From assembly GCF_003664325.1 (NCBI RefSeq), contig NZ_RCDA01000004.1, positions 124,001 to 188,000 of the forward strand: a stretch of DNA of 64,000 nucleotides. The letters are read 5' to 3'. The notes beneath the pieces were generated by a model that saw nothing but the letters and a program-made list of their open reading frames with translations, searched no databases and was not told the origin of the DNA. Below, one piece after another: positions 1 through 64,000 of this stretch. Position numbers and translations under genes: made by a program. The DNA comes from Alkalispirillum mobile (GTDB lineage: Bacteria > Pseudomonadota > Gammaproteobacteria > Nitrococcales > Halorhodospiraceae). How positions within the stretch are numbered: the stretch's first letter is position 1; each line of letters starts with the position of its first letter.

Positions 1-57
1 TCGTTGTCGGTTTTCAGGCTCGAACTGAATGGATAACAATTGTGGCGTTTGCAGGCC

Positions 58-912
58 TCAGCGCAGGATCAGCAGCGGGATCGGCGAGCGCATGATCATG
101 TGCGTGGTGGTGCTCCCCACGAAGAACTGACGCAGCCGCGAGTGGCCGTAGGCCCCCATGGCCAGCAGGTGGATGTCGTGGGCCTCGCGGTAGTCGCAGA
201 CCACCTCGTTCACCTCGCCGGATTTCACCGCCGTGGTCACCTTGAAGCCCTGCTTCTCCAGCCGGCCCCGCGGGCCTCCCAGCTTGGCCCGGTTGGCGTC
301 GGTCTCCGCGCCCACCATCAGGAGGTGCGCTTCGGCACCGTCCAGCAGGCTGCTGCGGGCCAGGCGTTCCACTACCTTGTCGGCGGTGGCGCTGCCGTCG
401 TAGGCGATCAGGAACCGCTCCGGCACCCGGAACTGCAGGGGCACGACCAGCATGGGCCGGTGCAGGGTGCGGATGACGCTCTCCAGGTGGCTGCCGATGT
501 GGCGGGTTACCACATCACCATCCTTGCCCTGTTTGCCCAGCACCAGCAGGCGCATGTCCTCCTCCAGGTCGGCCAGCGCCTCGGTGATATCCCCATTGCG
601 CAGTAGCCGGCCCGGGTCTTCCACCCCGGCGGCCTCAACCCTGGAGATGGCGTCGGCGAGCACGGCCTTGCCCTGCTTCCGGGCCAGCTTGCCCCGTTTT
701 TCCTCCAGTTCCACCAGTTCCTGCAGCAGCTCTTCCCGGTTGCCGAGGCTCAGGTTGCCGCTGTAGTCGGGCTCGCGTTCCCCGTGGGGGTTGCGGATGA
801 CGTGCAGCAGGGTCAGCGGTGCGCCCAGGCGCTGGCAGGCCCAGGCGGCGTGGTCACAGACAGACTCGGACGAGCGCGAGCCGTCCACGCAGGCGAATAC
901 CTTTTCAGTCAT
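58..912 (-). CDS. Tandem universal stress protein (two UspA domains)
   Basis: 284 residues made of two Usp folds, about 1-145 and 150-284. The first begins with the typical strand MTEKVFACVDGS, and the second has FLIAYDGSATADK. The second ends with the nucleotide-binding type loop GAYGHSRLRQFFVGSTTTHM, the G-x2-G-x9-G(S/T) signature of ATP-binding Usp proteins; the first half has VLGKQGKDGDV in the equivalent place and is more degenerate. Usp proteins are soluble and help cells endure stress, often by sensing ATP. It lies 37 bases downstream of the SulP transporter on the same strand, so the two are probably one transcript, a pairing that suggests a regulatory partner for the transporter. Family is certain; role is inferred. 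Confidence 0.93.
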   Translation of the reverse strand: MTEKVFACVDGSRSSESVCDHAAWACQRLGAPLTLLHVIRNPHGEREPDYSGNLSLGNREELLQELVELEEKRGKLARKQGKAVLADAISRVEAAGVEDPGRLLRNGDITEALADLEEDMRLLVLGKQGKDGDVVTRHIGSHLESVIRTLHRPMLVVPLQFRVPERFLIAYDGSATADKVVERLARSSLLDGAEAHLLMVGAETDANRAKLGGPRGRLEKQGFKVTTAVKSGEVNEVVCDYREAHDIHLLAMGAYGHSRLRQFFVGSTTTHMIMRSPIPLLILR

Positions 913-949
913 GGTGTTATCGCTCCTTGGGCGGTATGCGGCTCGCGGT

Positions 950-2443
950 TCAATGGCCCATAAGCCGGTCGATGGCGTCCGGCTTGTCGTGCACGGCGTG
1001 GCGGTCGACGATGGTGGCGGTGGCCTCGTTCATGCCCACGACCTCCACCTCGGTGCCCTCGCGGCGGAAGTTGATGACCACCCGGTCCAGCGCCGCGACG
1101 GAGCTGATGTCCCAGAAGTGCGCGCGGGTGAGATCGATGGTCACCTTATCCAGATCCTCGTTGAAGTCAAAGGCCTTGCCGAACTTCTCTGTGGAGGCGA
1201 AGAACACCTGGCCCACCACCCGGTAAGTCCGATGCAGGGTCTGGTCGTCTGGACGCTCGTCCGCGTCGGAGCTCACATGCATGAAGCGGCTGACCTTGTT
1301 GGCGAAGAACAGACCCGCCAACAGCACGCCGGTCAGCACCCCGAGGGCCAGGTTGTGGGTGAGTACCGTGACCGCCACGGTGCTGACCATGACGATGTTG
1401 GTGCTCATGGGGTTTTTGCGCAGGTCGCGGATAGAACTCCAGCTGAAGGTGCCGATGGAAACCATGATCATCACCGCCACCAGTGCGGCCATGGGGATCA
1501 TCTGGAGCAGGGGCGAGAGGAAGACCACCAGCACGATGAGCACCAGCCCGGCCACCAGTGCCGAGAGCCGCCCGCGGCCGCCCGATTTCACGTTGATGAT
1601 GGACTGCCCGATCATGGCGCAGCCGGCCATGCCGCCGAAGCTGCCGGCCACCAGATTGGCAATGCCCTGGCCCTTGCACTCCCGGTTGCGGTCGGTCTGG
1701 GTGTCGGTCAGGTCATCGACAATGTTCTGGGTCAGCATGGACTCCAGCAGGCCCACGACGGTCAGCGCCAGGGAATAGGGCAGGATGATCCAGAGGGTCT
1801 CCAGGTTGAGCGGCACGTCCGGCCACAGGAATACCGGCAGGGTATCGGGCAGGTCACCCATGTCGCCCACCGTCGGCACCTCCATGCCCAGTAACCAGGC
1901 CAGCAGGGTGAGCACCACGATGGTGACCAGCGGCGAGGGGATGACCCGGGTGAGGTAGGGCAGCAGGTAGATGATGGCCAACCCGCCGGCCACCATGGGG
2001 TAGACCAGCCAGGGCACATCCACCAGTTCGGGGATCTGCGCCATGAAGATCAGGATGGCCAGGGCGTTGACGAAGCCGGTCATCACCGAGTTGGAGATGA
2101 AACGCATGAACTGGCCCACCCGCAGGTAGCCGGCGATCACCTGCAATATCCCGGTGAGCAGGGTCGCGGCCAGCAGGTATTCCAGGCCGTGGTTGGCCAC
2201 CAGGGTGGTCATGAGCAGGGCCATGGCGGCGGTGGCTGCCGAGATCATCCCCGGCCGGGCGCCGGTGAAGGCGATGACCACCGCGATGCAGAAGGAGGCG
2301 TAAAGCCCCACCTGCGGGTCCACGCCGGCGATGATGGAGAAGGCGATGGCCTCGGGGATCAGGGCCAGGGCCACGATAATGCCGGCCAGTACATCGCCCC
2401 GGATGTTGCCGAACCATTCCTGCTTCAGTCTGTTCCAGTTCAT
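950..2443 (-). CDS. SulP-family anion transporter with STAS domain
   Basis: 497 residues from the ATG at 2443 ([10 protein letters not shown]); a longer in-frame extension upstream is basic and unlike a transporter N-terminus. The N-terminal part carries the SulP hydrophobic core ([20 protein letters not shown], with transmembrane helices to about residue 385). The last ~110 residues form a STAS domain ([20 protein letters not shown]). SulP proteins move sulfate, bicarbonate or dicarboxylates through the inner membrane. This short form next to a Usp gene resembles putative Na+/bicarbonate or sulfate carriers, but the substrate cannot be read from the sequence. It is the first gene of a likely two-gene operon. 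Confidence 0.93.
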
Positions 2444-2873
2444 GGGCGCTTCCGTGTGAATAAGCGTGCGGCGGCGCGGGATGGCACGAGCCGGGCAGTC
2501 GTGGCCCGGCGCCCGCGTTTTGGGCGGATGCGGCATCACCACGCACGGTCAGGTGTGGTCCTGAGTTTGGCGGCGAATGGCCCTGCGTGCACTGCACTGG
2601 GGGCTGCCGCCTCGGCTAGGCGACTGGAGTGAGTGGTCCGCTAGGGCGGACTGGTCTTTGCGGTGGGATTGGACATGTGTTGCACGGTCGCTCGCCGGAC
2701 AAGGGCGCGCAACTCTATATCAAAACGTGCATGAAGTGAAGGACGGGGCATTCGCTAGGCGGGGGGCGGATGCCGGATTACAGGGGGGGCGTTGTCACAG
2801 GGAGGCGGCGGAGCCGCCGTGGCGGTCCATAACCCAACCTGATGACAGTGTGCCCCCGCACGCCCGCTGGCGA
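2444..2873. other. 430-base intergenic region
   Basis: This lies between the SulP start and the stop of the upstream haem-binding protein gene. It must hold the promoter of the SulP-Usp pair and the 3' end of the upstream gene. A short GGCGGC/GCCGCC hairpin sits near 2804-2818 without a T run. I see no convincing gene. Confidence 0.5.
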
Positions 2874-4202
2874 TCAGCGGGCCAATTCCTGTTTGATGAT
2901 GTACTGACGCAGCTCTTCGATTACATGGTGGTCACGCACGCCCAGCAATCCCTCGCGGACCTGGTCCTGGCCGGGGTGGTCCTCGCTGTGCAGGAACTGC
3001 CAGGTGATCTGGCCCGGGTGGAACACCGTCAGCTCCGTCCACTCAAGCTCAGCGTCCGCCAGGTCACCGTCCACCCGGACGGCGGTGATGTCGACGTCCT
3101 CATCGTCGACGCCCAGGCCAAGGGTCTGGGGCAGGGAGACCAAGTGCCAGCGGGCGCCGAAGCCACCGGTGTGCACGGCAAAGGCCACGTTGTAGAGGCC
3201 GCCGTCCTCCAGGGTCTTGCTGTCCATAGCGTCCGGTGCGTCCAGGGAACGGGTCAGGGTGACGCGCCAGGCACCGTCCTCGTAGCCGCCTTCCGCGCGG
3301 ATGGCGCCCCGGCTGCCGCTAGGCTCCTGCAGGAAGCGCTGCGGGATGACATCGCCTTCCTGCCAGTCGTGGTCCGGGTCGAAGGGCACCGAGTTGTGCT
3401 CGGAGATGAAGTAGGGGTCGTCCTGGCTGTACTCGCCGTCCACCAGCTCGTCCCAGTCCAAGGCCACCCGACCGGTTTCATCCGGGTCAAACATGTAGGC
3501 GGGGTGGTTGCCATCGTCATCCCAGTTGGTGGTGAACATGCTGTCGCCCTCGGAGGAGAGGCGGTAGTGCAGCACGTAGCCGTTGTCGGCATAGCCCATG
3601 GGGTGGCTGCGGTGCGCGCGCCACTGCCAGAGATCCAGGAAGACACCATCCTCCTGCAGTTGGGCAAGCTCGTCGTCGTCACGGACGGCGTCCCAGGAGA
3701 CGTCAGTCGGGTCGTCCACGTCGCGGGTCTGCGGCAGGTACTTGCGCACGTCGCTGCGGCCTAGGTCATCGCCCAGTGTCGGGTGCGCCTCCACCTCGCT
3801 GCTCTCGGCCTCGGAGGTCAGGCTGCGCATACCGTCGTGGGCAGTCATCCAGCCGCCGTAGCGGTCGAAGCCGTCAACCGCGCCGTCGTCCAGCAGCATT
3901 GAGATCCGGTCCTCGTACAGCCCATGGGGATCGGGCTTGGGGCCGCCGGAGCCGTAGCGCACCCATTCGCCGTCCTCGTAGCGCCAATACTGGTGGTACC
4001 AGCTGGGGTTGTCGGTCTCGAAGACGTAATGGATCTGGATCTCGTCGCCGTTGTAGGCCGCCGCCACTTGCAGTGTCCCGTGGCTGTTCGGGTAGTCGGG
4101 CACGTAGATGTTGCGCTCCACGTCGACCCGGATATTGTCGGCGGCAACCAGGCCGGGGGCGGCCAGCAATGGGATGAAAAGGTTCAGCGTTCGTTTCCGC
4201 AT
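2874..4202 (-). CDS. Secreted ethylbenzene-dehydrogenase-type haem-binding protein
   Basis: 442 residues with a Sec signal peptide (MRKRTLNLFIPLLAAPGLVAA, cleaved near residue 21). The mature part resembles the EB_dh / DMSO-reductase-family gamma-subunit haem-b-binding fold: an early NPSWYHQYWRYEDGEW segment, DLWQWRAHRSHPMGYADN in the middle and a late GGFGARWHLVSLP segment. In ethylbenzene, dimethylsulfide and selenate dehydrogenases such a subunit passes electrons from a molybdenum subunit to cytochromes. Here no molybdenum or Fe-S subunit is nearby, so it may be an independent periplasmic b-type electron carrier. It is highly acidic, as expected in a halophile. Domain assignment is by eye. 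Confidence 0.72.
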   Translation of the reverse strand: MRKRTLNLFIPLLAAPGLVAADNIRVDVERNIYVPDYPNSHGTLQVAAAYNGDEIQIHYVFETDNPSWYHQYWRYEDGEWVRYGSGGPKPDPHGLYEDRISMLLDDGAVDGFDRYGGWMTAHDGMRSLTSEAESSEVEAHPTLGDDLGRSDVRKYLPQTRDVDDPTDVSWDAVRDDDELAQLQEDGVFLDLWQWRAHRSHPMGYADNGYVLHYRLSSEGDSMFTTNWDDDGNHPAYMFDPDETGRVALDWDELVDGEYSQDDPYFISEHNSVPFDPDHDWQEGDVIPQRFLQEPSGSRGAIRAEGGYEDGAWRVTLTRSLDAPDAMDSKTLEDGGLYNVAFAVHTGGFGARWHLVSLPQTLGLGVDDEDVDITAVRVDGDLADAELEWTELTVFHPGQITWQFLHSEDHPGQDQVREGLLGVRDHHVIEELRQYIIKQELAR

Positions 4203-4315
4203 TGGTGGGCTCCTCGGGGCTGGTGTGTTTGCGGTCTTTTGAAGGTCTTGATTTTACAAGATGGCACTCAAGGGTTAGCGGTGCAATGCAAGGGCGTTCA
4301 GGCCGGGTCCGGGCC

Positions 4316-4344
4316 TTGACAGCAGGCGGGTGGCGGGCGAGAAT
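4316..4344 (+). promoter_or_regulatory. Sigma-70 promoter of tRNA-Met
   Basis: A perfect -35 TTGACA (4316-4321) is followed, after 17 bases, by GAGAAT (4339-4344) as -10. Transcription would start about 7 bases before the tRNA, with a GC-rich stretch after the -10 as in stringently controlled stable-RNA promoters. Confidence 0.55.
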
Positions 4345-4357
4345 TCGCCGCTCGAGT

Positions 4358-4434
4358 GGCTACGTAGCTCAGCTGGTCAGAGCATCGCACTCATAATGCG
4401 AGGGTCGGTGGTTCGAGTCCACCCGTAGCCACCA
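4358..4434 (+). tRNA. tRNA-Met (CAT), elongator
   Basis: 77 bases including an encoded CCA. Acceptor arms GGCTACG and CGTAGCC pair fully; the anticodon loop is CTCATAA and the T arm is GGTTCGAGTCC. The body is close to the E. coli elongator methionine tRNA (same acceptor stem and start GGCTACGTAGCTCAG). It lacks the C1-A72 mismatch of an initiator, so it should read internal AUG codons. Confidence 0.97.
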
Positions 4435-4633
4435 TTATTTTCAAGTAGTTACCCTCCTGTCACTCCGCCTGTATCGCCTGCGACAAGTCTGCTGTACCCC
4501 CCCTACGCAGTTACGTTGGGATGCCAGGACAATGGCGAGCATTCTGCAGCCGGGCAGTCGCCCAGGTGCTACCCGCTATACTCTGATCTGTTGACGGAGC
4601 CCACACACCGGTTACTGCCCCGGGGGGTTGCCT

Positions 4634-5008
4634 ATGGATCAGGACAGCCAGAAGCACGCCATCGATTCCCTCCGGGACTGGAGCAAGTGGCTTATCGGAG
4701 TGGATTTCGCCGCCGCGACCGGTTGCGTGATCGTGTTGCAGGGCGGCGATCCAGCAGGTATTGCGCGGTTGCTGCTGGTGCTGGCCATCAGTTCCTTCGC
4801 GTTATCGGTGCTCTGCGCCATCGTTCTAACCCGGGTGCTGGCTTCCGTGGTTGAGCGCCTGCCGCTGACCGGGGCCGATGGACGGCCCGTGAGCATTGCC
4901 GCCTACCGGCTGAGCGGTGGGCTGATTACGGTAGGTGGGCTCGCATCGGCGCAGATTGTCCTGATGGCGCTGGGAGGCGGGTTGCTGATCGGCTGGATTG
5001 TCGTTTAG
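4634..5008 (+). CDS. Small three-helix membrane protein, unknown
   Basis: 124 residues from the ATG at 4634, preceded by a G-rich Shine-Dalgarno-like stretch. After a short charged N-terminus (MDQDSQKHAIDSLRDWSKW) there are three hydrophobic segments at about 19-37, 46-71 and 97-124, giving a small integral inner-membrane protein. I do not recognise a family, and no neighbour suggests a role: it follows tRNA-Met and converges on an ABC exporter. Confidence 0.7.
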   Translation: MDQDSQKHAIDSLRDWSKWLIGVDFAAATGCVIVLQGGDPAGIARLLLVLAISSFALSVLCAIVLTRVLASVVERLPLTGADGRPVSIAAYRLSGGLITVGGLASAQIVLMALGGGLLIGWIVV

Positions 5009-5106
5009 CGGCTGGCGGGCGCCCCCCCCGGATCACCCCGCTGCGGGGGCCTTGGCGCCCATTCGACCCGACTTGTCTCTTGCCCCGGTGTTCATCGGCG
5101 TCGCCG

Positions 5107-5871
5107 TCAGCCACGCGCCAGGCGACGATTGAGGGCATAGACGGATAGCGGCGCGAATACCAGCGCGATGCCCAGGGCCCAGAGCAGGGACCACGACGCC
5201 GGGGCGGCGACCGGGCCGCCGTTCATCAGTCCCCGTGCGGCGTCCGCGAGCAGCGATACGGGGTTGGCGTACACGAAGCCCTGCAGCCACCCGGGCATGG
5301 TCTCCACCGGCACGAACGCGGAGCTGACGAAGGTCACCGGGAACAGCGCCGTGAAGCCGAACAGCTGCACGTGCTCCGGGTCCCGCGCCATCACGCCAAC
5401 CAGCACCATCACCCAGGAAAAAGCGACGGCAAACACCAGCACCAGCAGCACCATGCCCAGCAGGTGCGCCACGGAGGTGGCGAGACGGAATCCGAGCAGG
5501 TAGCCCACGGTCAGCAGCAGCGCGATGCAAAGTGCCTGCTTGACCATATCCGCGAGGATGCGGCCTGCCAGCGGTGCCCAGCGCGGGATCGGCAGGGCGC
5601 GGAAGCGGTCAAACACGCCCTTGGTCAGGTCGGTGTTCAGCCCGTGGCCCACATAGACCGTAACGAACAGCATGTTCATCACGATCACCCCCGGCAGCAC
5701 GAATGCCAGGTAGTCGTCCGGCGAGCCGGCGATCGCCCCGCCGAAGACGTAGAGGAAAAGCACCAGGAAGAGGATCGGCTGGATGCTGTAGTCCCCGAGT
5801 TCCCAGGGGTTGCGCCGCACCTGGACCAGGCTGCGCCAGGCCAGCGTGAGTGTCTGCTGCAGGCCGCTCAC
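5107..5871 (-). CDS. ABC-2 type exporter permease (DrrB-like)
   Basis: 254 residues with about six transmembrane helices and the ABC-2 permease pattern of DrrB: QPILFLVLFLYVFGGAIAG near the start, VMNMLFVTVYVGHGLNTDLTKGVFDRF, then FPVTFVSSAFVPVETMPGWL before the last helices. The GTG start at 5871 overlaps the TGA of the ATPase gene (GTGA), so the two are translationally coupled. With the ATPase it should form an inner-membrane exporter of hydrophobic or drug-like compounds. The substrate is unknown. Confidence 0.9.
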   Translation of the reverse strand: MSGLQQTLTLAWRSLVQVRRNPWELGDYSIQPILFLVLFLYVFGGAIAGSPDDYLAFVLPGVIVMNMLFVTVYVGHGLNTDLTKGVFDRFRALPIPRWAPLAGRILADMVKQALCIALLLTVGYLLGFRLATSVAHLLGMVLLVLVFAVAFSWVMVLVGVMARDPEHVQLFGFTALFPVTFVSSAFVPVETMPGWLQGFVYANPVSLLADAARGLMNGGPVAAPASWSLLWALGIALVFAPLSVYALNRRLARG

Positions 5872-6830
5872 GGGGCGTCCTCCGCTGCATTGGGCCCTGA
5901 CTGGCCGCCGTGGCCGGTCAGGGCGAGGAATACGTCGTCCAGGCTAGGCCCGCGCAGGCCCAACTCCGCGACCCCGATGCCGGCGTCGTTCAGGGCCCGC
6001 AGCACCGAAGGCAGCAACACCGGGTCCTGCACCGGTGCGCTGATCTGTTCGCCGTCCACCTGCGCCTGCACACTCGTGACCGCGGCCACCTGTTCCGCAG
6101 CGCGTGCGGCCAGGGCCGGGTCGGAAACGGTCACGTACAGGGTGCGCGCACCGACGCGTGACTTGAGCTGGGCGGAGGTGCCCTCGGCGATCACCCGGCC
6201 CTGGTCCAGCACCACGATGAAGTCGGCGAGGGCATCCGCCTCCTCCAGGTACTGGGTGGTCAGCAACACGGTGGTTCCGCTGGCCTGTAGCTGGCGGATG
6301 CGGTGCCACAGGTCCCGCCTTGCCCGCGGGTCCAGCCCCGTGGACGGCTCGTCCAGGAACAGGATGCGCGGCCGCCCTACCAGGCTGGCCGCCAGGTCCA
6401 GGCGCCGGCGCATGCCGCCGGAATAGGTCTGGGCAGGCCGCCGCGCGGCCGCTTCCAGGGAGAAATCCGCGAGCAGCGCGTCCGCCCGCGCCCTTGCCTC
6501 CGCGCGTTTCAGTCCCAGCAGGCGGCCGACCAGGATCAGGTTCTCGCGCCCGGTCAGCTTTTCGTCCACCGACGCATACTGGCCGGTCAGCCCGATGATC
6601 TCGCGCACCCTCGCCGCCTCGCCGACGACGTCGAAGCCGCCGACCCAAGCCCGTCCCGCGGTGGGGGCTAACAGCGTGGCCAGGGTTCGGACGATGGTGG
6701 TCTTGCCGGCGCCGTTCGGCCCCAGCAGGCCCAGCACCTGTCCGGTCGGCACGTTCAGGCTCACGCCATCCAGTGCGCGGGTGCCGCCAAAGTCCCGCAC
6801 CAAACCTTCTACTTTGATCGCGTGGCTCAT
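5868..6830 (-). CDS. ABC exporter ATP-binding protein (DrrA-like)
   Basis: 320 residues from the ATG at 6830 (MSHAIKVEGLVRDFGG); an in-frame extension upstream is low-complexity and not part of the family. Walker A is GPNGAGKTT, the signature is YSGGMRRRLDLAASL, Walker B is ILFLDEPSTGLDP, and a C-terminal ~80-residue domain is typical of DrrA-type ATPases. It powers the permease encoded immediately downstream with a 4-base overlap. DrrAB pairs export anthracyclines and related compounds, but many homologues have unknown cargo. Confidence 0.93.
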   Translation of the reverse strand: MSHAIKVEGLVRDFGGTRALDGVSLNVPTGQVLGLLGPNGAGKTTIVRTLATLLAPTAGRAWVGGFDVVGEAARVREIIGLTGQYASVDEKLTGRENLILVGRLLGLKRAEARARADALLADFSLEAAARRPAQTYSGGMRRRLDLAASLVGRPRILFLDEPSTGLDPRARRDLWHRIRQLQASGTTVLLTTQYLEEADALADFIVVLDQGRVIAEGTSAQLKSRVGARTLYVTVSDPALAARAAEQVAAVTSVQAQVDGEQISAPVQDPVLLPSVLRALNDAGIGVAELGLRGPSLDDVFLALTGHGGQSGPNAAEDAP

Positions 6831-7094
6831 GTGCACTCCATTGGCAGGCATACTCGCCGATCCGGGCGGCGGGGTTCTGCGCCTCTCGAAAAGTCCGCAT
6901 TGCCACCGCAGCCCGGGCCCCGCCCCAATACCCGGGTATTTTGGCATTGACCGAGCCCTGCGCCCATCAGGCGCAAGAGGCGCGCTCGCTGGGGTGGGCG
7001 AACACCAGGGCCGGTTGGCCATTGTGTCAGGTGCTGTGCGCCCCCATAGTTAATTTCTGCCGTATCGTTTGCCGGCGCATCCGATGGAGGGGTG

Positions 7095-7763
7095 ATGACT
7101 TACCGATTCAGTGACCTGGTCACGGCCTGTGAAGGGGACTGGCGCACTTACATCGAGCACGAGTTCGTGCGCGCCCTCGGAGAGGGCGCGCTTGAGGAGG
7201 AGGCCTTCCGCCACTACCTGAAGCAGGACTACCTGTTCCTGATCCATTTCGCCCGTGCCTATGCGCTCGCGGCCTACAAGAGCCGCACCCTCGAAGATCT
7301 GCGGCAGGCCCACGAAGGCCTCAAGGCCATCGTCGACCTGGAGATGGGCCTGCACGTGGATTACTGCCGCGAATGGGGCATCTCCGAAGAGGACCTGGCC
7401 GCGCTGCCCGAGGCCCGCGCCACCATGGCCTATACCCGGTACGTGCTGGATACGGGTAACCGCGGCGACCTGCTGGACCTGCACGTGGCCCTGGCTCCCT
7501 GCCTGGTGGGCTACGGTGAGATCGCGAACTGGCTGAATGGACGCCCGGAGACCGTCCGGGGCAAAGGCAACCCCTACGACGCCTGGATCGCCATGTACGA
7601 GAGCGACGAGTTCCAGGCCGCCATGCGTGCCGAGCGGGACTGGCTGGACGCCCGCCTGGCGGATGTTACCCCCGCCCGCTTTGCCGAACTGACCCAGGTG
7701 TTTCGAGACGCCACGCGCCTGGAGATCGACTTCTGGCAGATGGGGCTGGACCGCGCCGACTGA
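7095..7763 (+). CDS. tenA: TenA/PqqC-type aminopyrimidine aminohydrolase (thiaminase II)
   Basis: 222 residues. The ATG at 7095 is chosen over the GTG just before it because GGAGG ends at 7090. The all-helical TenA pattern is clear: FRHYLKQDYLFLIHFARAYALA near residue 38, the catalytic-type cysteine in APCLVGYGEIANWL near 136, and the C-terminal glutamate in LEIDFWQMGL. TenA hydrolyses amino-HMP-type breakdown products of thiamine so the pyrimidine can be salvaged in the cytoplasm. No other thiamine gene is adjacent, consistent with a salvage role. It is divergent from the ABC exporter. Confidence 0.88.
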   Translation: MTYRFSDLVTACEGDWRTYIEHEFVRALGEGALEEEAFRHYLKQDYLFLIHFARAYALAAYKSRTLEDLRQAHEGLKAIVDLEMGLHVDYCREWGISEEDLAALPEARATMAYTRYVLDTGNRGDLLDLHVALAPCLVGYGEIANWLNGRPETVRGKGNPYDAWIAMYESDEFQAAMRAERDWLDARLADVTPARFAELTQVFRDATRLEIDFWQMGLDRAD

Positions 7764-7881
7764 GCGGTCGCCCCAGGGGGCTCGCCTTGCCCGGGGACAC
7801 AAGATCCATCAGGATGCAGTGATCTATTCTGCGGGCAACGGTTCCCGTCGCGAATTTATGGATGATCCAGTGAGGTGAGAG

Positions 7882-8424
7882 ATGTTGAACCTGCGTAACG
7901 CGCTGTCCGTGACCGTGGTTTCCGTCGCTATGGCCGGGGGTGTGGCCCAAGCCGATATGGTGCGGGACCTCTCCCCGGGTATCGCCGTGATGGGTGGCGT
8001 GATCGATCCGGAGCTCTCCGGTGCCAGCTCGGACTGGGGTTACGGTGTGGAGGCGTCCGCCGACTGCCTGCTGCTGCAGCCCGCACAGGGTGTGCTGCGG
8101 CATCAGCTGAGCATCACCCGCTACGACGACCGCCCCCTGCGCATGACCTCCACCGAGTTGAACACTCACTGGATGTTCGAGGTGGCGCCCCGCCTGGAGA
8201 TCGGCGCCGGCCCCGGCATCAGCTACATGCGTGCGCGGCTCGGCGGTGAGACCAATGGGCTCTGGGGCGCCCAGGTGGGTGGCAGCATGAACTACACCCT
8301 GGACAACAACGTGTTCATGGGCGTGGAAGCCCGTTACCAGTTCACCGAGAGCGAACGCTTCCACGGTGTCAGCGAGGATATGGACAACTACCGGGTGATG
8401 GGCAAGGTCGGCATCCGCATGTGA
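7882..8424 (+). CDS. Small outer-membrane beta-barrel protein
   Basis: 180 residues with a Sec signal (MLNLRNALSVTVVSVAMAGGVAQA, cut near 24) and alternating strands such as GAGPGISYMRARLG and NVFMGVEARYQFTE, ending in YRVMGKVGIRM. This fits an eight-stranded OmpA/OmpW-size barrel. The start has GAGG six bases ahead of the ATG. The specific function is unknown; sequence divergence is normal for such barrels. Confidence 0.72.
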   Translation: MLNLRNALSVTVVSVAMAGGVAQADMVRDLSPGIAVMGGVIDPELSGASSDWGYGVEASADCLLLQPAQGVLRHQLSITRYDDRPLRMTSTELNTHWMFEVAPRLEIGAGPGISYMRARLGGETNGLWGAQVGGSMNYTLDNNVFMGVEARYQFTESERFHGVSEDMDNYRVMGKVGIRM

Positions 8425-8464
8425 TCCGCGGCCGCGCTGGCGCCTGCAACCCCGGGCTGCTCAC

Positions 8465-9202
8465 ATGACGGTCCATGTGATCGGCGTTGACTGCGCCACG
8501 ACCCCCGCGCGTGTTGGCCTGGCCTTCGGCGTCTACGCCCGGGGGCAGACCACGGTCACGGGCGTGACCATGGGCTCCCCGGCCGACCCGCCCGTGGCTC
8601 AGGTGGCCCGGCAGCTCGCGAAACGGGATGGACCGGTGTTGTTGGCACTGGATGCGCCCCTGGGCTGGCCGGTCGCGCTCGCTGCGGGGCTCCATTGCCA
8701 TGCTGCCGGCGCCCCCCTGGAGACCCCCGCCAACGACCTGTTCCGGCGGGAGACCGACCGGTTCATCCGTCGTCGACTCGGCAAGCAGTCGCTGGATGTA
8801 GGTGCCGATCGGATTGCCCGCACCGCCCATGCGGCATTGGCACTCCTGCAGGGCCTTAGATGCCAACTGGGCCTCGACATCCCTCTAGCCTGGTCGCCCG
8901 CTCTCCAACAGCCGGGTGCGATCGAGGTCTATCCCGCGGCAACCCTGGCCGCTTACGGGATGGACAGCCGGGGTTACCGGGCTGCCGGCAACGGAGCGGT
9001 GCGTGAGCGGCTCCTGGGCGAGGTGCAACAGCGCATTGCCGTTACCGCCGGGGTGCCGGATATCCGAACCGGCGCGGATGGCCTGGATGCCGTGCTCTGC
9101 CTCCTGGCCGCGCATGACTTCCTGACCGGCAAGGCCATGCCACCGGAGCACCCGGACCTGGCCCGGCGCGAGGGCTGGATGTGGGTGCGCGATCCGGGCT
9201 GA
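8465..9202 (+). CDS. DUF429 protein (predicted RNase-H-fold nuclease)
   Basis: 245 residues. The pattern of the DUF429 family is visible: an N-terminal strand with acidic residue (VIGVDCATTPARVGLAF), a second acidic motif ALDAPLGWP near 62, EVYPAATLAAYG near 156, and GADGLDAVLCLLAAHD near 201. These carboxylates match an RNase-H-like metal site, but no activity is established for the family. It starts 40 bases after the barrel gene on the same strand; a functional link is not evident. Confidence 0.8.
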   Translation: MTVHVIGVDCATTPARVGLAFGVYARGQTTVTGVTMGSPADPPVAQVARQLAKRDGPVLLALDAPLGWPVALAAGLHCHAAGAPLETPANDLFRRETDRFIRRRLGKQSLDVGADRIARTAHAALALLQGLRCQLGLDIPLAWSPALQQPGAIEVYPAATLAAYGMDSRGYRAAGNGAVRERLLGEVQQRIAVTAGVPDIRTGADGLDAVLCLLAAHDFLTGKAMPPEHPDLARREGWMWVRDPG

Positions 9203-9360
9203 TCCAGAGCACTCTTCCGGGGCCTATTCACCTGTTTCACGCAATTCAGAATCCCGGTTTTCCGGCCAATCCCTGCGCCCCGTGTTGTTATGCTGCCCGC
9301 ACCGCGCCCTGGCTTGCGGGCATTTTTGTAATGGATCGGTGGCACGATCAAGGAGGCAAC

Positions 9361-9888
9361 GTGAAAGATAACAGTGATGTTTACGGCATGGTGACCCGGG
9401 TGCTCCATTGGGGCATGGCCCTGGCGCTATTCTGGATGTTCTTTACCACCACCGTCCGGGTGGTACTGGGGGAGGGTGTGCTGTACGACCTGGTCTGGCC
9501 GACCCACCGCGAGGTGGGGCTGGTCCTGTGCCTGCTAGCACTGTTCCGGCTGTTCTGGGCCTGGGCCAATCGGTCGGAGCGGCCGGCCGCGGTCAATGCG
9601 CTGGCGCCCTGGGGGCACCGACTCATGTACGGCCTCATGGTAGTGGTGCCGCTGGTGGCATTGCTGCGCCAATACGGCTCCGGTCGCGCCTACGAGCCCT
9701 TCGGCATTCCGCTGATGTCGGGTTTCGAGGGGGATTCCGTAGAATGGATGGTGGCCGCCGGCGGCCTCTTCCACGGCTTTCTGGGGTGGACGCTGGCGGT
9801 GCTGATCGTCGGTCACATTGCCTTGGCGTTGCACCACCAATTCAGGGCTGGCCCGGCGGTGCTCGCCCGGATGGCCGGGCGGCGGTGA
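9361..9888 (+). CDS. Cytochrome b561 family membrane haem protein
   Basis: 175 residues from the GTG at 9361, which has a strong AAGGAGG seven nucleotides upstream; the frame is open further upstream but without hydrophobic content. Four transmembrane helices carry the expected histidines: VTRVLHWGMALALFW, THREVGLVLCLLALF, a third helix (GHRLMYGLMVVVPLVAL), and LFHGFLGWTLAVLIVGHIALALHH. Bacterial b561 proteins bind two haems b and oxidise quinol or superoxide at the inner membrane. It is convergent with the TonB receptor. Confidence 0.88.
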   Translation: MKDNSDVYGMVTRVLHWGMALALFWMFFTTTVRVVLGEGVLYDLVWPTHREVGLVLCLLALFRLFWAWANRSERPAAVNALAPWGHRLMYGLMVVVPLVALLRQYGSGRAYEPFGIPLMSGFEGDSVEWMVAAGGLFHGFLGWTLAVLIVGHIALALHHQFRAGPAVLARMAGRR

Positions 9889-9902
9889 TGGGTCTTCAGG
9901 CT

Positions 9903-9932
9903 GGTCCGGGCCCCGTTGGAGCGGCCCGGACC
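9903..9932. terminator. GC-rich hairpin between convergent genes
   Basis: Perfect 10-base arms GGTCCGGGCC and GGCCCGGACC enclose a 10-base loop between the ends of cytochrome b561 and the TonB receptor. No T run follows on either strand, so it is at best a weak or Rho-assisted bidirectional terminator. Confidence 0.4.
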
Positions 9933-9956
9933 GGCAGCTAGCGAAACTGGTCTCGC

Positions 9957-12176
9957 TCAGAACTCGTAGTTGGCAGACAGCCACACGCTGCGTCCGTCCC
10001 GGTACCCTCCCTCGGTGGCTCGCCAGGTGCGGGTGTAGTCGTAGGCGTAGTGGGTCTCTCCCTGGTGCCCGTAGCGGGTGCCGCTGGAGAAGTCCTTGTC
10101 CAGCAGGTTGTAGATTCTTCCGGTCAGGCGTACGTTGTCTGCCGCCTGGTAGGAGGCGCCCAGGTGGAAGAGCTCGTAGCTCTTCAGCTTGTTGCCGGTG
10201 GCGTCGTACTCGGCCCTGTCCTGAGTCCCCTCCTCGGGCCGGGCGCCGGTATACCGTTCCCGTGAGGAGTAGTACTCACCGTCCACCCAAAGGTGCAGCC
10301 GCTCGCTGGCCAGCCAGTTGAGCCGGGCGGTGACCACGTGTTCCGGGGCGTTGGTCAGCACCTGGCCTTTCTGGTCGCCGGAGGTGAACTCACTGTCGGT
10401 ATAGGTGTAGCCGCCGCTGACCGCCCACTGCGGGCTCAGCCGGTAACTGGCGTGCAGTTCCACCCCGCGGGTTCGCGCCTCGTCGATGTTGACGAGCTGG
10501 CCGAAGCTCTCCTGCTGGGTGAAGTCACCGATGCTCAGGCAGTCGTCGCGGCCGGCGTAGGGTTGGTTGCCGTCACCGTCCGTGAACTGGCAGTTCAGGA
10601 TGGGATCGCCGTCGGCAATCTTGTCCCTGAACTCGTTGTAAAAGAGGGTGGCGCCGGCCTGCAGGCGGCGATCCTCGTAGAGGGCCGAAAGCTCGTAGTT
10701 GGTGGTCTCCTCCGGCTCCAGGTCGGGAGAGCCGATGTTCACCGCCCGTCCCTGGTCGGTGAAGCCGGTCACGCCGTCGTGTAACTGGTTGAGGGTGGGG
10801 GTTTTGTAGCCCTGGCTGACGCCCCCCTTCAGCGTCCACCGGTCGGTGGTGTTCCATACCAGGTAGGCGCGTGGGGTCAGGTGGCCGCTGAACGCCTCGT
10901 GGTCCTGGTATCGGGCGCCCAGGGTCAGGGCGAGGTCGTCGCGCATCCACCATTCGTTTTCCACGAAAAGGGCCCAGCTCTCCTGGGAGAATGTCTGGTC
11001 ACCGGCAGCGCCGTCCTCCAATTCGGCATCCACGTACTGGCCGCCCAGGGTGAGCACGTGGCGACCCAGGGGCATGACGAGCTTGCTGTCCAGGGTCAGG
11101 TCGCGGTTCTCCAGTACACGGTCCTCACCGCCGGTGGCTTCGTACCCATACTCCGGAGCGCTGCCCGCCGGGAGGGTGCGGCCCAGAGTCTCGGTGACGT
11201 TGTAGGTGAGACTGCTCTCCAGCGTACCCAGGTCGTAGAACCCCTCATGGCCCACGGCGATCTGATCCCGGTTGAAGCGCATCTCATCCTTGTAGCCCCA
11301 AAAGACACCCGGGGCGGGCTCGCCGGTACTGCGGTCGGTCTCGTCCAGGGTGCCGAGGCGGCTGTCCGAGTTGTCATACACTTGGCGGCTGCGATCGGCA
11401 TCCAGCCAGAGGGTGTTGCGAGCGTCCGGGGTGAGCGAGAGTCGCGCGCCAACGTTGTAGATCCGCGCCTCGGTGGGGCGCGGATCACGGGCCACGCTGT
11501 CCTCGATCAGACGTTCCGAGGCCTCCCGGTCATACAGCCGGCCTCGCACCTGCATCCCCAGCCGGTCGTTCACAAGGGGGCCGGTGGCGAAGAGGTTGAG
11601 GGTGCTGTCGTTGCTGGCATCCCGGTCCTCCTGGAACGTGCTTTCCACGCCGACCGAGCCGCTCCAGGTGTCGGTGACGGGGCGGGTGATGATGTTGATG
11701 ACCCCGCCCATGGCATCGGAGCCGTAAAGGGTCGACATGGGGCCGCGAATGACCTCGATGCGCTCAATGGCGGAAACCGGGGGCATGAAGCTGGTGGCGG
11801 TCTCCCCGAAACCGTTGGGCGTGACATCCCCCGATGTGTTCTGGCGGCGGCCGTCGATCATGATCAACGTGTATTCGCTGGGCATGCCGCGGATGCTGAC
11901 ATTCAGGCCTCCGGTCTTGCCGGTGCCCTCCCGCACGTCCACCCCGGGGACGTCGGCCAGCGCCTCGGCAATGTTGCTGAAGCGGTTACGCTCCAGCTCC
12001 TCGCGGCCGACAACGGAAATGCTGGCCGGGGCATCCTTCAGGGCCTGCTCGAAGCCTGTGGCGGTCACCACGATGGTATCCAGTGTTCTTTCACTGGCGT
12101 TGGCTACGCCAAGCCCCCCAAGGATGGCGGTGACCAGTAGCCCGCTGAATGGAATCGATTGGCCTTCACGACGCAT
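9957..12176 (-). CDS. TonB-dependent outer-membrane siderophore receptor
   Basis: 739 residues from the ATG at 12176, which has AGGAGGGA upstream. Order: signal peptide (to about 28, ...GGLGVANA), TonB-box-like DTIVVTATGF, plug domain to about 160 (IEVIRGPMSTLYGSDAMGGV is the classic plug end), then a 22-stranded barrel ending in SVWLSANYEF with the terminal aromatic. The overall look is that of FepA/CirA-type catecholate receptors (VFWGYKDEMRFNRDQIAVGH region, an NCQFTDGDGNQ loop). A Fur-box-like palindrome just upstream supports iron regulation. The exact siderophore is unknown. Confidence 0.92.
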   Translation of the reverse strand: MRREGQSIPFSGLLVTAILGGLGVANASERTLDTIVVTATGFEQALKDAPASISVVGREELERNRFSNIAEALADVPGVDVREGTGKTGGLNVSIRGMPSEYTLIMIDGRRQNTSGDVTPNGFGETATSFMPPVSAIERIEVIRGPMSTLYGSDAMGGVINIITRPVTDTWSGSVGVESTFQEDRDASNDSTLNLFATGPLVNDRLGMQVRGRLYDREASERLIEDSVARDPRPTEARIYNVGARLSLTPDARNTLWLDADRSRQVYDNSDSRLGTLDETDRSTGEPAPGVFWGYKDEMRFNRDQIAVGHEGFYDLGTLESSLTYNVTETLGRTLPAGSAPEYGYEATGGEDRVLENRDLTLDSKLVMPLGRHVLTLGGQYVDAELEDGAAGDQTFSQESWALFVENEWWMRDDLALTLGARYQDHEAFSGHLTPRAYLVWNTTDRWTLKGGVSQGYKTPTLNQLHDGVTGFTDQGRAVNIGSPDLEPEETTNYELSALYEDRRLQAGATLFYNEFRDKIADGDPILNCQFTDGDGNQPYAGRDDCLSIGDFTQQESFGQLVNIDEARTRGVELHASYRLSPQWAVSGGYTYTDSEFTSGDQKGQVLTNAPEHVVTARLNWLASERLHLWVDGEYYSSRERYTGARPEEGTQDRAEYDATGNKLKSYELFHLGASYQAADNVRLTGRIYNLLDKDFSSGTRYGHQGETHYAYDYTRTWRATEGGYRDGRSVWLSANYEF

Positions 12177-12198
12177 GATGGAATCCCTCCTGTTAATA

Positions 12199-12221
12199 GT
12201 AATGCGAATGGTTCGCATTAC
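12199..12221. promoter_or_regulatory. Fur-box-like palindrome upstream of TonB receptor
   Basis: Perfect inverted repeat with 10-base arms GTAATGCGAA and TTCGCATTAC around TGG, centred 34 bases before the receptor start. The pattern AATGCGAAT..TTCGCATT resembles Fur operators of gammaproteobacteria and sits where it would cover the promoter, so repression by Fe-Fur is the likely control. Confidence 0.65.
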
Positions 12222-12300
12222 GTATGCTACCCGGGCAGGAAGGGGAAGGCCACGTTTTGCGTCAGGTTTTGTTTGGATTAATTAAAACTGGGTTCAGGTC

Positions 12301-13598
12301 TCATCGCGTGGGGCATAGACGACGAATCAGCCAGGTGACCAACAGGGCCAGCCCGATCACCCCGATCGCCAGTGCCGGGTTGGCGAGCAGGTCTGGCCGG
12401 AGCAACAGGACCAAGCCCAGCCCCAGCATCATCATGCCGGAAAGCAGCTTGAGCAGCCGGCCCTCGTGCTCCTGCAGCTTCCGGCTGCCCAGGGTGAACG
12501 CGAACAGCGCAACGATGATCAGCATCGGCAGGACGTAGATGACGTTATAGGCGACGAGATAGCCGTAGTAGCCCAGCGCGCCCGGGTCGTGGGCTGTGAG
12601 GATTCGGGTGTAGATCATGGGAAAGCCCATGGTGCAGAGGATCTCGTACAGGTTGACCACTACCGCCAGAATCAGCGTTGCCCCCACCACCCAGGGCAGG
12701 CTGTCGGCCTGGGTGAGGGCACGCATCCGCCGGAACAGCCCGGGCTGTGCCGAGTTCGGGATGCTCAACGACACCCCCGCTTGAACCAGAAGTAGTCCTT
12801 GATGTTGATCAGCGCCATGGTGACCGCTACCAGGCCTGCCAGTCGGGTGACCAGCGGCATCTCGCCGAAGACCAGGAAGGCGTTCAGCCAGGCGGTCATG
12901 AAGGTAAAGTAGATGACCCCGGAGACGGTCACGAACAGTCCGCCGATCAGCAGGATGCGCCCCCGACTGCGGCTGTGTACCACCACGCTGAGCAGGAACA
13001 GCAGGACAAAAAAGGCGCACGGATTGAAGGCGTCCACCCCGGCCAGCAGCAGCGTCAAGGCGGGCAAGGAGAGGTTGTCCAGCTGAACGTCGCCGACCAG
13101 CGGCAGCCGTAACGGCTCCGGGTCGGTCCACAGGGCGCGGTCCAGCACCGGGGGCGCGCCGGTCTGCACGCGGGCGTGGCAGGTCTCCAGCAACTGGCGC
13201 AACCGGGCCTCCTGCCGGCCGTGATCATCGAAGCCCACCAGCATGGCATCGCAGAAGATAAACCCGGGCACCGCCCGTGCCTCCTCACCCAGGGCGCCGG
13301 CCAGTTGGCGGTAGACCTGTCCCAGTTGGGGCTCGGCGCTCAGGTTGTAGCTGCGCACTTCCAGCCAGTCATAGTCCTCGTCCATCTGCTGTACCGCGGG
13401 CAGGGCCTCGATGCACCGGGGACACTGCCGGGTCCAGAAAAAGTGCAGCGTAACGGTCTCTCCGCCCCGGGTTTCGGTCGGTCCGGTGTCAGCGGCGGCC
13501 GGCAGGCCGCCCGCGGGGGCGAGCCAGAGGACCAGGAGCAGGGCCGCGAACCAAAGCCCTCCCGGGAGTGCTGCTTTGTTAGACTGCGGATTCTGCAT
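12301..13598 (-). pseudogene. Thioredoxin-CcdA/DsbD-like membrane redox protein, frameshifted
   Basis: The first 277 residues (13598 down to 12765) have a hydrophobic leader, a thioredoxin-like domain with the CxxC WTRQCPRCIEALP near 55, and a CcdA-like membrane part (DAFNPCAFFVLLFLLSVVV). They reach NIKDYFWFKRG and then stop after two more residues. The protein clearly continues in the next frame as VSLSIPNSAQPGLF, with membrane helices containing ILAVVVNLYEILCTMGFPMIY, to 12301. One extra G in the G5 run (12774-12778 on the + strand as C5) would restore a protein of about 430 residues. Related proteins pass electrons across the inner membrane to periplasmic thiols. It may be a true pseudogene, a slippery-run variant or a sequencing error. 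Confidence 0.75.
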
Positions 13599-13699
13599 CA
13601 GGCCTGTCCCTGCCGTTCTGGAGGTAGTGACGTGTCACCGCTGGTGGCGGCTGTGGGTGCAGCTTATTTCCCAATGGCAGCTTGAGCCGGGGCGCGCCC

Positions 13700-16351
13700 G
13701 TGTCAAAACCGGACCTGAAACAGACCCAGCAACGCATCATCGCCCTGGCCGCGTTGGGGGTGCTGCTGACCGGGCTGCTGGTGGGGCTCAGTACCGCCGT
13801 GCCCCTCTTTCATACCGCCCGGGAGGGCGTGGAGCAGACCACGCTGGTCAGTACCACTGCCCAGGCGGATGCCCTGGACAACATCGTGGTCCGGTATCGC
13901 GATATCGCCCGCCAGTTCACCAGCCGGACCGAGATCCGGCGCCGTCTGCAGGCCTACGCCGACGGCGATCTGCCCATGGCGACCCTGCGTGAGTATACCG
14001 AACCCCGCCTGCGCGACCCCATGGGGCAGTCCGACGCGATTGCCGGCCTGGTGCGGTTGGGGCCGGCGGGCGAGACGGTGGTCGAGCTGGGCCTTGCCGC
14101 CGTGCCGGAGGAGCCCGAAACCGTATTCGCCGACACCCTGCACACGACCATGGTGGTGCTGGAGGGCCAGCCCCTGGTCCGCGTGGCGGCCGCCATACCC
14201 GGGCGCGACGGGGAGCGGATCGGGACCGATGTCCTCTATTTCTGGCCGGATGAACTGGCCGGGCTGCTGGCCGGGTCCGAACGGTTCGGCAGTAAAGCGG
14301 CACAGTTTCTGGTGGAGCCAGCCGCTGGTGTGCGGTTGGGCGTCGAGGGGGGGCATGAGCCGGTGTTGGCCGGGATTGCCGACGCGGGCCGAGTCGACTC
14401 GGTACTGCCGTCCCTGCTGGAGGCGGAGGTCGGCTTGTCCCGGCTGGCTGATGACGATGGGCGGGTGGTGCTGTTCCACGCCCCGTTGGTGGATTCGGGC
14501 TGGGCGCTGGTGGTGGAGGTGCCCTTTGCGCCTTTCTATGCCCCCGCCGCCCGACAGCTGGTCTGGCCGACGGTGATCGTGCTGTTCATGGTGGGGCTGG
14601 CAACCCTGGGGATGGGGCAGGCATTGCGTCCGCTGATGCGACGGGTGAGTCGGCAGACGGGGCAGTTGCGCCTTGCGGCCAGCGTCTTCGACAGCGCCCA
14701 GGAGGCGATCATCATCACCGATCAGGACCACCGGGTGGTGCAGGCCAACCGGGCCTTCACCGAGGTCACGGGGCTGACCGGGGGCGAGATGGGCGGCCGG
14801 GACCTGGTGGCCTTCATGCGGCCCGCCGATAGCGATAACACCTACTGGTTCGCGCAGGTGCGCGAGCAACTGCAGCAGGAGAGCGCCTGGTCGGGCGAGG
14901 TCTGGTACCCGCGGGCCACCGGGGAGTACTTCCCGGCCTGGCAGACCATCAGCGCCGTGCACGACGATGCCGGTGAATCGCTTCGCTACATCTACATCTT
15001 CAACGACATCTCGGAGCGCAAGGCCTCGGAGGCCAGGATCCGCCGCCTGGCCCATTACGATGTGCTCACCGGTCTGCCAAACCGCGCGCTGGTGACCGAG
15101 CGGCTGCGGGATGCGGTCCACCGGGCCGTGGAGCGCCGCGGTGCCGGGCATGAGGCCATGCTGGCGGTGCTGTTCGTCGATCTGGACCACTTCAAGGATG
15201 TCAATGACGCGCTGGGGCACCCGGTGGGTGATCAGCTCCTGCAGCGCGTGGCCCAGCGCCTGGGGCATGCGCTGCGGGCCCAGGACACACTGGGCCGGCT
15301 GGGCGGGGACGAGTTCCTGGTGCTGCTGGAGGGGCTGTCCCGGCCGGAGGATGCCGCGGCCGTTGCGCGCAAGATCCGCCGCGCCCTGGCCGAACCGCAG
15401 GTGGTCGAGGGTCAGGAGATCTTTATCGGTGCCTCCATCGGGATCGCACTGTTCCCCACCGATGGCCGTACCCCGGAGACCCTGATCCAGAACGCCGACA
15501 CCGCCATGTACCAGGCCAAGGACCGCGGACGGAACACCTTCCAGTTCTACACCACGGAGCTGGGCGAGCAGACCCGGGAGCGGTTCGACATGGAGGGCGG
15601 GCTGCGTCGCGCGGTGGAGCGTGACGAGCTGGCGCTCCACTTCCAGCCCCAGGCCCGGCTGGCGGATGACCAGGTGTTCGGGGCCGAGGTGCTGCTGCGC
15701 TGGCACTCACCGGAGCTGGGCATGGTGCCGCCCGACCGCTTCATCCCCATTGCCGAGGACTCGGGCCTGATTCACCGCATTGGCCACTGGGTGCTGGAGG
15801 CGGCCTGTACCCAGGCACGCCGCTGGGAGGTGGCCGGGCAGCCCCTGCGCATCTCGGTGAACCTCTCCGGGGCCCAGATCGTTCATGGTGACGTGGTGCG
15901 CGAGGTGCGCCACGTGCTCCAGCAGACCGGTCTGACGCCGGACCTCCTGGAGCTGGAGATCACCGAGGGGTTCGTCATCGGGCACGCCGAGCGGGGCGCG
16001 GAGACCCTGCGGCAGCTCCGAGCCCTGGGGGTGTCACTGGCCATAGACGATTTCGGCACCGGCTACTCCTCGCTCAGCTACCTCAAGCGCCTGCCGGTGC
16101 AGCGCCTGAAGATCGACCGCTCCTTCATCCGGGATCTGCCGGACGACGCCGACGACTGCGCCATCGTCTCCACCGTGATGGCCATGGCCCACAGCCTGGG
16201 CCTGGAGGTGGTGGCCGAGGGCGTGGAGGTGCAGGCGCACCAGCGCTATCTGAACGAACTGGGCTGCCAGTACTACCAGGGCTACCTGCTCAGCAAGCCG
16301 CTGCCCCTGGCGGCCTTCGAAGCCTACCTGGCCGGGGCACAGCGTGGTTGA
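13700..16351 (+). CDS. Membrane PAS-GGDEF-EAL cyclic-di-GMP enzyme
   Basis: 883 residues from the GTG at 13700 (a TTG 18 bases upstream is the alternative). Helix at about 13-35, a periplasmic sensor region to ~285, a second helix at ~287-312, PAS at ~322-445, GGDEF with intact RLGGDEF near 534, and EAL (EVL variant) near 662 with DDFGTGYSSLSYLKRLP near 782. The conserved EAL-domain residues appear present, so it may both make and degrade c-di-GMP, controlled by a periplasmic signal. The next gene overlaps it by 8 bases. Confidence 0.93.
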   Translation: MSKPDLKQTQQRIIALAALGVLLTGLLVGLSTAVPLFHTAREGVEQTTLVSTTAQADALDNIVVRYRDIARQFTSRTEIRRRLQAYADGDLPMATLREYTEPRLRDPMGQSDAIAGLVRLGPAGETVVELGLAAVPEEPETVFADTLHTTMVVLEGQPLVRVAAAIPGRDGERIGTDVLYFWPDELAGLLAGSERFGSKAAQFLVEPAAGVRLGVEGGHEPVLAGIADAGRVDSVLPSLLEAEVGLSRLADDDGRVVLFHAPLVDSGWALVVEVPFAPFYAPAARQLVWPTVIVLFMVGLATLGMGQALRPLMRRVSRQTGQLRLAASVFDSAQEAIIITDQDHRVVQANRAFTEVTGLTGGEMGGRDLVAFMRPADSDNTYWFAQVREQLQQESAWSGEVWYPRATGEYFPAWQTISAVHDDAGESLRYIYIFNDISERKASEARIRRLAHYDVLTGLPNRALVTERLRDAVHRAVERRGAGHEAMLAVLFVDLDHFKDVNDALGHPVGDQLLQRVAQRLGHALRAQDTLGRLGGDEFLVLLEGLSRPEDAAAVARKIRRALAEPQVVEGQEIFIGASIGIALFPTDGRTPETLIQNADTAMYQAKDRGRNTFQFYTTELGEQTRERFDMEGGLRRAVERDELALHFQPQARLADDQVFGAEVLLRWHSPELGMVPPDRFIPIAEDSGLIHRIGHWVLEAACTQARRWEVAGQPLRISVNLSGAQIVHGDVVREVRHVLQQTGLTPDLLELEITEGFVIGHAERGAETLRQLRALGVSLAIDDFGTGYSSLSYLKRLPVQRLKIDRSFIRDLPDDADDCAIVSTVMAMAHSLGLEVVAEGVEVQAHQRYLNELGCQYYQGYLLSKPLPLAAFEAYLAGAQRG

Positions 16352-16676
16352 GCTGCCCCCGCAACCCGACCACTGCGAACTCTGCGGCCGGCGCATGGCG
16401 GCGCTGACCCGCCACCACCTGATCCCGCGCACCCGTCACCGCAATCGGCGCAACAAGAAGCGCTTCGACCGGGCGGAGGTGAAGACGCGTATCCTCTGGG
16501 TGTGCCGGCCCTGTCACAGCCATATCCACCGCACCTTCACCGAGAAGGAGTTGGAGCGGCACTACAACACCGGCGAGGCCCTGCGCGGGCATCCCGAGAT
16601 CCAGCGCTTTGCACGCTGGATAGCGGACAAGCCGGAGGGCTTCAAGCCGAAAAGCCCGCCCCCCGGCCGTCGCTGA
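16344..16676 (+). CDS. Small HNH-type zinc protein
   Basis: 110 residues with a Cys-x2-Cys pair (HCELCGRRM, residue 11 on), the HNH core LTRHHLIPRTRH, then a second Cys pair and histidines in VCRPCHSHIHRTFTEKEL. This is a beta-beta-alpha metal fold of the HNH nuclease superfamily; nuclease activity is plausible but not certain for such free-standing small versions. The GTG start lies inside the end of the GGDEF-EAL gene (8-base overlap), so it is translationally coupled to it. Why the two are coupled is unclear. Confidence 0.8.
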   Translation: MVELPPQPDHCELCGRRMAALTRHHLIPRTRHRNRRNKKRFDRAEVKTRILWVCRPCHSHIHRTFTEKELERHYNTGEALRGHPEIQRFARWIADKPEGFKPKSPPPGRR

Positions 16677-16687
16677 TACCCGCCGGC

Positions 16688-18190
16688 TCAGCGGTGGTGC
16701 TCGGTATCAGAGGCCACCTTGTCGAACTCCGTTTCCATCTCCGGCGTGGGGCCGCCGCCAATACGGCTGAACACCACGATGGCGATCGTGCCCAGGATGA
16801 AGCCGGGGAGGATCTCGTACATGTCGAAGAGCCCCACCTCGGTCCAGGTGCTCAGCTGATCCCAGAGCAGCACGGTGATGGCGCCGGTGATCATCCCGGC
16901 CAGTGCCCCGTTACGGGTCATCCCGCGCCAGAACACCGAAAGGATCACCACCGGGCCGAATGCCGCCCCGAAGCCGGCCCAGGCGTAGGCCACCAGGTCG
17001 AGCACCGCCGCATCCGGGTTCATGGCCAGCACTGTGGCGATAACGCCGATACCCAGCACCGTGGCGCGACCGATCCATACCATCTCCTGGTCGCCGGCCT
17101 CGGGGCGCAGGAAGCGCTTGTAGAAGTCCTCCGAGAGCGCCGAGGAGGAGACCAGGAGCTGCGAGTCGATGGTACTCATGATCGCCGCCAGCACCGCCGC
17201 CAGCAGGCAGCCCGCCACCCAGGGGTTGAACAGCGACTGGATCAGCACGATGAACACCGTCTCCGGGTTGTCGAGCCCGTCCGGGCCGCCGAAGTAGGCC
17301 ATGCCGACAAAGCCGGTGAAGATGGCGCCGAACAGGGCCAGCACCATCCAGCTGATGCCGATGAACCGCGCCATGGGGACGTCCCGCGGGCTGCGGATGG
17401 CCATGAAGCGGGCCAGGATGTGCGGCTGACCGAAGTAGCCCAGGCCCCAGGCCATCAACGAGATGATGCCGAACAGGGTCATGTCGTGCAGGGCATCCAG
17501 CGCCCCCGGATCCAGCTCGCCCACCTGATTGGTGGCCTCTGACCAGCCCCCCAGGTTCATGATGGTGATGATCGGCACCAGGATCAGCGCCACGAACATC
17601 AGGATGCCCTGGATGAAGTCCGTCCAGCTGACCGCCAGAAAGCCGCCGAGCAGGGTGTAGACCAGGATGACCGCGGCGCCCACCGCCAGCGCCAGGGTGT
17701 AGTCGATGCCGAAGGTGCCCTCGAACAGCGTGCCGGCGGCAACCAGGCCCGCGGAGGTGTAGAAGGTGAAGAACGTCAGAATGACCAGCGCGGCGACTAC
17801 CCGCAGCATGTTGCTGTCGTCGCGGAAGCGGTTCTCGAAGTAAGCGGGGATGGTGATGGAATCGCTGGCCGCCTGGGTGTAACGGCGCAGCCGTTCGGCG
17901 ATGAACTGCCAGTTGAGGTAGGCGCCGATGGTCAGGCCCACGGCGATCCAGATCTGGTTCATGCCGGCGGCGAAGACCGCCCCGGGCAGGCCCAGCAACA
18001 GCCAGCCGCTCATGTCGGAGGCCCCGGCGGAGAGTGCCGCGGTGCCGGCCCCCAGACGGCGACCGCCGAGGATGTAGTCCGACAGGTTCTTGGTGACCCG
18101 GTAGGCGAGCATGCCCACCAGGATCATCATGATCAGGTAGACGACAAAGGTCGCCAGCAGTGCGAAGTTGATCTCCACATCCCCGTTCAT
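16688..18190 (-). CDS. putP: Sodium/proline symporter PutP
   Basis: 500 residues with about 13 transmembrane helices of the solute:sodium symporter fold. Signatures: NLSDYILGGRRLGAGTAALSAGASDMSGWLLLGLPG near the start, with the Na+/proline site serine region, GLGYFGQPHILARFMAIRS, and AAIMSTIDSQLLVSSSALSEDF. It brings in proline with Na+ for use as nutrient or osmoprotectant. Its ATG overlaps by one base the stop of a 37-residue membrane protein (TGATG), and it is divergent from putA. Confidence 0.94.
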   Translation of the reverse strand: MNGDVEINFALLATFVVYLIMMILVGMLAYRVTKNLSDYILGGRRLGAGTAALSAGASDMSGWLLLGLPGAVFAAGMNQIWIAVGLTIGAYLNWQFIAERLRRYTQAASDSITIPAYFENRFRDDSNMLRVVAALVILTFFTFYTSAGLVAAGTLFEGTFGIDYTLALAVGAAVILVYTLLGGFLAVSWTDFIQGILMFVALILVPIITIMNLGGWSEATNQVGELDPGALDALHDMTLFGIISLMAWGLGYFGQPHILARFMAIRSPRDVPMARFIGISWMVLALFGAIFTGFVGMAYFGGPDGLDNPETVFIVLIQSLFNPWVAGCLLAAVLAAIMSTIDSQLLVSSSALSEDFYKRFLRPEAGDQEMVWIGRATVLGIGVIATVLAMNPDAAVLDLVAYAWAGFGAAFGPVVILSVFWRGMTRNGALAGMITGAITVLLWDQLSTWTEVGLFDMYEILPGFILGTIAIVVFSRIGGGPTPEMETEFDKVASDTEHHR

Positions 18191-18303
18191 CAGTCATCCC
18201 CCCGCATCTTGTGCCGGATCAGGCTGATGAGCGCGAGCACCACCAGCAGCGGCATGGGGACCAACAGCCAGAACCAGGTGGCCCCTGTAAGTGCGTATTC
18301 CAT
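18190..18303 (-). CDS. 37-residue symporter small accessory protein
   Basis: A short reading frame starting with ATG at 18303, MEYALTGATWFWLLVPMPLL..., encodes one hydrophobic helix (about 9-30) followed by a basic/acidic tail (RHKMRGDD). Its TGA overlaps the putP ATG by one base (TGATG), a strong sign of coupled translation. Tiny one-helix proteins directly ahead of sodium:solute symporter genes are known as symporter small accessory proteins and are thought to help the carrier fold or work. It is easily missed by gene callers. Confidence 0.78.
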   Translation of the reverse strand: MEYALTGATWFWLLVPMPLLVVLALISLIRHKMRGDD

Positions 18304-18504
18304 TGCCAGTACCTCGGGTTGTCCGTTTTTTCGCCCCAATCGATCGAAACGGTGCCTGCCGCCCTTTCGTCCGCTGCCCTCACTTGCAGCCGGACGCAGG
18401 TGGTCCAGACTCTGTTAAGTTAGACAAAGGTTTTACCGATGCCAAGGCGGGGCAATGGTCGGCTGACACACGTTAACCCCGCCCGATCCGCGACAGGAGG
18501 GCTC

Positions 18505-21500
18505 ATGAGCCACTTCGTGCATCCCGACCCCCGTGCCCTGATCCACCCTGAGCGGGACGCCCTCGCAGAGGCCTACCGCGCTGACGAGGCCCGGGTCACG
18601 CAGGCCATGCTGGACCGCGCCGGCCTGGGGGAGACCGCCAACCGGCGGATACAGGAGCACGCCCGGTCGCTGGTCATGGGGCTGATCCGCGCGCAGAAGG
18701 GGCAGTCGGGGGTGGACGCCCTGCTGCATGAGTACGACCTGTCCAGCGAGGAGGGCATCGTGCTCATGTGCCTCGCCGAGGCGCTGCTGCGGGTTCCCGA
18801 TAGCTACACCGCAGACAAACTGATTCATGACAAGCTCACCGCCTCGCGCTGGGAAACCCACCTGGGGCGGGATCGGCCGCTGTTCGTCAATGCCGCCACC
18901 TGGGGGCTGCTGCTCACCGAGCGCATCATCGACACCCGTGACCGAGACCGGTGGTTGGGCGGGGTGTTGCACCGGATGGTGGCCCGCGCCGGTGAGCCGG
19001 TTATCCGCACTGCGGTGCGCCGGGCCATGGGGCTACTGGGCGATACCTTCGTGCTCGGGCGGGACATAGACGAGGCGCTGAAGCGCGCCCGACCCAACGA
19101 ACGCAAGGGGTATCGCTACTCCTACGACATGCTGGGAGAGGCCGCCCGCACCGATGCCGACGCCACGAGTTATTTCGAGGCCTACCGCAACGCCATCCAT
19201 CAGGTGGGTAAGGCCGCCGATCCCAAGGCGGGCATCCGTGACCGCGCTGGCGTTTCGGTGAAGCTGTCCGCACTGGACCCGCGCTACGAGCCGGGGCAGG
19301 AGGAGCGGGTGAAGGGCACCGTGCTGCCCCGCTTGCTGGAACTCTGCGATCTGGCCCGGGAATACAATATCGCTCTCTGCGTGGATGCCGAGGAGTCCTG
19401 GCGACTCGATCTCTCACTGGACGTTATTCAGGCGGTGATGGCAGAGCCGGGGCTGGCGGACTGGGAGGGCTTCGGCCTGGCCATTCAGGCCTACCAGAAG
19501 CGCTGCTACGCCCTGGTGGGCTGGCTGGAGGCGCAGGCGGCGAAGCACAACCGCACGCTCATGGTTCGCCTGGTGAAGGGCGCCTACTGGGACACGGAGG
19601 TCAAGGACACCCAGGTACAGGGACACACCGATTACCCCGTCTTCACCCGCAAGGCCGCCACCGATGTCTCCTATCTGGCCTGCGCCCGGCGGATGCTGAA
19701 CGAGTGCCCCCACATCTACCCGCAGTTCGCCACCCACAACGCCCACACGGTGGCCGCGGTGATGGAGATGGCGGGCCAGCAGGCCTTCGAGTTCCAGCGC
19801 CTGCACGGTATGGGCGAGGCGCTCTACGAGCAACTGGTGGGCCGCAAGGGCGGGCCGGACATCCCCTGTCGGATCTACGCCCCGGTGGGCAGCCATGAGG
19901 AGCTGCTGGCCTACCTGGTGCGGCGGCTGCTGGAGAACGGCGCCAACTCCTCCTTCGTCAACCGCATCCACGAGGGCGACGTGGAGGCGCTGATCGCCGA
20001 TCCGGCCGCCAGCCTGCGGGCGCGCAAGACCCTGCGCCACCCGCGTATCCCGTTGCCTCGGGACCTCTACGGCGAGGAGCGACTGAACAGCATCGGGGTG
20101 GACTTCTCCGACCGGCATGAGATGGTGCACCTGGCCGAGGCCATGGAGGCAGCCAGCGAGCATGCCTGGCGGGCGGCGCCGCTGATCAACGGCGAGGCCA
20201 AGACCGGTGCCGGGGAGGCGGTGCACTGCCCCGCAGACCGCCAGCGTCAGGTGGGGCGGGTGGTCTGGTCCGAACACGCCGACGTGGAGCACGCCCTGGA
20301 GGCCGCCGTGGCCGGCCGGGAGGGGTGGGCCAATACCCACGCCGATACCCGCGCCCAGGCCCTGGAAAAGATCGCCGACCTGTACGAGACACACCGTGCC
20401 GAGTTGATGGCTCTGTGTACCCGGGAGGCGGGCAAGAGCCTGGAGGACGGTATCGCCGAGGTGCGCGAGGCGGCCGACTTCTGCCGCTACTACGCGTATC
20501 AGGCCCGTCGCCTGTTCGGGCAGGCCACGGTGCTGCCCGGTCCCACCGGTGAGCGCAACGAACTGCGCCTGCACCCGCGCGGCACCTTCCTCTGCATCAG
20601 CCCCTGGAACTTCCCGCTGGCCATCTTCACCGGCCAGATCACCGCTGCCCTGGCGGCCGGCAACACGGTTATCGCCAAGCCGGCGGAGCAGACCAGCCTG
20701 ATCGCCCACAAGGCAGTGGAATTGATGCATCAGGCCGGCATCCCCAAGAGTGCCCTGCACCTGCTGCCGGGTGCCGGCAGTGAGATCGGCCCGCACCTGG
20801 TGGGTGATGCCCGCATTTCCGGGGTGGCCTTCACCGGCGGTACCGACACCGCGCGCCGGATCCAGCAGGGGCTGACCGAGCGCGAGGGGCCCATTGTGCC
20901 GTTGATCGCCGAGACCGGTGGGCTCAACGCCATGGTGGTGGACTCCACTGCCCTGCACGAGCAGGCGGTGGTGGATATCGTGCGCTCGGCGTTCCACAGC
21001 GCCGGCCAGCGTTGTTCCGCCCTGAGAATCCTGTGCGTGCAGGAGGACATCGCCGACGAACTGCTGGAGATGCTCAAGGGCGCCATGGACGCCCTTGCGG
21101 TGGGTGACCCCCATTGGCTTGCCACCGATGTGGGGCCGGTGATCGACCAGGCTGCGCTGGATGGGCTGCTGGCCCACCACGAACGTATGGTCGGGGAAGG
21201 GCGGTTACTGCATCAGGCACCGCTGCAGCCGGACTGCGAGAAGGGTACCTTCATCGCTCCCGCCGTCTACCGACTGGATCGCATGGACCAGCTGGAGCGG
21301 GAACAGTTCGGGCCCCTGCTGCACGTGGTCACCTGGAAGGCGGGGGAGCTGGACCGGCTGGTGGACCAGATCAACAGCCTCGGCTACGGCCTGACCCTGG
21401 GTGTGCACAGCCGGGTCGACGAGACCACGGCAGCGGTGGTGAACCGGGCCCGGGTGGGTAACGCCTACGTCAACCGGGACATGGTGGGCGCGGTGGTGGG

Positions 21501-21657
21501 CACCCAGCCCTTCGGTGGCGAGGGGCTGTCCGGCACCGGGTTCAAGGCCGGTGGGCCCCACTACCTGCTGCGCTATGCCACCGAACGGGTGATTACCATC
21601 AACACCGCTGCCGCCGGTGGCAACGCCAGCCTGTTCGCCATGGGCGAGGACGATTAA
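18505..21657 (+). CDS. putA: Bifunctional proline dehydrogenase / P5C dehydrogenase PutA
   Basis: 1050 residues from the ATG at 18505 (GGAGG four bases ahead). Residues ~1-480 form the FAD proline dehydrogenase (RLVKGAYWDTEVKDTQ near 354, HPRIPLPRDLYG at the end). Residues ~520-1010 form the NAD aldehyde dehydrogenase with ETGGLNAMVV (Glu near 803) and SAGQRCSALR (Cys near 837). It oxidises proline to glutamate, channelling P5C. It lacks the N-terminal ribbon-helix-helix repressor domain of the ~1320-residue E. coli PutA, so put regulation must come from elsewhere. Divergent from putP. Confidence 0.96.
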   Translation: MSHFVHPDPRALIHPERDALAEAYRADEARVTQAMLDRAGLGETANRRIQEHARSLVMGLIRAQKGQSGVDALLHEYDLSSEEGIVLMCLAEALLRVPDSYTADKLIHDKLTASRWETHLGRDRPLFVNAATWGLLLTERIIDTRDRDRWLGGVLHRMVARAGEPVIRTAVRRAMGLLGDTFVLGRDIDEALKRARPNERKGYRYSYDMLGEAARTDADATSYFEAYRNAIHQVGKAADPKAGIRDRAGVSVKLSALDPRYEPGQEERVKGTVLPRLLELCDLAREYNIALCVDAEESWRLDLSLDVIQAVMAEPGLADWEGFGLAIQAYQKRCYALVGWLEAQAAKHNRTLMVRLVKGAYWDTEVKDTQVQGHTDYPVFTRKAATDVSYLACARRMLNECPHIYPQFATHNAHTVAAVMEMAGQQAFEFQRLHGMGEALYEQLVGRKGGPDIPCRIYAPVGSHEELLAYLVRRLLENGANSSFVNRIHEGDVEALIADPAASLRARKTLRHPRIPLPRDLYGEERLNSIGVDFSDRHEMVHLAEAMEAASEHAWRAAPLINGEAKTGAGEAVHCPADRQRQVGRVVWSEHADVEHALEAAVAGREGWANTHADTRAQALEKIADLYETHRAELMALCTREAGKSLEDGIAEVREAADFCRYYAYQARRLFGQATVLPGPTGERNELRLHPRGTFLCISPWNFPLAIFTGQITAALAAGNTVIAKPAEQTSLIAHKAVELMHQAGIPKSALHLLPGAGSEIGPHLVGDARISGVAFTGGTDTARRIQQGLTEREGPIVPLIAETGGLNAMVVDSTALHEQAVVDIVRSAFHSAGQRCSALRILCVQEDIADELLEMLKGAMDALAVGDPHWLATDVGPVIDQAALDGLLAHHERMVGEGRLLHQAPLQPDCEKGTFIAPAVYRLDRMDQLEREQFGPLLHVVTWKAGELDRLVDQINSLGYGLTLGVHSRVDETTAAVVNRARVGNAYVNRDMVGAVVGTQPFGGEGLSGTGFKAGGPHYLLRYATERVITINTAAAGGNASLFAMGEDD

Positions 21658-21775
21658 GCCGTGACTTGACGGCGCCGGGCACCCTGAGCACATGATGGAT
21701 CAACCCGTTGGGCCGAAACCGCCAGTGGAGGGCCGCCGTGTCAGCACATAAAGCCGCCGGTGCCGGGAGGCGCCC

Positions 21776-23608
21776 ATGAGTATCCGTACAGTGGTGCTGG
21801 CGGTGCTCTTGGGCGTGTTGGCCTGGGGCTTTTGGCAAAGCGGCGATTTCACCGAGATCGCCGCCGGTGTCGCTATCTTCCTGTTCGGGATGATGTCGCT
21901 GGAGCAGGGCTTCCGCACCTTCACCGGCGGTACCCTGGAGACCCTGCTCGAGGCCTCCACCAACCGGCTCTGGAAGAGCGTGGGCTTCGGCATTGCCAGC
22001 ACCACGCTGATGCAGTCCAGCACCCTGGTCTCGCTGGTCACCATCTCCTTTGTTAGCGCCCAGATGATCCCGCTGGCCTCTGGTATCGGCGTGGTCCTGG
22101 GCACCAACCTGGGTACGACCACCGGTGCCTGGCTGATCGCCGGCCTGGGCCTGCGGGTGAACATCTCCGCCTACGCCATGCCGCTGCTGGTCTTCGCCAT
22201 CGTGCTGATGTTCCAGCGCAACAAAATGGCCAAGGGCTTGGGCAGTATCCTGCTGGGCGTCGGCTTCCTGTTCCTGGGCATCCACTACATGAAGGAGGGC
22301 TTCGACGCCTTCCAGGGCACCTTCGACCTGGCCGCCTACTCCATGGAGGGTATGCTCGGGCTGCTGGTCTACATCGGTATCGGCATGCTGATCACCGTGA
22401 TCATGCAGTCGAGTCACGCCACGTTGCTGGTGGTGATCACCGCGCTGGCGGCCGGGCAGGTGACCTACGAGAATGGCCTGGCGTTGGCCATCGGCGCCAA
22501 CCTAGGCACCGCGGTGACCACCGCGCTGGGCGGCATGACCGCCCATCTGGGCGGCAAGCGGCTGGCGGTGGCGCACGTGGTCTTTAACGTGACGACTGCC
22601 CTGGTGGCAGTGATGTTCATGGACTGGCTCAGACTGGGCGTGGACTTTGGCGGCAACTTGCTGGGGTTTGCCGAGGACGACTTCCTGCTTCGCCTCGCAC
22701 TATTCCACACCCTGTTCAACCTGCTGGGTGTGCTCATCTTCGCCCCCTTCACCAAGCAACTCGCCAGCCTGCTGGAGCGGCACGTGACCTTCGTCTCCAA
22801 ACGTACGGTAAAGCCCCAATTCCTGCACAAGGATGCGTTCAAGGTGCCGGAGGTTACCGTGGCTGCTGTGCGCAAGGAGGTCTGGCACCTGTACGAGAAT
22901 GCCTTTGCGTTGATCACGCACGGACTCAGCCTGAGGCGCACCGTGGTGCGTTCCGAGCAGTCGCTGAGCGACGCGGTGGCGCGCACCCAGCGGATCATGC
23001 CGCTGGACATCGACGACGACTATGAGCAGCGCATCAAGAGCCTGCAGAGTGCCATCGTGGAGTTCATCAGCGAGAGTGGGGCCAGCGGTGATATTCCGGC
23101 CGCGGCCACGGAACAGCTCTACGAGCTGCGTCACGCCAGTCAGAATATCGTGCTGGCGGTCAAGGACATGAAACACCTGCACAAGAACCTCGGCCGTCAG
23201 GGGCTCTCCCGCAACCGTGCCATTCGCGAGCGGTATGACGAGATTCGCCTGCTGTTGGCTGGGCTGCTGCGGGAGATCGAGCAGCTCCGTCAGGAGGAGC
23301 CCGGCGCCTCCACGGTGCTCGCGCTGGACGCCTACAAGGTGCGTGTCGAGCGCTTCTATCGCGAGTTCAGTGTCCGCTTGGAGGCCTCTATCCGTGAGCG
23401 TCGCATGCGCGGTGCCGAGGCTACCTCGCTGATGAATGATGCCGGGTATGCCTACGACATTGCGCGGATGCTCATCGAGGCGGCGCAGATCTTGTTGGTG
23501 GCCAAGGAGAAGGAGGTTCGCCTGGCGCAGAGCCAGCTTGCGCTAAGTGACGAGGAGATCGAGGCCGCGGCGGAGCGGGTATCGTCGGGAGAGGAGCGCA
23601 CCTCTTGA
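21776..23608 (+). CDS. Na/Pi cotransporter family protein (NptA/YjbB type)
   Basis: 610 residues. Residues ~1-320 are membrane-spanning with the two inverted QSS repeats of the family (STTLMQSSTLVSLVTISF and TVIMQSSHATLLVVITALAAG) and GTNLGTTTGAWLIAGLG / GANLGTAVTTALGG. Residues ~340-600 are a PhoU-like helical, coiled-coil-rich cytoplasmic part. YjbB-type carriers are usually linked to phosphate efflux and phosphate balance. RBS GGGAGG is eight bases before ATG. The downstream 88-residue coiled-coil gene follows after 45 bases. Confidence 0.92.
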   Translation: MSIRTVVLAVLLGVLAWGFWQSGDFTEIAAGVAIFLFGMMSLEQGFRTFTGGTLETLLEASTNRLWKSVGFGIASTTLMQSSTLVSLVTISFVSAQMIPLASGIGVVLGTNLGTTTGAWLIAGLGLRVNISAYAMPLLVFAIVLMFQRNKMAKGLGSILLGVGFLFLGIHYMKEGFDAFQGTFDLAAYSMEGMLGLLVYIGIGMLITVIMQSSHATLLVVITALAAGQVTYENGLALAIGANLGTAVTTALGGMTAHLGGKRLAVAHVVFNVTTALVAVMFMDWLRLGVDFGGNLLGFAEDDFLLRLALFHTLFNLLGVLIFAPFTKQLASLLERHVTFVSKRTVKPQFLHKDAFKVPEVTVAAVRKEVWHLYENAFALITHGLSLRRTVVRSEQSLSDAVARTQRIMPLDIDDDYEQRIKSLQSAIVEFISESGASGDIPAAATEQLYELRHASQNIVLAVKDMKHLHKNLGRQGLSRNRAIRERYDEIRLLLAGLLREIEQLRQEEPGASTVLALDAYKVRVERFYREFSVRLEASIRERRMRGAEATSLMNDAGYAYDIARMLIEAAQILLVAKEKEVRLAQSQLALSDEEIEAAAERVSSGEERTS

Positions 23609-23653
23609 GGGGGTGCAGGTGGGCTCGATCGTGAATCGGTTTGGAGTGATCCC

Positions 23654-23920
23654 ATGAAGACCAAGAAGCTGTTATCCCGGCTGCGCGACTTTCTCGACGC
23701 CGAGAGGACGGACCAGGAGAGGGAGGTAGACTCCATCCGCCAGGTGTTGCGTGAACTCCGGGAGAAGCAGCGGAAGTTCCAGGCCAAGCTGGACGACAAC
23801 CCCGAGCGCGACGACCGCGAGGAGATCGAGGGCAAGCTGCAGGCCATACGCACTCAGCGACAGAAGGGAGTGGAGCGCCTGCGGGTGCTGACTGGTCGCC
23901 AGGACGGGTTCAAGGACTGA
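23654..23920 (+). CDS. Small charged coiled-coil protein, unknown
   Basis: 88 residues, almost wholly helical and charged (RTDQEREVDSIRQVLRELRE), with heptad-like hydrophobic spacing predicting a coiled coil. No membrane or signal segment. It is 45 bases after the Na/Pi transporter gene on the same strand, so it may be cotranscribed. I do not recognise a named family; its size and make-up suggest a cytoplasmic oligomer. Confidence 0.7.
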   Translation: MKTKKLLSRLRDFLDAERTDQEREVDSIRQVLRELREKQRKFQAKLDDNPERDDREEIEGKLQAIRTQRQKGVERLRVLTGRQDGFKD

Positions 23921-23929
23921 GGTGAGGTG

Positions 23930-23977
23930 AAAAAAGGGGGTGACCGGGTGCGCGGCACGCCTTGCGCACACCCGGTC
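23930..23977 (-). terminator. Intrinsic terminator of ilvE
   Basis: On the minus strand a stem with arms GACCGGGT / ACCCGGTC and inner GCGC pairs (23942-23977) is followed after a few C residues by six T (23935-23930). It lies just past the ilvE stop and may also slow + strand transcription from the 88-residue gene. Confidence 0.65.
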
Positions 23978-23992
23978 CGGTGGCCGCCGTTT

Positions 23993-24913
23993 TCAGACGT
24001 AGGTCAACCAGCCCTCGTGGCCCGGGCTGCGGCCCTCCACGGCGTCAAAGTAGGCCTTTTGCAGCTTCTCGGTGATCGGGCCCCGTCGACCGTCGCCGAT
24101 GGTGCGGTTGTCCAGCTCGCGGATGGGGGTGACCTCCGCCGCGGTGCCGGTAAAGAAGGCCTCGTCCGCGAGGTACACCTCATCGCGGGTGATGCGCTTT
24201 TCCTTCACCTGGATGCCCATCTCGCCGGCCAGGGTGAGCACGGTCTCCCGGGTGATGCCCTCCAGGCAGGAGGTGAGCTCGGGGGTGTAGAGCACGCCGT
24301 CGCGCACCATGAAGAAGTTCTCGCCCGAGCCTTCGCAGACAAAGCCATCCACGTCCAGCAGCAGCGCCTCGTCGTAGCCGTCCCGGGTGGCCTCCTGCAG
24401 CGCCATCATGGAGTTCATGTAGTTGCCGTTGGCCTTGGCCCGGCACATGGTGACGTTGACGTGGTGGCGGGTGAAGGAGCTGGTCTTGATGCGGATGCCC
24501 CGTTCCATGTTCTCCGCCCCCAGGTAGGCCCCCCACTCCCAGGCGGCGATCATGGTGTGCACCTGGAGGTTGTCGGCGTGCAGGCCCATGCCCTCGGAGC
24601 CGTAGAAGCTCATCGGGCGGATGTAGGCACTCTGCAGGTTGTTTTCGCGCACGCACTGGACGATCGCCTGGTTAACGGTGTCCTGGTCGTAGCCGATGTC
24701 CATCTGAAGGATGCGCGCCGAGCCGAAGTAGCGGCGGGTGTGCTCTGGCAGGCGGAAGATCGCGGTGCCGCGCTCGGTGTTGTAGGCTCGGATGCCCTCG
24801 AAGACACCCATGCCGTAATGCAGGGTGTGGGTGAGCACGTGGATGCGCGCATCGCGCCATGGGACAAGCTGGCCGTCCAGCCAGATGACGCCGTCGCGGT
24901 CGTCCATACTCAT
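23993..24913 (-). CDS. ilvE: Branched-chain amino acid aminotransferase
   Basis: 306 residues, the usual length for class IV PLP aminotransferases. The PLP lysine is K160 in CRAKANGNYMNSM. Other signatures are THTLHYGMGVFEGIRAY near 28, EALLLDVDGFVCEGSGENFF near 190, and TGTAAEVTPIRELD near 263. It makes the last step of valine, leucine and isoleucine synthesis with glutamate as donor. The start at 24913 has GGAGGACC upstream. It follows glnE by 90 bases, an order also seen in pseudomonads. Confidence 0.97.
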   Translation of the reverse strand: MSMDDRDGVIWLDGQLVPWRDARIHVLTHTLHYGMGVFEGIRAYNTERGTAIFRLPEHTRRYFGSARILQMDIGYDQDTVNQAIVQCVRENNLQSAYIRPMSFYGSEGMGLHADNLQVHTMIAAWEWGAYLGAENMERGIRIKTSSFTRHHVNVTMCRAKANGNYMNSMMALQEATRDGYDEALLLDVDGFVCEGSGENFFMVRDGVLYTPELTSCLEGITRETVLTLAGEMGIQVKEKRITRDEVYLADEAFFTGTAAEVTPIRELDNRTIGDGRRGPITEKLQKAYFDAVEGRSPGHEGWLTYV

Positions 24914-25003
24914 GCTGCAGGTCCTCCATTGGCGGCTGGGCTGTCAGGTGGGCCCGGCCGCGTGGGTTCTGTTGTGCGCTGGTTTCTCTGTCGGCGGTGC
25001 CGG

Positions 25004-27895
25004 TCAGTCGCCGCCCATCAGGCGGTCCCAGATCCCGGTGACCGTGTCCCGGTGCTGCTGGAATTCCCCGGCCGGCACGCTGCCGCCGGCCTCCTGGAGG
25101 GTCAACCGGTGCAGACGGCCGCGGTAGGCCCGGTAGGCCTCGGCCAGGCGGTCGGCGTCGCCGTCGGGCAGCCAGCCGCAGCGGCCGAGGGCGCCAAGCA
25201 ACCGGACATTGTCCGGGTAGCGGAGCAGTTCGGGGTGCTCACCGGCGGCTGCCAGAACCGCATATTGAACCATGAACTCGATGTCGGTGATACCGCCCCG
25301 GTCCTGTTTGATATCAAAGCGCTCCGGGTCGCGGCTGGCCTTCTCGCCCCGCATGCGCTCGCGCATCTGCCGCACCTCCGCGCGCAGGGCGGTGATATCC
25401 CGGGGCAGGGTGAGCAGTTCCGCCCGCAGATCAGCGAACGCCTGCCCCAGTGGCTCGGAGCCGGCCACGGCCCGGGCCCGGACCAGGGCCTGGTGCTCCC
25501 AGGTCCAGGCCTCCTCGCGCTGGTAACGGGCGAAGGCCTCCAGGCTGGTGGCCAGCAGGCCGGCCTTGCCACTGGGGCGCAGGCGGGTGTCCACCTCGTA
25601 GAGCACGCCGCCGGGGGTCTGGGTACTGAGTACGTGGAGCAGCCGCTGGGCCAGGCGGGCAAAGAAGACCGGGTTGTCCAGCGGGCGGTCGCCGTCCGTG
25701 TGTTGTGCCTCGCCGCGGGTGTCATGGATGAACACCACGTCCAGGTCGGAGCCATAGCCCAGTTCGATGCCGCCGAGTTTGCCGTAGGCGATGACGGAGA
25801 ACCCGGCCTCCACGGTCTCGCCGTCCACCCGGCAGAGGGGCCGCCCGTGGCGTGCCACCAGGTGGCGGTAGACGATACCGACCGCTTCCTCCAGCACCAC
25901 CTCGGCAATGCCGGTCAGGTAGTCGCTGACCACCATCACCGGCACCGCCCCGCTGACATCGGCCGCGGCCACCCTCAGGGTGTTGGTCTGCTTGAACAGC
26001 CGCAGGGCCTCCATCTGCTCTTCCAGGTCGTCCTCGTCGATGCGGCTCAGCCAGTCGCGGAGTTCTTCGGCCAGCGCCTCGGAGCCGAGTGGCTTGTAGA
26101 GGCTGCGCGGGTCGAGCAGTTCATCCAGCAGCAGCGGGTGGTGGGCCAGGTAGCGGGCGATCCAGGCGCTGCCGTCACAGAGCTGAATCAGCTGTGACAG
26201 CGCCATGGGGTGCTCCACCAGGAGTGACAGGTAGGCGGTGCGCCGGGCGATGGTCTCCACCAGGTCGAGGCCCCGGAGCAGCGTCGCATCCGGGTTGTCG
26301 GCGCTGCGCGCCGCACCGATCATCAGGGGGATCAGGCGGTCGAGCCGGTGACGGCCCTGGGCGGACAGGGCCCGGGCCACGCTGCCCTCGCGCAGCGCCC
26401 GCAGGCGCCGCTCCACCGCCTGAGGGTCATCGAAGCCCAGCTCGTCCAGCTGTTCCCGGACGGTCTGCGGTTCCAGTTCGCCCTGCCAGAGGACGTCCAG
26501 TTCGCTGGGGCCGCTCTCCTCGTCCTCCTCGGCCTGGGGGGCTGAGAAGACCTGTTCAAAGTGGCCGTGGACCTGGTGCTGTACGCGGTCCAACCGGGAC
26601 TGCAGGGCCTCCCAGTCCTCGAAGCCCATGGCCAGGGCGAGGCGTTGGCGGTCCAGCGGGTTGTCGGGTATTTCGTGGGTCTGGCGATCGCCGATGGCCT
26701 GCAGTCGGTTCTCCGCCTCACGCAGGAAGCGGTAGCCCTCCATGAGCTCACCGACCACGTAGTCGGGCAGCAGGTGGACCTCGCGGAGGTAGTCCAGCAC
26801 GTGGAGGATGCGCCGCTCCTGCAGCCGGCGGTCGCGGCCGCCACGGATAAGCTGGAAGGCCTGCCCGATGAACTCCACCTCGCGGATGCCGCCGGGCCCC
26901 AGCTTGAGATTGTTCTCCATGCCCTTGAGGCGGACCTGGGCCATCACCTTGGCCTTCATGTCGCGCAGCTCCTCCAGCGCGCCGAAGTCCAGGTAGCGGC
27001 GGTAGACGAAGGGGCGCAGGTCGTCGAGCAGGTGCGCGCCGGCCTGGTAATCGCCGCCTACCACCCGCGCCTTGATCATCGCGTAGCGTTCCCACTCCCG
27101 GCCCTGGTGCTGGTAGTAGTGCTCCATGGCGGAGAAGGAGAGGGCCAGTGGGCCGCTGTCGCCGTTGGGGCGCAGGCGCATGTCCACGCGGAAGACCTGG
27201 CCGTCCGGGGTGTGCTTGTCCAGCGCGGTGACCAGCTGCCGGCCCAGGCGGATGAAGAACTCCTGGTTGTCCCGGGGGCGCCGCCCATCGGTCTGGCCCG
27301 GTTCCGGGAAGCAGAAGATAAGGTCGATATCAGAGGAGAAGTTGAGCTCCTGCCCGCCGAGCTTGCCCATGCCCAGCACCACCATGCGCTGGGGATTGCC
27401 TTCGGCATCCCGCGGGGTGCCCATGCGTTCGCAGAGCCAGTGATACAGCTTGTCCAGGCTCTGATCGATGCAGCTCTCGGCCAGTTCGGAGAGATCCCGC
27501 AGGGTTTCCTCCAGGTCTGCCCAGCCGACCAGATCCCGCCAGGCGATGCGCAGCATCTCGCGGTTGCGGAACCGGCGCAGCGCCAGGTGGAGCCCGGGTT
27601 CGTCGCGTACGGGTGCGAGGGTGTTGGCCAGTCTTTCCGTGATCTCGCCGGCCGCGTACTTGCGGGTGAGATCACCGCCCTCCGCCAGCTCCCGCAGACG
27701 TTCCGGGCGGCGTTGACAGCTGCGGGTGATGAACTCGCTGCAGGCCCAGGCGCGGGGCAGGCTCTCCAGGACCTCGGGCTGCTCAGGCAGGGCCTCGTCG
27801 GCGGGCCAGTCGGCCAACGCCGTCTGCACGGTCTCGGCCAGTTCGTCCGGAAGGGCGGCAAGAGCGGCTTTCGGGATGCGGTCTGTACTGGTCAT
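25004..27895 (-). CDS. glnE: Glutamine synthetase adenylyltransferase/adenylyl-removase
   Basis: 963 residues, normal for GlnE. Two nucleotidyltransferase domains each carry the acidic pair: GGQELNFSSDIDLIF near 179-193 (adenylyl-removing half) and GGIELGYGSDLDVVFIH near 703-717 (adenylylating half), each followed by a GlnD/PII-uridylyltransferase-like helical domain. It adds or removes AMP on glutamine synthetase in response to glutamine and PII, tuning nitrogen assimilation. It lies 72 bases after queC and 90 before ilvE on the same strand, possibly one transcript. Confidence 0.97.
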   Translation of the reverse strand: MTSTDRIPKAALAALPDELAETVQTALADWPADEALPEQPEVLESLPRAWACSEFITRSCQRRPERLRELAEGGDLTRKYAAGEITERLANTLAPVRDEPGLHLALRRFRNREMLRIAWRDLVGWADLEETLRDLSELAESCIDQSLDKLYHWLCERMGTPRDAEGNPQRMVVLGMGKLGGQELNFSSDIDLIFCFPEPGQTDGRRPRDNQEFFIRLGRQLVTALDKHTPDGQVFRVDMRLRPNGDSGPLALSFSAMEHYYQHQGREWERYAMIKARVVGGDYQAGAHLLDDLRPFVYRRYLDFGALEELRDMKAKVMAQVRLKGMENNLKLGPGGIREVEFIGQAFQLIRGGRDRRLQERRILHVLDYLREVHLLPDYVVGELMEGYRFLREAENRLQAIGDRQTHEIPDNPLDRQRLALAMGFEDWEALQSRLDRVQHQVHGHFEQVFSAPQAEEDEESGPSELDVLWQGELEPQTVREQLDELGFDDPQAVERRLRALREGSVARALSAQGRHRLDRLIPLMIGAARSADNPDATLLRGLDLVETIARRTAYLSLLVEHPMALSQLIQLCDGSAWIARYLAHHPLLLDELLDPRSLYKPLGSEALAEELRDWLSRIDEDDLEEQMEALRLFKQTNTLRVAAADVSGAVPVMVVSDYLTGIAEVVLEEAVGIVYRHLVARHGRPLCRVDGETVEAGFSVIAYGKLGGIELGYGSDLDVVFIHDTRGEAQHTDGDRPLDNPVFFARLAQRLLHVLSTQTPGGVLYEVDTRLRPSGKAGLLATSLEAFARYQREEAWTWEHQALVRARAVAGSEPLGQAFADLRAELLTLPRDITALRAEVRQMRERMRGEKASRDPERFDIKQDRGGITDIEFMVQYAVLAAAGEHPELLRYPDNVRLLGALGRCGWLPDGDADRLAEAYRAYRGRLHRLTLQEAGGSVPAGEFQQHRDTVTGIWDRLMGGD

Positions 27896-27967
27896 GTCCG
27901 CAGTTTATAGTCCGGACCCGCCGGAAAGCCATGGTTTCCGGCCCGCCGGGGCAGCCGGGCAGCGCAG

Positions 27968-28684
27968 TCAGCTGCCGATCAGGTAGCGGGCCCAGCCCTC
28001 CGCCCGCAGTTCGCAGGCGGGGCAGGTGCCGCAGCCATACCCCCAGTCGTGGTAGTGCGCACGGTCGCCCAGGTAACACGTATGGGTGTGTGACACGATC
28101 AGCTCCACCAGCGGGTCGCCACCCAGCGCCTCGGCCAGGGCCCAGGTCTGGGCCTTGTCCCGCCACATCAGCGGCGTGTGCAGCACGAAGCGGCTGTCCA
28201 TGCCGAGATTGAGGGCTACCTGCAGCGCCTTGATGGTGTCGTCGCGGCAGTCGGGGTAGCCGGAGAAGTCGGTCTCGCAGACGCCGGTGACCAGGTAGCG
28301 AGCCTGCAGCCGCCAGGCCAGGGCCGCGGCGTAGGTGAGAAAGAGCAGGTTGCGCCCGGGCACGAAGGTGTCGGGCAGCCCGTTCTGCTGCATGTGGATG
28401 GCCCGTTCCCGGGTCAGGCTGGTGTCGCTGATCCGGCCCAGGCTGGTGAGGTCCAGCAGGTGGTCCTCGCCCAGGCGCTCACCCCAGTCGGGGAAGCGCT
28501 CCGCCACCGCCTCGCGAACGCGCTGCCGGCAATCCAGCTCCACGTGGTGGCGCTGGCCGTAGTCGAAGCCCACCGTGTGCACCCGCGGGTAGCGGGCCAG
28601 GGCCCAGGCGAGGCAGGTGGTGGAGTCCTGCCCGCCGGAGAACAGCACGACAGCGGATGAGGCCTTGTCCGTCTCGGTAACCAT
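27968..28684 (-). CDS. queC: 7-cyano-7-deazaguanine synthase QueC
   Basis: 238 residues from the ATG at 28684. The PP-loop ATP site [15 protein letters not shown] lies near 14-28, and the C-terminal zinc ligands are in the CYLGD and [15 protein letters not shown] segments. QueC turns carboxy-deazaguanine plus ammonia and ATP into preQ0, a step of queuosine tRNA modification. queD, queE and queF are not in the window. A run of in-frame residues further upstream does not fit the family. Confidence 0.95.
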
Positions 28685-28781
28685 GCGAACTAGCTTAGCA
28701 CCGCGCACCCCAGGGTAGGGAATGCTGCCATGGCATGAAGGGTGGCATGTGGCTGACAGCCAATCAGGGTGAGGCACCAAC

Positions 28782-28812
28782 AAAAAAGGCCGAGCGCAAG
28801 GGCTCGGCCTTT
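28782..28812 (-). terminator. Intrinsic terminator of tRNA-Phe
   Basis: 11-base arms (AAAGGCCGAGC / GCTCGGCCTTT) with a five-base loop, followed on the minus strand by a T6 run. It lies nine bases after the tRNA 3' end. Confidence 0.85.
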
Positions 28813-28820
28813 CGAATCGG

Positions 28821-28896
28821 TGGTGGCCAGGGACGGAATCGAACCGCCGACACGGGGATTTTCAATCCCCTGCTCTACCGACTGAGCTACCTGGCC
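28821..28896 (-). tRNA. tRNA-Phe (GAA)
   Basis: 76 bases with encoded CCA. Acceptor stem GGCCAGG / CCTGGCC, anticodon stem GGGGA-TTGAAAA-TCCCC with anticodon GAA, and T arm GGTTCGATTCC. It has its own strong promoter and terminator. Confidence 0.98.
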
Positions 28897-28907
28897 AACG
28901 GGCGGTG

Positions 28908-28936
28908 ATTAAACCTGATATGGCCCTGCCCGTCAA
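28908..28936 (-). promoter_or_regulatory. Sigma-70 promoter of tRNA-Phe
   Basis: On the minus strand, -35 TTGACG (28936-28931) and -10 TTTAAT (28913-28908) are 17 bases apart. Transcription would begin a few bases before the tRNA. Confidence 0.65.
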
Positions 28937-28945
28937 GGGCGTCCC

Positions 28946-29212
28946 TCACTCCGGGGTGTAATCCGGCGGCGCGGAGGAGCCGTCTCCGAAGAAGAAGTTC
29001 TCCATCTCCTTCTCCAGGAACTCCCGGGCACGCGGCTCCACCGGCGTCAGGCGGTACTCGTTGATGAGCATGGTCTGGTGGCCCAGCCACTCCTGCCAGG
29101 CCTCCTTGGAGACGTTCTCGTAGATGCGCTTGCCCAGTTCACCGGGGTAGGGGGGGCGCGGCAGGCCCTCGGCCTCTTTGCCCAATCGTACGCATTGCAC
29201 CATCCGCGTCAT
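28946..29212 (-). CDS. yggX: Fe(II)-trafficking/oxidative-damage protection protein YggX
   Basis: 88 residues, the standard size. The conserved cysteine is in the start [17 protein letters not shown], and the central [20 protein letters not shown] and terminal FFFG are family hallmarks. YggX helps protect Fe-S enzymes and oxidised DNA repair. It overlaps the mutY stop by four bases; mutY-yggX coupling is widely conserved and fits, because MutY carries a Fe-S cluster. Confidence 0.97.
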
Positions 29213-30282
29213 GGCGTGTGCTCCCTGAGTTGCTGCAGCAACCGGGCCACCGGGGCGGCCACCGCCCGGGTGCCGGTCTCGTGAATGGATTCCCAGAGTG
29301 TATCACTCTCCATTACCTGCTGGCCCGCACCGGAGACCTTGAGGTGAACCGGGTGGATGTCCAGTTCGAAGTGAGTGAAGGCGTGGCGCAGGCGGGGCCA
29401 GTGGGCGGTGGTGTCCACCTTCAGCCCGATCGCTTCCGCATGGCGCTCCGGGGTCTTGTCCATGTCCGCCTCGGGCAGGCTCCAGAGTCCACCCCAGATG
29501 CCGGTGGGCGGGCGTTTCTGCAGCAGCACCTGATTGCCTTGCTGGAGGATCAGCATGCGGGTCTGGCGCAGGGGGCGGTCGCGTTTCGGCTTGGGCGACG
29601 GCCAGGATTCCGGCTGCCCGCTGGCCCGGGCGCGGCACCGGGCCTGCAGCGGGCACTGCGGGCAGCGGGGCGCGCGCCGGGTGCAGACAGTGGCACCCAA
29701 GTCCATCATGGCCTGATTGTAGTCCGCACAGCGCTGGGCCGGGGTGTAGCGCTCGGACAGCGCCCAGAGGTGCCGGGCCACGGCACTCCTGCCCGGCCAG
29801 CCCTCCACCGCGTGCCAGCGGGCCAGTACCCGCTTGACGTTGCCGTCCAGGATGGCCGCCCGCCGGCCCTGACCCAATGAGTGAATGGCGCCGGCGGTGG
29901 AGCGGCCGATGCCCGGTAGTGCCTCCAGCGCCGCCAGGTCGGCCGGTAGTTCGCCGCCGTGACGGTCCCGGATCTCTTGTGCCGCGCGGTGCAAGTTGCG
30001 CGCGCGGGCGTAATAACCGAGCCCGGCCCAGAGGGCGAGCACCTCCTCCTGCGGGGCGTCCGCCAGTGCGACCGGATCCGGGAATCGCGCCAGGAAGCGC
30101 AGGAAATAGGGCACTACCGTGGCGACCTGAGTCTGCTGCAGCATCACCTCCGAGACCCAAACCCGGTAGGGCGTGGCCGGATGTTGCCAGGGCAGATCGT
30201 GGCGCCCGTGTCGGTCGAACCAGGCGAGGATATCCGTCCGCGCCTGGGCCACGTCTGCGGCCGGTACCGCCAGTTGGTCCAT
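29209..30282 (-). CDS. mutY: A/G-specific adenine DNA glycosylase MutY
   Basis: 357 residues. Catalytic Glu in [18 protein letters not shown], helix-hairpin-helix [18 protein letters not shown] with the catalytic-type Asp in [15 protein letters not shown], and the 4Fe-4S ligands C-x6-C-x2-C-x5-C in [18 protein letters not shown]. The C-terminal ~120 residues are the NUDIX-like domain that recognises 8-oxoG. It removes A mispaired with 8-oxoG. Its start overlaps the asmA stop by one base (TGATG), so asmA, mutY and yggX form a tightly packed operon. Confidence 0.97.
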
Positions 30283-32420
30283 CAGTTGAACAGCCCGCGC
30301 AGGCGGTCCTCCGCTTCGTCGCGCAGCCGATCGTGCTGTTCATCGAGACGGTCGCGGCCACGCTCAACCTCGCGCTCTAGGCGTTCACGCTGTTCGCCGC
30401 TAAGCGCCTCGGCCAGGTCCACGCTGATGCTGGGCGAATAGAGGTCGCCCCGGAACCGCAGCGGGATGGTAAGCCCACGCAGTTCCTCCCGCGGGCGGCC
30501 ATCCTGGCCCTCCAGGGTGCCCACCACGGCGGTCCGCAGGCGGTAGTCGATGGTCTCCTGCGGCAGGTCGGCCTCGCCGCTGCCGGTGACCCGGATCAGG
30601 GGTGATTGGGCGCTGAGGTCGTCGTTGCGCACCACGCCGTCGTTGATGACGATGCTGCCGGTCAACTCGCTGAAGTCGGTGCGCACCGGTTCGTCACTCT
30701 CCTCCGGGCTGCGCCCGCGCAAGCGGTCCTGGGCGTCACGAAGCATCTTGGCGATGTTGATCCCGCGTACCGCACCATCGGTGACCCGGAACTGGCCGTC
30801 GCCGTTCAGGGCAGCGGTGAGGGCGTCGACGGTGTTACCCCGGGTGGTCACGTCCAGCGTCAGGTTGCCGCGGCCCAGCAGCAGGCTCTCGTCGCCGGTC
30901 AGGTCGGTGATCAGCGGATCGAAGTCGATGCCCTCCAGTTCGGCCTGCAGGGCGTAGCGCGGGGTGTCCTGGCGCGCGTCCAGTTCCAGCCGGCCCTGGT
31001 AGCTGCCGTCATAGAGGCTGGCGCTGGTGGGGTCGAGGCGGATCAGCCCGTTGTCGGTGTGCAGGCGGGTGCGAATGTCGCTCAGGCGCAGTCCGGCCAC
31101 CTTCAGGCTGTCGACGCGGAACTCACCCTCCAGGTCCAGGCCGCGGAGCAACTCCAGGGGCAGTTCAATCTCGACCGGCTCCGCCGGGGCGCCGTTGCCA
31201 TTGCCCTCGCCGTTTTCCGCCTCCACCGGCTCGGGGAGGTAGCGGTCCAGGTCGATCTCGTCCACCGCCAGGTCGAACCGCGCCCCGGGCCCGGCGAAGT
31301 CATGAATGCTGGCCTCGCCGCTGAGGGTGGTGTCGTCCAGCTGCCAGTCCAGGGCGGTCAGGTGGAGCACCTCCTCGGCCCAGCGGATGTCGGCGGACAG
31401 TGCCACCCGGGTGAGTACGTCCGGGTCGGCGGTGTCCGGGGCCTCCAGGTCCAGCCGGTCCATCAGGTCGCGCAGGTTGAATGCCTCCACCGTGAGCTGA
31501 CCCTCGCCCTCGGGCCCGGCATCCGTCTGACGGCCCTGGAGGGCCAGCTCCGCCCGCAGCCCCAGCGTCTCAAGCACCAGGTCGGGCCAGTCCAGGGCCA
31601 GGTTCTGCAGGTCCACCCGCGGGTTACCCCGCAGGCTGGCGGCGATCTCGCCACCGGGCAGATCGTCGCCGCTGGCGCTGGCCTCCAGTCGCAGGTTGTC
31701 CAGCGCGAGTTGGGTCAGTCCGCCATCTACCGTGATCGCGCTGCTCAACTCGCCGGCGATCTCGGGCAGATCATCGCCGGTCATCAGCCAGTCCAGTTGC
31801 AGTTGCATCCGCTCGTCGATGCGCACCGCATCCAGGTTGAGGTTGAACGGGTCCACCTGGACGCGGAGGTCGTTCTGGCGGTCATCCCAGCTCACCCGGG
31901 CGTTGCGGACATCCAGCCCGCCCACGTTGGCCAGGGTGCGGCCCAGGTCGCGCCGCTCAGCCTCCGGAGCCGGTTCGTCGGCCGGGGGTTCGTCCACCTC
32001 CGCGTCTGCCTCCTCGGGGAGCAGGTCTTCCCAGTTTCCGCGGCCCTGCTCATCCACCATCAGGCGGACGGTCAACCCGTCCAGCACGACCGTGCGGGTG
32101 ACCAGCTCCCGGCGCAGCAGCAGCGGGATCAGTTCCACGCCGACATCCACGTGGTCGACTTCCAGGAAGGGGTCATCGTGGAAGCCCTCGGCATCGGCCA
32201 GCGTGGTGCGTCCCAACTCCAGGGCCAGCCAGGGGAAGATGCTCAGCGATATGTCGCCCTCAATGGAAAGGCTGCGCCCGGTCTCCTGTTCGACAGCGGC
32301 CTCGATACGGTCCCGATAGTCGTTGGGGTCAACCAGGATCAGCACCGCCACCAGGGCGATGATTACCAGCCCGACGAGACTCCCGAGACCAATGAGTAAC
32401 CACTTGACTGCCTTGCCCAT
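30282..32420 (-). CDS. AsmA-family outer-membrane biogenesis protein
   Basis: 712 residues with one N-terminal membrane anchor (WLLIGLGSLVGLVIIALVAV) and a long periplasmic part. The N-terminal AsmA signature is LILVDPNDYRDRIEAAVEQETGRSLSIEGDISLSIFPWLALELG-like (about 27-70), and the C-terminal AsmA_2 region holds TRGNTVDALTAALNGDGQFRVTDGAVRGINIAKML-like residues. AsmA-like proteins are thought to form lipid-carrying channels between the membranes. Many Asp/Glu residues suggest halophilic adaptation. First gene of the asmA-mutY-yggX operon. Confidence 0.93.
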   Translation of the reverse strand: MGKAVKWLLIGLGSLVGLVIIALVAVLILVDPNDYRDRIEAAVEQETGRSLSIEGDISLSIFPWLALELGRTTLADAEGFHDDPFLEVDHVDVGVELIPLLLRRELVTRTVVLDGLTVRLMVDEQGRGNWEDLLPEEADAEVDEPPADEPAPEAERRDLGRTLANVGGLDVRNARVSWDDRQNDLRVQVDPFNLNLDAVRIDERMQLQLDWLMTGDDLPEIAGELSSAITVDGGLTQLALDNLRLEASASGDDLPGGEIAASLRGNPRVDLQNLALDWPDLVLETLGLRAELALQGRQTDAGPEGEGQLTVEAFNLRDLMDRLDLEAPDTADPDVLTRVALSADIRWAEEVLHLTALDWQLDDTTLSGEASIHDFAGPGARFDLAVDEIDLDRYLPEPVEAENGEGNGNGAPAEPVEIELPLELLRGLDLEGEFRVDSLKVAGLRLSDIRTRLHTDNGLIRLDPTSASLYDGSYQGRLELDARQDTPRYALQAELEGIDFDPLITDLTGDESLLLGRGNLTLDVTTRGNTVDALTAALNGDGQFRVTDGAVRGINIAKMLRDAQDRLRGRSPEESDEPVRTDFSELTGSIVINDGVVRNDDLSAQSPLIRVTGSGEADLPQETIDYRLRTAVVGTLEGQDGRPREELRGLTIPLRFRGDLYSPSISVDLAEALSGEQRERLEREVERGRDRLDEQHDRLRDEAEDRLRGLFN

Positions 32421-32613
32421 TCAGTGCCCTCCCAGGCGTTGTTGTCGCACCCGCTGAATTCAGCGCCACTCTTTCTATACTGTAAGAGCAGACCATCTTT
32501 TCGTCACGCCGTTCCGGGGCCCGGTGCGGTGCGGGTTTGTGCGCCGGCAACTCCGGGCCGCCACGGGGAGGGTGTGGCATTCGATGTGTGTCCCAGCCGA
32601 GGGAGATTGCCTC

Positions 32614-33108
32614 ATGAGCGAGTACTGCGTTGTGGTTGCCCAGGGGTCACGGGCCCGGTTCTTCACCCTGGAGCCGTCGGAGTTGCCGGAAATGGAAGGG
32701 GGGCCAAACCTGGTTGAGCAGCAGGCGTTGACCAACACCGAGCACCAGGCCCACGAAGAGGATGTCTGGGCCGACATCCGAAGGGGTCGCAACCGATCCC
32801 CCAGCGGTAACGCCCACGGTTACGACGAGCACCGCAAAAACCACGACGACGAGATGGAGCGCCGCTTCGCGAAGGATATCGCGAAAACCCTGAATCAGAT
32901 GGCCGCGGGTAACGGCACCCGACGCGTGGTGTTGTGCGCCGAGAAGCGGATGCTGGGCTTCCTGCGGCCGAGCATGAATGGCCAGCTTCCGGGCAGCCTG
33001 GAATTGCGCGAGGTGCCCAAGGACCTGACCCGCCTGACCTCCACCCAACTGCACCAGCGCCTCGCGGACCAGGGGTATCTGCCCCGGCGCCGCCCACCCA
33101 CGCACTGA
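32614..33108 (+). CDS. Host-attachment-type protein (baeRF/eRF1-like fold)
   Basis: 164 residues from the ATG at 32614 (GGGAG nine bases ahead). The family pattern is clear: WVVVAQGSRARFF-like start (YCVVVAQGSRARFFTLEP), a charged middle (HEEDVWADIRRGRNRSPSGN), and VVLCAEKRMLGFLRPSMNG followed by EVPKDLTRLTSTQLHQRL. The Pfam name 'host attachment' derives from Agrobacterium; comparative work links the fold to archaeal eRF1-like ribosome factors. A plausible role is in stress or translation, not real host attachment. Divergent from asmA. Confidence 0.82.
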   Translation: MSEYCVVVAQGSRARFFTLEPSELPEMEGGPNLVEQQALTNTEHQAHEEDVWADIRRGRNRSPSGNAHGYDEHRKNHDDEMERRFAKDIAKTLNQMAAGNGTRRVVLCAEKRMLGFLRPSMNGQLPGSLELREVPKDLTRLTSTQLHQRLADQGYLPRRRPPTH

Positions 33109-33154
33109 TGAGCGCACCCGCCCGCTGCAACGCGACGGGCGGATGGCGTAAGCT

Positions 33155-33192
33155 GAGCCGGGGTCGGCCATTGAGTCGGCCCCGGCTTTTTT
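33155..33192 (+). terminator. Intrinsic terminator after the host-attachment-type gene
   Basis: An 11-base stem with one mismatch (AGCCGGGGTCG / CGGCCCCGGCT) and ten-base loop is followed by T6. It isolates this gene from the methyltransferase gene. Confidence 0.85.
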
Positions 33193-33226
33193 GTGAACCG
33201 ATGGCAGTAGCGGATGGACGGGCGAG

Positions 33227-33847
33227 ATGGGTGTGTACCGGGACTGGTGTTGCCCGAGGATGACGGCGCTGTTCATGCGCCACCGGCATTTTCTGCCCTA
33301 CCGACGGCGGGCGCTGGCGTGGTCACAGGGCCATGTGCTGGAGTTGGGCGCCGGCGCGGGGGACAACCTGCCCCTGTATCCGCATGCAGTGACCCGGGTG
33401 ACGGCGGTGGAGCCGTCGGGCTGGTTGTTGGATCGGGTGCGGGAGCGGGGCAGTGCGCTGGGCCGGGCCGTGACCCCGCTCCAGGCCGGTGCGGAATCGA
33501 TTCCGCTGCCGGATGCCAGCGTGGATACCGTGGTCAGCACCTGGACGCTGTGCAGCGTAGGTGACCTGGCGGCCAGTCTGGTGGAGGCGCGCCGGGTGCT
33601 CCGGCCCGGGGGGCGTTTCCTGTTCGTGGAGCACGGCCTTGGGCCGACCCCGGGACTGCAGCGCTGGCAGCACCGGCTGGACCCGGTCTGGAGCCGGCTG
33701 GCCGGAGGTTGCCACCTGAACCGGGCCATGGACCAGGCAGTGCGCGAGTCCGGCCTGCGGCTGGAGGGCCTGGAGACCGGGTTCTTTCCGTCCGGGCCGC
33801 GGTGGCTCACCTACATGTACGAGGGGGTGGCCCGGGCGCAGGACTGA
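33227..33847 (+). CDS. Class I SAM-dependent methyltransferase
   Basis: 206 residues. SAM motif I is HVLELGAGAGDNLPLY (about 36-51), followed by the acidic strand end VTAVEPSGWLL. Motif II-III is DTVVSTWTLCSV and motif IV LRPGGRFLFVEHG. The overall arrangement resembles phosphatidylethanolamine N-methyltransferase/METTL7-like small methyltransferases, with a late segment (WQHRLDPVWSRLAGGCHLNR). The substrate is unknown. Its stop abuts that of the convergent fructosamine kinase gene with no bases between. Confidence 0.86.
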   Translation: MGVYRDWCCPRMTALFMRHRHFLPYRRRALAWSQGHVLELGAGAGDNLPLYPHAVTRVTAVEPSGWLLDRVRERGSALGRAVTPLQAGAESIPLPDASVDTVVSTWTLCSVGDLAASLVEARRVLRPGGRFLFVEHGLGPTPGLQRWQHRLDPVWSRLAGGCHLNRAMDQAVRESGLRLEGLETGFFPSGPRWLTYMYEGVARAQD

Positions 33848-34729
33848 TCAGCCCCGGCAACTCGCCAGCAGCTGCTCTATCAGCCGACGCGCGCTCGCGC
33901 CGTAGCCGCCACCAAACAGGTTCAGGTGGTTTAGCACGTGGTAGAGCTGGTAGAGGTCGCGCCGGGTCTCGTGGCCCGCGGGCAGCGGCCACTCCGCCTG
34001 GTAGGTCTGCCAGAACGCGGCACCGAAGCCGCCGAACAGCGACGCCATTGCCAGGTCACACTCCCGGTCGCCGTAGTGCACCGCCGGGTCCCAGGTGGCC
34101 GGTTGCCCCTCGCAGAAGCCGGCGTTGCCGCCCCAGAAGTCGCCGTGGAGCAGTGCCGGTGTCGGGGCGTGGTCGAGCAGGCCGGGTAACGCCCGGGCCA
34201 GCTGCTCCCCGCGCTCCAGCCAGGGGCCGCCGTGGCCCCGCTCCGCGGCCAGGGCCAGCTGGGGGCGCAGACGCCGGTCACGGAAGAAGGCGGCCCAGTC
34301 CTCTGCCGGGGTGTTGTCCTGGTGGGTGCCCCCCAGGGCGTTGTCCCGATGCCAGCCGTGGCGGGCAGCGCTACAGGCGTGGGTGGCGGCCAGCGCCTGC
34401 CCCATGGCCGCCCAGTCGCCGCGGCCCTGCAGCGGCAGGTGCTCCATCAGCAGCCAGGCCTGGCCGTCGGCCTCACCGCAGGACAGGGGCCGGGGCACCC
34501 GCAGGGCACCGGCCGCGGCCAGGGCCTCCAGGCCCTCGGCCTCAGCCTGCAACTGCCAGGCCCGCTCGGCGGGCTCCCGCTTCAGGAATGCCCGGCGCTT
34601 GCCGGCGCTGACCACGGTGGTGTCGCTGACGCAGCCGCCGCCCACGGTATTCAATGCCAGGGCGCTTGCGGGCACCTCCAGCGCGCGGGCGATAGCGTCC
34701 AGCATTGCGCTAGTGTCCGTACCGGTCAT
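33848..34729 (-). CDS. Fructosamine kinase family protein
   Basis: 293 residues with the fructosamine-3-kinase/aminoglycoside-kinase fold: an early glycine-rich GGGCVSDTTVV, the ATP-lysine in RRAFLKREPAE, catalytic LLHGDFWGGNAGF near 194, and DPAVHYGDRECDLAM near 217. Family members phosphorylate sugar-amine adducts on proteins (ribulosamine/fructosamine), promoting their removal and so protecting against glycation. It begins three bases after the squalene/phytoene-synthase stop, so the two are cotranscribed, without an obvious metabolic link. Confidence 0.92.
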   Translation of the reverse strand: MTGTDTSAMLDAIARALEVPASALALNTVGGGCVSDTTVVSAGKRRAFLKREPAERAWQLQAEAEGLEALAAAGALRVPRPLSCGEADGQAWLLMEHLPLQGRGDWAAMGQALAATHACSAARHGWHRDNALGGTHQDNTPAEDWAAFFRDRRLRPQLALAAERGHGGPWLERGEQLARALPGLLDHAPTPALLHGDFWGGNAGFCEGQPATWDPAVHYGDRECDLAMASLFGGFGAAFWQTYQAEWPLPAGHETRRDLYQLYHVLNHLNLFGGGYGASARRLIEQLLASCRG

Positions 34730-34732
34730 GGC

Positions 34733-35851
34733 CTAACGGTCCGACGGGCAGTCACCTGGTGTGTGGGCAGGGCGGAGGTCGGCCGGTGGCAGGCGCCGGG
34801 CGGCCACCGCATAACCGGCCTTGAGCAGCCAGTCGTGGCGGACCAGCATCGGGCTGGCGGAGATCAGGCCGCGCACGGTGCGGCGGCGGATCTTGATCTC
34901 TGCCGGGTCGCGGAAGGCGGGGTTGCGATGGATGTTGCCCAGGGTCAGCGCGGCCATGCCCAAGGCCCAGATGCAGAAGCGGCGTATGCCCGGTTCGTTT
35001 GCCGGGATCCGCAGCACATAGTCGAAACCGCGATCCAGGTGGCCGCGGGCGATGGCCACGGTGCGGCGGATGCCATCGTGGAAACGGGGGTCGGCAGCCC
35101 AGTCCGCCTGCGGGGCCAGGTCACAGCCGGCCTCGGCGAAAACGTCGCGCGGGAGCCAGCAGACGCCCCGCGCGCGGTCATCCCAGACGTCTTTCAGGAT
35201 GTTGGTCATCTGCAGCGCCTGTCCGAACGACAGGGAGAGCTTGAGCAGCTCGTGGCGCTGGCGCCCCATGTTGCTGGAATAGCCGCAGAACAGCACGGTG
35301 AGCATCTCGCCCACCACCCCGGCCACGTGGTAGCAGTAGTCGTTAAAGGCGGCCAGGTCCGGCAACCCGTCCGGCCGTTTCTCCGCCTCGAACCGGGCCA
35401 TGCCCTCGGTCAGCACCCGCACGCAGCGGACCACCGAACGGCGCTGCCAGGCGGGCAGCGCATGGGTAACCCGAAGCACCCGGTGGCTGTTGCGCACCAA
35501 CTCCAGCTCCGCCCGCGGTGTGGTCTCCCGGGGGAACCGGCCGGCCAGCTCCTGCCCGAAGGCCTCCGCGGTTGTCCTGTTGCGCAGGGCGGCATTGAAG
35601 CGCTGGAACCACTCCGCCTTGGCGGCGCTGTCGCCGGGCAGGTGGTCCTCGATGGTGTCGGCGATTCGGCAGAGCAGGTAGGCGTTGGTCGCGGTGCCGC
35701 GCAGGTACTGCGGCAATTGCGGGATAGTCAGCGCGAAAGTGCGCGAGACCCCCGGCAGGACCGACTCCTGGTAGGCCTTGTCCGCCTGCAGCTGGTGGGT
35801 CCAGCCGCCATCCGGGTGTTGCAGCAGTGACGCGGTCTGAGTGCTGTCCAT
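34733..35851 (-). CDS. Squalene/phytoene synthase family protein
   Basis: 372 residues from the ATG at 35851. The two metal-binding aspartate motifs are present: DTIED (65-69) and DVWDD (221-225), along with SRTFALTIPQLP near 36 and the AGVVGEMLTVLF helix. The enzyme condenses two prenyl diphosphates head-to-head. The long N-terminus and sequence around NILKDVWDDRARG look closer to squalene synthases than to CrtB. No hopanoid, sterol or carotenoid partner gene is nearby, so the final product cannot be assigned. The Shine-Dalgarno sequence is weak. Confidence 0.88.
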   Translation of the reverse strand: MDSTQTASLLQHPDGGWTHQLQADKAYQESVLPGVSRTFALTIPQLPQYLRGTATNAYLLCRIADTIEDHLPGDSAAKAEWFQRFNAALRNRTTAEAFGQELAGRFPRETTPRAELELVRNSHRVLRVTHALPAWQRRSVVRCVRVLTEGMARFEAEKRPDGLPDLAAFNDYCYHVAGVVGEMLTVLFCGYSSNMGRQRHELLKLSLSFGQALQMTNILKDVWDDRARGVCWLPRDVFAEAGCDLAPQADWAADPRFHDGIRRTVAIARGHLDRGFDYVLRIPANEPGIRRFCIWALGMAALTLGNIHRNPAFRDPAEIKIRRRTVRGLISASPMLVRHDWLLKAGYAVAARRLPPADLRPAHTPGDCPSDR

Positions 35852-35932
35852 GGTCAATCACGCGGGGCTTGTGCATGGTGCACCGCATCAGGCGGTGCGG
35901 TGCGCAAGCTTACACCCTGTAGCGCCCGCGTT

Positions 35933-36448
35933 CTATTCCCGCATGCGGGGCATCAGCGTCACGAAGTTGCAGGGCTTGTGACGTGCATCAAGCTGGTCCT
36001 TCAGGATGCCGTCCCAGGCGGTGCGGCAGGCGCCAGTGGACCCGGGCAGTACGAATACCAAAGTCGCATTGGCGATTCCCCCCAGTGCCCGCGATTGAAC
36101 GGTTGAGGTTCGGATCTCCTGCATGGAGAGCCAGCGGAACATCTCGCCGAAACCCTCTACCTCCAGGTCCAGCAGTGGGCGAACCGCCTCGGGGGTGACA
36201 TCACGGCCGGTGACGCCGGTGCCGCCGGTGGTGATCACGGCGTTGACCCCCTCATCGGCGATCCAGCGGGACAGCTCCGCCCGGATCCGGTACCGGCAAT
36301 CGGGTACCACCAGCCTCTCGGCCACGGTGTGCCCGCTCTCTTCGATGCGCCCGGCCAGCGTCTGGCCCGAGCGGTCGCTGTCCAGGTCGCGGGTATCGGA
36401 CACGGTGAGAACGGCGATGTTCAGGGGCTGGAACTCGGCCTGGCTCAT
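35933..36448 (-). CDS. moaB: Molybdenum cofactor biosynthesis protein MoaB
   Basis: 171 residues of the MogA/MoaB fold: [11 protein letters not shown] at the start, the molybdopterin loop [18 protein letters not shown] near 71-88, and [16 protein letters not shown] near 132. MoaB/Mog proteins adenylylate molybdopterin before metal insertion. This length and sequence match MoaB of gammaproteobacteria. No other moa or moe gene is in the window. Confidence 0.93.
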
Positions 36449-36538
36449 TACAGCGCTCCAAAGTAGTGACTGGTTGCTGAATGGTGCCCGACAGCCGGGC
36501 CGGAGTGAACCGCTCTTTGTGGGTAGCCAACCGGGGCA

Positions 36539-36567
36539 TGGACTCTCGGGGCATTGGCGTTTACAAT
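36539..36567 (+). promoter_or_regulatory. Probable promoter of tRNA-Arg
   Basis: A good -10, TACAAT (36562-36567), ends 11 bases before the tRNA. The -35 position at the ideal spacing (TGGACT) is a poor match. Confidence 0.4.
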
Positions 36568-36578
36568 TCGCTTCTCAA

Positions 36579-36655
<77 letters not shown>

Positions 36656-36667
36656 GTATCCCCAAAG

Positions 36668-36692
36668 ACCCGGCGTTCCAGCCGGGTTTTTT
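36668..36692 (+). terminator. Intrinsic terminator of tRNA-Arg
   Basis: Seven-base stem ACCCGGC / GCCGGGT with a six-base loop, directly followed by a T run. Confidence 0.85.
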
Positions 36693-36736
36693 GTTCCCGC
36701 CTGTTCCGCCTTCTCATCGGCTGGTAACCTATTTCC

Positions 36737-37639
36737 ATGCAATCGGTCAGGTTCATCTTCTGGGTGGTACTCGGTCTTCTGGTCGTGCCCCTCCCGCTAC
36801 CAGCCCAGACACTGCACTTTGCCCCCCTGCCCATGCAGGACGCCGAGACGGTGGTGCGGGAGAAGCGACCGATGCTCGAGTACCTGGCCCGGGACGCGGG
36901 ACTCGAGTTCGAGATCGAGTACAGCACGGGCTATGCCGAGATACTGGACAAGTTCAGCGCCGGCGAGGTGGACCTGGCCTATCTGGGGCCGCTGCCCTAT
37001 GTGGCGTTGCGGGAGCAGTATGAGGCAGCGGAGCCCCTCGTGCTGTTCCGGGAGCCCACCGGGGAGGCCCGCTACACCTGCACGGTGGTGATGTTCGCCG
37101 ATGACCGGGTGCCCCTGGCCGAACTGCACGGGAAGTCCGTCGCGCTGACCCAGCCGCTGTCCACCTGCGGTTACCTGGCGACAGACCATCTGCTCAGAGG
37201 CGCCGGCGTCCACTTGGCGGAAACAGAGTACCGCTACCTGGGTCGTCACGACGAGGTGGCGCTGGCAGTGGCCCGGGGCGACTTCCGGGGCGGTGGCCTG
37301 AAGACTCACATCGCCGCCCGGTACGAGCACCTGGGCCTGGTTCGCCTGTCCGAGACCGAGCCGTTGCCGGCCTTCGCCCTGGTGGCCAACGCCGAGACCG
37401 TCCCCGCCGAGCTGCGCCAGCGACTGCGCGATGCCCTGCTGGCGTTGGACCCGCAGCGCCGGTCCGAGGACGCGGAGCAGGTGCGGGACTGGGGCGAGAG
37501 CCTGAGCCACGGGGCGGTGCCGGTTGAGGATGCCGACTATGCGCCCGTGAGGCGCATGCTGCGGGGCAGCCCCGTGCTTGACCCGGGCCTGCCCGGCCTC
37601 TCGCCGGTGCCGCTGCCCGGTCGCGGGGTCGCGCCATGA
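36737..37639 (+). CDS. PhnD-like periplasmic phosphate/phosphonate-type binding protein
   Basis: 300 residues with a signal peptide (MQSVRFIFWVVLGLLVVPLPLPA, cut near 24). PhnD pattern: FAPLPMQDAETVVREKRPMLEYLA, then FSAGEVDLAYLGPLPYVAL with the ligand-loop segment, then LAELHGKSVALTQPLSTCGYLATDHLL. No ABC permease or ATPase is present. Instead its stop overlaps by four bases (ATGA) the start of a Cache-PAS-PAS-GGDEF-EAL gene, so it probably works as a sensory binding protein feeding that receptor. The ligand is unknown, though an oxyanion or phosphonate-like compound is plausible. Confidence 0.87.
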   Translation: MQSVRFIFWVVLGLLVVPLPLPAQTLHFAPLPMQDAETVVREKRPMLEYLARDAGLEFEIEYSTGYAEILDKFSAGEVDLAYLGPLPYVALREQYEAAEPLVLFREPTGEARYTCTVVMFADDRVPLAELHGKSVALTQPLSTCGYLATDHLLRGAGVHLAETEYRYLGRHDEVALAVARGDFRGGGLKTHIAARYEHLGLVRLSETEPLPAFALVANAETVPAELRQRLRDALLALDPQRRSEDAEQVRDWGESLSHGAVPVEDADYAPVRRMLRGSPVLDPGLPGLSPVPLPGRGVAP

Positions 37640-40600
37640 GGATCAACCGGCGCCTGCTCTGGTTGGCGGCCCTGACGGCCTGGGGGCTCGTCCTCGCCTT
37701 TCTCCACGGCAACTGGCAGGACAAGGTGGCCATGCACCACGAGCGCCACGAGGTGGCGCTGAACACCGCCTACCAGGCGGCGGTGAACAGCTTCGAACTG
37801 GCGGCGCAGGCCTATTTCGACGAGGCGGTGTCCCGGCCCGGGGTGCTGTCCCTGGTGCGAGCCGCACGGGAGGCGGAGTCCGACGAGGAGCGGGCGCTGA
37901 TCCGGGGTCGGCTCTACCGGGCGCTGTGGCCCACTTATGACCGCCTGCGAGAGGGTGAGCTGCGGCAGTTGCACTTCCACTCCGCGGAGGGCGAGAGCTT
38001 CCTGCGCTTTTTCTCGCCGGAGTACTACGGAGATGACCTGCTGGCCAGTCGGCCGCTGGTCAGTGCCGTGCACGAATCGCGACAGGCGGCTGCGGCCTTC
38101 GAGACGGGCCGCTCGCTGTCCGGCTTTCGCTACGTCTTCCCCCTCCACGACAATGGCGAGTTTCTCGGCAGCGTGGAGTTCAGCATCCCCTTCCGCTACG
38201 TGCGCGAACTGATGGGGCGGCTGGATGAGTCCCAGCAGTTCCAGTTGATCCTGCGTCGCGATGCGGTGGAGGGAAAGGTGCCCGCCGGGTTTCTGTCCCT
38301 CTATGAGACCTCCTGCCTGCACCCTGACTACGTCATCGAGGATACCGGCCTGCGGCTGCCCGACTCACCGCCGCCGCCCACCGAGGAGGTCCGTGCCATC
38401 AGCGACGCGCTTTCCGGCTCGGAGGCGGTGCTGGCGGCCATGGACGCCGGTGAGCGCAAGGTGTTGCCGGTGGACCTGGAAGGCGAGACCTGGGCCGCCA
38501 ATCTGCTGCCCATCCGTGATCCTTCCGGCGCGGTGGTGGCCTACGTGCTCGGTTACTCGCCGGACCCCTTTGCCCGCGTGTTCCAGCGGGATTTCCTGAC
38601 CGCCGCCGGGGCGGCGACTCTGCTGCTGGCCGCGTTGCTGGCGCTGATGCTGCGCCTGTTGCGTTCCCGTGAACGCCTGCGCGCGGAGCGCGCCTACCAG
38701 CAGGCCATCACGGACACCATGGCGGAAGGGTTGTATGCCCAGGACCGCCAGGGCCGCTTGAGCTTCATCAACCCCGTAGGACGGCAACTGCTCGGCTATA
38801 CCGATCAGCCGCCACTGGGCCAGGTCGCCCACGACCTTTTCCACCGACACGCCGGGAATGGCCAGGTGCCGGCGTCATGCTGCCCCATTCAGCAGCGAGT
38901 GGAGAAGGGCAGGCACTATGAGGGAGAGGCGCTCTTTGCCCGGCGGGACGGCAGTCTATTCCCGGTGGAGGTGGCCAGTCGGCCGCTCTACCAGGAGGGG
39001 CGGCTCGCCGGCTCGGTGACCGTGTTCCGTGACATAACCGAACGCAAGCGTGCCGAAGAGCGGTTGCAGTTGGCTGCCAGCGTGTTCACCAGCGCCAACG
39101 AGGGCATCATCATCACCGATGCACAGGCTCGCATCCTGATGGTGAACGAGGCCTTCACCCGGCTTACCGGCTACCGCCAGGAGGAGGTGGAGGGGCGCGA
39201 TCCAGGCGTCCTCAGCTCGGGGCGCCATGATCGCGCCTTCTACCAGAAGCTGTGGCAGGCGCTGGAGGAGGACGGCTACTGGCACGGCGAGATATGGAAC
39301 CGGCGCAAGAATGGCGAGCTCTACCTGCAGTTGATCACCATCAGCGCGGTGTGGGACCAGGACGGTCGCCTGCTGCACTATGTGGGGCTGTTCTCCGATA
39401 TTACCGAGATGAAGGAGCACCAGCAGAAGCTGGAGTTTCTGGCCCACTACGATCCGCTGACCGAGCTGCCCAACCGGGTCCTGCTGTTGGACCGACTGAG
39501 GCAGGCGATGAAACTGGCCCGGCGGGAGGGGCGGCGGGTCTGCGTGGCCTACGTGGACCTGGACGATTTCAAGGTGATCAACGACCGCCACGGCCACCCG
39601 GTGGGGGACCGCATGCTGTTGCAGCTGGCGCGCCGTCTGGCCGACCTCCGGCGGGAGGGTGATACCGTAGCCCGTCTGGGCGGTGATGAGTTTGCCCTCG
39701 TCTTTCTTAACCTGGAGGGCGAGTCCGAGTGCCGCGGTATGGCCGGAGAGGTCCTGCGTGCGCTGGCTCGTCCGGTCGAGTTCGATGACCTCCGGTTGGT
39801 AACCACCGCCAGCATCGGGATCACGCTGTACCCGCAGGGCGATGACGGGGTCGACGCAGACCAACTCCTGCGTCAGGCGGATCAGGCGATGTACCAGGCC
39901 AAGCTGGAGGGGAAAAACCGGCAGCACGTGTTTGATGCGGCCGGCGACCGGCAGCTGCGTGATCAGCACGAGACGCTGGAGCGGCTGGCCCAGGCCCTGG
40001 AGCGGGACGAGTTCGTGTTGTTCTACCAGCCCAAGGTGAATCTCCGCACCCGGGAGGTGGTGGGCGCCGAGGCGCTGATCCGCTGGCAGCACCCCGAACG
40101 GGGTCTGCTGGCCCCGGGTGCTTTCCTGGACGACATGCTCAACCAGCCGATGGAGGCCGAACTGAGCCGCTGGGTGATGGCCGAGGCGGCCGCGCAGGTG
40201 GCGGCCTGGCAGGCGCAGGGATGGCGAGTCCCGGTGAGCGTGAATGTGCCGGCGCTCCACCTCCAGCAGGCGGACTTCGTGGAGCAGGTTGGCGAGCTAC
40301 TGGCCCGCCATCCGGAACTGCCCCGCAACAGTCTCGAGGTGGAAATTCTCGAATCCAGTGCACTGGACAACCTCGGCCATGTCTCTGAGGTGATCGAGGG
40401 CTGTGCCGCCCTGGGCGTCGACTTCTCGCTGGATGACTTTGGGACCGGCTACTCCTCGCTCTCTTATCTCAAGCGGATACCGGTCCGTACGGTGAAGATC
40501 GACCGTGCCTTCGTTCGCGACATGCTGGATGACGAGGACGACCTGGCCCTGCTGGAGGGTATCGTGGGGCTGGCCCAGGTGTTCCAACGCCAGCTGATCG

Positions 40601-40731
40601 CCGAGGGCATGGAGACCGAGGCCCAGGGCGAGCGGTTACAGCAACTTGGGTGCGAGGTGGTGCAGGGCTACGGGATCGCCCGGCCCATGCCGGCGGCGGA
40701 TTTCGCCGACTGGTTGGCGAGTTGGCGGTGA
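37636..40731 (+). CDS. Double-Cache-type PAS-PAS-GGDEF-EAL cyclic-di-GMP protein
   Basis: 1031 residues. N-terminal helix ~7-24, a periplasmic double-Cache-like sensor to about 318 (FRYVFPLHDNGEFLGSVEFS), membrane helix ~320-343, PAS 1 ~355-470 and PAS 2 ~475-595. GGDEF has intact RLGGDEF near 680, and EAL has GAEALIRW near 810 and DDFGTGYSSLSYLKRIP near 932. Both catalytic motifs are intact. It is translationally coupled to a PhnD-like binding protein, an arrangement like NspS/MbaA of Vibrio where a periplasmic binding protein controls c-di-GMP turnover. Confidence 0.93.
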   Translation: MRINRRLLWLAALTAWGLVLAFLHGNWQDKVAMHHERHEVALNTAYQAAVNSFELAAQAYFDEAVSRPGVLSLVRAAREAESDEERALIRGRLYRALWPTYDRLREGELRQLHFHSAEGESFLRFFSPEYYGDDLLASRPLVSAVHESRQAAAAFETGRSLSGFRYVFPLHDNGEFLGSVEFSIPFRYVRELMGRLDESQQFQLILRRDAVEGKVPAGFLSLYETSCLHPDYVIEDTGLRLPDSPPPPTEEVRAISDALSGSEAVLAAMDAGERKVLPVDLEGETWAANLLPIRDPSGAVVAYVLGYSPDPFARVFQRDFLTAAGAATLLLAALLALMLRLLRSRERLRAERAYQQAITDTMAEGLYAQDRQGRLSFINPVGRQLLGYTDQPPLGQVAHDLFHRHAGNGQVPASCCPIQQRVEKGRHYEGEALFARRDGSLFPVEVASRPLYQEGRLAGSVTVFRDITERKRAEERLQLAASVFTSANEGIIITDAQARILMVNEAFTRLTGYRQEEVEGRDPGVLSSGRHDRAFYQKLWQALEEDGYWHGEIWNRRKNGELYLQLITISAVWDQDGRLLHYVGLFSDITEMKEHQQKLEFLAHYDPLTELPNRVLLLDRLRQAMKLARREGRRVCVAYVDLDDFKVINDRHGHPVGDRMLLQLARRLADLRREGDTVARLGGDEFALVFLNLEGESECRGMAGEVLRALARPVEFDDLRLVTTASIGITLYPQGDDGVDADQLLRQADQAMYQAKLEGKNRQHVFDAAGDRQLRDQHETLERLAQALERDEFVLFYQPKVNLRTREVVGAEALIRWQHPERGLLAPGAFLDDMLNQPMEAELSRWVMAEAAAQVAAWQAQGWRVPVSVNVPALHLQQADFVEQVGELLARHPELPRNSLEVEILESSALDNLGHVSEVIEGCAALGVDFSLDDFGTGYSSLSYLKRIPVRTVKIDRAFVRDMLDDEDDLALLEGIVGLAQVFQRQLIAEGMETEAQGERLQQLGCEVVQGYGIARPMPAADFADWLASWR

Positions 40732-40739
40732 CCGGTGCC

Positions 40740-41261
40740 TCACTGCGCTGTGCCCGTACGCCGGCGTAACAGGCAGGCCAGGCCGTAGCAACTGCGCGCC
40801 AGGGCCTCCCCGATCAGCGCTACCAGCATGCCCACGCCCGCGCCGAGCGCTATGGCGGTGGGGCTGAGCTTGATGACGTAGGAGTAGCTGCGCCAGGCCT
40901 GTTCCCGGACGTCCGCCGCCGGGGCCACAAGCGCCTGCCAGTAGGCGTGTGGCAGCCCCTGGCGAAAAGCGTTCAGCGCTTCGTCCAGTTCGCGGTGGCG
41001 CTCGTGTAACGCGTGAATGCCACCCCCGCCATCCTGAAATACCGGGTCGTCGCTCTCACGATAGTGCGCGATCAGCCGGGCCATATCCCCGTCAAAGTAG
41101 CGGTCGGCATCGCGCTGGAAGGCGGCCAGGCTGCGTCCGGATTCCTCGTAACGGGCCTCCAGGCTCTGGCCGTACTGGTCCACGAAACCGGGTACCTGCA
41201 CCCCGACCAGGGCAGCGGCGAAGAACAGCAGCAGGCGCAGATAGGCGGTGAACAGGCTCAT
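40740..41261 (-). CDS. DUF2937 family membrane protein
   Basis: 173 residues with an N-terminal hydrophobic segment followed by the family hallmark GVQVPGFVDQYGQSLEARYEE, a long charged helical region outside or across the membrane, and a C-terminal helix (PTAIALGAGVGMLVALIGEALA). The function of DUF2937 is unknown. It is convergent with the GGDEF-EAL gene, ending eight bases after it. Confidence 0.82.
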   Translation of the reverse strand: MSLFTAYLRLLLFFAAALVGVQVPGFVDQYGQSLEARYEESGRSLAAFQRDADRYFDGDMARLIAHYRESDDPVFQDGGGGIHALHERHRELDEALNAFRQGLPHAYWQALVAPAADVREQAWRSYSYVIKLSPTAIALGAGVGMLVALIGEALARSCYGLACLLRRRTGTAQ

Positions 41262-41314
41262 GGGCGGTGTCGGGCGCGGGCAGCCGGCGTTGCCTCACAG
41301 CATATCACCGTGCA

Positions 41315-41351
41315 CAAAAAAGGCGGGGCCGCCAAAGCGACCCCGCCTTTT
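41315..41351 (-). terminator. Intrinsic terminator of isocitrate lyase
   Basis: Ten-base arms (AAAGGCGGGG / CCCCGCCTTT) with a 12-base loop; on the minus strand the hairpin ends in a T run. It lies just after the aceA stop and separates it from the DUF2937 gene. Confidence 0.85.
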
Positions 41352-41395
41352 ACAGCAGGTGGCGGCGTGCGCCGCCACCGGACCATGGACCGGTT

Positions 41396-42991
41396 TTAGA
41401 ACTGGTTCATGGTGTTGTCGGCGCCACCGGCCTTCAGCGCGGCGTCACCGGAGAAGTAGGACTTGTGGTCGTCCCCGATGTTGGAGCCGGCCATGTCCTG
41501 GTGCTTCACGGTGGGCACGCCCTGACGGATCTCCTGACGCTGCACGCCGTCCACGTAGGCCAGCATGCCCAGGTCACCGAAGTAGCCCTTGGCCAGGTTG
41601 TCGGTGGACAGAGCGGCCGTGTGGTAGGTCGGCAGGGTGATCAGGTGGTGGAAGATGCCTGCCTCGGCAGACGCCTTGCGCTGGAAGTCCTGCACCCAGT
41701 TGTCGGCCTCGGCGGCCAGCTCGGTGTCGTCGTACTCCGAGCTCATCAGGTTGTCGCGGTCGTACTTGGACACGTCCTTGCCGGCTTCCTTCCAGGCATC
41801 GAACACCTGCTGACGGAAGTTCAGGGTCCAGTTGAAGGACGGGCTGTTGTTGTACACCAGCTTGGCGTTCGGCACTTCCTTGCGGATGGCGTTGACCATC
41901 TCGGCGATCTGACCGACGTGCGGCTTCTCGGTCTCGATCCAGAGCAGGTCGGCGCCGTTCTTCAGGCTGGTGATGCAGTCCAGCACCACGCGGTCGACGC
42001 CGGTGCCCTTGCGGAACTCGAACAGGCCGCTGGCCAGGCGCTTGGGCTTGAGCAGCTTGCCGTCGGACTTGACCACCACGTCGCCGTTGTTGATCTCTTC
42101 GGCGGACTGGATGTAATCGCCGTCCAGGAAGCTGTTGTACTGGTCGCCCAGATCGCCCGGCTCGTTGGTCACGGCGATCTGCTTGGTCAGGCCGGCGCCC
42201 AGGGAGTCGGTACGGGCGACGATCACGCCGTCATCCACGCCCAGCTCCAGGAAGGCGTAGCGCACGGCACGGATCTTGGCGAGGAAGTCGGCGTGGGGCA
42301 CGGTGACCTTGCCGTCCTGGTGGCCGCACTGCTTCTCGTCGGCAACCTGGTTCTCGATCTGGATGCAGCAGGCACCCGCCTCGATCATCTTCTTGGCCAG
42401 CAGATAGGTGGCCTCCTCGTTGCCGAAGCCGGCGTCGATGTCGGCGATGATCGGCACGATGTGGGTCTGGAAGTTCTCGATCTGGTCCAGGATCTGGTTG
42501 GCCTTGGCCTCGTCACCGGCCTCGCGAGCAGCGTCCAGGTCGCGGAACAGGTGGTTCATTTCGCGGGCATCGGCCTGGCGCAGGAAGTCGTAGAGCTCCT
42601 CGATCAGGGCCGGCACAGCGGTCTTCTCGTGCATGGACTGGTCGGGCAGCGGGCCGAACTCGGAACGCATGGCCGCAACCATCCAGCCGGACAGGTACAG
42701 GTAGCGCTTGTTGGTGGTGCCGAAGTGGCGCTTGACCGCGATCATCTTCTGCTGGCCGATGAAGCCGTGCCAGCAGCCCAGGGACTGGGTGTACTGGGCC
42801 GGGTCGGCGTCGTACTCGGCCATGTCCTGGCGCATGATCTTGGCGGTGTACTTGGCGATGTCCAGACCGGTCTGGAAGCGGTTCTGGGCACGCATGCGAG
42901 CTACGTACTCGGGGTTGATCGCGTCCCAGGTACCGTTGTGCGCCTTGCGCAGGCCGTTAGTTGCCTCGATGTCCTTACTGTACTGTGACAT
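41396..42991 (-). CDS. aceA: Isocitrate lyase
   Basis: 531 residues from the ATG at 42991 (AAAGG upstream); the reading frame is open further upstream but unlike any lyase. It belongs to the long proteobacterial isocitrate lyase type: catalytic loop DEKQCGHQDGKVTVPH near 220, SLGCWHGFIGQQKMIAVKRH near 61, LLWIETEKPHVGQIAEMV near 352, and NNSPSFNWTLNF near 384. It splits isocitrate to glyoxylate and succinate for growth on acetate or fatty acids. Malate synthase is not in the window. Confidence 0.97.
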   Translation of the reverse strand: MSQYSKDIEATNGLRKAHNGTWDAINPEYVARMRAQNRFQTGLDIAKYTAKIMRQDMAEYDADPAQYTQSLGCWHGFIGQQKMIAVKRHFGTTNKRYLYLSGWMVAAMRSEFGPLPDQSMHEKTAVPALIEELYDFLRQADAREMNHLFRDLDAAREAGDEAKANQILDQIENFQTHIVPIIADIDAGFGNEEATYLLAKKMIEAGACCIQIENQVADEKQCGHQDGKVTVPHADFLAKIRAVRYAFLELGVDDGVIVARTDSLGAGLTKQIAVTNEPGDLGDQYNSFLDGDYIQSAEEINNGDVVVKSDGKLLKPKRLASGLFEFRKGTGVDRVVLDCITSLKNGADLLWIETEKPHVGQIAEMVNAIRKEVPNAKLVYNNSPSFNWTLNFRQQVFDAWKEAGKDVSKYDRDNLMSSEYDDTELAAEADNWVQDFQRKASAEAGIFHHLITLPTYHTAALSTDNLAKGYFGDLGMLAYVDGVQRQEIRQGVPTVKHQDMAGSNIGDDHKSYFSGDAALKAGGADNTMNQF

Positions 42992-43509
42992 GCTCTTAAC
43001 CTTTCTCTTGGCAGTGTAATGACTGTCGTTCGCTGTGGTGCGCCGGGCCGGTTCCCCGCGGGGAGGCGGCAGCGCGCCGTTCAAAAGGTCCCGTTTTGTC
43101 TGCGCGTTGCGGCCAGCTGTTGCCGTGCAACTCGCGATGGTCCCTGCAACTGTGTTCAGCCGCCAGAGCACCATAACGGGGGAGAGCCTGAAAACGCCGC
43201 GAGGTTGTGCAGCACTGCTCAGAGGTGGGCCTGTTGGGCAAGACTCACCGCGCAAGGTGACGCCAAAGCCGCTTTACAGCTGGCGTGTACCCCTCTGGCC
43301 ATCCTTCATCGTTTTGCCGATGGCTGGCCAATTCGGAACTGTCAGCGCCGGTGTTGCCAGCTTTCTACAGCCCCGAGGTCCGTTGGGCGGCAATACTATC
43401 ACCACGGGCTTTTGCAGCGCAACAATCCCGATGCGTTGGATCAACAACCCGACAGGCGGCTGCCTGGCGCCTATTATTCGGAGCAAACGGTGTTTGTCCG
43501 GAGGCGCTC
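42992..43509. other. 518-base intergenic region between aceA and the peptidase gene
   Basis: The divergent starts of aceA and the M42 peptidase share this space, which must hold both promoters and probably aceA control sites. I found no long inverted repeat, RNA gene or convincing short gene in it. Open frames here are extensions of the two flanking genes without family resemblance. Confidence 0.5.
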
Positions 43510-44757
43510 ATGTCCGCGCAGAACCTGCCCACGCCCTGGGGCCGCCCTATGCCCGAAGCCCAGTTCGAGCTGATGCGCCGTATTCTGGCGGCACCCAGCC
43601 CGGTGGGCCTGGAGGCGGCCATGACCTGCGGCGTGCTGCGCCCGCAGTTCGAGTCCTTCATGCCCGAGGGCTGGGCGCTGCGCCAGTTCCAGGGGCACGC
43701 CGGCATCGTCGTGGATACCCACCCCGGCGACATGCAGCGTTTCCGGCTGATGATCGTGGGCCACGCCGACAAGATCCGCTTGCAGGTGAGGAGCATCGGT
43801 GATGACGGCAAGGTGTGGCTTAACAGCGACGGCTTTCTGCCCGCCACCCTGATCGGTCATGAGGTGCGGCTGTTCAGTGAGAACCCGGCCCGACCCGGGC
43901 ACTACCGGGTGATCGACGGGGGCACGGTGGAGGCACTGGGCGCCATCCATTTTGCCGAGCCGGAGCTGCGCAGCGGTGAGAAGGGGGTGAAGCGGGAGCA
44001 GCTCTACCTGGAGTTGCAGATCCACGGGGAGGACAGGAAGGCCCAGGTGGAGCGGCTGGGTGTGCGCCCGGGGGATACCTTGCTGCTGCACCGGCCGATC
44101 CGCCGGGGCTTCGGTCCGGACACGTTTTATGGTGCTTACCTGGACAATGGACTGGGCAGTTTTGTCACCACTGAGGCCGCGCGGCTGTTGGCCGAGGCGG
44201 CGGAGCCGCGCCACATTCGGGTTCTGTTCGCCATTGCCAGCCACGAAGAGATTGGCTGCTTTGGCAGCCGCGTGCTGGCTGCACACTACCGGCCGGATGC
44301 CCTGATCGCGGTGGACGTGGAGCACGATTACGTGGCGGCCCCGGGGTTGGCTGAGCGCCGGCCGCAGCCGCTGGAGATGGGGAAGGGATTCAGTCTGGCG
44401 GTGGGATCGGTGGTGAGCGAGCAGCTCAACCAGGTGCTCGTGGAGGCCGCCCGGGCCCTGGGCATTCCGGTGCAGCGGGACGTCGTCGGCACGGACACCG
44501 GGACCGACGGGATGGCCGGGGTGCTGGCCAGCGTGGACTGTGCGGCCGCCTCGGTGGGCATCCCGATCCGGAACATGCACACCATCTCGGAGACGGGGCA
44601 CACGGCCGATGTGCTCGCCGCACTGCATGGTGTGGTCGCCGCAGCCCGGCTGCTGGACGAGCGCGGCGCGGACCCGGAGGCCCTGCGCCATCGCTTTCGC
44701 GAGCACCACCCCCGCCTGGACCGGGCCGACCCGGTAGCGCACCCGGGACGGCCCTGA
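43510..44757 (+). CDS. M42-type metallopeptidase/endoglucanase-like protein
   Basis: 415 residues from the ATG at 43510 with GGAGG just upstream. The M42 (FrvX-like aminopeptidase) metal and catalytic set is visible: GHADKI (H85, D87), DNGLGSFV, ASHEEIGCFGSR (Glu-Glu pair), DVEHD, and a terminal IPIRNMHTISETGHTADV with the last histidine ligand. These cytoplasmic zinc or cobalt aminopeptidases trim peptides. Some details differ from canonical M42, for example the missing second aspartate context after GHAD, so exact substrate is uncertain. Confidence 0.85.
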   Translation: MSAQNLPTPWGRPMPEAQFELMRRILAAPSPVGLEAAMTCGVLRPQFESFMPEGWALRQFQGHAGIVVDTHPGDMQRFRLMIVGHADKIRLQVRSIGDDGKVWLNSDGFLPATLIGHEVRLFSENPARPGHYRVIDGGTVEALGAIHFAEPELRSGEKGVKREQLYLELQIHGEDRKAQVERLGVRPGDTLLLHRPIRRGFGPDTFYGAYLDNGLGSFVTTEAARLLAEAAEPRHIRVLFAIASHEEIGCFGSRVLAAHYRPDALIAVDVEHDYVAAPGLAERRPQPLEMGKGFSLAVGSVVSEQLNQVLVEAARALGIPVQRDVVGTDTGTDGMAGVLASVDCAAASVGIPIRNMHTISETGHTADVLAALHGVVAAARLLDERGADPEALRHRFREHHPRLDRADPVAHPGRP

Positions 44758-44766
44758 CAGCCGGGG

Positions 44767-45666
44767 TCAGCCCCAGTTGGCGTCCTTCAGCACATCCAGG
44801 GGGATGCGCAGGTACCGCCGACCGTTGTCCTCCGGCTCGGGCAGCCGGCCGCCGCGGATGTTCACCTGCAGCGCATGCAGGATCAGCTTGGGCATGGGCA
44901 GGGTGGCATCGCGCTCATCCCGCAGGCGGCAATAGCTCGCCTTGTCCGGGGCCTGGCTCAGGTGGATGTTGCTGCGTTTTTGCTCCGCCACCGTGCTTTC
45001 CCAGGCCGGCTCGCGGCCATCAGGCATGTAGTCGTGGCCGGTGAACAGCCGGGTCTCGTCCGGCAGGGCCAGGATGGCCTGGATGCTCTGCCACAGTTGG
45101 GCGGAGTCGCCGCCGGGGAAATCGGCCCGGGCGGTGCCGAAATCGGGCTGGAACAGGGTGTCATGAACGAAGGCGGCGTCGCCGATCACGTAAGTGATCG
45201 AGGCCAGCGTATGGCCGGGGGAGAACATCACCCGGGCGTCCAGTTCGCCGACCTTGAACGTCTCGCCCTCCGCAAACAGCTTGTCCCATTGGGAACCGTC
45301 GGCGGGGAAGCCCTTCAGGTTATAGAAATCGGACCACAGGGACTGGACCTCGGTGACGTGGTCACCAATGGCGGTCGGCGCCCCCAGCTGCTCCTTGAGG
45401 TAGCGGGCTGACGAGAAGTGATCCGCATGGGGGTGGGTGTCGAGGATCCAGTCCACCTTCAGGTCATGGTCACGCACGTAGCGCAGGATGCGATCGGCGT
45501 TATGCGTATCGGTCTGACCCGACTTCTCGTCGTAGTCCAGCACCGGATCAATGATGGCGCAGCGGCGGGTTGCCGGGTCGATGGCGATGTACTGCACGCT
45601 GAAGGTGCGGGCGTCAAAAAAGGCCACGACCTCGGGTGCGCCCTCGGAGATGCCGAAATCTCGCAT
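44767..45666 (-). CDS. Metallo-beta-lactamase-fold persulfide dioxygenase-like protein
   Basis: 299 residues with the MBL iron/zinc motif THPHADH (H78, H80, D82, H83), then FSPGHTLASITYVIGD and FVHDTLFQPDFGTARADFPGGD, which match the BLH/ETHE1-type sulfur dioxygenases. The early IIDPVLDYDEKSGQTDTHNADRIL segment is typical of the BigR-linked BLH group. Such enzymes oxidise glutathione persulfide to sulfite, detoxifying sulfide. A palindrome ATTC-N8-GAAT at 45700-45715 supports sulfide-responsive control. The neighbouring AmpG gene lies upstream on the same strand and is likely independent. Confidence 0.87.
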   Translation of the reverse strand: MRDFGISEGAPEVVAFFDARTFSVQYIAIDPATRRCAIIDPVLDYDEKSGQTDTHNADRILRYVRDHDLKVDWILDTHPHADHFSSARYLKEQLGAPTAIGDHVTEVQSLWSDFYNLKGFPADGSQWDKLFAEGETFKVGELDARVMFSPGHTLASITYVIGDAAFVHDTLFQPDFGTARADFPGGDSAQLWQSIQAILALPDETRLFTGHDYMPDGREPAWESTVAEQKRSNIHLSQAPDKASYCRLRDERDATLPMPKLILHALQVNIRGGRLPEPEDNGRRYLRIPLDVLKDANWG

Positions 45667-45699
45667 GCGTTAGCCTCCTGGTTTCCTGTGAATCTATAC

Positions 45700-45715
45700 A
45701 TTCAATGGTTTGAAT
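45700..45715. promoter_or_regulatory. SqrR/BigR-like operator palindrome
   Basis: ATTCAATGGTTTGAAT is a perfect inverted repeat (arms ATTCAA / TTGAAT) of the form ATTC-N8-GAAT, centred 41 bases before the start of the persulfide-dioxygenase-like gene. This form is the one I recall for sulfide-sensing ArsR-family repressors SqrR/BigR/YgaV. No such regulator gene lies in the window. Confidence 0.55.
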
Positions 45716-45780
45716 TCTAACGGTTCTGGTCGCGCCTGTATGGTTGATGCTGTCTATCGGGGCCATTGGTAATGGCGCGA

Positions 45781-47178
45781 TCAGCCCTGCTCGGCGCCGT
45801 CGGGCCGCTCGACGCCATTCTTGCCCGGCTGGCGTACGCGGTCTGGATGGGCCAGTCGCACCAGCAGGAGGGCGAGCAGGATGGCCGGTATCCCCATGGC
45901 CGCCGAGATAACGAAGAAGCTCTCCCAGCCCACGTGGCTGGCAACCACGCCGGTGAACCCGCCCATGAACTGCCCGGGCAGCGTCATCAGTGAGCTGAAC
46001 AGGGCGTACTGGGTGGCGGTATAGGCGGTGTTGGTCAGGCTGGAGAGGTAGGCAATGAAGACCGAGATGGCCAGCCCGCCGGTGATGTTGTCCGCCACGA
46101 TGGCCAGCACCAGTCCGTAAATTTCCGGGCCCAGGGCGGCCAGCCAGGAGAAGGTGAGATTGGTGACCGGGGCCATGATGGCGGTAAAAATCAGCATCGG
46201 GGCAATGCCGTAGCGGCTGACCAGCACGCCGCCCATTGCGGCACCGAAAAGGGTCATGGCCAGGCCAAAGGCGGCGGCGACGTTGGCGATCTGGTCTTTG
46301 CTGAAGCCGAGGTCCAGGTAGAAGGGGTTGGCCATGACCCCCATGAAGATGTCGCTGATCCGGAAGGTGGCGATGAAGAGCAGGATGACCACCGCGGTGC
46401 CCAGGCCGAAGCGCTTGAAGAAGTCGGCGAAGGGGCAGATCACTGCGCCGATCAGCCAGGCGGTCACCCGCCGGCGCAGACCGGTGTGGGCGGTGCGTTC
46501 CAGATAGTCGGTGACCTGCCGCTCCATCTGCCGGGTGTCCTGGCTGATGGCCACCTCCGGCTCGCGGATGATCAGGGTGGTGGCCAGCCCCACGCCCATC
46601 AACAGCGCCATGGCCCCGTAGGCCAGTGACCAGTCAGCCAGGTGGGCCACGTGCAGAGCACCGGCGCCGGCGGTCAGGATGGCCACCCGGTAGCCGAACA
46701 CGTAGGTGGCCGCCATGGCCCCCTGGCGGTGCCGGGCCACCGCTTCCACCCGGTAGGCATCGATGGCCACGTCCTGGGTGGCGGAGCCGAACGCGGCGGC
46801 CACGGCAAACACGGCAACCCAGGCCAGCTGGCTGACCGGGTCACTGAGCGCCATCCCGGCGAGGGAGGTGGCGATGATCGCCTGGGCGAGCAGCATCCAG
46901 GCCCGTCGTCGGCCGAACCAGCGGGTCAGCAGCGGCAGTTGCAGGCGGTCCACGAAGGGGGCCCAGAGCACCTTGATGCTGTGGGCCATGCCCACCCAGC
47001 TGAGAAAGCCGATCGCGGCCAGTTCCACCCCCAGGTCCTGCAGCCAGGCGGTGAACGTGCCACCCACCAGGAGCAGGGGCAGCCCGGCGGAGAACCCGAG
47101 GAAGGCCATCCCGATGACCCGCGGGTGCAGGTAAACGCGCAGGCCGGTCAGTCTGTCCGGGGCGGTGGCCGATGACAC
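45781..47178 (-). CDS. ampG: AmpG-like muropeptide transporter (MFS)
   Basis: About 465 residues from a GTG at 47178 (AGGAG ten bases ahead); a TTG at 47208 is an alternative. Twelve to fourteen transmembrane helices of the MFS fold with AmpG-like features: LGFSAGLPLLLVGGTFTAWLQ at the N-terminus, WAPFVDRLQLPLLTRWFGRRR after helix 2, SATQDVAIDAYRVE and DNITGGLAISVFIAYLSSLTN. AmpG carries anhydro-muropeptides from the periplasm for cell-wall recycling. Family assignment is good, and substrate follows from the family. Confidence 0.88.
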   Translation of the reverse strand: MSSATAPDRLTGLRVYLHPRVIGMAFLGFSAGLPLLLVGGTFTAWLQDLGVELAAIGFLSWVGMAHSIKVLWAPFVDRLQLPLLTRWFGRRRAWMLLAQAIIATSLAGMALSDPVSQLAWVAVFAVAAAFGSATQDVAIDAYRVEAVARHRQGAMAATYVFGYRVAILTAGAGALHVAHLADWSLAYGAMALLMGVGLATTLIIREPEVAISQDTRQMERQVTDYLERTAHTGLRRRVTAWLIGAVICPFADFFKRFGLGTAVVILLFIATFRISDIFMGVMANPFYLDLGFSKDQIANVAAAFGLAMTLFGAAMGGVLVSRYGIAPMLIFTAIMAPVTNLTFSWLAALGPEIYGLVLAIVADNITGGLAISVFIAYLSSLTNTAYTATQYALFSSLMTLPGQFMGGFTGVVASHVGWESFFVISAAMGIPAILLALLLVRLAHPDRVRQPGKNGVERPDGAEQG

Positions 47179-47252
47179 GGGGCTGGGGCTCCTGCTGGTG
47201 GTGGTCAATGGCGGCCCATCCTACCAGCTGCGCCGACGGGTGGCCCCGTCCG

Positions 47253-48260
47253 TCAGACCTCGTGGTACCAGCGGTACCACTCGACGAAGCGCTGAATGCC
47301 CTCTTCAACGGAGGTTTTCGGTGCGTAACCGGTGTCCCGGGCCAGGGCGGAGACGTCGGCATGGGTCTCGGGGACATCCCCCGGTTGCAGGGGCAGGTAG
47401 TTCTTCTCGGCCTTGCGGCCCAGTGCCTCCTCGAGCACCTCGACATAGTGCATCAGCCGCACCGGGCGGCTGGCGCCGATGTTGTAGATGCGCCAGGGGG
47501 CATTGGAGGTGGCGGTGTCGGGCTGTTTCGGGTCCCAATCTGGATTCGGGCGAGCCACCCGGTCGGAGGCGCGGATCACGCCGTCGACAATATCGTCCAC
47601 GTAGGTGAAGTCCCGCCCGTGATCGCCATTGTTGTAGATGTCGATGGGCTTGCCCGCGAGGATGTTGCGGGTAAACAGGAACAGCGCCATGTCCGGCCGG
47701 CCCCAGGGGCCGTAGACGGTGAAAAAGCGCAGCCCGGTGCAGGGCAGGCCGTAGAGGTGCGCATAGCTGTGTGCCATGTGCTCCGTGGCCTTCTTGGTGG
47801 CGGCGTAGATGGCCAGCGGGTGGTCGGTGTGCCGGTGCTCGGTGAAGGGCATGTCCTCGTGGGCGCCGTAGACCGAGCTGGTGGAGGCGAAGGTGAGGTG
47901 CTCCACCTGGTTGTAGCGGCAGCCCTCCAGCACGTTGAGCGTGCCGGTGACGTTGCTGTCCACGTAGCTGTAGGGGTCGGTCAGCGAATGGCGTACGCCG
48001 GCCTGCGCCGCCAGGTGGATCACCCGCTGAAAGCGCTCGTCACGGAACAGTGCCGCCATGCCCTCCCGGTCCGCCAGGTCCAGCTTGATGAAGCGGAAGC
48101 CCAGCTGGCCCTCCAGCCGTGCCAGGCGGGCGCGCTTCAGGCGCGGGTCGTAGTAGTCGTTGAGGTTGTCCAGGCCGACGACCTCGTCGCCGCGGGCGAG
48201 CAGTGCCTGGGCGGTGTGGTAGCCGATGAAGCCGGCGGCGCCGGTGACCAGGTGTTTCAT
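47253..48260 (-). CDS. UDP-glucuronate 4-epimerase-type NAD-dependent epimerase
   Basis: 335 residues from the ATG at 48260. Rossmann start [29 protein letters not shown] with the catalytic serine, [20 protein letters not shown] with the Tyr-x3-Lys, and [21 protein letters not shown], which is typical of UDP-glucuronate C4-epimerases (CapI/WbnF type). It makes UDP-galacturonate for exopolysaccharide or LPS. It stands alone here, sharing its upstream region with a VpsR-like biofilm regulator. Confidence 0.93.
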
Positions 48261-48695
48261 TGAATGTCCCGTGGCCGTGTGAAGTCTGTGACTGGTTTGA
48301 TGCCATGGATTATACATGATGGCACCGGCCGGGCATTCGGCTGCCGAAGGTTTTCCCTTATTGTTCCGTTTGGGGTTTTGTGGAAAAGGTTTCTCTTTTT
48401 TCTTTTGGTTGGCCTGCGTTGTTTTTTTGTCGTGTATGCGTTTTGCGAGATTTTAGTTGATTCAGCCACTTGCAGTGGGTGGTGCACTTAATTGCGAGAT
48501 TCTTTTCACACTGCAATAAAAAAGCGTGATCCGCCGCTCATCTCCCTCCTTCGTTTTCGCGAACCTTTTACTAGAATCCAGAACAGTACACATGAAGCTT
48601 GTGACTCGATCCTAACGCCTGTGTTCCATAATTGGAGCAAACGCGTGGTCGTCCGGTGCTTCTCGTTTGTTGGGGTAATTGATTGGGTGAGGAGA
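48261..48695. other. AT-rich divergent regulatory region
   Basis: 435 bases between the epimerase start and the VpsR-like regulator start. It is much richer in A and T than its surroundings, with runs such as TTTCTCTTTTTTCTTTTGG near 48391-48409 and CAATAAAAAAGCG near 48512. The regulator frame is open through most of it but the translated residues resemble no family. It probably holds promoters for both genes and possibly binding sites. I see no tRNA or confident small gene. Confidence 0.5.
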
Positions 48696-50153
<1,458 letters not shown>

Positions 50154-50196
50154 GCGCAGCGCATTGCCCCGGGGGTACGGGGCTTGGAGAAATACC

Positions 50197-51243
50197 GTGG
50201 AGAACCGCGCTTTAAAGCAGTGGCTGTATTGTCTGTGCCCGATCGTGCTGGGCGTGCCCATGGTGGCCCTGGCCCAGGAGTCTCGTCCGGAGGTGGGCGA
50301 GGCCCCTGAGGGCGGGGAGCCGGAGGTGGCGGTCTTTGAGCAGCGCGGCCTGCTCACCCCGCAAGGGCGATGGGTGTTGGAGCCCTCGCTCTCCTACGTG
50401 CACAGCAGTGCGCTGGAGGTTTCCATCGAGGGGTTCACCATCATTCCGGCGCTGGCCATCGGGCTCATCGATGTCAGTGAGACCGAGCGCGACACGCTCA
50501 CCGCCGCCGTGGCGGCCCGTTATGGTGTCACCGACCGGTTCGAGGTGGCGTTGAAGGTGCCCTATGTCTACCGCGAGCAGCGGGTGCGCCGCCGGGATAT
50601 ATTGGTGGACACCGAGATGGCCCGGATCTCCGGGTCCGACGGTTACGGGTTGGGCGACGTGGAATTCAGCATGCACTACCAGATCAATACCGCCGACCGC
50701 GGGGGCCCCTTCTACATCGCCAACCTGAAGGTGAAGACACGGACCGGGAAGGATCCGTTCGAGGTGGACCGCCGCGACGTTGTTGACGAGGACGGCAACC
50801 GAATCGGTGAACTATTCGATGAACAGCCCACCGGCTCGGGGTTCTGGGGGGTACAGCCCAGCATCACCATGATCTACCCCACCGACCCCGCCGTGATCTA
50901 CGGCAACATCAGCTACCTGTGGAACGTGGAGCGGGATGTGGGCTCCGGCTTCGGCCGGGTGGACCCGGGTGACGCCATCGGTGCCAGCCTGGGTATGGGC
51001 ATCAGCCTGAATAACCGCACGTCGATGAGCCTCGGCTATGATCACAGCGTGGTGCAGCGCACCCGAACAGAGCGGGACAGCGGCCTGGACGCGGTCTTCA
51101 GCCGGCGCCAGGTGGGCACGCTGCTGTGGGGGGTTTCGCACCGGGTCAGCCAGCGAAGCACCCTCAACCTGTCGGTCGGCATGGGAGTGACCGAGGCGGC
51201 GCCCGATGTGCAGATCTCGCTGCGGATGCCGATGCGGTTCTGA
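50197..51243 (+). CDS. Outer-membrane transporter/porin of the amyloid-like locus
   Basis: 348 residues from the GTG at 50197 (GGAG eight bases ahead). Signal peptide to about 27 (...PMVALA), an acidic linker, then alternating beta strands (RWVLEPSLSYVHSS, DVEFSMHYQINT, SAVIYGNISYLW-like, TLNLSVGMGV) ending LRMPMRF with terminal Phe, so an outer-membrane barrel of about 12-16 strands. It resembles MetA-pathway/phenol-degradation-type transporters. Position next to a C39 peptidase and amyloid-like proteins suggests the export pore (the role of FapF in Pseudomonas), although it lacks an obvious FapF coiled-coil domain. Confidence 0.8.
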   Translation: MENRALKQWLYCLCPIVLGVPMVALAQESRPEVGEAPEGGEPEVAVFEQRGLLTPQGRWVLEPSLSYVHSSALEVSIEGFTIIPALAIGLIDVSETERDTLTAAVAARYGVTDRFEVALKVPYVYREQRVRRRDILVDTEMARISGSDGYGLGDVEFSMHYQINTADRGGPFYIANLKVKTRTGKDPFEVDRRDVVDEDGNRIGELFDEQPTGSGFWGVQPSITMIYPTDPAVIYGNISYLWNVERDVGSGFGRVDPGDAIGASLGMGISLNNRTSMSLGYDHSVVQRTRTERDSGLDAVFSRRQVGTLLWGVSHRVSQRSTLNLSVGMGVTEAAPDVQISLRMPMRF

Positions 51244-51252
51244 GGGGGCGGG

Positions 51253-51750
51253 TCAGTGGCTGATACTGCCCTCGATCAATTGGCGCTCCAGCGAGCGGGC
51301 CAGATCGCTCCGGGGCATCTCCACGTTATTGAGCTCCAACTGCATGATGGTGGTGTGCTGGATCTGCTGGCCGTCCAGCTCGTTCTGGATGGCCGTGACC
51401 CAGCCGATGGTCTGATCACTTAGCTGCCGGACGGTGGTGCCATCGTTGCCGGTGTTGATCACCACCTGCCGCAGCGCATCGGCGGGCACGTTGCCACCAC
51501 GGCCCAGCGGGGCCAGTTCCCGTAGCACCGTGCGGTGCACCTCCTCCCCGTTGATCGCGGTGGCCTGCTCCAGGCCGATGGCGATCTCCATCCCGTTCCG
51601 TCCGAAAAAACCACCGCGCTGTTCGGCCAGCACTTCATCCGGTACCACCCGGGTATCGTCCGGGCCGGGTAGCGGTTGCAGGGCCAAGGCGGCGCCCGCG
51701 GGGGCCAGAATGAGCAGTGTCAGTAGGCAGGGCGTCAGAATGGCGCGCAT
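51253..51750 (-). CDS. Secreted 165-residue protein of the amyloid-like operon
   Basis: Signal peptide (MRAILTPCLLTLLILAPAGAALA, cut near 23), then a conserved-looking segment DEVLAEQRGGFFGRNGMEIAIGL. A late region WVTAIQNELDGQQIQHTTIMQLELNN mirrors the IQN-plus-beta-strand ending of the 128-residue protein upstream. There is an AGGAG Shine-Dalgarno sequence. It is the last gene of the operon, 28 bases after the C39 peptidase. The LAEQRGG stretch partly resembles a double-glycine leader. Position suggests a FapA- or FapE-like accessory or minor fibre subunit, but I cannot assign it to a named family. Confidence 0.75.
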   Translation of the reverse strand: MRAILTPCLLTLLILAPAGAALALQPLPGPDDTRVVPDEVLAEQRGGFFGRNGMEIAIGLEQATAINGEEVHRTVLRELAPLGRGGNVPADALRQVVINTGNDGTTVRQLSDQTIGWVTAIQNELDGQQIQHTTIMQLELNNVEMPRSDLARSLERQLIEGSISH

Positions 51751-51778
51751 GGCCGGAATGCTCCTCGGATCATCGGGG

Positions 51779-52486
51779 TCACCATTCGCCGGCCCGGGGC
51801 AGGTGCAGCATCAGGTTGGCGATGCTTTGCCTCGCCAGGCCGGACTCCAGCGGGGCTCGGGTGACCGCCTGCCAGGTCTTCCCCACATTGAAGCTCGCTT
51901 GGGCCCGGTCCAGTTCGTCCCGGATGATGAACAGGATGTTGTTGACCTGGACCTCTTCAAATTCCCGAAGGGTGTAGCTCTGCACGCCCAGGGCCGGGTC
52001 GCCCACCAGTACCTGGTTTTCGTGAATGCCCTTGATCACCACGAAGTGCCGGTAGCCCTCGGTCTCTATCATCGTAATGGCGGGTACGCCGAGTTCCTCC
52101 AGGTCATTGAGGCCCAGACGGAAACCGTCGCTGGACAGCCCCACTTCGCCCTCCAGGTATCGCTTCATGTCGAGCATGGAGAAGCCTTGGGTCTGGATCA
52201 GCGCCTGGTCGCCGGTGCGATACATGCCGTCGAACGTCGCTGTCTCCGGGGTGGGGCGGCCGTAATGGTAGGTCAGCAGTGTCGCCAGGGCGGCCGAGCC
52301 ACAGCTGAAGTCGTACTGTTGAGGGACCACGGAACGGAAACGCAATGTTTTCAGACTGTCCACCTGGACTTCCATGGTCCCGAGGGTGCCGGGGATCACG
52401 GCGCCGCCAGCGGATGCAGCTGGTGGCAGGGCCGGCAGCAGGGCCAGTGCGAGGCCCCATGAGAGGACAGTGCGCTTGTGGATCAT
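51779..52486 (-). CDS. Periplasmic C39-family cysteine peptidase (FapD-like)
   Basis: 235 residues with a Sec signal peptide (to about 26, ...PPAASA). The C39 triad is visible: Cys62 in QQYDFSCGSAALATLLTYHYG, His147 in GYRHFVVIKGI, and Asp163 in GDPALGVQSY. Unlike bacteriocin C39 peptidases it is not fused to an ABC transporter, so it should act in the periplasm, as FapD of the Pseudomonas functional-amyloid system does. Its neighbours encode secreted proteins with a shared motif, which may be its substrates or partners. It starts after only 11 bases from the preceding stop. Confidence 0.88.
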   Translation of the reverse strand: MIHKRTVLSWGLALALLPALPPAASAGGAVIPGTLGTMEVQVDSLKTLRFRSVVPQQYDFSCGSAALATLLTYHYGRPTPETATFDGMYRTGDQALIQTQGFSMLDMKRYLEGEVGLSSDGFRLGLNDLEELGVPAITMIETEGYRHFVVIKGIHENQVLVGDPALGVQSYTLREFEEVQVNNILFIIRDELDRAQASFNVGKTWQAVTRAPLESGLARQSIANLMLHLPRAGEW

Positions 52487-52497
52487 AACGATTGCCC

Positions 52498-52884
52498 TCA
52501 GGGGTTAACCGATATGTTGATCACCATGGATTCCTGAATGGCCACGTTGTGGCCGCTGTTCTGTATGACGCTGAAAACGCCGCTGGCATCGCCGAATGCC
52601 CCCGCGCCGATGATGTTCTGGCCGCTGTGCCCCCCGATGACCTGGTTATCCCGCAACTCGATGGTCGAAAGGGCCTGGCCGAGCTGGAGGTTGGTGACAC
52701 CCTGACGCGCCCGTTGCTCACCGAGTGTGTCGGTATTCACCGCGGTGGCCAATGTGTCGGGTGACAGGTGGCTCTGGTTGGCCTCGGGGTCGAGGGCATG
52801 GGTGGCGCCGGCCGCGCTCAGCAATGCCAGGGTGATGAGGGGGACACCTAACCGGCCGTAAAGCCTGGGGATTAAAGTAGGCAT
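52498..52884 (-). CDS. Secreted 128-residue amyloid-motif protein
   Basis: 128 residues taking the ATG at 52884 (GGAG nine bases ahead; another ATG six bases upstream is possible). Signal peptide to about 30 (...SAAGATHA). The middle holds DTLGEQRARQG. The end carries NIIGAGAFGDASGVFSVIQN followed by SGHNVAIQ and beta-strand residues, which closely matches the C-terminus of the repeat protein encoded next door. By analogy with FapB/FapC it may be a fibre nucleator or minor subunit. Not a named family that I can confirm. Confidence 0.77.
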   Translation of the reverse strand: MPTLIPRLYGRLGVPLITLALLSAAGATHALDPEANQSHLSPDTLATAVNTDTLGEQRARQGVTNLQLGQALSTIELRDNQVIGGHSGQNIIGAGAFGDASGVFSVIQNSGHNVAIQESMVINISVNP

Positions 52885-52975
52885 GACCATTCACTCCGGA
52901 AGTCAGCAGGACATCTGAACGGATGGCGGGCCCGTGGGCCCGCCATCCGCCTGTTATGCCGGACGTGGCTTCAGG

Positions 52976-54190
52976 TTAGTTGCCACCCACCTCCAGGTGA
53001 GCCTGTACCGAGACCTGCTGTTGGTTCAGCGAGTTGGCCCCAGAGTTCTGGGACAGCACCGTGATGCCGGCTGCACCGTTGAAGGACTCGCTGCCGATGA
53101 TGTTGTCGGCGTTGTAGCGCAGTTCGCCCTCACCACCGCCAAAGGTCACGCTGTTTCCGGTGACCTGGCCGGAGAGCTCGTTTTGAGTGACCACCGCGTT
53201 GACCTCCAGCGTGGTGTTGAAGCTGTCGGTCGCGTTGCCAGAGTCAGCGGTGTTGACGCTGTTGTCGGAGTTGTCGTTGTAGGAATCAGCGATGCTGTTA
53301 TCGGAGTTATCGCTGTTGTCCGAATGATCACTGTTGTCGGAGTTGTCGTTGAAGGAGTCGGCGACACTGTTGTCCGAGTTGTCGCTGTTGTCCGAATTGT
53401 CGTTGCCCGAGTCAGCGATGTTAGTGCTGTTGTCGGAGCTGTCGTTGCCCGAGTCAGCGATGTTAGTGCTGTTGTCGGAGCTGTCGTTGCCCGAGTCGGC
53501 AACATTGGTGCTGTTGTCCGAGTTGTCGTTACCCGAGTCGGCGACGTGGGTGTTGCCGCTGTCGTTGATGCTGTTGTCGGAGTTGTCGTTGCCCGAGTCG
53601 GCGATGCTGGTGCTGTTATCGGAGCTGTCGTTACCCGAGTCAGCGACGTTGGTGCTGTTGTCGGAGTTGTCGTTACCCGAGTCGGTGAGGCTGTTATCGG
53701 AATTGTCGTTCTGTGAATCCGTCAGGCTGTTGTCGGAGTTATCATTGCCCGAGTCAGCCACGTTAGTGCTGTTATCGGAGCTGTCATTGCCCGAGTCGGC
53801 GACGTTGGTGCTGTTGTCCGAGCTGTCGTTACCCGAGTCGGCGACGTTGGTGCTGTTATCGGAGCTGTCGTTGCCCGAGTCAGCGATATTGGTGCTGTTA
53901 TCGGAACTGTCATTGCCCGAGTCAGCCACGTTAGTGCTGTTGTCGGAACTGTCGTTCTGTGAGTCGCTCACGCTGTTGTCGGAGCTGTTGTTATTGGAGT
54001 CGCTGTTGACCGTGGCGGTGGAGTACTCGTTGGCGGAAGCACCCCCATCGCCTGCCGAGGATGTAGCCGTTGCGGTTTGATCACCCGCCTCGCCCTCGGA
54101 GGTGTTGGTCGGGTTGGCCATGGCCACCGAGGAGGCGAACCCGAAGGTCAGTGCCACTGCGGTCGCGATCAGAGTCTTCTCGAATTTCAT
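52976..54190 (-). CDS. Asp/Ser/Asn-repeat secreted amyloid-like surface protein
   Basis: 404 residues from the ATG at 54190 (GGAG eight bases ahead). Signal peptide to about 26 (...SSVAMA). Residues ~64-310 hold about seventeen copies of the decamer DSxNDxSDNS, mostly spaced as 14-residue units by TNVA or TNIA. The last ~90 residues are non-repetitive: LSGQVTGNSV, GGGEGELRYN, then NIIGSESFNGAAGITVLSQN and a QQQVSVQAHLEV strand. The repeat is extremely acidic and polar, suited to salt or calcium binding; the C-terminal motif resembles Fap amyloid repeats. It is the first and probably most expressed gene of the operon, behind a sigma-54-type promoter. Confidence 0.85.
   Translation of the reverse strand: MKFEKTLIATAVALTFGFASSVAMANPTNTSEGEAGDQTATATSSAGDGGASANEYSTATVNSDSNNNSSDNSVSDSQNDSSDNSTNVADSGNDSSDNSTNIADSGNDSSDNSTNVADSGNDSSDNSTNVADSGNDSSDNSTNVADSGNDNSDNSLTDSQNDNSDNSLTDSGNDNSDNSTNVADSGNDSSDNSTSIADSGNDNSDNSINDSGNTHVADSGNDNSDNSTNVADSGNDSSDNSTNIADSGNDSSDNSTNIADSGNDNSDNSDNSDNSVADSFNDNSDNSDHSDNSDNSDNSIADSYNDNSDNSVNTADSGNATDSFNTTLEVNAVVTQNELSGQVTGNSVTFGGGEGELRYNADNIIGSESFNGAAGITVLSQNSGANSLNQQQVSVQAHLEVGGN
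53235..54000 (-). repeat. In-frame 42-base tandem repeats
   Basis: Imperfect tandem DNA repeats inside the repeat-protein gene, most units 42 bases (14 codons) long, with shorter 36-base units and irregular SDN-rich stretches near the 3' end. Synonymous differences between units show they are old enough to have diverged, yet the frame is kept throughout. Copy number could vary between strains by slippage or recombination. Confidence 0.9.
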
Positions 54191-54280
54191 CGTCAAATCT
54201 CCATCGGTTGACTGCTACATGCGTCTTGGTTCGTGGCGCAAGTGGCTTGTGTGGGCCCCCGAGCCACGCAGACCGTGGAA

Positions 54281-54297
54281 CGCAGGTTTCGGGCCAG
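54281..54297 (-). promoter_or_regulatory. Sigma-54 (-24/-12) promoter of the repeat protein operon
   Basis: On the minus strand CTGGCCCG (-24 element, GG at 54295-54294) and CTGC (-12 element, GC at 54283-54282) have exactly the spacing of the sigma-54 consensus TGGCACG-N4-TTGC. Transcription would start near 54270, giving an ~80-base leader. A sigma-54 activator gene with intact GAFTGA lies in the same locus. Confidence 0.62.
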
Positions 54298-54300
54298 TCG

Positions 54301-54333
54301 AAACATAACCAGTAAAAACAACTAGTTATGTTT
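54301..54333. repeat. 13-base-arm inverted repeat upstream of the operon
   Basis: Arms AAACATAACCAGT and ACTAGTTATGTTT match at 12 of 13 positions around the loop AAAAACA. It lies just upstream of the sigma-54 promoter in an AT-rich stretch and has no T run, so it looks more like a protein-binding site than a terminator. Confidence 0.6.
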
Positions 54334-54478
54334 GGTCAGGGCGAGCGATGGAGGGCGTTGTTGTTTCATGCCGAATACACGGCAAAAGTGGGTTTTCAGC
54401 TGTTATTGGTGTAAATCTCTGAAAGGAAAGAGGAAGCTTGATCAGGAAGGGTGATTCCGGAGGTAGACAGCGCGGCGT

Positions 54479-55453
54479 CTAAAGGATTCTGAGACCCCTG
54501 AGCCGGTCCTCCTGGCTTTGCTCTTCACTGCCCTCGGACTTGCCGTCCTGGATGGCCTGGGATTCCATCACACGTCGGCGCTCCTCCTCGGACAGGGTGA
54601 CGCCCAAGAGTTCGAGTACCGCGGCGTCGTCATCACTGATCAGAGTGTCGCGATTCCAGAGCGGGACGTTGCCCCGCCGGAGCAATTGGGGAACAAAGTC
54701 GGTGGTTACAACCACATGCCGGCGCAACTGCCGGAATATGACATCCACCAGGTGCGTCAGGCGCAGAAGTCTGTCGCGGTGCAGGGATTGTTGCTTGTCA
54801 GTGGGGTCAAGGTGGCGGTTGTACCCCATCAGGATGGACACGCTGGGCTTGCCATCCGCCTGGGTGAGGTAGCGCCCCAGGGCGTGGGCATCAAGGTCGC
54901 AGGGGAGCCCGCTATCATCGAACAGGCGCAAAGGTACCCGGCTGACCTCGGCGCTTTGGACCAGTAGATCCATGAACGCCTGGACCGTCCGTCTTTTTTC
55001 CGACCCGAGGGGGCCTAGTGGCACTCGCGCGCCCTGGGTCAATCGCCCTTTCGGCGGCGGCGTGAACGACTGTTGCTCACGGTAGTACCGCACCGTGACC
55101 AGTTCGAGACTGAGGAGCAGGCGGCCGTAAAACTCCAGTTCCATGTTGTCGCCCACGGGCGGGGCGTCGGCGAAGCGGCCCTCATGCTGGTGGATCTTGC
55201 GCCCGGCGATGATCAACTGCTGCTGGCGTTCGGGGGCGAGGGGCTCGTGGCAGAGCTTGTGTGCCAGCCGGTAGATGGGGTCCCGTTCGATAGGGTGGGG
55301 CAACTGTGACCAGAAAGCGTAAGCGCCATCCCGTATGGCGTACTCGGATTCCGCCCACAGCGTGAGGGCCAGCGCGCGTGCGCTGAACGCGGCCTGCTCA
55401 CGGCGGCCGGGCAGAACCTGGGCCGGTTCTGCGCCGGGTGGGTTGGGGGACAT
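54479..55453 (-). CDS. Cytoplasmic 324-residue protein, unknown
   Basis: 324 residues from the ATG at 55453 (AGGAG ahead). No signal or membrane segment. It is rich in Leu, Arg and Glu and predicted mostly helical, for example REQAAFSARALALTLWAESE near 18 and LLRLTHLVDVIFRQLRRHVV near 230. It ends in a charged low-complexity tail. I do not recognise a domain. It lies upstream of the repeat-protein operon on the same strand, separated by a 288-base regulatory gap, and is divergent from the cold-shock gene, so it may or may not belong to the locus. Confidence 0.72.
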   Translation of the reverse strand: MSPNPPGAEPAQVLPGRREQAAFSARALALTLWAESEYAIRDGAYAFWSQLPHPIERDPIYRLAHKLCHEPLAPERQQQLIIAGRKIHQHEGRFADAPPVGDNMELEFYGRLLLSLELVTVRYYREQQSFTPPPKGRLTQGARVPLGPLGSEKRRTVQAFMDLLVQSAEVSRVPLRLFDDSGLPCDLDAHALGRYLTQADGKPSVSILMGYNRHLDPTDKQQSLHRDRLLRLTHLVDVIFRQLRRHVVVTTDFVPQLLRRGNVPLWNRDTLISDDDAAVLELLGVTLSEEERRRVMESQAIQDGKSEGSEEQSQEDRLRGLRIL

Positions 55454-55526
55454 GGCGGGTGCTCTCCTGATATTACCCAATGCCACTTATGGTAATGGCG
55501 CCGGCCCGACCAAGCAAAAAAAGTGT

Positions 55527-55554
55527 TTGCGTTTTTCAACCTGGGGCGTATAGT
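55527..55554 (+). promoter_or_regulatory. Probable sigma-70 promoter of the cold-shock gene
   Basis: -35 TTGCGT (55527-55532) and -10 TATAGT (55549-55554) are 16 bases apart, giving a leader of roughly 115 bases. Long untranslated leaders are common on cspA-type messages and often carry the cold response. Confidence 0.45.
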
Positions 55555-55676
55555 CGGTCCTGCAGTTGATGTTCTGTAGCACGTTCGGCAGTACCCCTCC
55601 GTGGTAGTCACTCCCGTTTGTCCTTACAGCAACACCTGCAACACCGTAAGTAACGATCAAACGAGGAAGACTATCC

Positions 55677-55880
55677 ATGATCACCGGTACTGTTAAGTGG
55701 TTCGACGACGCCAAGGGCTTCGGTTTCATCACCCCCACCGACGGTGGTAAGGACGTGTTCGTGCATCACTCCGCCATCAACGGCTCCGGCTTCAAGAGCC
55801 TGGCCGAGGGTCAGCAGGTCCAGTTCGAGACCCAGAACACCCCCAAGGGCCTGGCTGCTGCCAACGTGACCGCGCTGTAA
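55677..55880 (+). CDS. CspA-family cold-shock protein
   Basis: 67 residues, one cold-shock domain with RNP-1 KGFGFIT and RNP-2 DVFVHHS intact and the aromatic VKWFDDAKG start. These small proteins bind single-stranded RNA and DNA and melt RNA structure. It has a recognisable promoter, a long leader and a strong terminator, so it is a single-gene unit. Whether it is cold-induced or constitutive cannot be read here. Confidence 0.96.
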
Positions 55881-55920
55881 GGTGCGGTGCGTGACCCGGG
55901 CCTGGCCCGGGTCGGCTCTA

Positions 55921-55950
55921 AAAGCCCTGCCTCCGTGCAGGGCTTTTTTG
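55921..55950 (+). terminator. Intrinsic terminator of the cold-shock gene
   Basis: Nine-base arms AAGCCCTGC / GCAGGGCTT with a six-base loop, ending in T6. It lies just before the convergent GGDEF-EAL gene's end, whose minus-strand transcript would also form it with an A/T tail. Confidence 0.88.
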
Positions 55951-55961
55951 TGGGCGAACGG

Positions 55962-58484
55962 TTAATCTGAAAGTCGGGGCGCTCCCGCGCTGCCACGGAG
56001 ATAGGCCGCAGCAAAATCTTCACCGGCGGCCGGCCGACCTGTCTTGAAACCCTGTACCAGCGGCACTCCGTACTGCTGCAGGGCACTCAGTTGAGCGTCA
56101 GTCTCCACCCCCTCAGCAACCACCTTCAGCTCCAGCTCCCGTGCCAGGCCGCTCACGGCGGCCACGATGGCGCAGCCTCCCTTGCGACAGGTGCCGAGAT
56201 CGGAGACGAAACTTCGGTCGATCTTGAGCGTGGTGACCGGCAGTTGCTGCAGGTAGGTGAGCGACGAGTAGCCGGTGCCGAAGTCATCAATGGCGACCTT
56301 GCACCCCAGGTCGCGCAGGCGTTGCAGGGTGCTGATGCCCCGGTCGGTGTCGTGCATCAGCGTGCTCTCGGTCAGCTCAAAGCTCATAAGCCGCGGGTCC
56401 AGCTCGCACCCTTTCAGCATGGCCTTCAGGTCGTTGAGCAGGTCACCTTGCCAGAACTGCCGCGCCGAGAGGTTGATCGCCACCGGCACGGGGTCCAGCC
56501 CCGCCTGCTGCCACGCCTTCAGCTGGGTACAGACCATGCGCATCACCGCCCGCCCCAGCGGGATGATCAGGCCGGACCGTTCCGCCAGGGGTATGAACTC
56601 ACCCGGCGACACCGGGCCGCGCTCCGGGTGGGTCCAGCGTAGCAGCGCTTCTGCGGAATGCAGCGCACCGCTCTCACGGTCGAAAATCGGCTGGTAATGG
56701 ACGCTCAGGCCGTTGCCGGTCTCTGCCGTGTCGCGCAGTGCCGTCTCCAGGGCCAGCTGGCTGCGCACCCGGGTGTCCATCTCGGGGGCGTAAAGCCGAT
56801 AGGTGTTGCGACCCTCCTCTTTGGCCCGGTACATCGCCGCATCCGCGGCCCGGATCAGCTCGTCGGCATTCCCGCCGTCGTCCGGGTAAAAGCTCAGGCC
56901 CACGCTGCAGCCCACGCGGAAGTCGTGGCTATCGATGACGTAGGGCTGGCTGATGGCCCCGATGAGGCGCTGTGTCGCCCGGGTGGCTTCGTCCACCTCG
57001 TGGAGGTCCGGCAGCAGGGCGATGAATTCGTCTCCACCCAGTCGCGCCAGGGTGTCGTCCTCGCGCAGGTTGTCGCGCAGACGCTCAGCAACACTGAGTA
57101 GCAGTTCGTCGCCCACGGCGTGGCCCAGGGTGTCGTTGACCTGCTTGAAGTGGTCCAGGTCGATGAACAGTACCGCGAGGCGCTGGCGGTGCCGGTGGGC
57201 GTGGCGCACGGCCAGTGACAAGCGATCGTCCAGCAGCCGTCGGTTGGGCAGCCGGGTGAGCGGGTCGTAGTAGGCCAGCTGGCGGACCTGCCGCTCGTTC
57301 TCCCGGATGTGGGTGATGTCGGTGAACAGCCCGGCGTAATTGGTGGTCTTGCTCTCGTCGTCGGTGATGGCGGTGATGGTCAGCAGTTCCAGGTACAGTT
57401 CGCCGCCCTTGCGCCGGTTCCAGATCTCGCCGCGCCAGTAGCCCTGCTCCTGCAGGGTTGTCCACATTTCCTGGTAGAAAGTCGGTGGGTGCCGTCCTGA
57501 GGAAAGAACGGCCGGCGTGCGCCCGGCCACCTCCTCCAGGGTGTAGCCCGTGAGGTGGGTGAAGGCCGGGTTCACGAACTCGATGCGGGCCTGGTCATCG
57601 GTGATGATGATGCCCTCCAGCGAGGAATCGATGACCCGCTCCGCCAGTTGCAGGTGCTGGCGTGATTGGGCCAGCGCCTGGTCGCGCTGTTCCAGGGCGC
57701 GGCGCAGATCCTTTAGGTAGACCTGCTCTGTCCCGGCCAGCATGTCGCGAAAGCCGAGTAGCCCGGTGACCCGCCCCTCGTCGTCCAGCACCGCCAGGTG
57801 CCGGACCTTGTGGTCCATTAGCAGATCACGGGCATGGATCAGCATGTCGTCCACGGACACGGTCAGGAGCGGGCGACTGGCCAGGGTGCCGATCGGGGTG
57901 TCACCCGGGTGGTTCGCGATGAAGCGCACCAGGTCCCGCTCGGTTACGATGCCCAGGTCACCCTCGGCGAAGCGGATCACGGCGGCATCGCGCTCCATTT
58001 CGCGCATCCTTCGGGCCACGGCAGAGAGCAGCACATCCGCCTCCAGCACCAGTGGGGTGCTGCGCATGGCCGCGCCCACTTCGCGCAGCCGCAGGTAGGC
58101 CTCCATTCCCTGGTTCAGGGCCACGTCGGTCTGTGAGAGCACACCCTCGGGATTGCCCCGGGCATCGATGACCAGGAAATGGCGCCGATTCTCACTGCGA
58201 AAGCGCATGGCGGCCTCACCCAGCTCGGTACCAGCATGGATGCAGGCCACTGGGCTGCTCATGACCTCGCGAATGGCCACCCGGGTGGCCGAGTGATCGG
58301 AGAAGTCCACCGCCAGTGCGTCCCGCTCTGTCCAGATCCCCACCGGCTCGCCGTCGCGCATGATCAGGATGGAGCTGCACTGCCGCTCCGCCATGCGGGC
58401 GGCCGCCTCGCACAGCGGGGTGTCCGGTGTGCAGTGGAGTATGGCCGGCTGGACGATGCGTTCTACGGGTAGTCGGTGGCTCAT
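55962..58484 (-). CDS. CBS-CBS-PAS-GGDEF-EAL cyclic-di-GMP protein
   Basis: 840 residues from the ATG at 58484; no membrane segment, so cytoplasmic. Two CBS pairs lie at ~8-135 and ~140-265 (IMRDGEPVGIWTERDAL, LGIVTERDLVRFI), then a short coiled coil, PAS ~295-410, GGDEF with RLGGDEF near 483, and EAL with SAEALLRW near 610 and DDFGTGYSSLTYLQQLP near 735. Both active sites look intact. CBS pairs bind adenine nucleotides, so this may tie c-di-GMP to energy state. It faces a stand-alone CBS protein gene across 121 bases. Confidence 0.93.
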   Translation of the reverse strand: MSHRLPVERIVQPAILHCTPDTPLCEAAARMAERQCSSILIMRDGEPVGIWTERDALAVDFSDHSATRVAIREVMSSPVACIHAGTELGEAAMRFRSENRRHFLVIDARGNPEGVLSQTDVALNQGMEAYLRLREVGAAMRSTPLVLEADVLLSAVARRMREMERDAAVIRFAEGDLGIVTERDLVRFIANHPGDTPIGTLASRPLLTVSVDDMLIHARDLLMDHKVRHLAVLDDEGRVTGLLGFRDMLAGTEQVYLKDLRRALEQRDQALAQSRQHLQLAERVIDSSLEGIIITDDQARIEFVNPAFTHLTGYTLEEVAGRTPAVLSSGRHPPTFYQEMWTTLQEQGYWRGEIWNRRKGGELYLELLTITAITDDESKTTNYAGLFTDITHIRENERQVRQLAYYDPLTRLPNRRLLDDRLSLAVRHAHRHRQRLAVLFIDLDHFKQVNDTLGHAVGDELLLSVAERLRDNLREDDTLARLGGDEFIALLPDLHEVDEATRATQRLIGAISQPYVIDSHDFRVGCSVGLSFYPDDGGNADELIRAADAAMYRAKEEGRNTYRLYAPEMDTRVRSQLALETALRDTAETGNGLSVHYQPIFDRESGALHSAEALLRWTHPERGPVSPGEFIPLAERSGLIIPLGRAVMRMVCTQLKAWQQAGLDPVPVAINLSARQFWQGDLLNDLKAMLKGCELDPRLMSFELTESTLMHDTDRGISTLQRLRDLGCKVAIDDFGTGYSSLTYLQQLPVTTLKIDRSFVSDLGTCRKGGCAIVAAVSGLARELELKVVAEGVETDAQLSALQQYGVPLVQGFKTGRPAAGEDFAAAYLRGSAGAPRLSD

Positions 58485-58605
58485 GTGATGGCGGTTCCCG
58501 CTGGGGGTGTCAGGTGTCGTGGGGTTGAGAGCGACATGCAAAGTGCCGGGCTTTCCGGCACCATGAGGGCCTCATGATAAGCCCGAATCGAGGAGGGGTA
58601 TACAC

Positions 58606-59040
58606 ATGAAGGTGACCAAGGTCATGACCCGCAAGCTGATCACCGGCAGTCCGGAGGAAGGCTTGCGCGAGGCGTTCTTCAAGATGAAGCAGAACCGTAT
58701 CCGTCACCTGCCGGTGGTGGATGGAGACATGAACCTGCTGGGCTTGGTCACTGATCGTAACCTGCGCCGGCCGGACTGGGTGGACGAGGCGCCGGATATC
58801 GCGCACGTCTACTACCTGGATGACAACATGACGCTGGGCGACGTGATGACCACCGACGTGATCGCGGTGCACACCTACGATCACGTGGACAAGGCGGCGC
58901 GGATCATGCACGAGAACCGCTTTGGTGCGGTGCCGGTGCTGAACAAGGAGGAGCGGCTCGACGGCATGCTCTCCGCGGTGGATCTGCTGGTGGTGCTGGA
59001 GGACCTGCTCAACGAGCAGCGGCGGATGAAGAAGAAGTAG
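58606..59040 (+). CDS. Stand-alone CBS-domain protein
   Basis: 144 residues made of two CBS motifs (about 3-60 and 75-135): VMTRKLITGSPEEGLREAFF with RHLPVVDGDMNLLGLVTDR, then DVMTTDVIAVHTYDHVDKAA with FGAVPVLNKEERLDGMLSAVD. Such pairs bind AMP, ATP or SAM and regulate partner proteins. The basic tail RRMKKK may bind nucleic acid or membrane, but this is a guess. Divergent from the CBS-GGDEF-EAL gene, perhaps reflecting a shared origin of the CBS module. Confidence 0.92.
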   Translation: MKVTKVMTRKLITGSPEEGLREAFFKMKQNRIRHLPVVDGDMNLLGLVTDRNLRRPDWVDEAPDIAHVYYLDDNMTLGDVMTTDVIAVHTYDHVDKAARIMHENRFGAVPVLNKEERLDGMLSAVDLLVVLEDLLNEQRRMKKK

Positions 59041-59083
59041 CGTTTGGGCTGTTCTGCTTCGGCGATGGTTCTCGCCAGGGGAC

Positions 59084-59280
59084 GGATTGTGGGCGGGGGC
59101 GGGATGTTCCCATGGGGCTCCGAATGCGCCCCCCTTCGGGGTCCCCTGTGCTACTCGGGAAAATCGGCGGCGCGAGAACTCGCTTCGCTCAAACAGCTCG
59201 CGCCTTTTCTCCGATTTTCCCTGCGTTGCTCGGTGCGCATAAGTCGCCCCATGGGAACATCCCGCCCCCGCCCACAATCC
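59084..59280. repeat. Large palindromic repeat element (MITE/REP-like)
   Basis: Perfect 35-base inverted repeats (59084-59118 and 59246-59280) flank a core with a second nested pair of perfect 11-base arms (GGGAAAATCGG / CCGATTTTCCC, 59157-59167 and 59211-59221) and a third 8-base pair (GGCGCGAG / CTCGCGCC). The whole ~197-base unit would fold into one long hairpin. It has no coding content of its own; the minus frame through it gives ELFERSEFSRRRFSR-type residues that I associate with dispersed intergenic repeats of proteobacteria. Probably a non-autonomous mobile or repeat element. Confidence 0.8.
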
Positions 59281-59301
59281 ACTCGCAGGCACCCGAGCCG
59301 G

Positions 59302-60708
59302 CTACTTGCCCATCAGCAATCGCAGCCGGTCCCGCGCCTCCGCCACCCGGGCCCGGACCTGCGCCGGCGCGGTGCCCCCCAGGTGGTTGCGGGCCGCCAC
59401 TGAGCCCTCCAGCGTCAGCACCTCGAACACATCCTCGGCGATGGTGTTGGAGAACTGCTGCAGCTCATCCAGTTCCAGTTCGCCCAGGTCGCGGCCCTCG
59501 TCGGTGGCGTAGCGCACTGCCCGGCCGACGATCTCGTGGGCGTCGCGGAAGGGCACCCCCTTGCGCACCAGGTAATCGGCCAGGTCCGTGGCCGTGGCGA
59601 ATCCGGCGCGGGCTGCGTCGTAACAGGCCTGCCGCCGGACCTCCATGGCCGGCAGCATGTCGGCAAACGCCGTCAGCGCGTCGCGCAGGGTGTCCGCGGT
59701 GTCAAACAGCGGCTCCTTGTCTTCCTGGTTGTCCCGGTTGTAGGCCAGCGGCTGCCCCTTCATCAGCACCAGCAGGGCGTTGAGGTTGCCGTGCACGCGG
59801 GCCGTCTTGCCGCGCACCAGCTCCGCCACGTCCGGGTTCTTCTTCTGGGGCATGATCGACGAGCCGGTGCAGAAGCGGTCCGGCAGGTCGATGAAACCGA
59901 AGTGGGGCGAGGCCCACAGGATGACCTCCTCGGCCATGCGCGAGAGGTGCGTCATCACCAGCGCGGCGGCGGCGCTGAATTCGATGGCGAAGTCGCGGTC
60001 GCTTACTGAGTCAAGGGAGTTGCGGGTGGGGCGGTCGAAGCCCAGCTCGCTGCAGGTCTGCTCGCGGTCGATGGGGAAGCTGGTGCCGGCCAGCGCCGCG
60101 CAGCCCAGCGGCATCTGGTTGAGTCGCTTGCGGCAGTCTTCCAGCCGGCCCTGATCGCGGACCAGCATCTCATGCCAGGCCAGCAGGTGGTGGCCGAAGG
60201 TCACCGGCTGGGCCACCTGCATGTGGGTGAAGCCGGGCATGATGGTGTCCGCCTCCAGCTCGGCCAGCTCCACCAGGCCCGCCTGCAACCGCATCAGCTC
60301 CTGCAGAATCCCGTCGATGGCCTCGCGTAACCACAGGCGGATGTCGGTGGCCACCTGGTCATTGCGGGAGCGGCCGGTATGCAGTTTCTTGCCCGCCTCA
60401 CCGATCAGGTCGGTGAGGCGCTTCTCGATGTTCATGTGCACGTCTTCCAGCTTCGGCGACCACTGGAAGCGGCCCTGCTCGATCTCCTCGCGGACCTGGC
60501 CCAGGCCGTCGATGATCCGGTCGCGCTCGTCGGCGGTGAGTACCCCCACCTCGGCGAGCATGCGGGCATGGGCCATGGAGCCGGCGATGTCCTGGCGGTA
60601 GAGCCTGCGGTCGAAGTGCTCGGAGGCGCTGAACTGCTCGACGAAGGCGTCGGTGGCCTCGGTGAAGCGGCCGGTCCAGAGTTGTTCGCTGGTGTTCTTG
60701 TCGGTCAT
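59302..60708 (-). CDS. argH: Argininosuccinate lyase
   Basis: 468 residues, the usual length. The fumarase/lyase signature is [20 protein letters not shown] near 284-303 with the catalytic serine, and other marks are [20 protein letters not shown] near 112 and [19 protein letters not shown] near 159. It splits argininosuccinate into arginine and fumarate, the last step of arginine synthesis. Divergent from algZ, the same gene neighbourhood as in Pseudomonas. Confidence 0.98.
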
Positions 60709-60862
60709 GGCGCTGCCCGTGTTGCGGGGTGAATGAGACCGTTGAGTATATCAGCCGCGCTGAGGGGCTCGCAGAGACGGGCGGGGCGGCGGAGATTGTC
60801 CGCCGGGGCCGTGAGCCGCTATGGTTGAGGCGTTCTGGGGGTGCCAGGGAGACAGCGGCGTA

Positions 60863-61897
60863 ATGGAGCGCAGGGAGACCGACGGGGGACGGCACGGCTT
60901 TCTACCCGACTTCTGCCACCTGCACACGGTGCTGGCGGTGGTGCTGGCCGGGCAGATGCTGGCCTTCGTGCTGTTCCTGGCCCGCCCGGCGACGCAGTGG
61001 GACTGGCAGACACTGGGGCTGATCTCGCTGCACGTCCAATGGGTGGTGCTGCTCAGCACCGCGCTGCTCTGCCTTTCCCGCGGCTGGCTGGCGCGGCTGG
61101 GGGCGGAGGCGGCGGCGCTGCTGGCCTGGCTGGGTATCGTGCTGGTGGCCGTGGTCACCGCCGAGCTGGCCTGGTGGAGCACTGGCCCCCTGCTCGGCGG
61201 TGCGCGCTGGGAGTTGCTGCTCCGGTCGATGGCCATCAGCGGCATTATCGCCGCCCTGGTGTTGCGCTACCTCTATCTGCAAGAGCAGTGGGGCCGGGGC
61301 GTGCGTGCCGAGAGCCGGGCACGGATGCAGATGCTGCAGTCGCGTATCCGCCCTCACTTCCTGTTCAATGCCCTCAACACCATTTCCGCGATGGTGCGCC
61401 AGGCCCCGGAGCGGGCGGAGCTGGCGCTGATGGACCTGGCCGACCTGTTCCGCGCCGCCCTGCGCGAGACCGGCAGCCAGTCCACCCTGGACGAGGAGCG
61501 GGCCCTCACCGAAGGCTACCTCCGCCTGGAGCAGGTGCGGCTGCAGGAGCGGCTTCGGGTAGTGTGCGAGCTGCAGGCCCTGCCCGGTGAGGCGCTGCTG
61601 CCGCCGCTTATCCTCCAGCCGCTGGCGGAGAATGCCATCCTGCACGGCATCGAGCAGCTGCCCGAGGGGGGCGAGGTCAGGCTGCGCGGCTGGCGCGAGG
61701 GCGATACGCTGGTCCTGCGCATGGCAAACCCGGTGCCGGCGGGGGGGTCGGCGCGCACCGGCCACGGCCTCGGCCTGGAGAGCGTGCGCCGGCGCCTGCA
61801 GTACGGTTTCGGGTCAGCCGCCAGCCTGCAGGTTCAGGAGGAGCAAGATCGTTTCATGGTTGAGATGCGCTGGCCCTACCGCGAGGGGAAGCCGTGA
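60863..61897 (+). CDS. algZ: LytS/AlgZ-type sensor histidine kinase
   Basis: 344 residues from the ATG at 60863 (GGGAG ahead). Four hydrophobic segments in residues ~20-145 form the membrane sensor. The His_kinase domain has RIRPHFLFNALNTISAMV (His near 164), the N box LQPLAENAILHGIEQL near 250, and GHGLGLESVRRRL near 300. This unorthodox LytS-type kinase partners the AlgR-type regulator whose start overlaps its stop by four bases. In Pseudomonas AlgZ/AlgR controls alginate, motility and virulence; the output here is unknown. Confidence 0.92.
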   Translation: MERRETDGGRHGFLPDFCHLHTVLAVVLAGQMLAFVLFLARPATQWDWQTLGLISLHVQWVVLLSTALLCLSRGWLARLGAEAAALLAWLGIVLVAVVTAELAWWSTGPLLGGARWELLLRSMAISGIIAALVLRYLYLQEQWGRGVRAESRARMQMLQSRIRPHFLFNALNTISAMVRQAPERAELALMDLADLFRAALRETGSQSTLDEERALTEGYLRLEQVRLQERLRVVCELQALPGEALLPPLILQPLAENAILHGIEQLPEGGEVRLRGWREGDTLVLRMANPVPAGGSARTGHGLGLESVRRRLQYGFGSAASLQVQEEQDRFMVEMRWPYREGKP

Positions 61898-62631
61898 GAG
61901 TGCTGGTAGTGGACGACGAGCCCTGGGCCCGCCGCCGGCTGGCCGAACTGGTAGAGGCCGAACCCGGCCACCAGGTGGTGGGCGAGGCGGGCGATGGCGA
62001 GCAGGCCCTGGCCCAGGTGAGGGACAAACACCCCGATCTGGTGTTGCTGGATATCCAGATGCCGGGCATGGATGGCCTGGAGGTGGCGCGACGCATCGCG
62101 CGTCGCGAACGGCCGCCGGCGGTCATCTTCATCACCGCCCACGCCGAGCACGCCCTGGAGGCCTTCGAGGCGGAGGCCAGTGATTACCTGCTCAAACCCG
62201 TCCGGCGCGAACGGCTGCAGGCCGCCCTGGCGCGGACTGGCCACGTGAATCGCGTGCAGCTCCGCGGAATGGCCGGGCAGGCCGCCGACCCGGAGGTCCT
62301 GCGCTGCCGCACGGCCCGCGGTGAGCGCCTGGTCCCGCTGGATCGCATCCACAGCCTGCGGGCCGAGGACAAGTACGTCGTGGTCGGCCACGACGAGGGC
62401 GGTGAGCTGCTGCTGGAGGATTCGTTGAAGGCCTTGGAAGGGCGGTTCGGCGAGCGTTTCCTGCGGGTCCACCGCTCCGCCCTGGTGGCACTGGACCGGG
62501 TTCAGGCCCTGGAGCGCGATGCCCTGGGCCGTCACGAGGTGGTGCTGGAAGGGGGGCTGCGCCTGCCGGTCAGCCGGCGCCATCTCCCCGGGGTGCGTCA
62601 GGCCCTCCGCCACCTGGCGCAGCAGGGGTAG
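61894..62631 (+). CDS. algR: AlgR-type LytTR response regulator
   Basis: 245 residues. Receiver domain with acidic pair D7-D8, phospho-Asp D53 in [13 protein letters not shown], Thr in IFITAHAEH and Lys in DYLLKPV. A C-terminal LytTR DNA-binding domain follows from ~140 ([39 protein letters not shown]). The GTG start overlaps the algZ stop (GTGA). Gene order argH / algZ-algR-hemC-hemD is conserved with pseudomonads. Confidence 0.94.
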
Positions 62632-62732
62632 CCCTTCGGTCCCCGGCATTTCCATGGCATGCTAGACGGCACATCGGCTGCAACCCATGCAGCCCCGCCC
62701 CTCATCCACAGACCGGTTCGGAAGCACAACCT

Positions 62733-63659
62733 ATGCCCCAGGACACCCTGCGCATCGCCACCCGCCGCTCCCCGCTCGCCATGTGGCAGGCCGAGCATGT
62801 AGCCGCCGAGCTCAAGCGCCACCACCCCGGCTTGGCGGTGGAGCTGGTGCCCATGTCCACCCGGGGTGATCGCATCCTCGATCAGGCGTTGTCGCGTATC
62901 GGGGGCAAGGGGCTGTTTATCAAGGAGTTGGAACAGGGCATGGAGGAGGGGCGCGCCGACCTGGCCGTGCACAGCATGAAGGACGTGCCCTGGCGCATGC
63001 CGGACGGTTTTGTCCTGCCGGTGATCCTGGAGCGGCACGAACCCACGGACGCTTTTGTCTCCAACCACTACCGCAGCATCGACGACCTGCCTGAGGGTGG
63101 TCACCTGGGCACGGCCAGCCTGCGCCGGCAGTGCCAGGCCAAGGCGCGGCGGCCCGACCTCAAGGTGTCGACCCTGCGCGGCAACGTGAATACGCGGCTG
63201 GGCAAGCTGGATGCCGGCGAGTTCGATGCCATCATCCTCGCCGCCTCCGGGCTCAGCCGCCTGGGCTTTGACGACCGTATCGCCCGCCGGCTGCCCCCCG
63301 AAGAGAGCCTGCCCGCGGTGGGCCAGGGCGCGCTGGGCATCGAGTGTCTCGCCGACGACGAGCGGGTGCAGCAACTGGTGGCGCCGCTGGACCACGGCCC
63401 CACCCATACGCTGCTCAAGGCGGAACGGGCGATGAACGCGCGCCTGCAGGGCAGCTGTCAGGTGCCGATTGCCGGCTACGCTTGTTACGAGGGGGATGGT
63501 ATCTGGCTGCGCGGGCTGGTGGGCAGCCCGGATGGTGCGGATATCGTTCGCGGCGAGATCCGCGGGCCGCTGGAGCAGGCCGCCGCGCTCGGTGACCGGC
63601 TGGGCGAGGAGCTTCTGGAGCGCGGGGCCGCCCGCATTCTGGCGGCGCTAGCGGACTGA
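62733..63659 (+). CDS. hemC: Porphobilinogen deaminase (hydroxymethylbilane synthase)
   Basis: 308 residues. Family marks: [18 protein letters not shown] at the start, [25 protein letters not shown] with conserved acidic residues, HSMKDVPW near 84, and [13 protein letters not shown] with the dipyrromethane-binding cysteine near 242. It joins four porphobilinogens into hydroxymethylbilane for haem synthesis. hemD follows two bases after its stop. Confidence 0.98.
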
Positions 63660-63661
63660 AC

Positions 63662-64000
63662 ATGGGGCTGCCTGCGGGGTACGGTGTGCTGGTGACCCGG
63701 CCCACCCACCAGGCGCAGGGCCTGTGCCGCACGCTGGAGGCGGCCGGGGCGATGGTCTGGTTGTTGCCGGCGCTGGAGATCGAGCCCTTGTCCGCCGCGG
63801 AACTGCCGGCGGAGGCCGTGGCCCCGCTGGGCCGGGCGGACTGGCTGGTCTTCGTTAGTCCCAACGCGGTGCGCCACGGGTTGGCGTGCATGGCGCGACA
63901 CGGCATTCGCCCGCGCGCCGATGTGCGGATCGGGGCGGTGGGCAAGGGCACCGAGCGGGCGCTGGCCGAGGCCGGCCTGGCGGTGAGCGCGGTGCCCGAT
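63662..64000 (+). CDS. hemD: Uroporphyrinogen-III synthase, N-terminal part
   Basis: Reading frame open from the ATG at 63662 to the end of the window, 113 codons, so the gene is cut off by the window edge. It begins MGLPAGYGVLVTRPTHQAQG and has the HemD-type ADWLVFVSPNAVRHGL and ADVRIGAVGKGTERAL segments. HemD closes and inverts hydroxymethylbilane to uroporphyrinogen III. Its position two bases after hemC shows tight coupling. Confidence 0.93.
   Translation, partial: MGLPAGYGVLVTRPTHQAQGLCRTLEAAGAMVWLLPALEIEPLSAAELPAEAVAPLGRADWLVFVSPNAVRHGLACMARHGIRPRADVRIGAVGKGTERALAEAGLAVSAVPD

Follow-up and report, generated by a model that had tools for sequence, protein, structure and literature searches.

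The Fap system, known from Pseudomonas and further Proteobacteria, is an amyloid-fibre system encoded in the order fapABCDEF (PMC3792158, PMC5557850, PMC12392863). Its subunits FapB and FapC carry three imperfect repeats of about 38 amino acids, and the canonical fibres contain FapE as well as FapB and FapC (PMC5557850). The catalytic cysteine of the protease FapD is required for secretion, the C38A variant being inactive, and FapE has been seen by mass spectrometry without its N-terminal peptides (PMC5557850). The substrate and cut site of FapD were undetermined in the 2017 and 2018 papers, whose authors did not recognise a canonical C39 sequence and came to no decision on the FapD target (PMC5557850, PMC6173800). 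FapF was proposed as an alternative target (PMC5557850), and a 2025 review states that FapD is “thought” to process both FapE and FapF (PMC12822426). For C39 processing by ABC transporters, substrates of PCAT1 share the consensus L(-12)xxxE(-8)L(-7)xxxxG(-2)G(-1), with a helix from -10 to -4 (PMC6959990). Colocalised fapD and fapF homologues are also noted in five further phyla in the main text of PMC6173800, which names no subunits for them.

Here we describe a locus in a 64,000-nucleotide stretch of Alkalispirillum mobile DNA (the window) that possesses the same protease and pore pair outside a complete fap operon, and for which three tailed subunits and a leader are identified. Four genes lie on the minus strand in the order repeat protein, small protein, C39 peptidase and 165-aa protein, while the genes for a regulator and a beta-barrel lie on the plus strand, convergent to them; no fapA was seen at the locus. 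By inspection, every protein of the locus except the regulator begins with a Sec-type signal peptide. The repeat protein (406 aa; 52976..54196, minus strand) is an open reading frame, with an ATG giving MKFEKT at 54190, that holds a FapC-like position, which in related loci is occupied by homologues. Its signal peptide is followed by an N/D/S-rich low-complexity spacer, encoded by 36-42-bp tandem repeats found with TRF (53258..54004, minus), and by a C-terminal conserved domain that carries one amyloid-type repeat and consists of an “LSGQVTGN” strand and the tail NIIGSESFNGAAGITVLSQNSGANSLNQQQVSVQ (52979..53209, minus). Among relatives the spacer varies and is either N/D/S-rich or Gly-rich. 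The small tailed subunit (130 aa, or 128 aa counted from the second ATG; 52498..52890, minus) was defined by its reading frame and by profile matches near C39 genes, and consists of a signal peptide, a leader and one repeat unit ending in the tail NIIGAGAFGDASGVFSVIQNSGHNVAIQESMVINISVNP (52501..52617, minus). Downstream are the FapD-like C39 peptidase, predicted to be periplasmic (51779..52486, minus; Pfam PF03412, E = 3.8e-17), and the FapE-like subunit of 165 aa (51253..51750, minus), which has a signal peptide, a double-glycine-type leader, a beta-rich body, a hairpin tail and a C-terminal helix. The hairpin tail surrounds VTAIQNELDGQQIQ (51328..51405, minus) and was delimited with AlphaFold2, which predicts strands at residues 116-125 and 128-141, and with tail profiles. 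The convergent genes encode a FapF-like outer-membrane beta-barrel, a putative export pore (50164..51243, plus; Pfam PF13557, 1.8e-8), and a sigma54-dependent regulator with a VpsR domain (48492..50153, plus; Pfam PF00158 and PF20161).

The repeat, small and 165-aa proteins themselves have no meaningful Pfam or NCBIfam match. Ahead of the operon, matches to a sigma54 -12/-24 site were no more frequent than in shuffled sequences, and none was convincing. Just upstream of the repeat gene lies a 335-aa reading frame (54479..55486, minus) with no Pfam hit above cut-off and no NCBIfam match, and the translation of a large gene further along (55962..58541, minus) reads as a CBS-PAS-GGDEF-EAL protein. 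Together with the VpsR-domain regulator, this last neighbour suggests control by c-di-GMP.

The protease and the pore place the locus near Fap. In the C39 peptidase, residues C62, H147 and D163 are invariant in an alignment of six relatives. It matches the NCBIfam FapD model at 2.7e-41 and 141 bits, below the curated cut-off of 330, which is not decisive by itself, for canonical operons collected here also fall below it. The barrel matches the NCBIfam FapF model at 5.2e-45 and 154 bits (cut-off 700), and our own FapF HMM at 2.7e-55. For the 165-aa family the resemblance to FapE is more distant. An HMM of canonical FapE matches window-type proteins at 1.1e-5 and weaker (2.8e-5 in locus L144), and in the reverse direction the window-type profile matches the canonical FapE of L159. 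The NCBIfam FapE model matches three of 32 relatives, at 0.0016 or worse, and does not match the window protein. The system shares with Fap a FapD-like periplasmic C39 protease, a FapF-like barrel, a FapE-like subunit bearing the same leader, subunits built on a related repeat, and a nearby regulator of the VpsR/sigma54 type, which also lies beside the canonical fap operons L123, L125 and L132. However, each window subunit has one repeat, whereas at least three were counted in all 24 canonical FapB/FapC proteins found; the order is repeat-small-C39-FapE-like with a mostly convergent barrel gene; and the 130-aa subunit with leader and tail has no clear canonical counterpart. Because of the single repeat, the operon order and the curated scores below cut-off, the locus was not filed as Fap proper. 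In the C39 tree canonical FapD forms one clade (98/97 support) with the window-type proteins outside it, and on these data it is the repeat number and the tree, rather than the cut-offs, that set the locus apart.

Two other systems were compared. The Fil system, a “putative pilus system” in NCBIfam, has a protease and a barrel homologous to those of the window, but the scores lie far below the curated cut-offs (C39 against FilB, 135 bits, cut-off 475; barrel against FilC, 56 bits, cut-off 630). By score the barrel is far nearer to FapF (154 bits), and the Fil models do not match the window subunits. Curli (Csg) has a similar Q/N-rich beta repeat with a QxGxxN-like pattern, but the pore and protease here are of Fap type and not CsgG. 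Membership of curli was rejected, as the scanned proteins gave no Pfam curlin match and one weak NCBIfam CsgB match.

A C39 alignment, for which at least 581 matching stretches exist, yielded 80 named genome loci, and with same-family relatives the total comes to 86. By class, the 80 comprise 49 gamma-, 10 alpha- and 10 betaproteobacteria, two Acidithiobacillia, two Thermodesulfobacteriota and seven without an assigned class, and the genes stand in a conserved order in Proteobacteria of alpha, beta, gamma and delta type. Among the 86 loci, HMM matches were obtained for the tail in 50, the small protein in 62 and the 165-aa protein in 74; a FapF homologue is present in 81, mostly convergent as in the window, and at least 63 have the VpsR/sigma54 regulator. 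The small-protein profile lies just upstream of the C39 gene in at least 56, these gene-order counts being lower bounds because the HMM threshold misses diverged small proteins of Halomonadaceae and because upstream and downstream were interchanged in the counting for loci on the minus strand. Conversely, a C39 gene accompanies all 19 FapE-like loci examined. Loci L127 and L135 belong to one genome (G023) that has both a canonical fap operon and a window-type system, and in two Halomonadaceae loci (L024, 4335-12661; L060, 4403-12685) the window-type locus lies directly upstream of canonical fapB and fapC. The separate C39 clade and this coexistence point to a sister-type system and not to a decayed fap operon.

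What the C39 protease cuts is suggested by a motif that the initial annotation did not contain. Besides their tails, the small and 165-aa proteins have a second motif in common, L-x-x-x-R-G/A-x near the N-terminus, and such a leader-type motif sits shortly after the Sec signal peptide in both proteins and in every canonical FapE examined. In the 165-aa protein it reads LAEQRGG (L41 to G47; 51610..51630, minus), with the predicted cut after G47, and in the small protein LGEQRAR (L56 to R62; 52705..52725, minus; located by 52 aligned homologues). The pattern [LM]xxxRG[GRK] was found in 70 of 74 FapE-like proteins against 2.9 expected by shuffling. Since the full-length HMM used to collect this set has the leader as part of it, the conservation is genuine but the count does not amount to independent sampling. 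The pattern is also present in 27 of 60 small proteins and 12 of 12 canonical FapE proteins, and absent from 33 repeat proteins and 86 C39 proteins; in a larger set, all 15 canonical FapE proteins carry [LM]xxxRG[RK]. The register can be followed residue by residue. In the aligned 165-aa family a hydrophobic residue at -12, L at -7 and GG at -2/-1 occur in 32 of 32 sequences and E at -8 in 20 of 32, and the FapE-like leader agrees with the PCAT1-type C39 substrate consensus in the same register. An AlphaFold2 model of the 165-aa protein, of moderate quality (pLDDT 70.9) and without a significant PDB match in Foldseek, places a helix at residues 38-45 (-10 to -3). The small-protein family agrees with the consensus at -12, -7 and -2 only (hydrophobic, L and G/A, respectively, each in 52 of 52 aligned sequences), and the window protein has R-A-R, not G-G, at its predicted cut site. 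Canonical FapE has G[RK] where the 165-aa protein has GG, and its “ELTDGELSGMRGRF...YFG” is matched by “VPDEVLAEQRGGFF...AIG” in the 165-aa family. The resemblance to PCAT/ABC processing (PMC6959990) extends to the C39 fold, the -12, -7 and -2 positions and a short helix, but no ABC transporter is involved here, the substrates are Sec-exported, the protease is predicted to be periplasmic and the leader stands behind a signal peptide. These leaders of the 165-aa and 130-aa proteins suggest what the neighbouring C39 protease cuts in Fap systems, and the leader in FapE is a candidate FapD cleavage site at a specific residue position, a proposal new here.

It could also be that L-x-x-x-R-G-G is the structural start of the folded body in FapE-like proteins, and that the C39 protease cuts FapF or serves only as a chaperone. 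The conserved residues directly after the motif could belong to a fold, FapF has already been put forward as a FapD target (PMC5557850), and the motif does stand between the coiled coil and the barrel in eight of 82 FapF homologues. That count is near the 4.3 expected by shuffling, and the leader was rejected as a general FapF feature. We consider this explanation unlikely, given the position-wise agreement with the C39 leader consensus at -12, -7 and -2 together with the predicted helix, and a motif common to two otherwise different subunit types and missing from the repeat and C39 proteins; the unseen N-terminus of FapE and the secretion defect of C38A FapD (PMC5557850) argue in the same direction.

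Two further occurrences of leader-like motifs were recorded. FapF homologues with LxxxRG[GRK] between coiled coil and barrel are found in L137 (2712-3905), L142 (2687-3946), L075, L078, L084 and L088, and these look as if the C39 protease could release their coiled coil as well. In addition, small secreted proteins that share the conserved motif “VILWDE” are encoded in L123 (8749-9168), L024 (10589-11119), L060 (10545-11045), L138 (6380-6772) and L137 (3969-4316), and those of canonical operons have an LxxVRG leader-like motif ahead of “VILWDE”.

The other shared element is the C-terminal tail, which the initial annotation had placed in the repeat and 128-residue proteins and, more weakly, in the 165-residue protein, whose gene lies outside the 52498-54190 interval then given. 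All three tails were confirmed in the places named. Tail profiles were built from about 60-80 related loci and compared by hhalign against column-shuffled decoys. The small and repeat tails score 34.4 against decoys of 9.3 ± 2.2 (maximum 18.8), and the small and 165-aa tails 39.9 against 8.0 ± 1.6 (maximum 11.8). Compared directly, the repeat and 165-aa tails reach 18.6 (decoys 7.3 ± 2.0, maximum 14.2), in keeping with the weaker resemblance that had been described. On these comparisons the tails of the repeat, small and, more weakly, 165-aa proteins are homologous. The motif of 20 residues first described is real, but the unit common to the repeat and small proteins is longer, about 65-70 aa, and includes the preceding “LSGTVTGN” strand. 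An HMM of the repeat-protein tail matches the adjoining small proteins (E 3e-4 to 8e-3). When 369 whole gammaproteobacterial genomes were scanned in six frames, the small-protein profile matched 15 of them. In 14 the best match lies immediately upstream of a FapD-like C39 gene that had been found independently with the FapD model, and in several of these genomes the weaker matches fall on the tail of the neighbouring repeat protein.

Profile comparison makes a Fap-type amyloid repeat, present once each in the window repeat and small proteins, the best interpretation of the tail. The link runs through multi-repeat relatives. In Acidithiobacillus (L079 and L082) and in genomes L138 and L139 the protein at the repeat position is made of four to five tandem tails, and a profile of these multi-tail proteins matches the window-type repeat tail and the small tail (z = 18 for each) as well as the imperfect repeats of canonical FapB/FapC, taken from 12 canonical fap operons collected in this analysis (96.9% probability, z = 17). 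The NCBIfam FapB model also matches the L079 multi-tail protein at 7.1e-13. In direct comparison the canonical repeats score 22.4 with the small tails, above all decoys (9.0 ± 1.9, maximum 15.0), and 18.1 with the repeat-protein tails, not above the decoy maximum of 18.8. A canonical Fap-repeat HMM finds none of the window proteins at E < 1. Against the Fap-repeat profile the 165-aa tail scores 5.7, which is no match, and with its resemblance to the small tail and not to the canonical repeat it is best read as a diverged version of the Fap-type repeat. A PDB sequence search with two tandem tails gave no match, although the FapC structure 9U4U is published, and the AlphaFold2 model of the Acidithiobacillus multi-tail protein has a pLDDT of 28. 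In L138 a single operon is flanked by two copies of the four-tail protein (3758-4663 and 7158-8144).

A tail of this kind might instead act mainly as a signal for secretion or a chaperone, recognised by the FapF-like pore. The subunits would then be exported as individual adhesins or matrix proteins and would not come together in an amyloid fibre. The window repeat protein, with its single C-terminal tail behind a long, passenger-like low-complexity part, fits such a role, and most loci have only one tail. We regard it nevertheless as rather improbable, as tails that make up most of the protein in L079, L138 and L139 look more structural than signal-like and the tail is homologous to the FapB/FapC amyloid repeats. 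That the tails are alike only through convergent N/G/Q-rich beta composition, the doubt raised at the outset, is very improbable even for short stretches of N/G/S-rich proteins, for the main real pairs score 34-53, whereas decoys with unchanged column composition and conservation reach about 9. Chance and composition are thereby rejected as explanations of the similarity, and the small-protein profile is specific for C39 loci genome-wide.

We favour, with a probability of roughly 0.7, a Fap-like functional-amyloid system with C39-processed subunits and a mixed fibre, whose leader would equally be the FapD site in FapE. Three Sec-exported subunits, each with a single amyloid-type repeat or a hairpin related to it at the end, would reach the periplasm, where the C39 protease would recognise and remove the double-glycine-type leader of the 130-aa and 165-aa proteins and thereby license export or assembly. 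The subunits would then leave through the FapF-like barrel and stack tail-on-tail in one extracellular fibre, its outside decorated by the low-complexity stretch of the repeat protein; the 406-aa protein would likely be the main or most decorated subunit. By homology, FapD would cut canonical FapE at the same leader. Fibre formation, co-assembly, the export route, cleavage and its order are all inferred here from sequence. The initial annotation had offered co-assembly into one fibre or a shared chaperone/export signal. Co-assembly appears the better of the two, given the homology of the tail to the FapB/FapC repeat and the presence of FapB, FapC and FapE together in Fap fibres (PMC5557850). 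With Sec signal peptides on all three proteins and a FapF-type pore adjoining, the common unit may likewise be the part that FapF exports. Beyond the window, we lean towards a widespread amyloid system, related to Fap but distinct from it. Its C39 protease, periplasmic and stand-alone, would process Sec-exported subunits at a double-glycine-type leader that follows the signal peptide, and FapD would cut FapE at this same leader.

Set beside canonical operons, this diverged locus reveals a single conserved leader whose register is exactly that of C39-transporter substrates, and which gives a single-residue prediction for the FapD cut site left open in the 2017 and 2018 papers. In several proteobacterial classes, subunit genes can now be assigned to fapD- and fapF-type loci that had no recognised Fap subunits, and the one-repeat proteins offer natural minimal subunits for amyloid work. 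As far as sequence comparison tells, the system is a relative of Pseudomonas Fap that has been little described, and the tail is one of its conserved building blocks.
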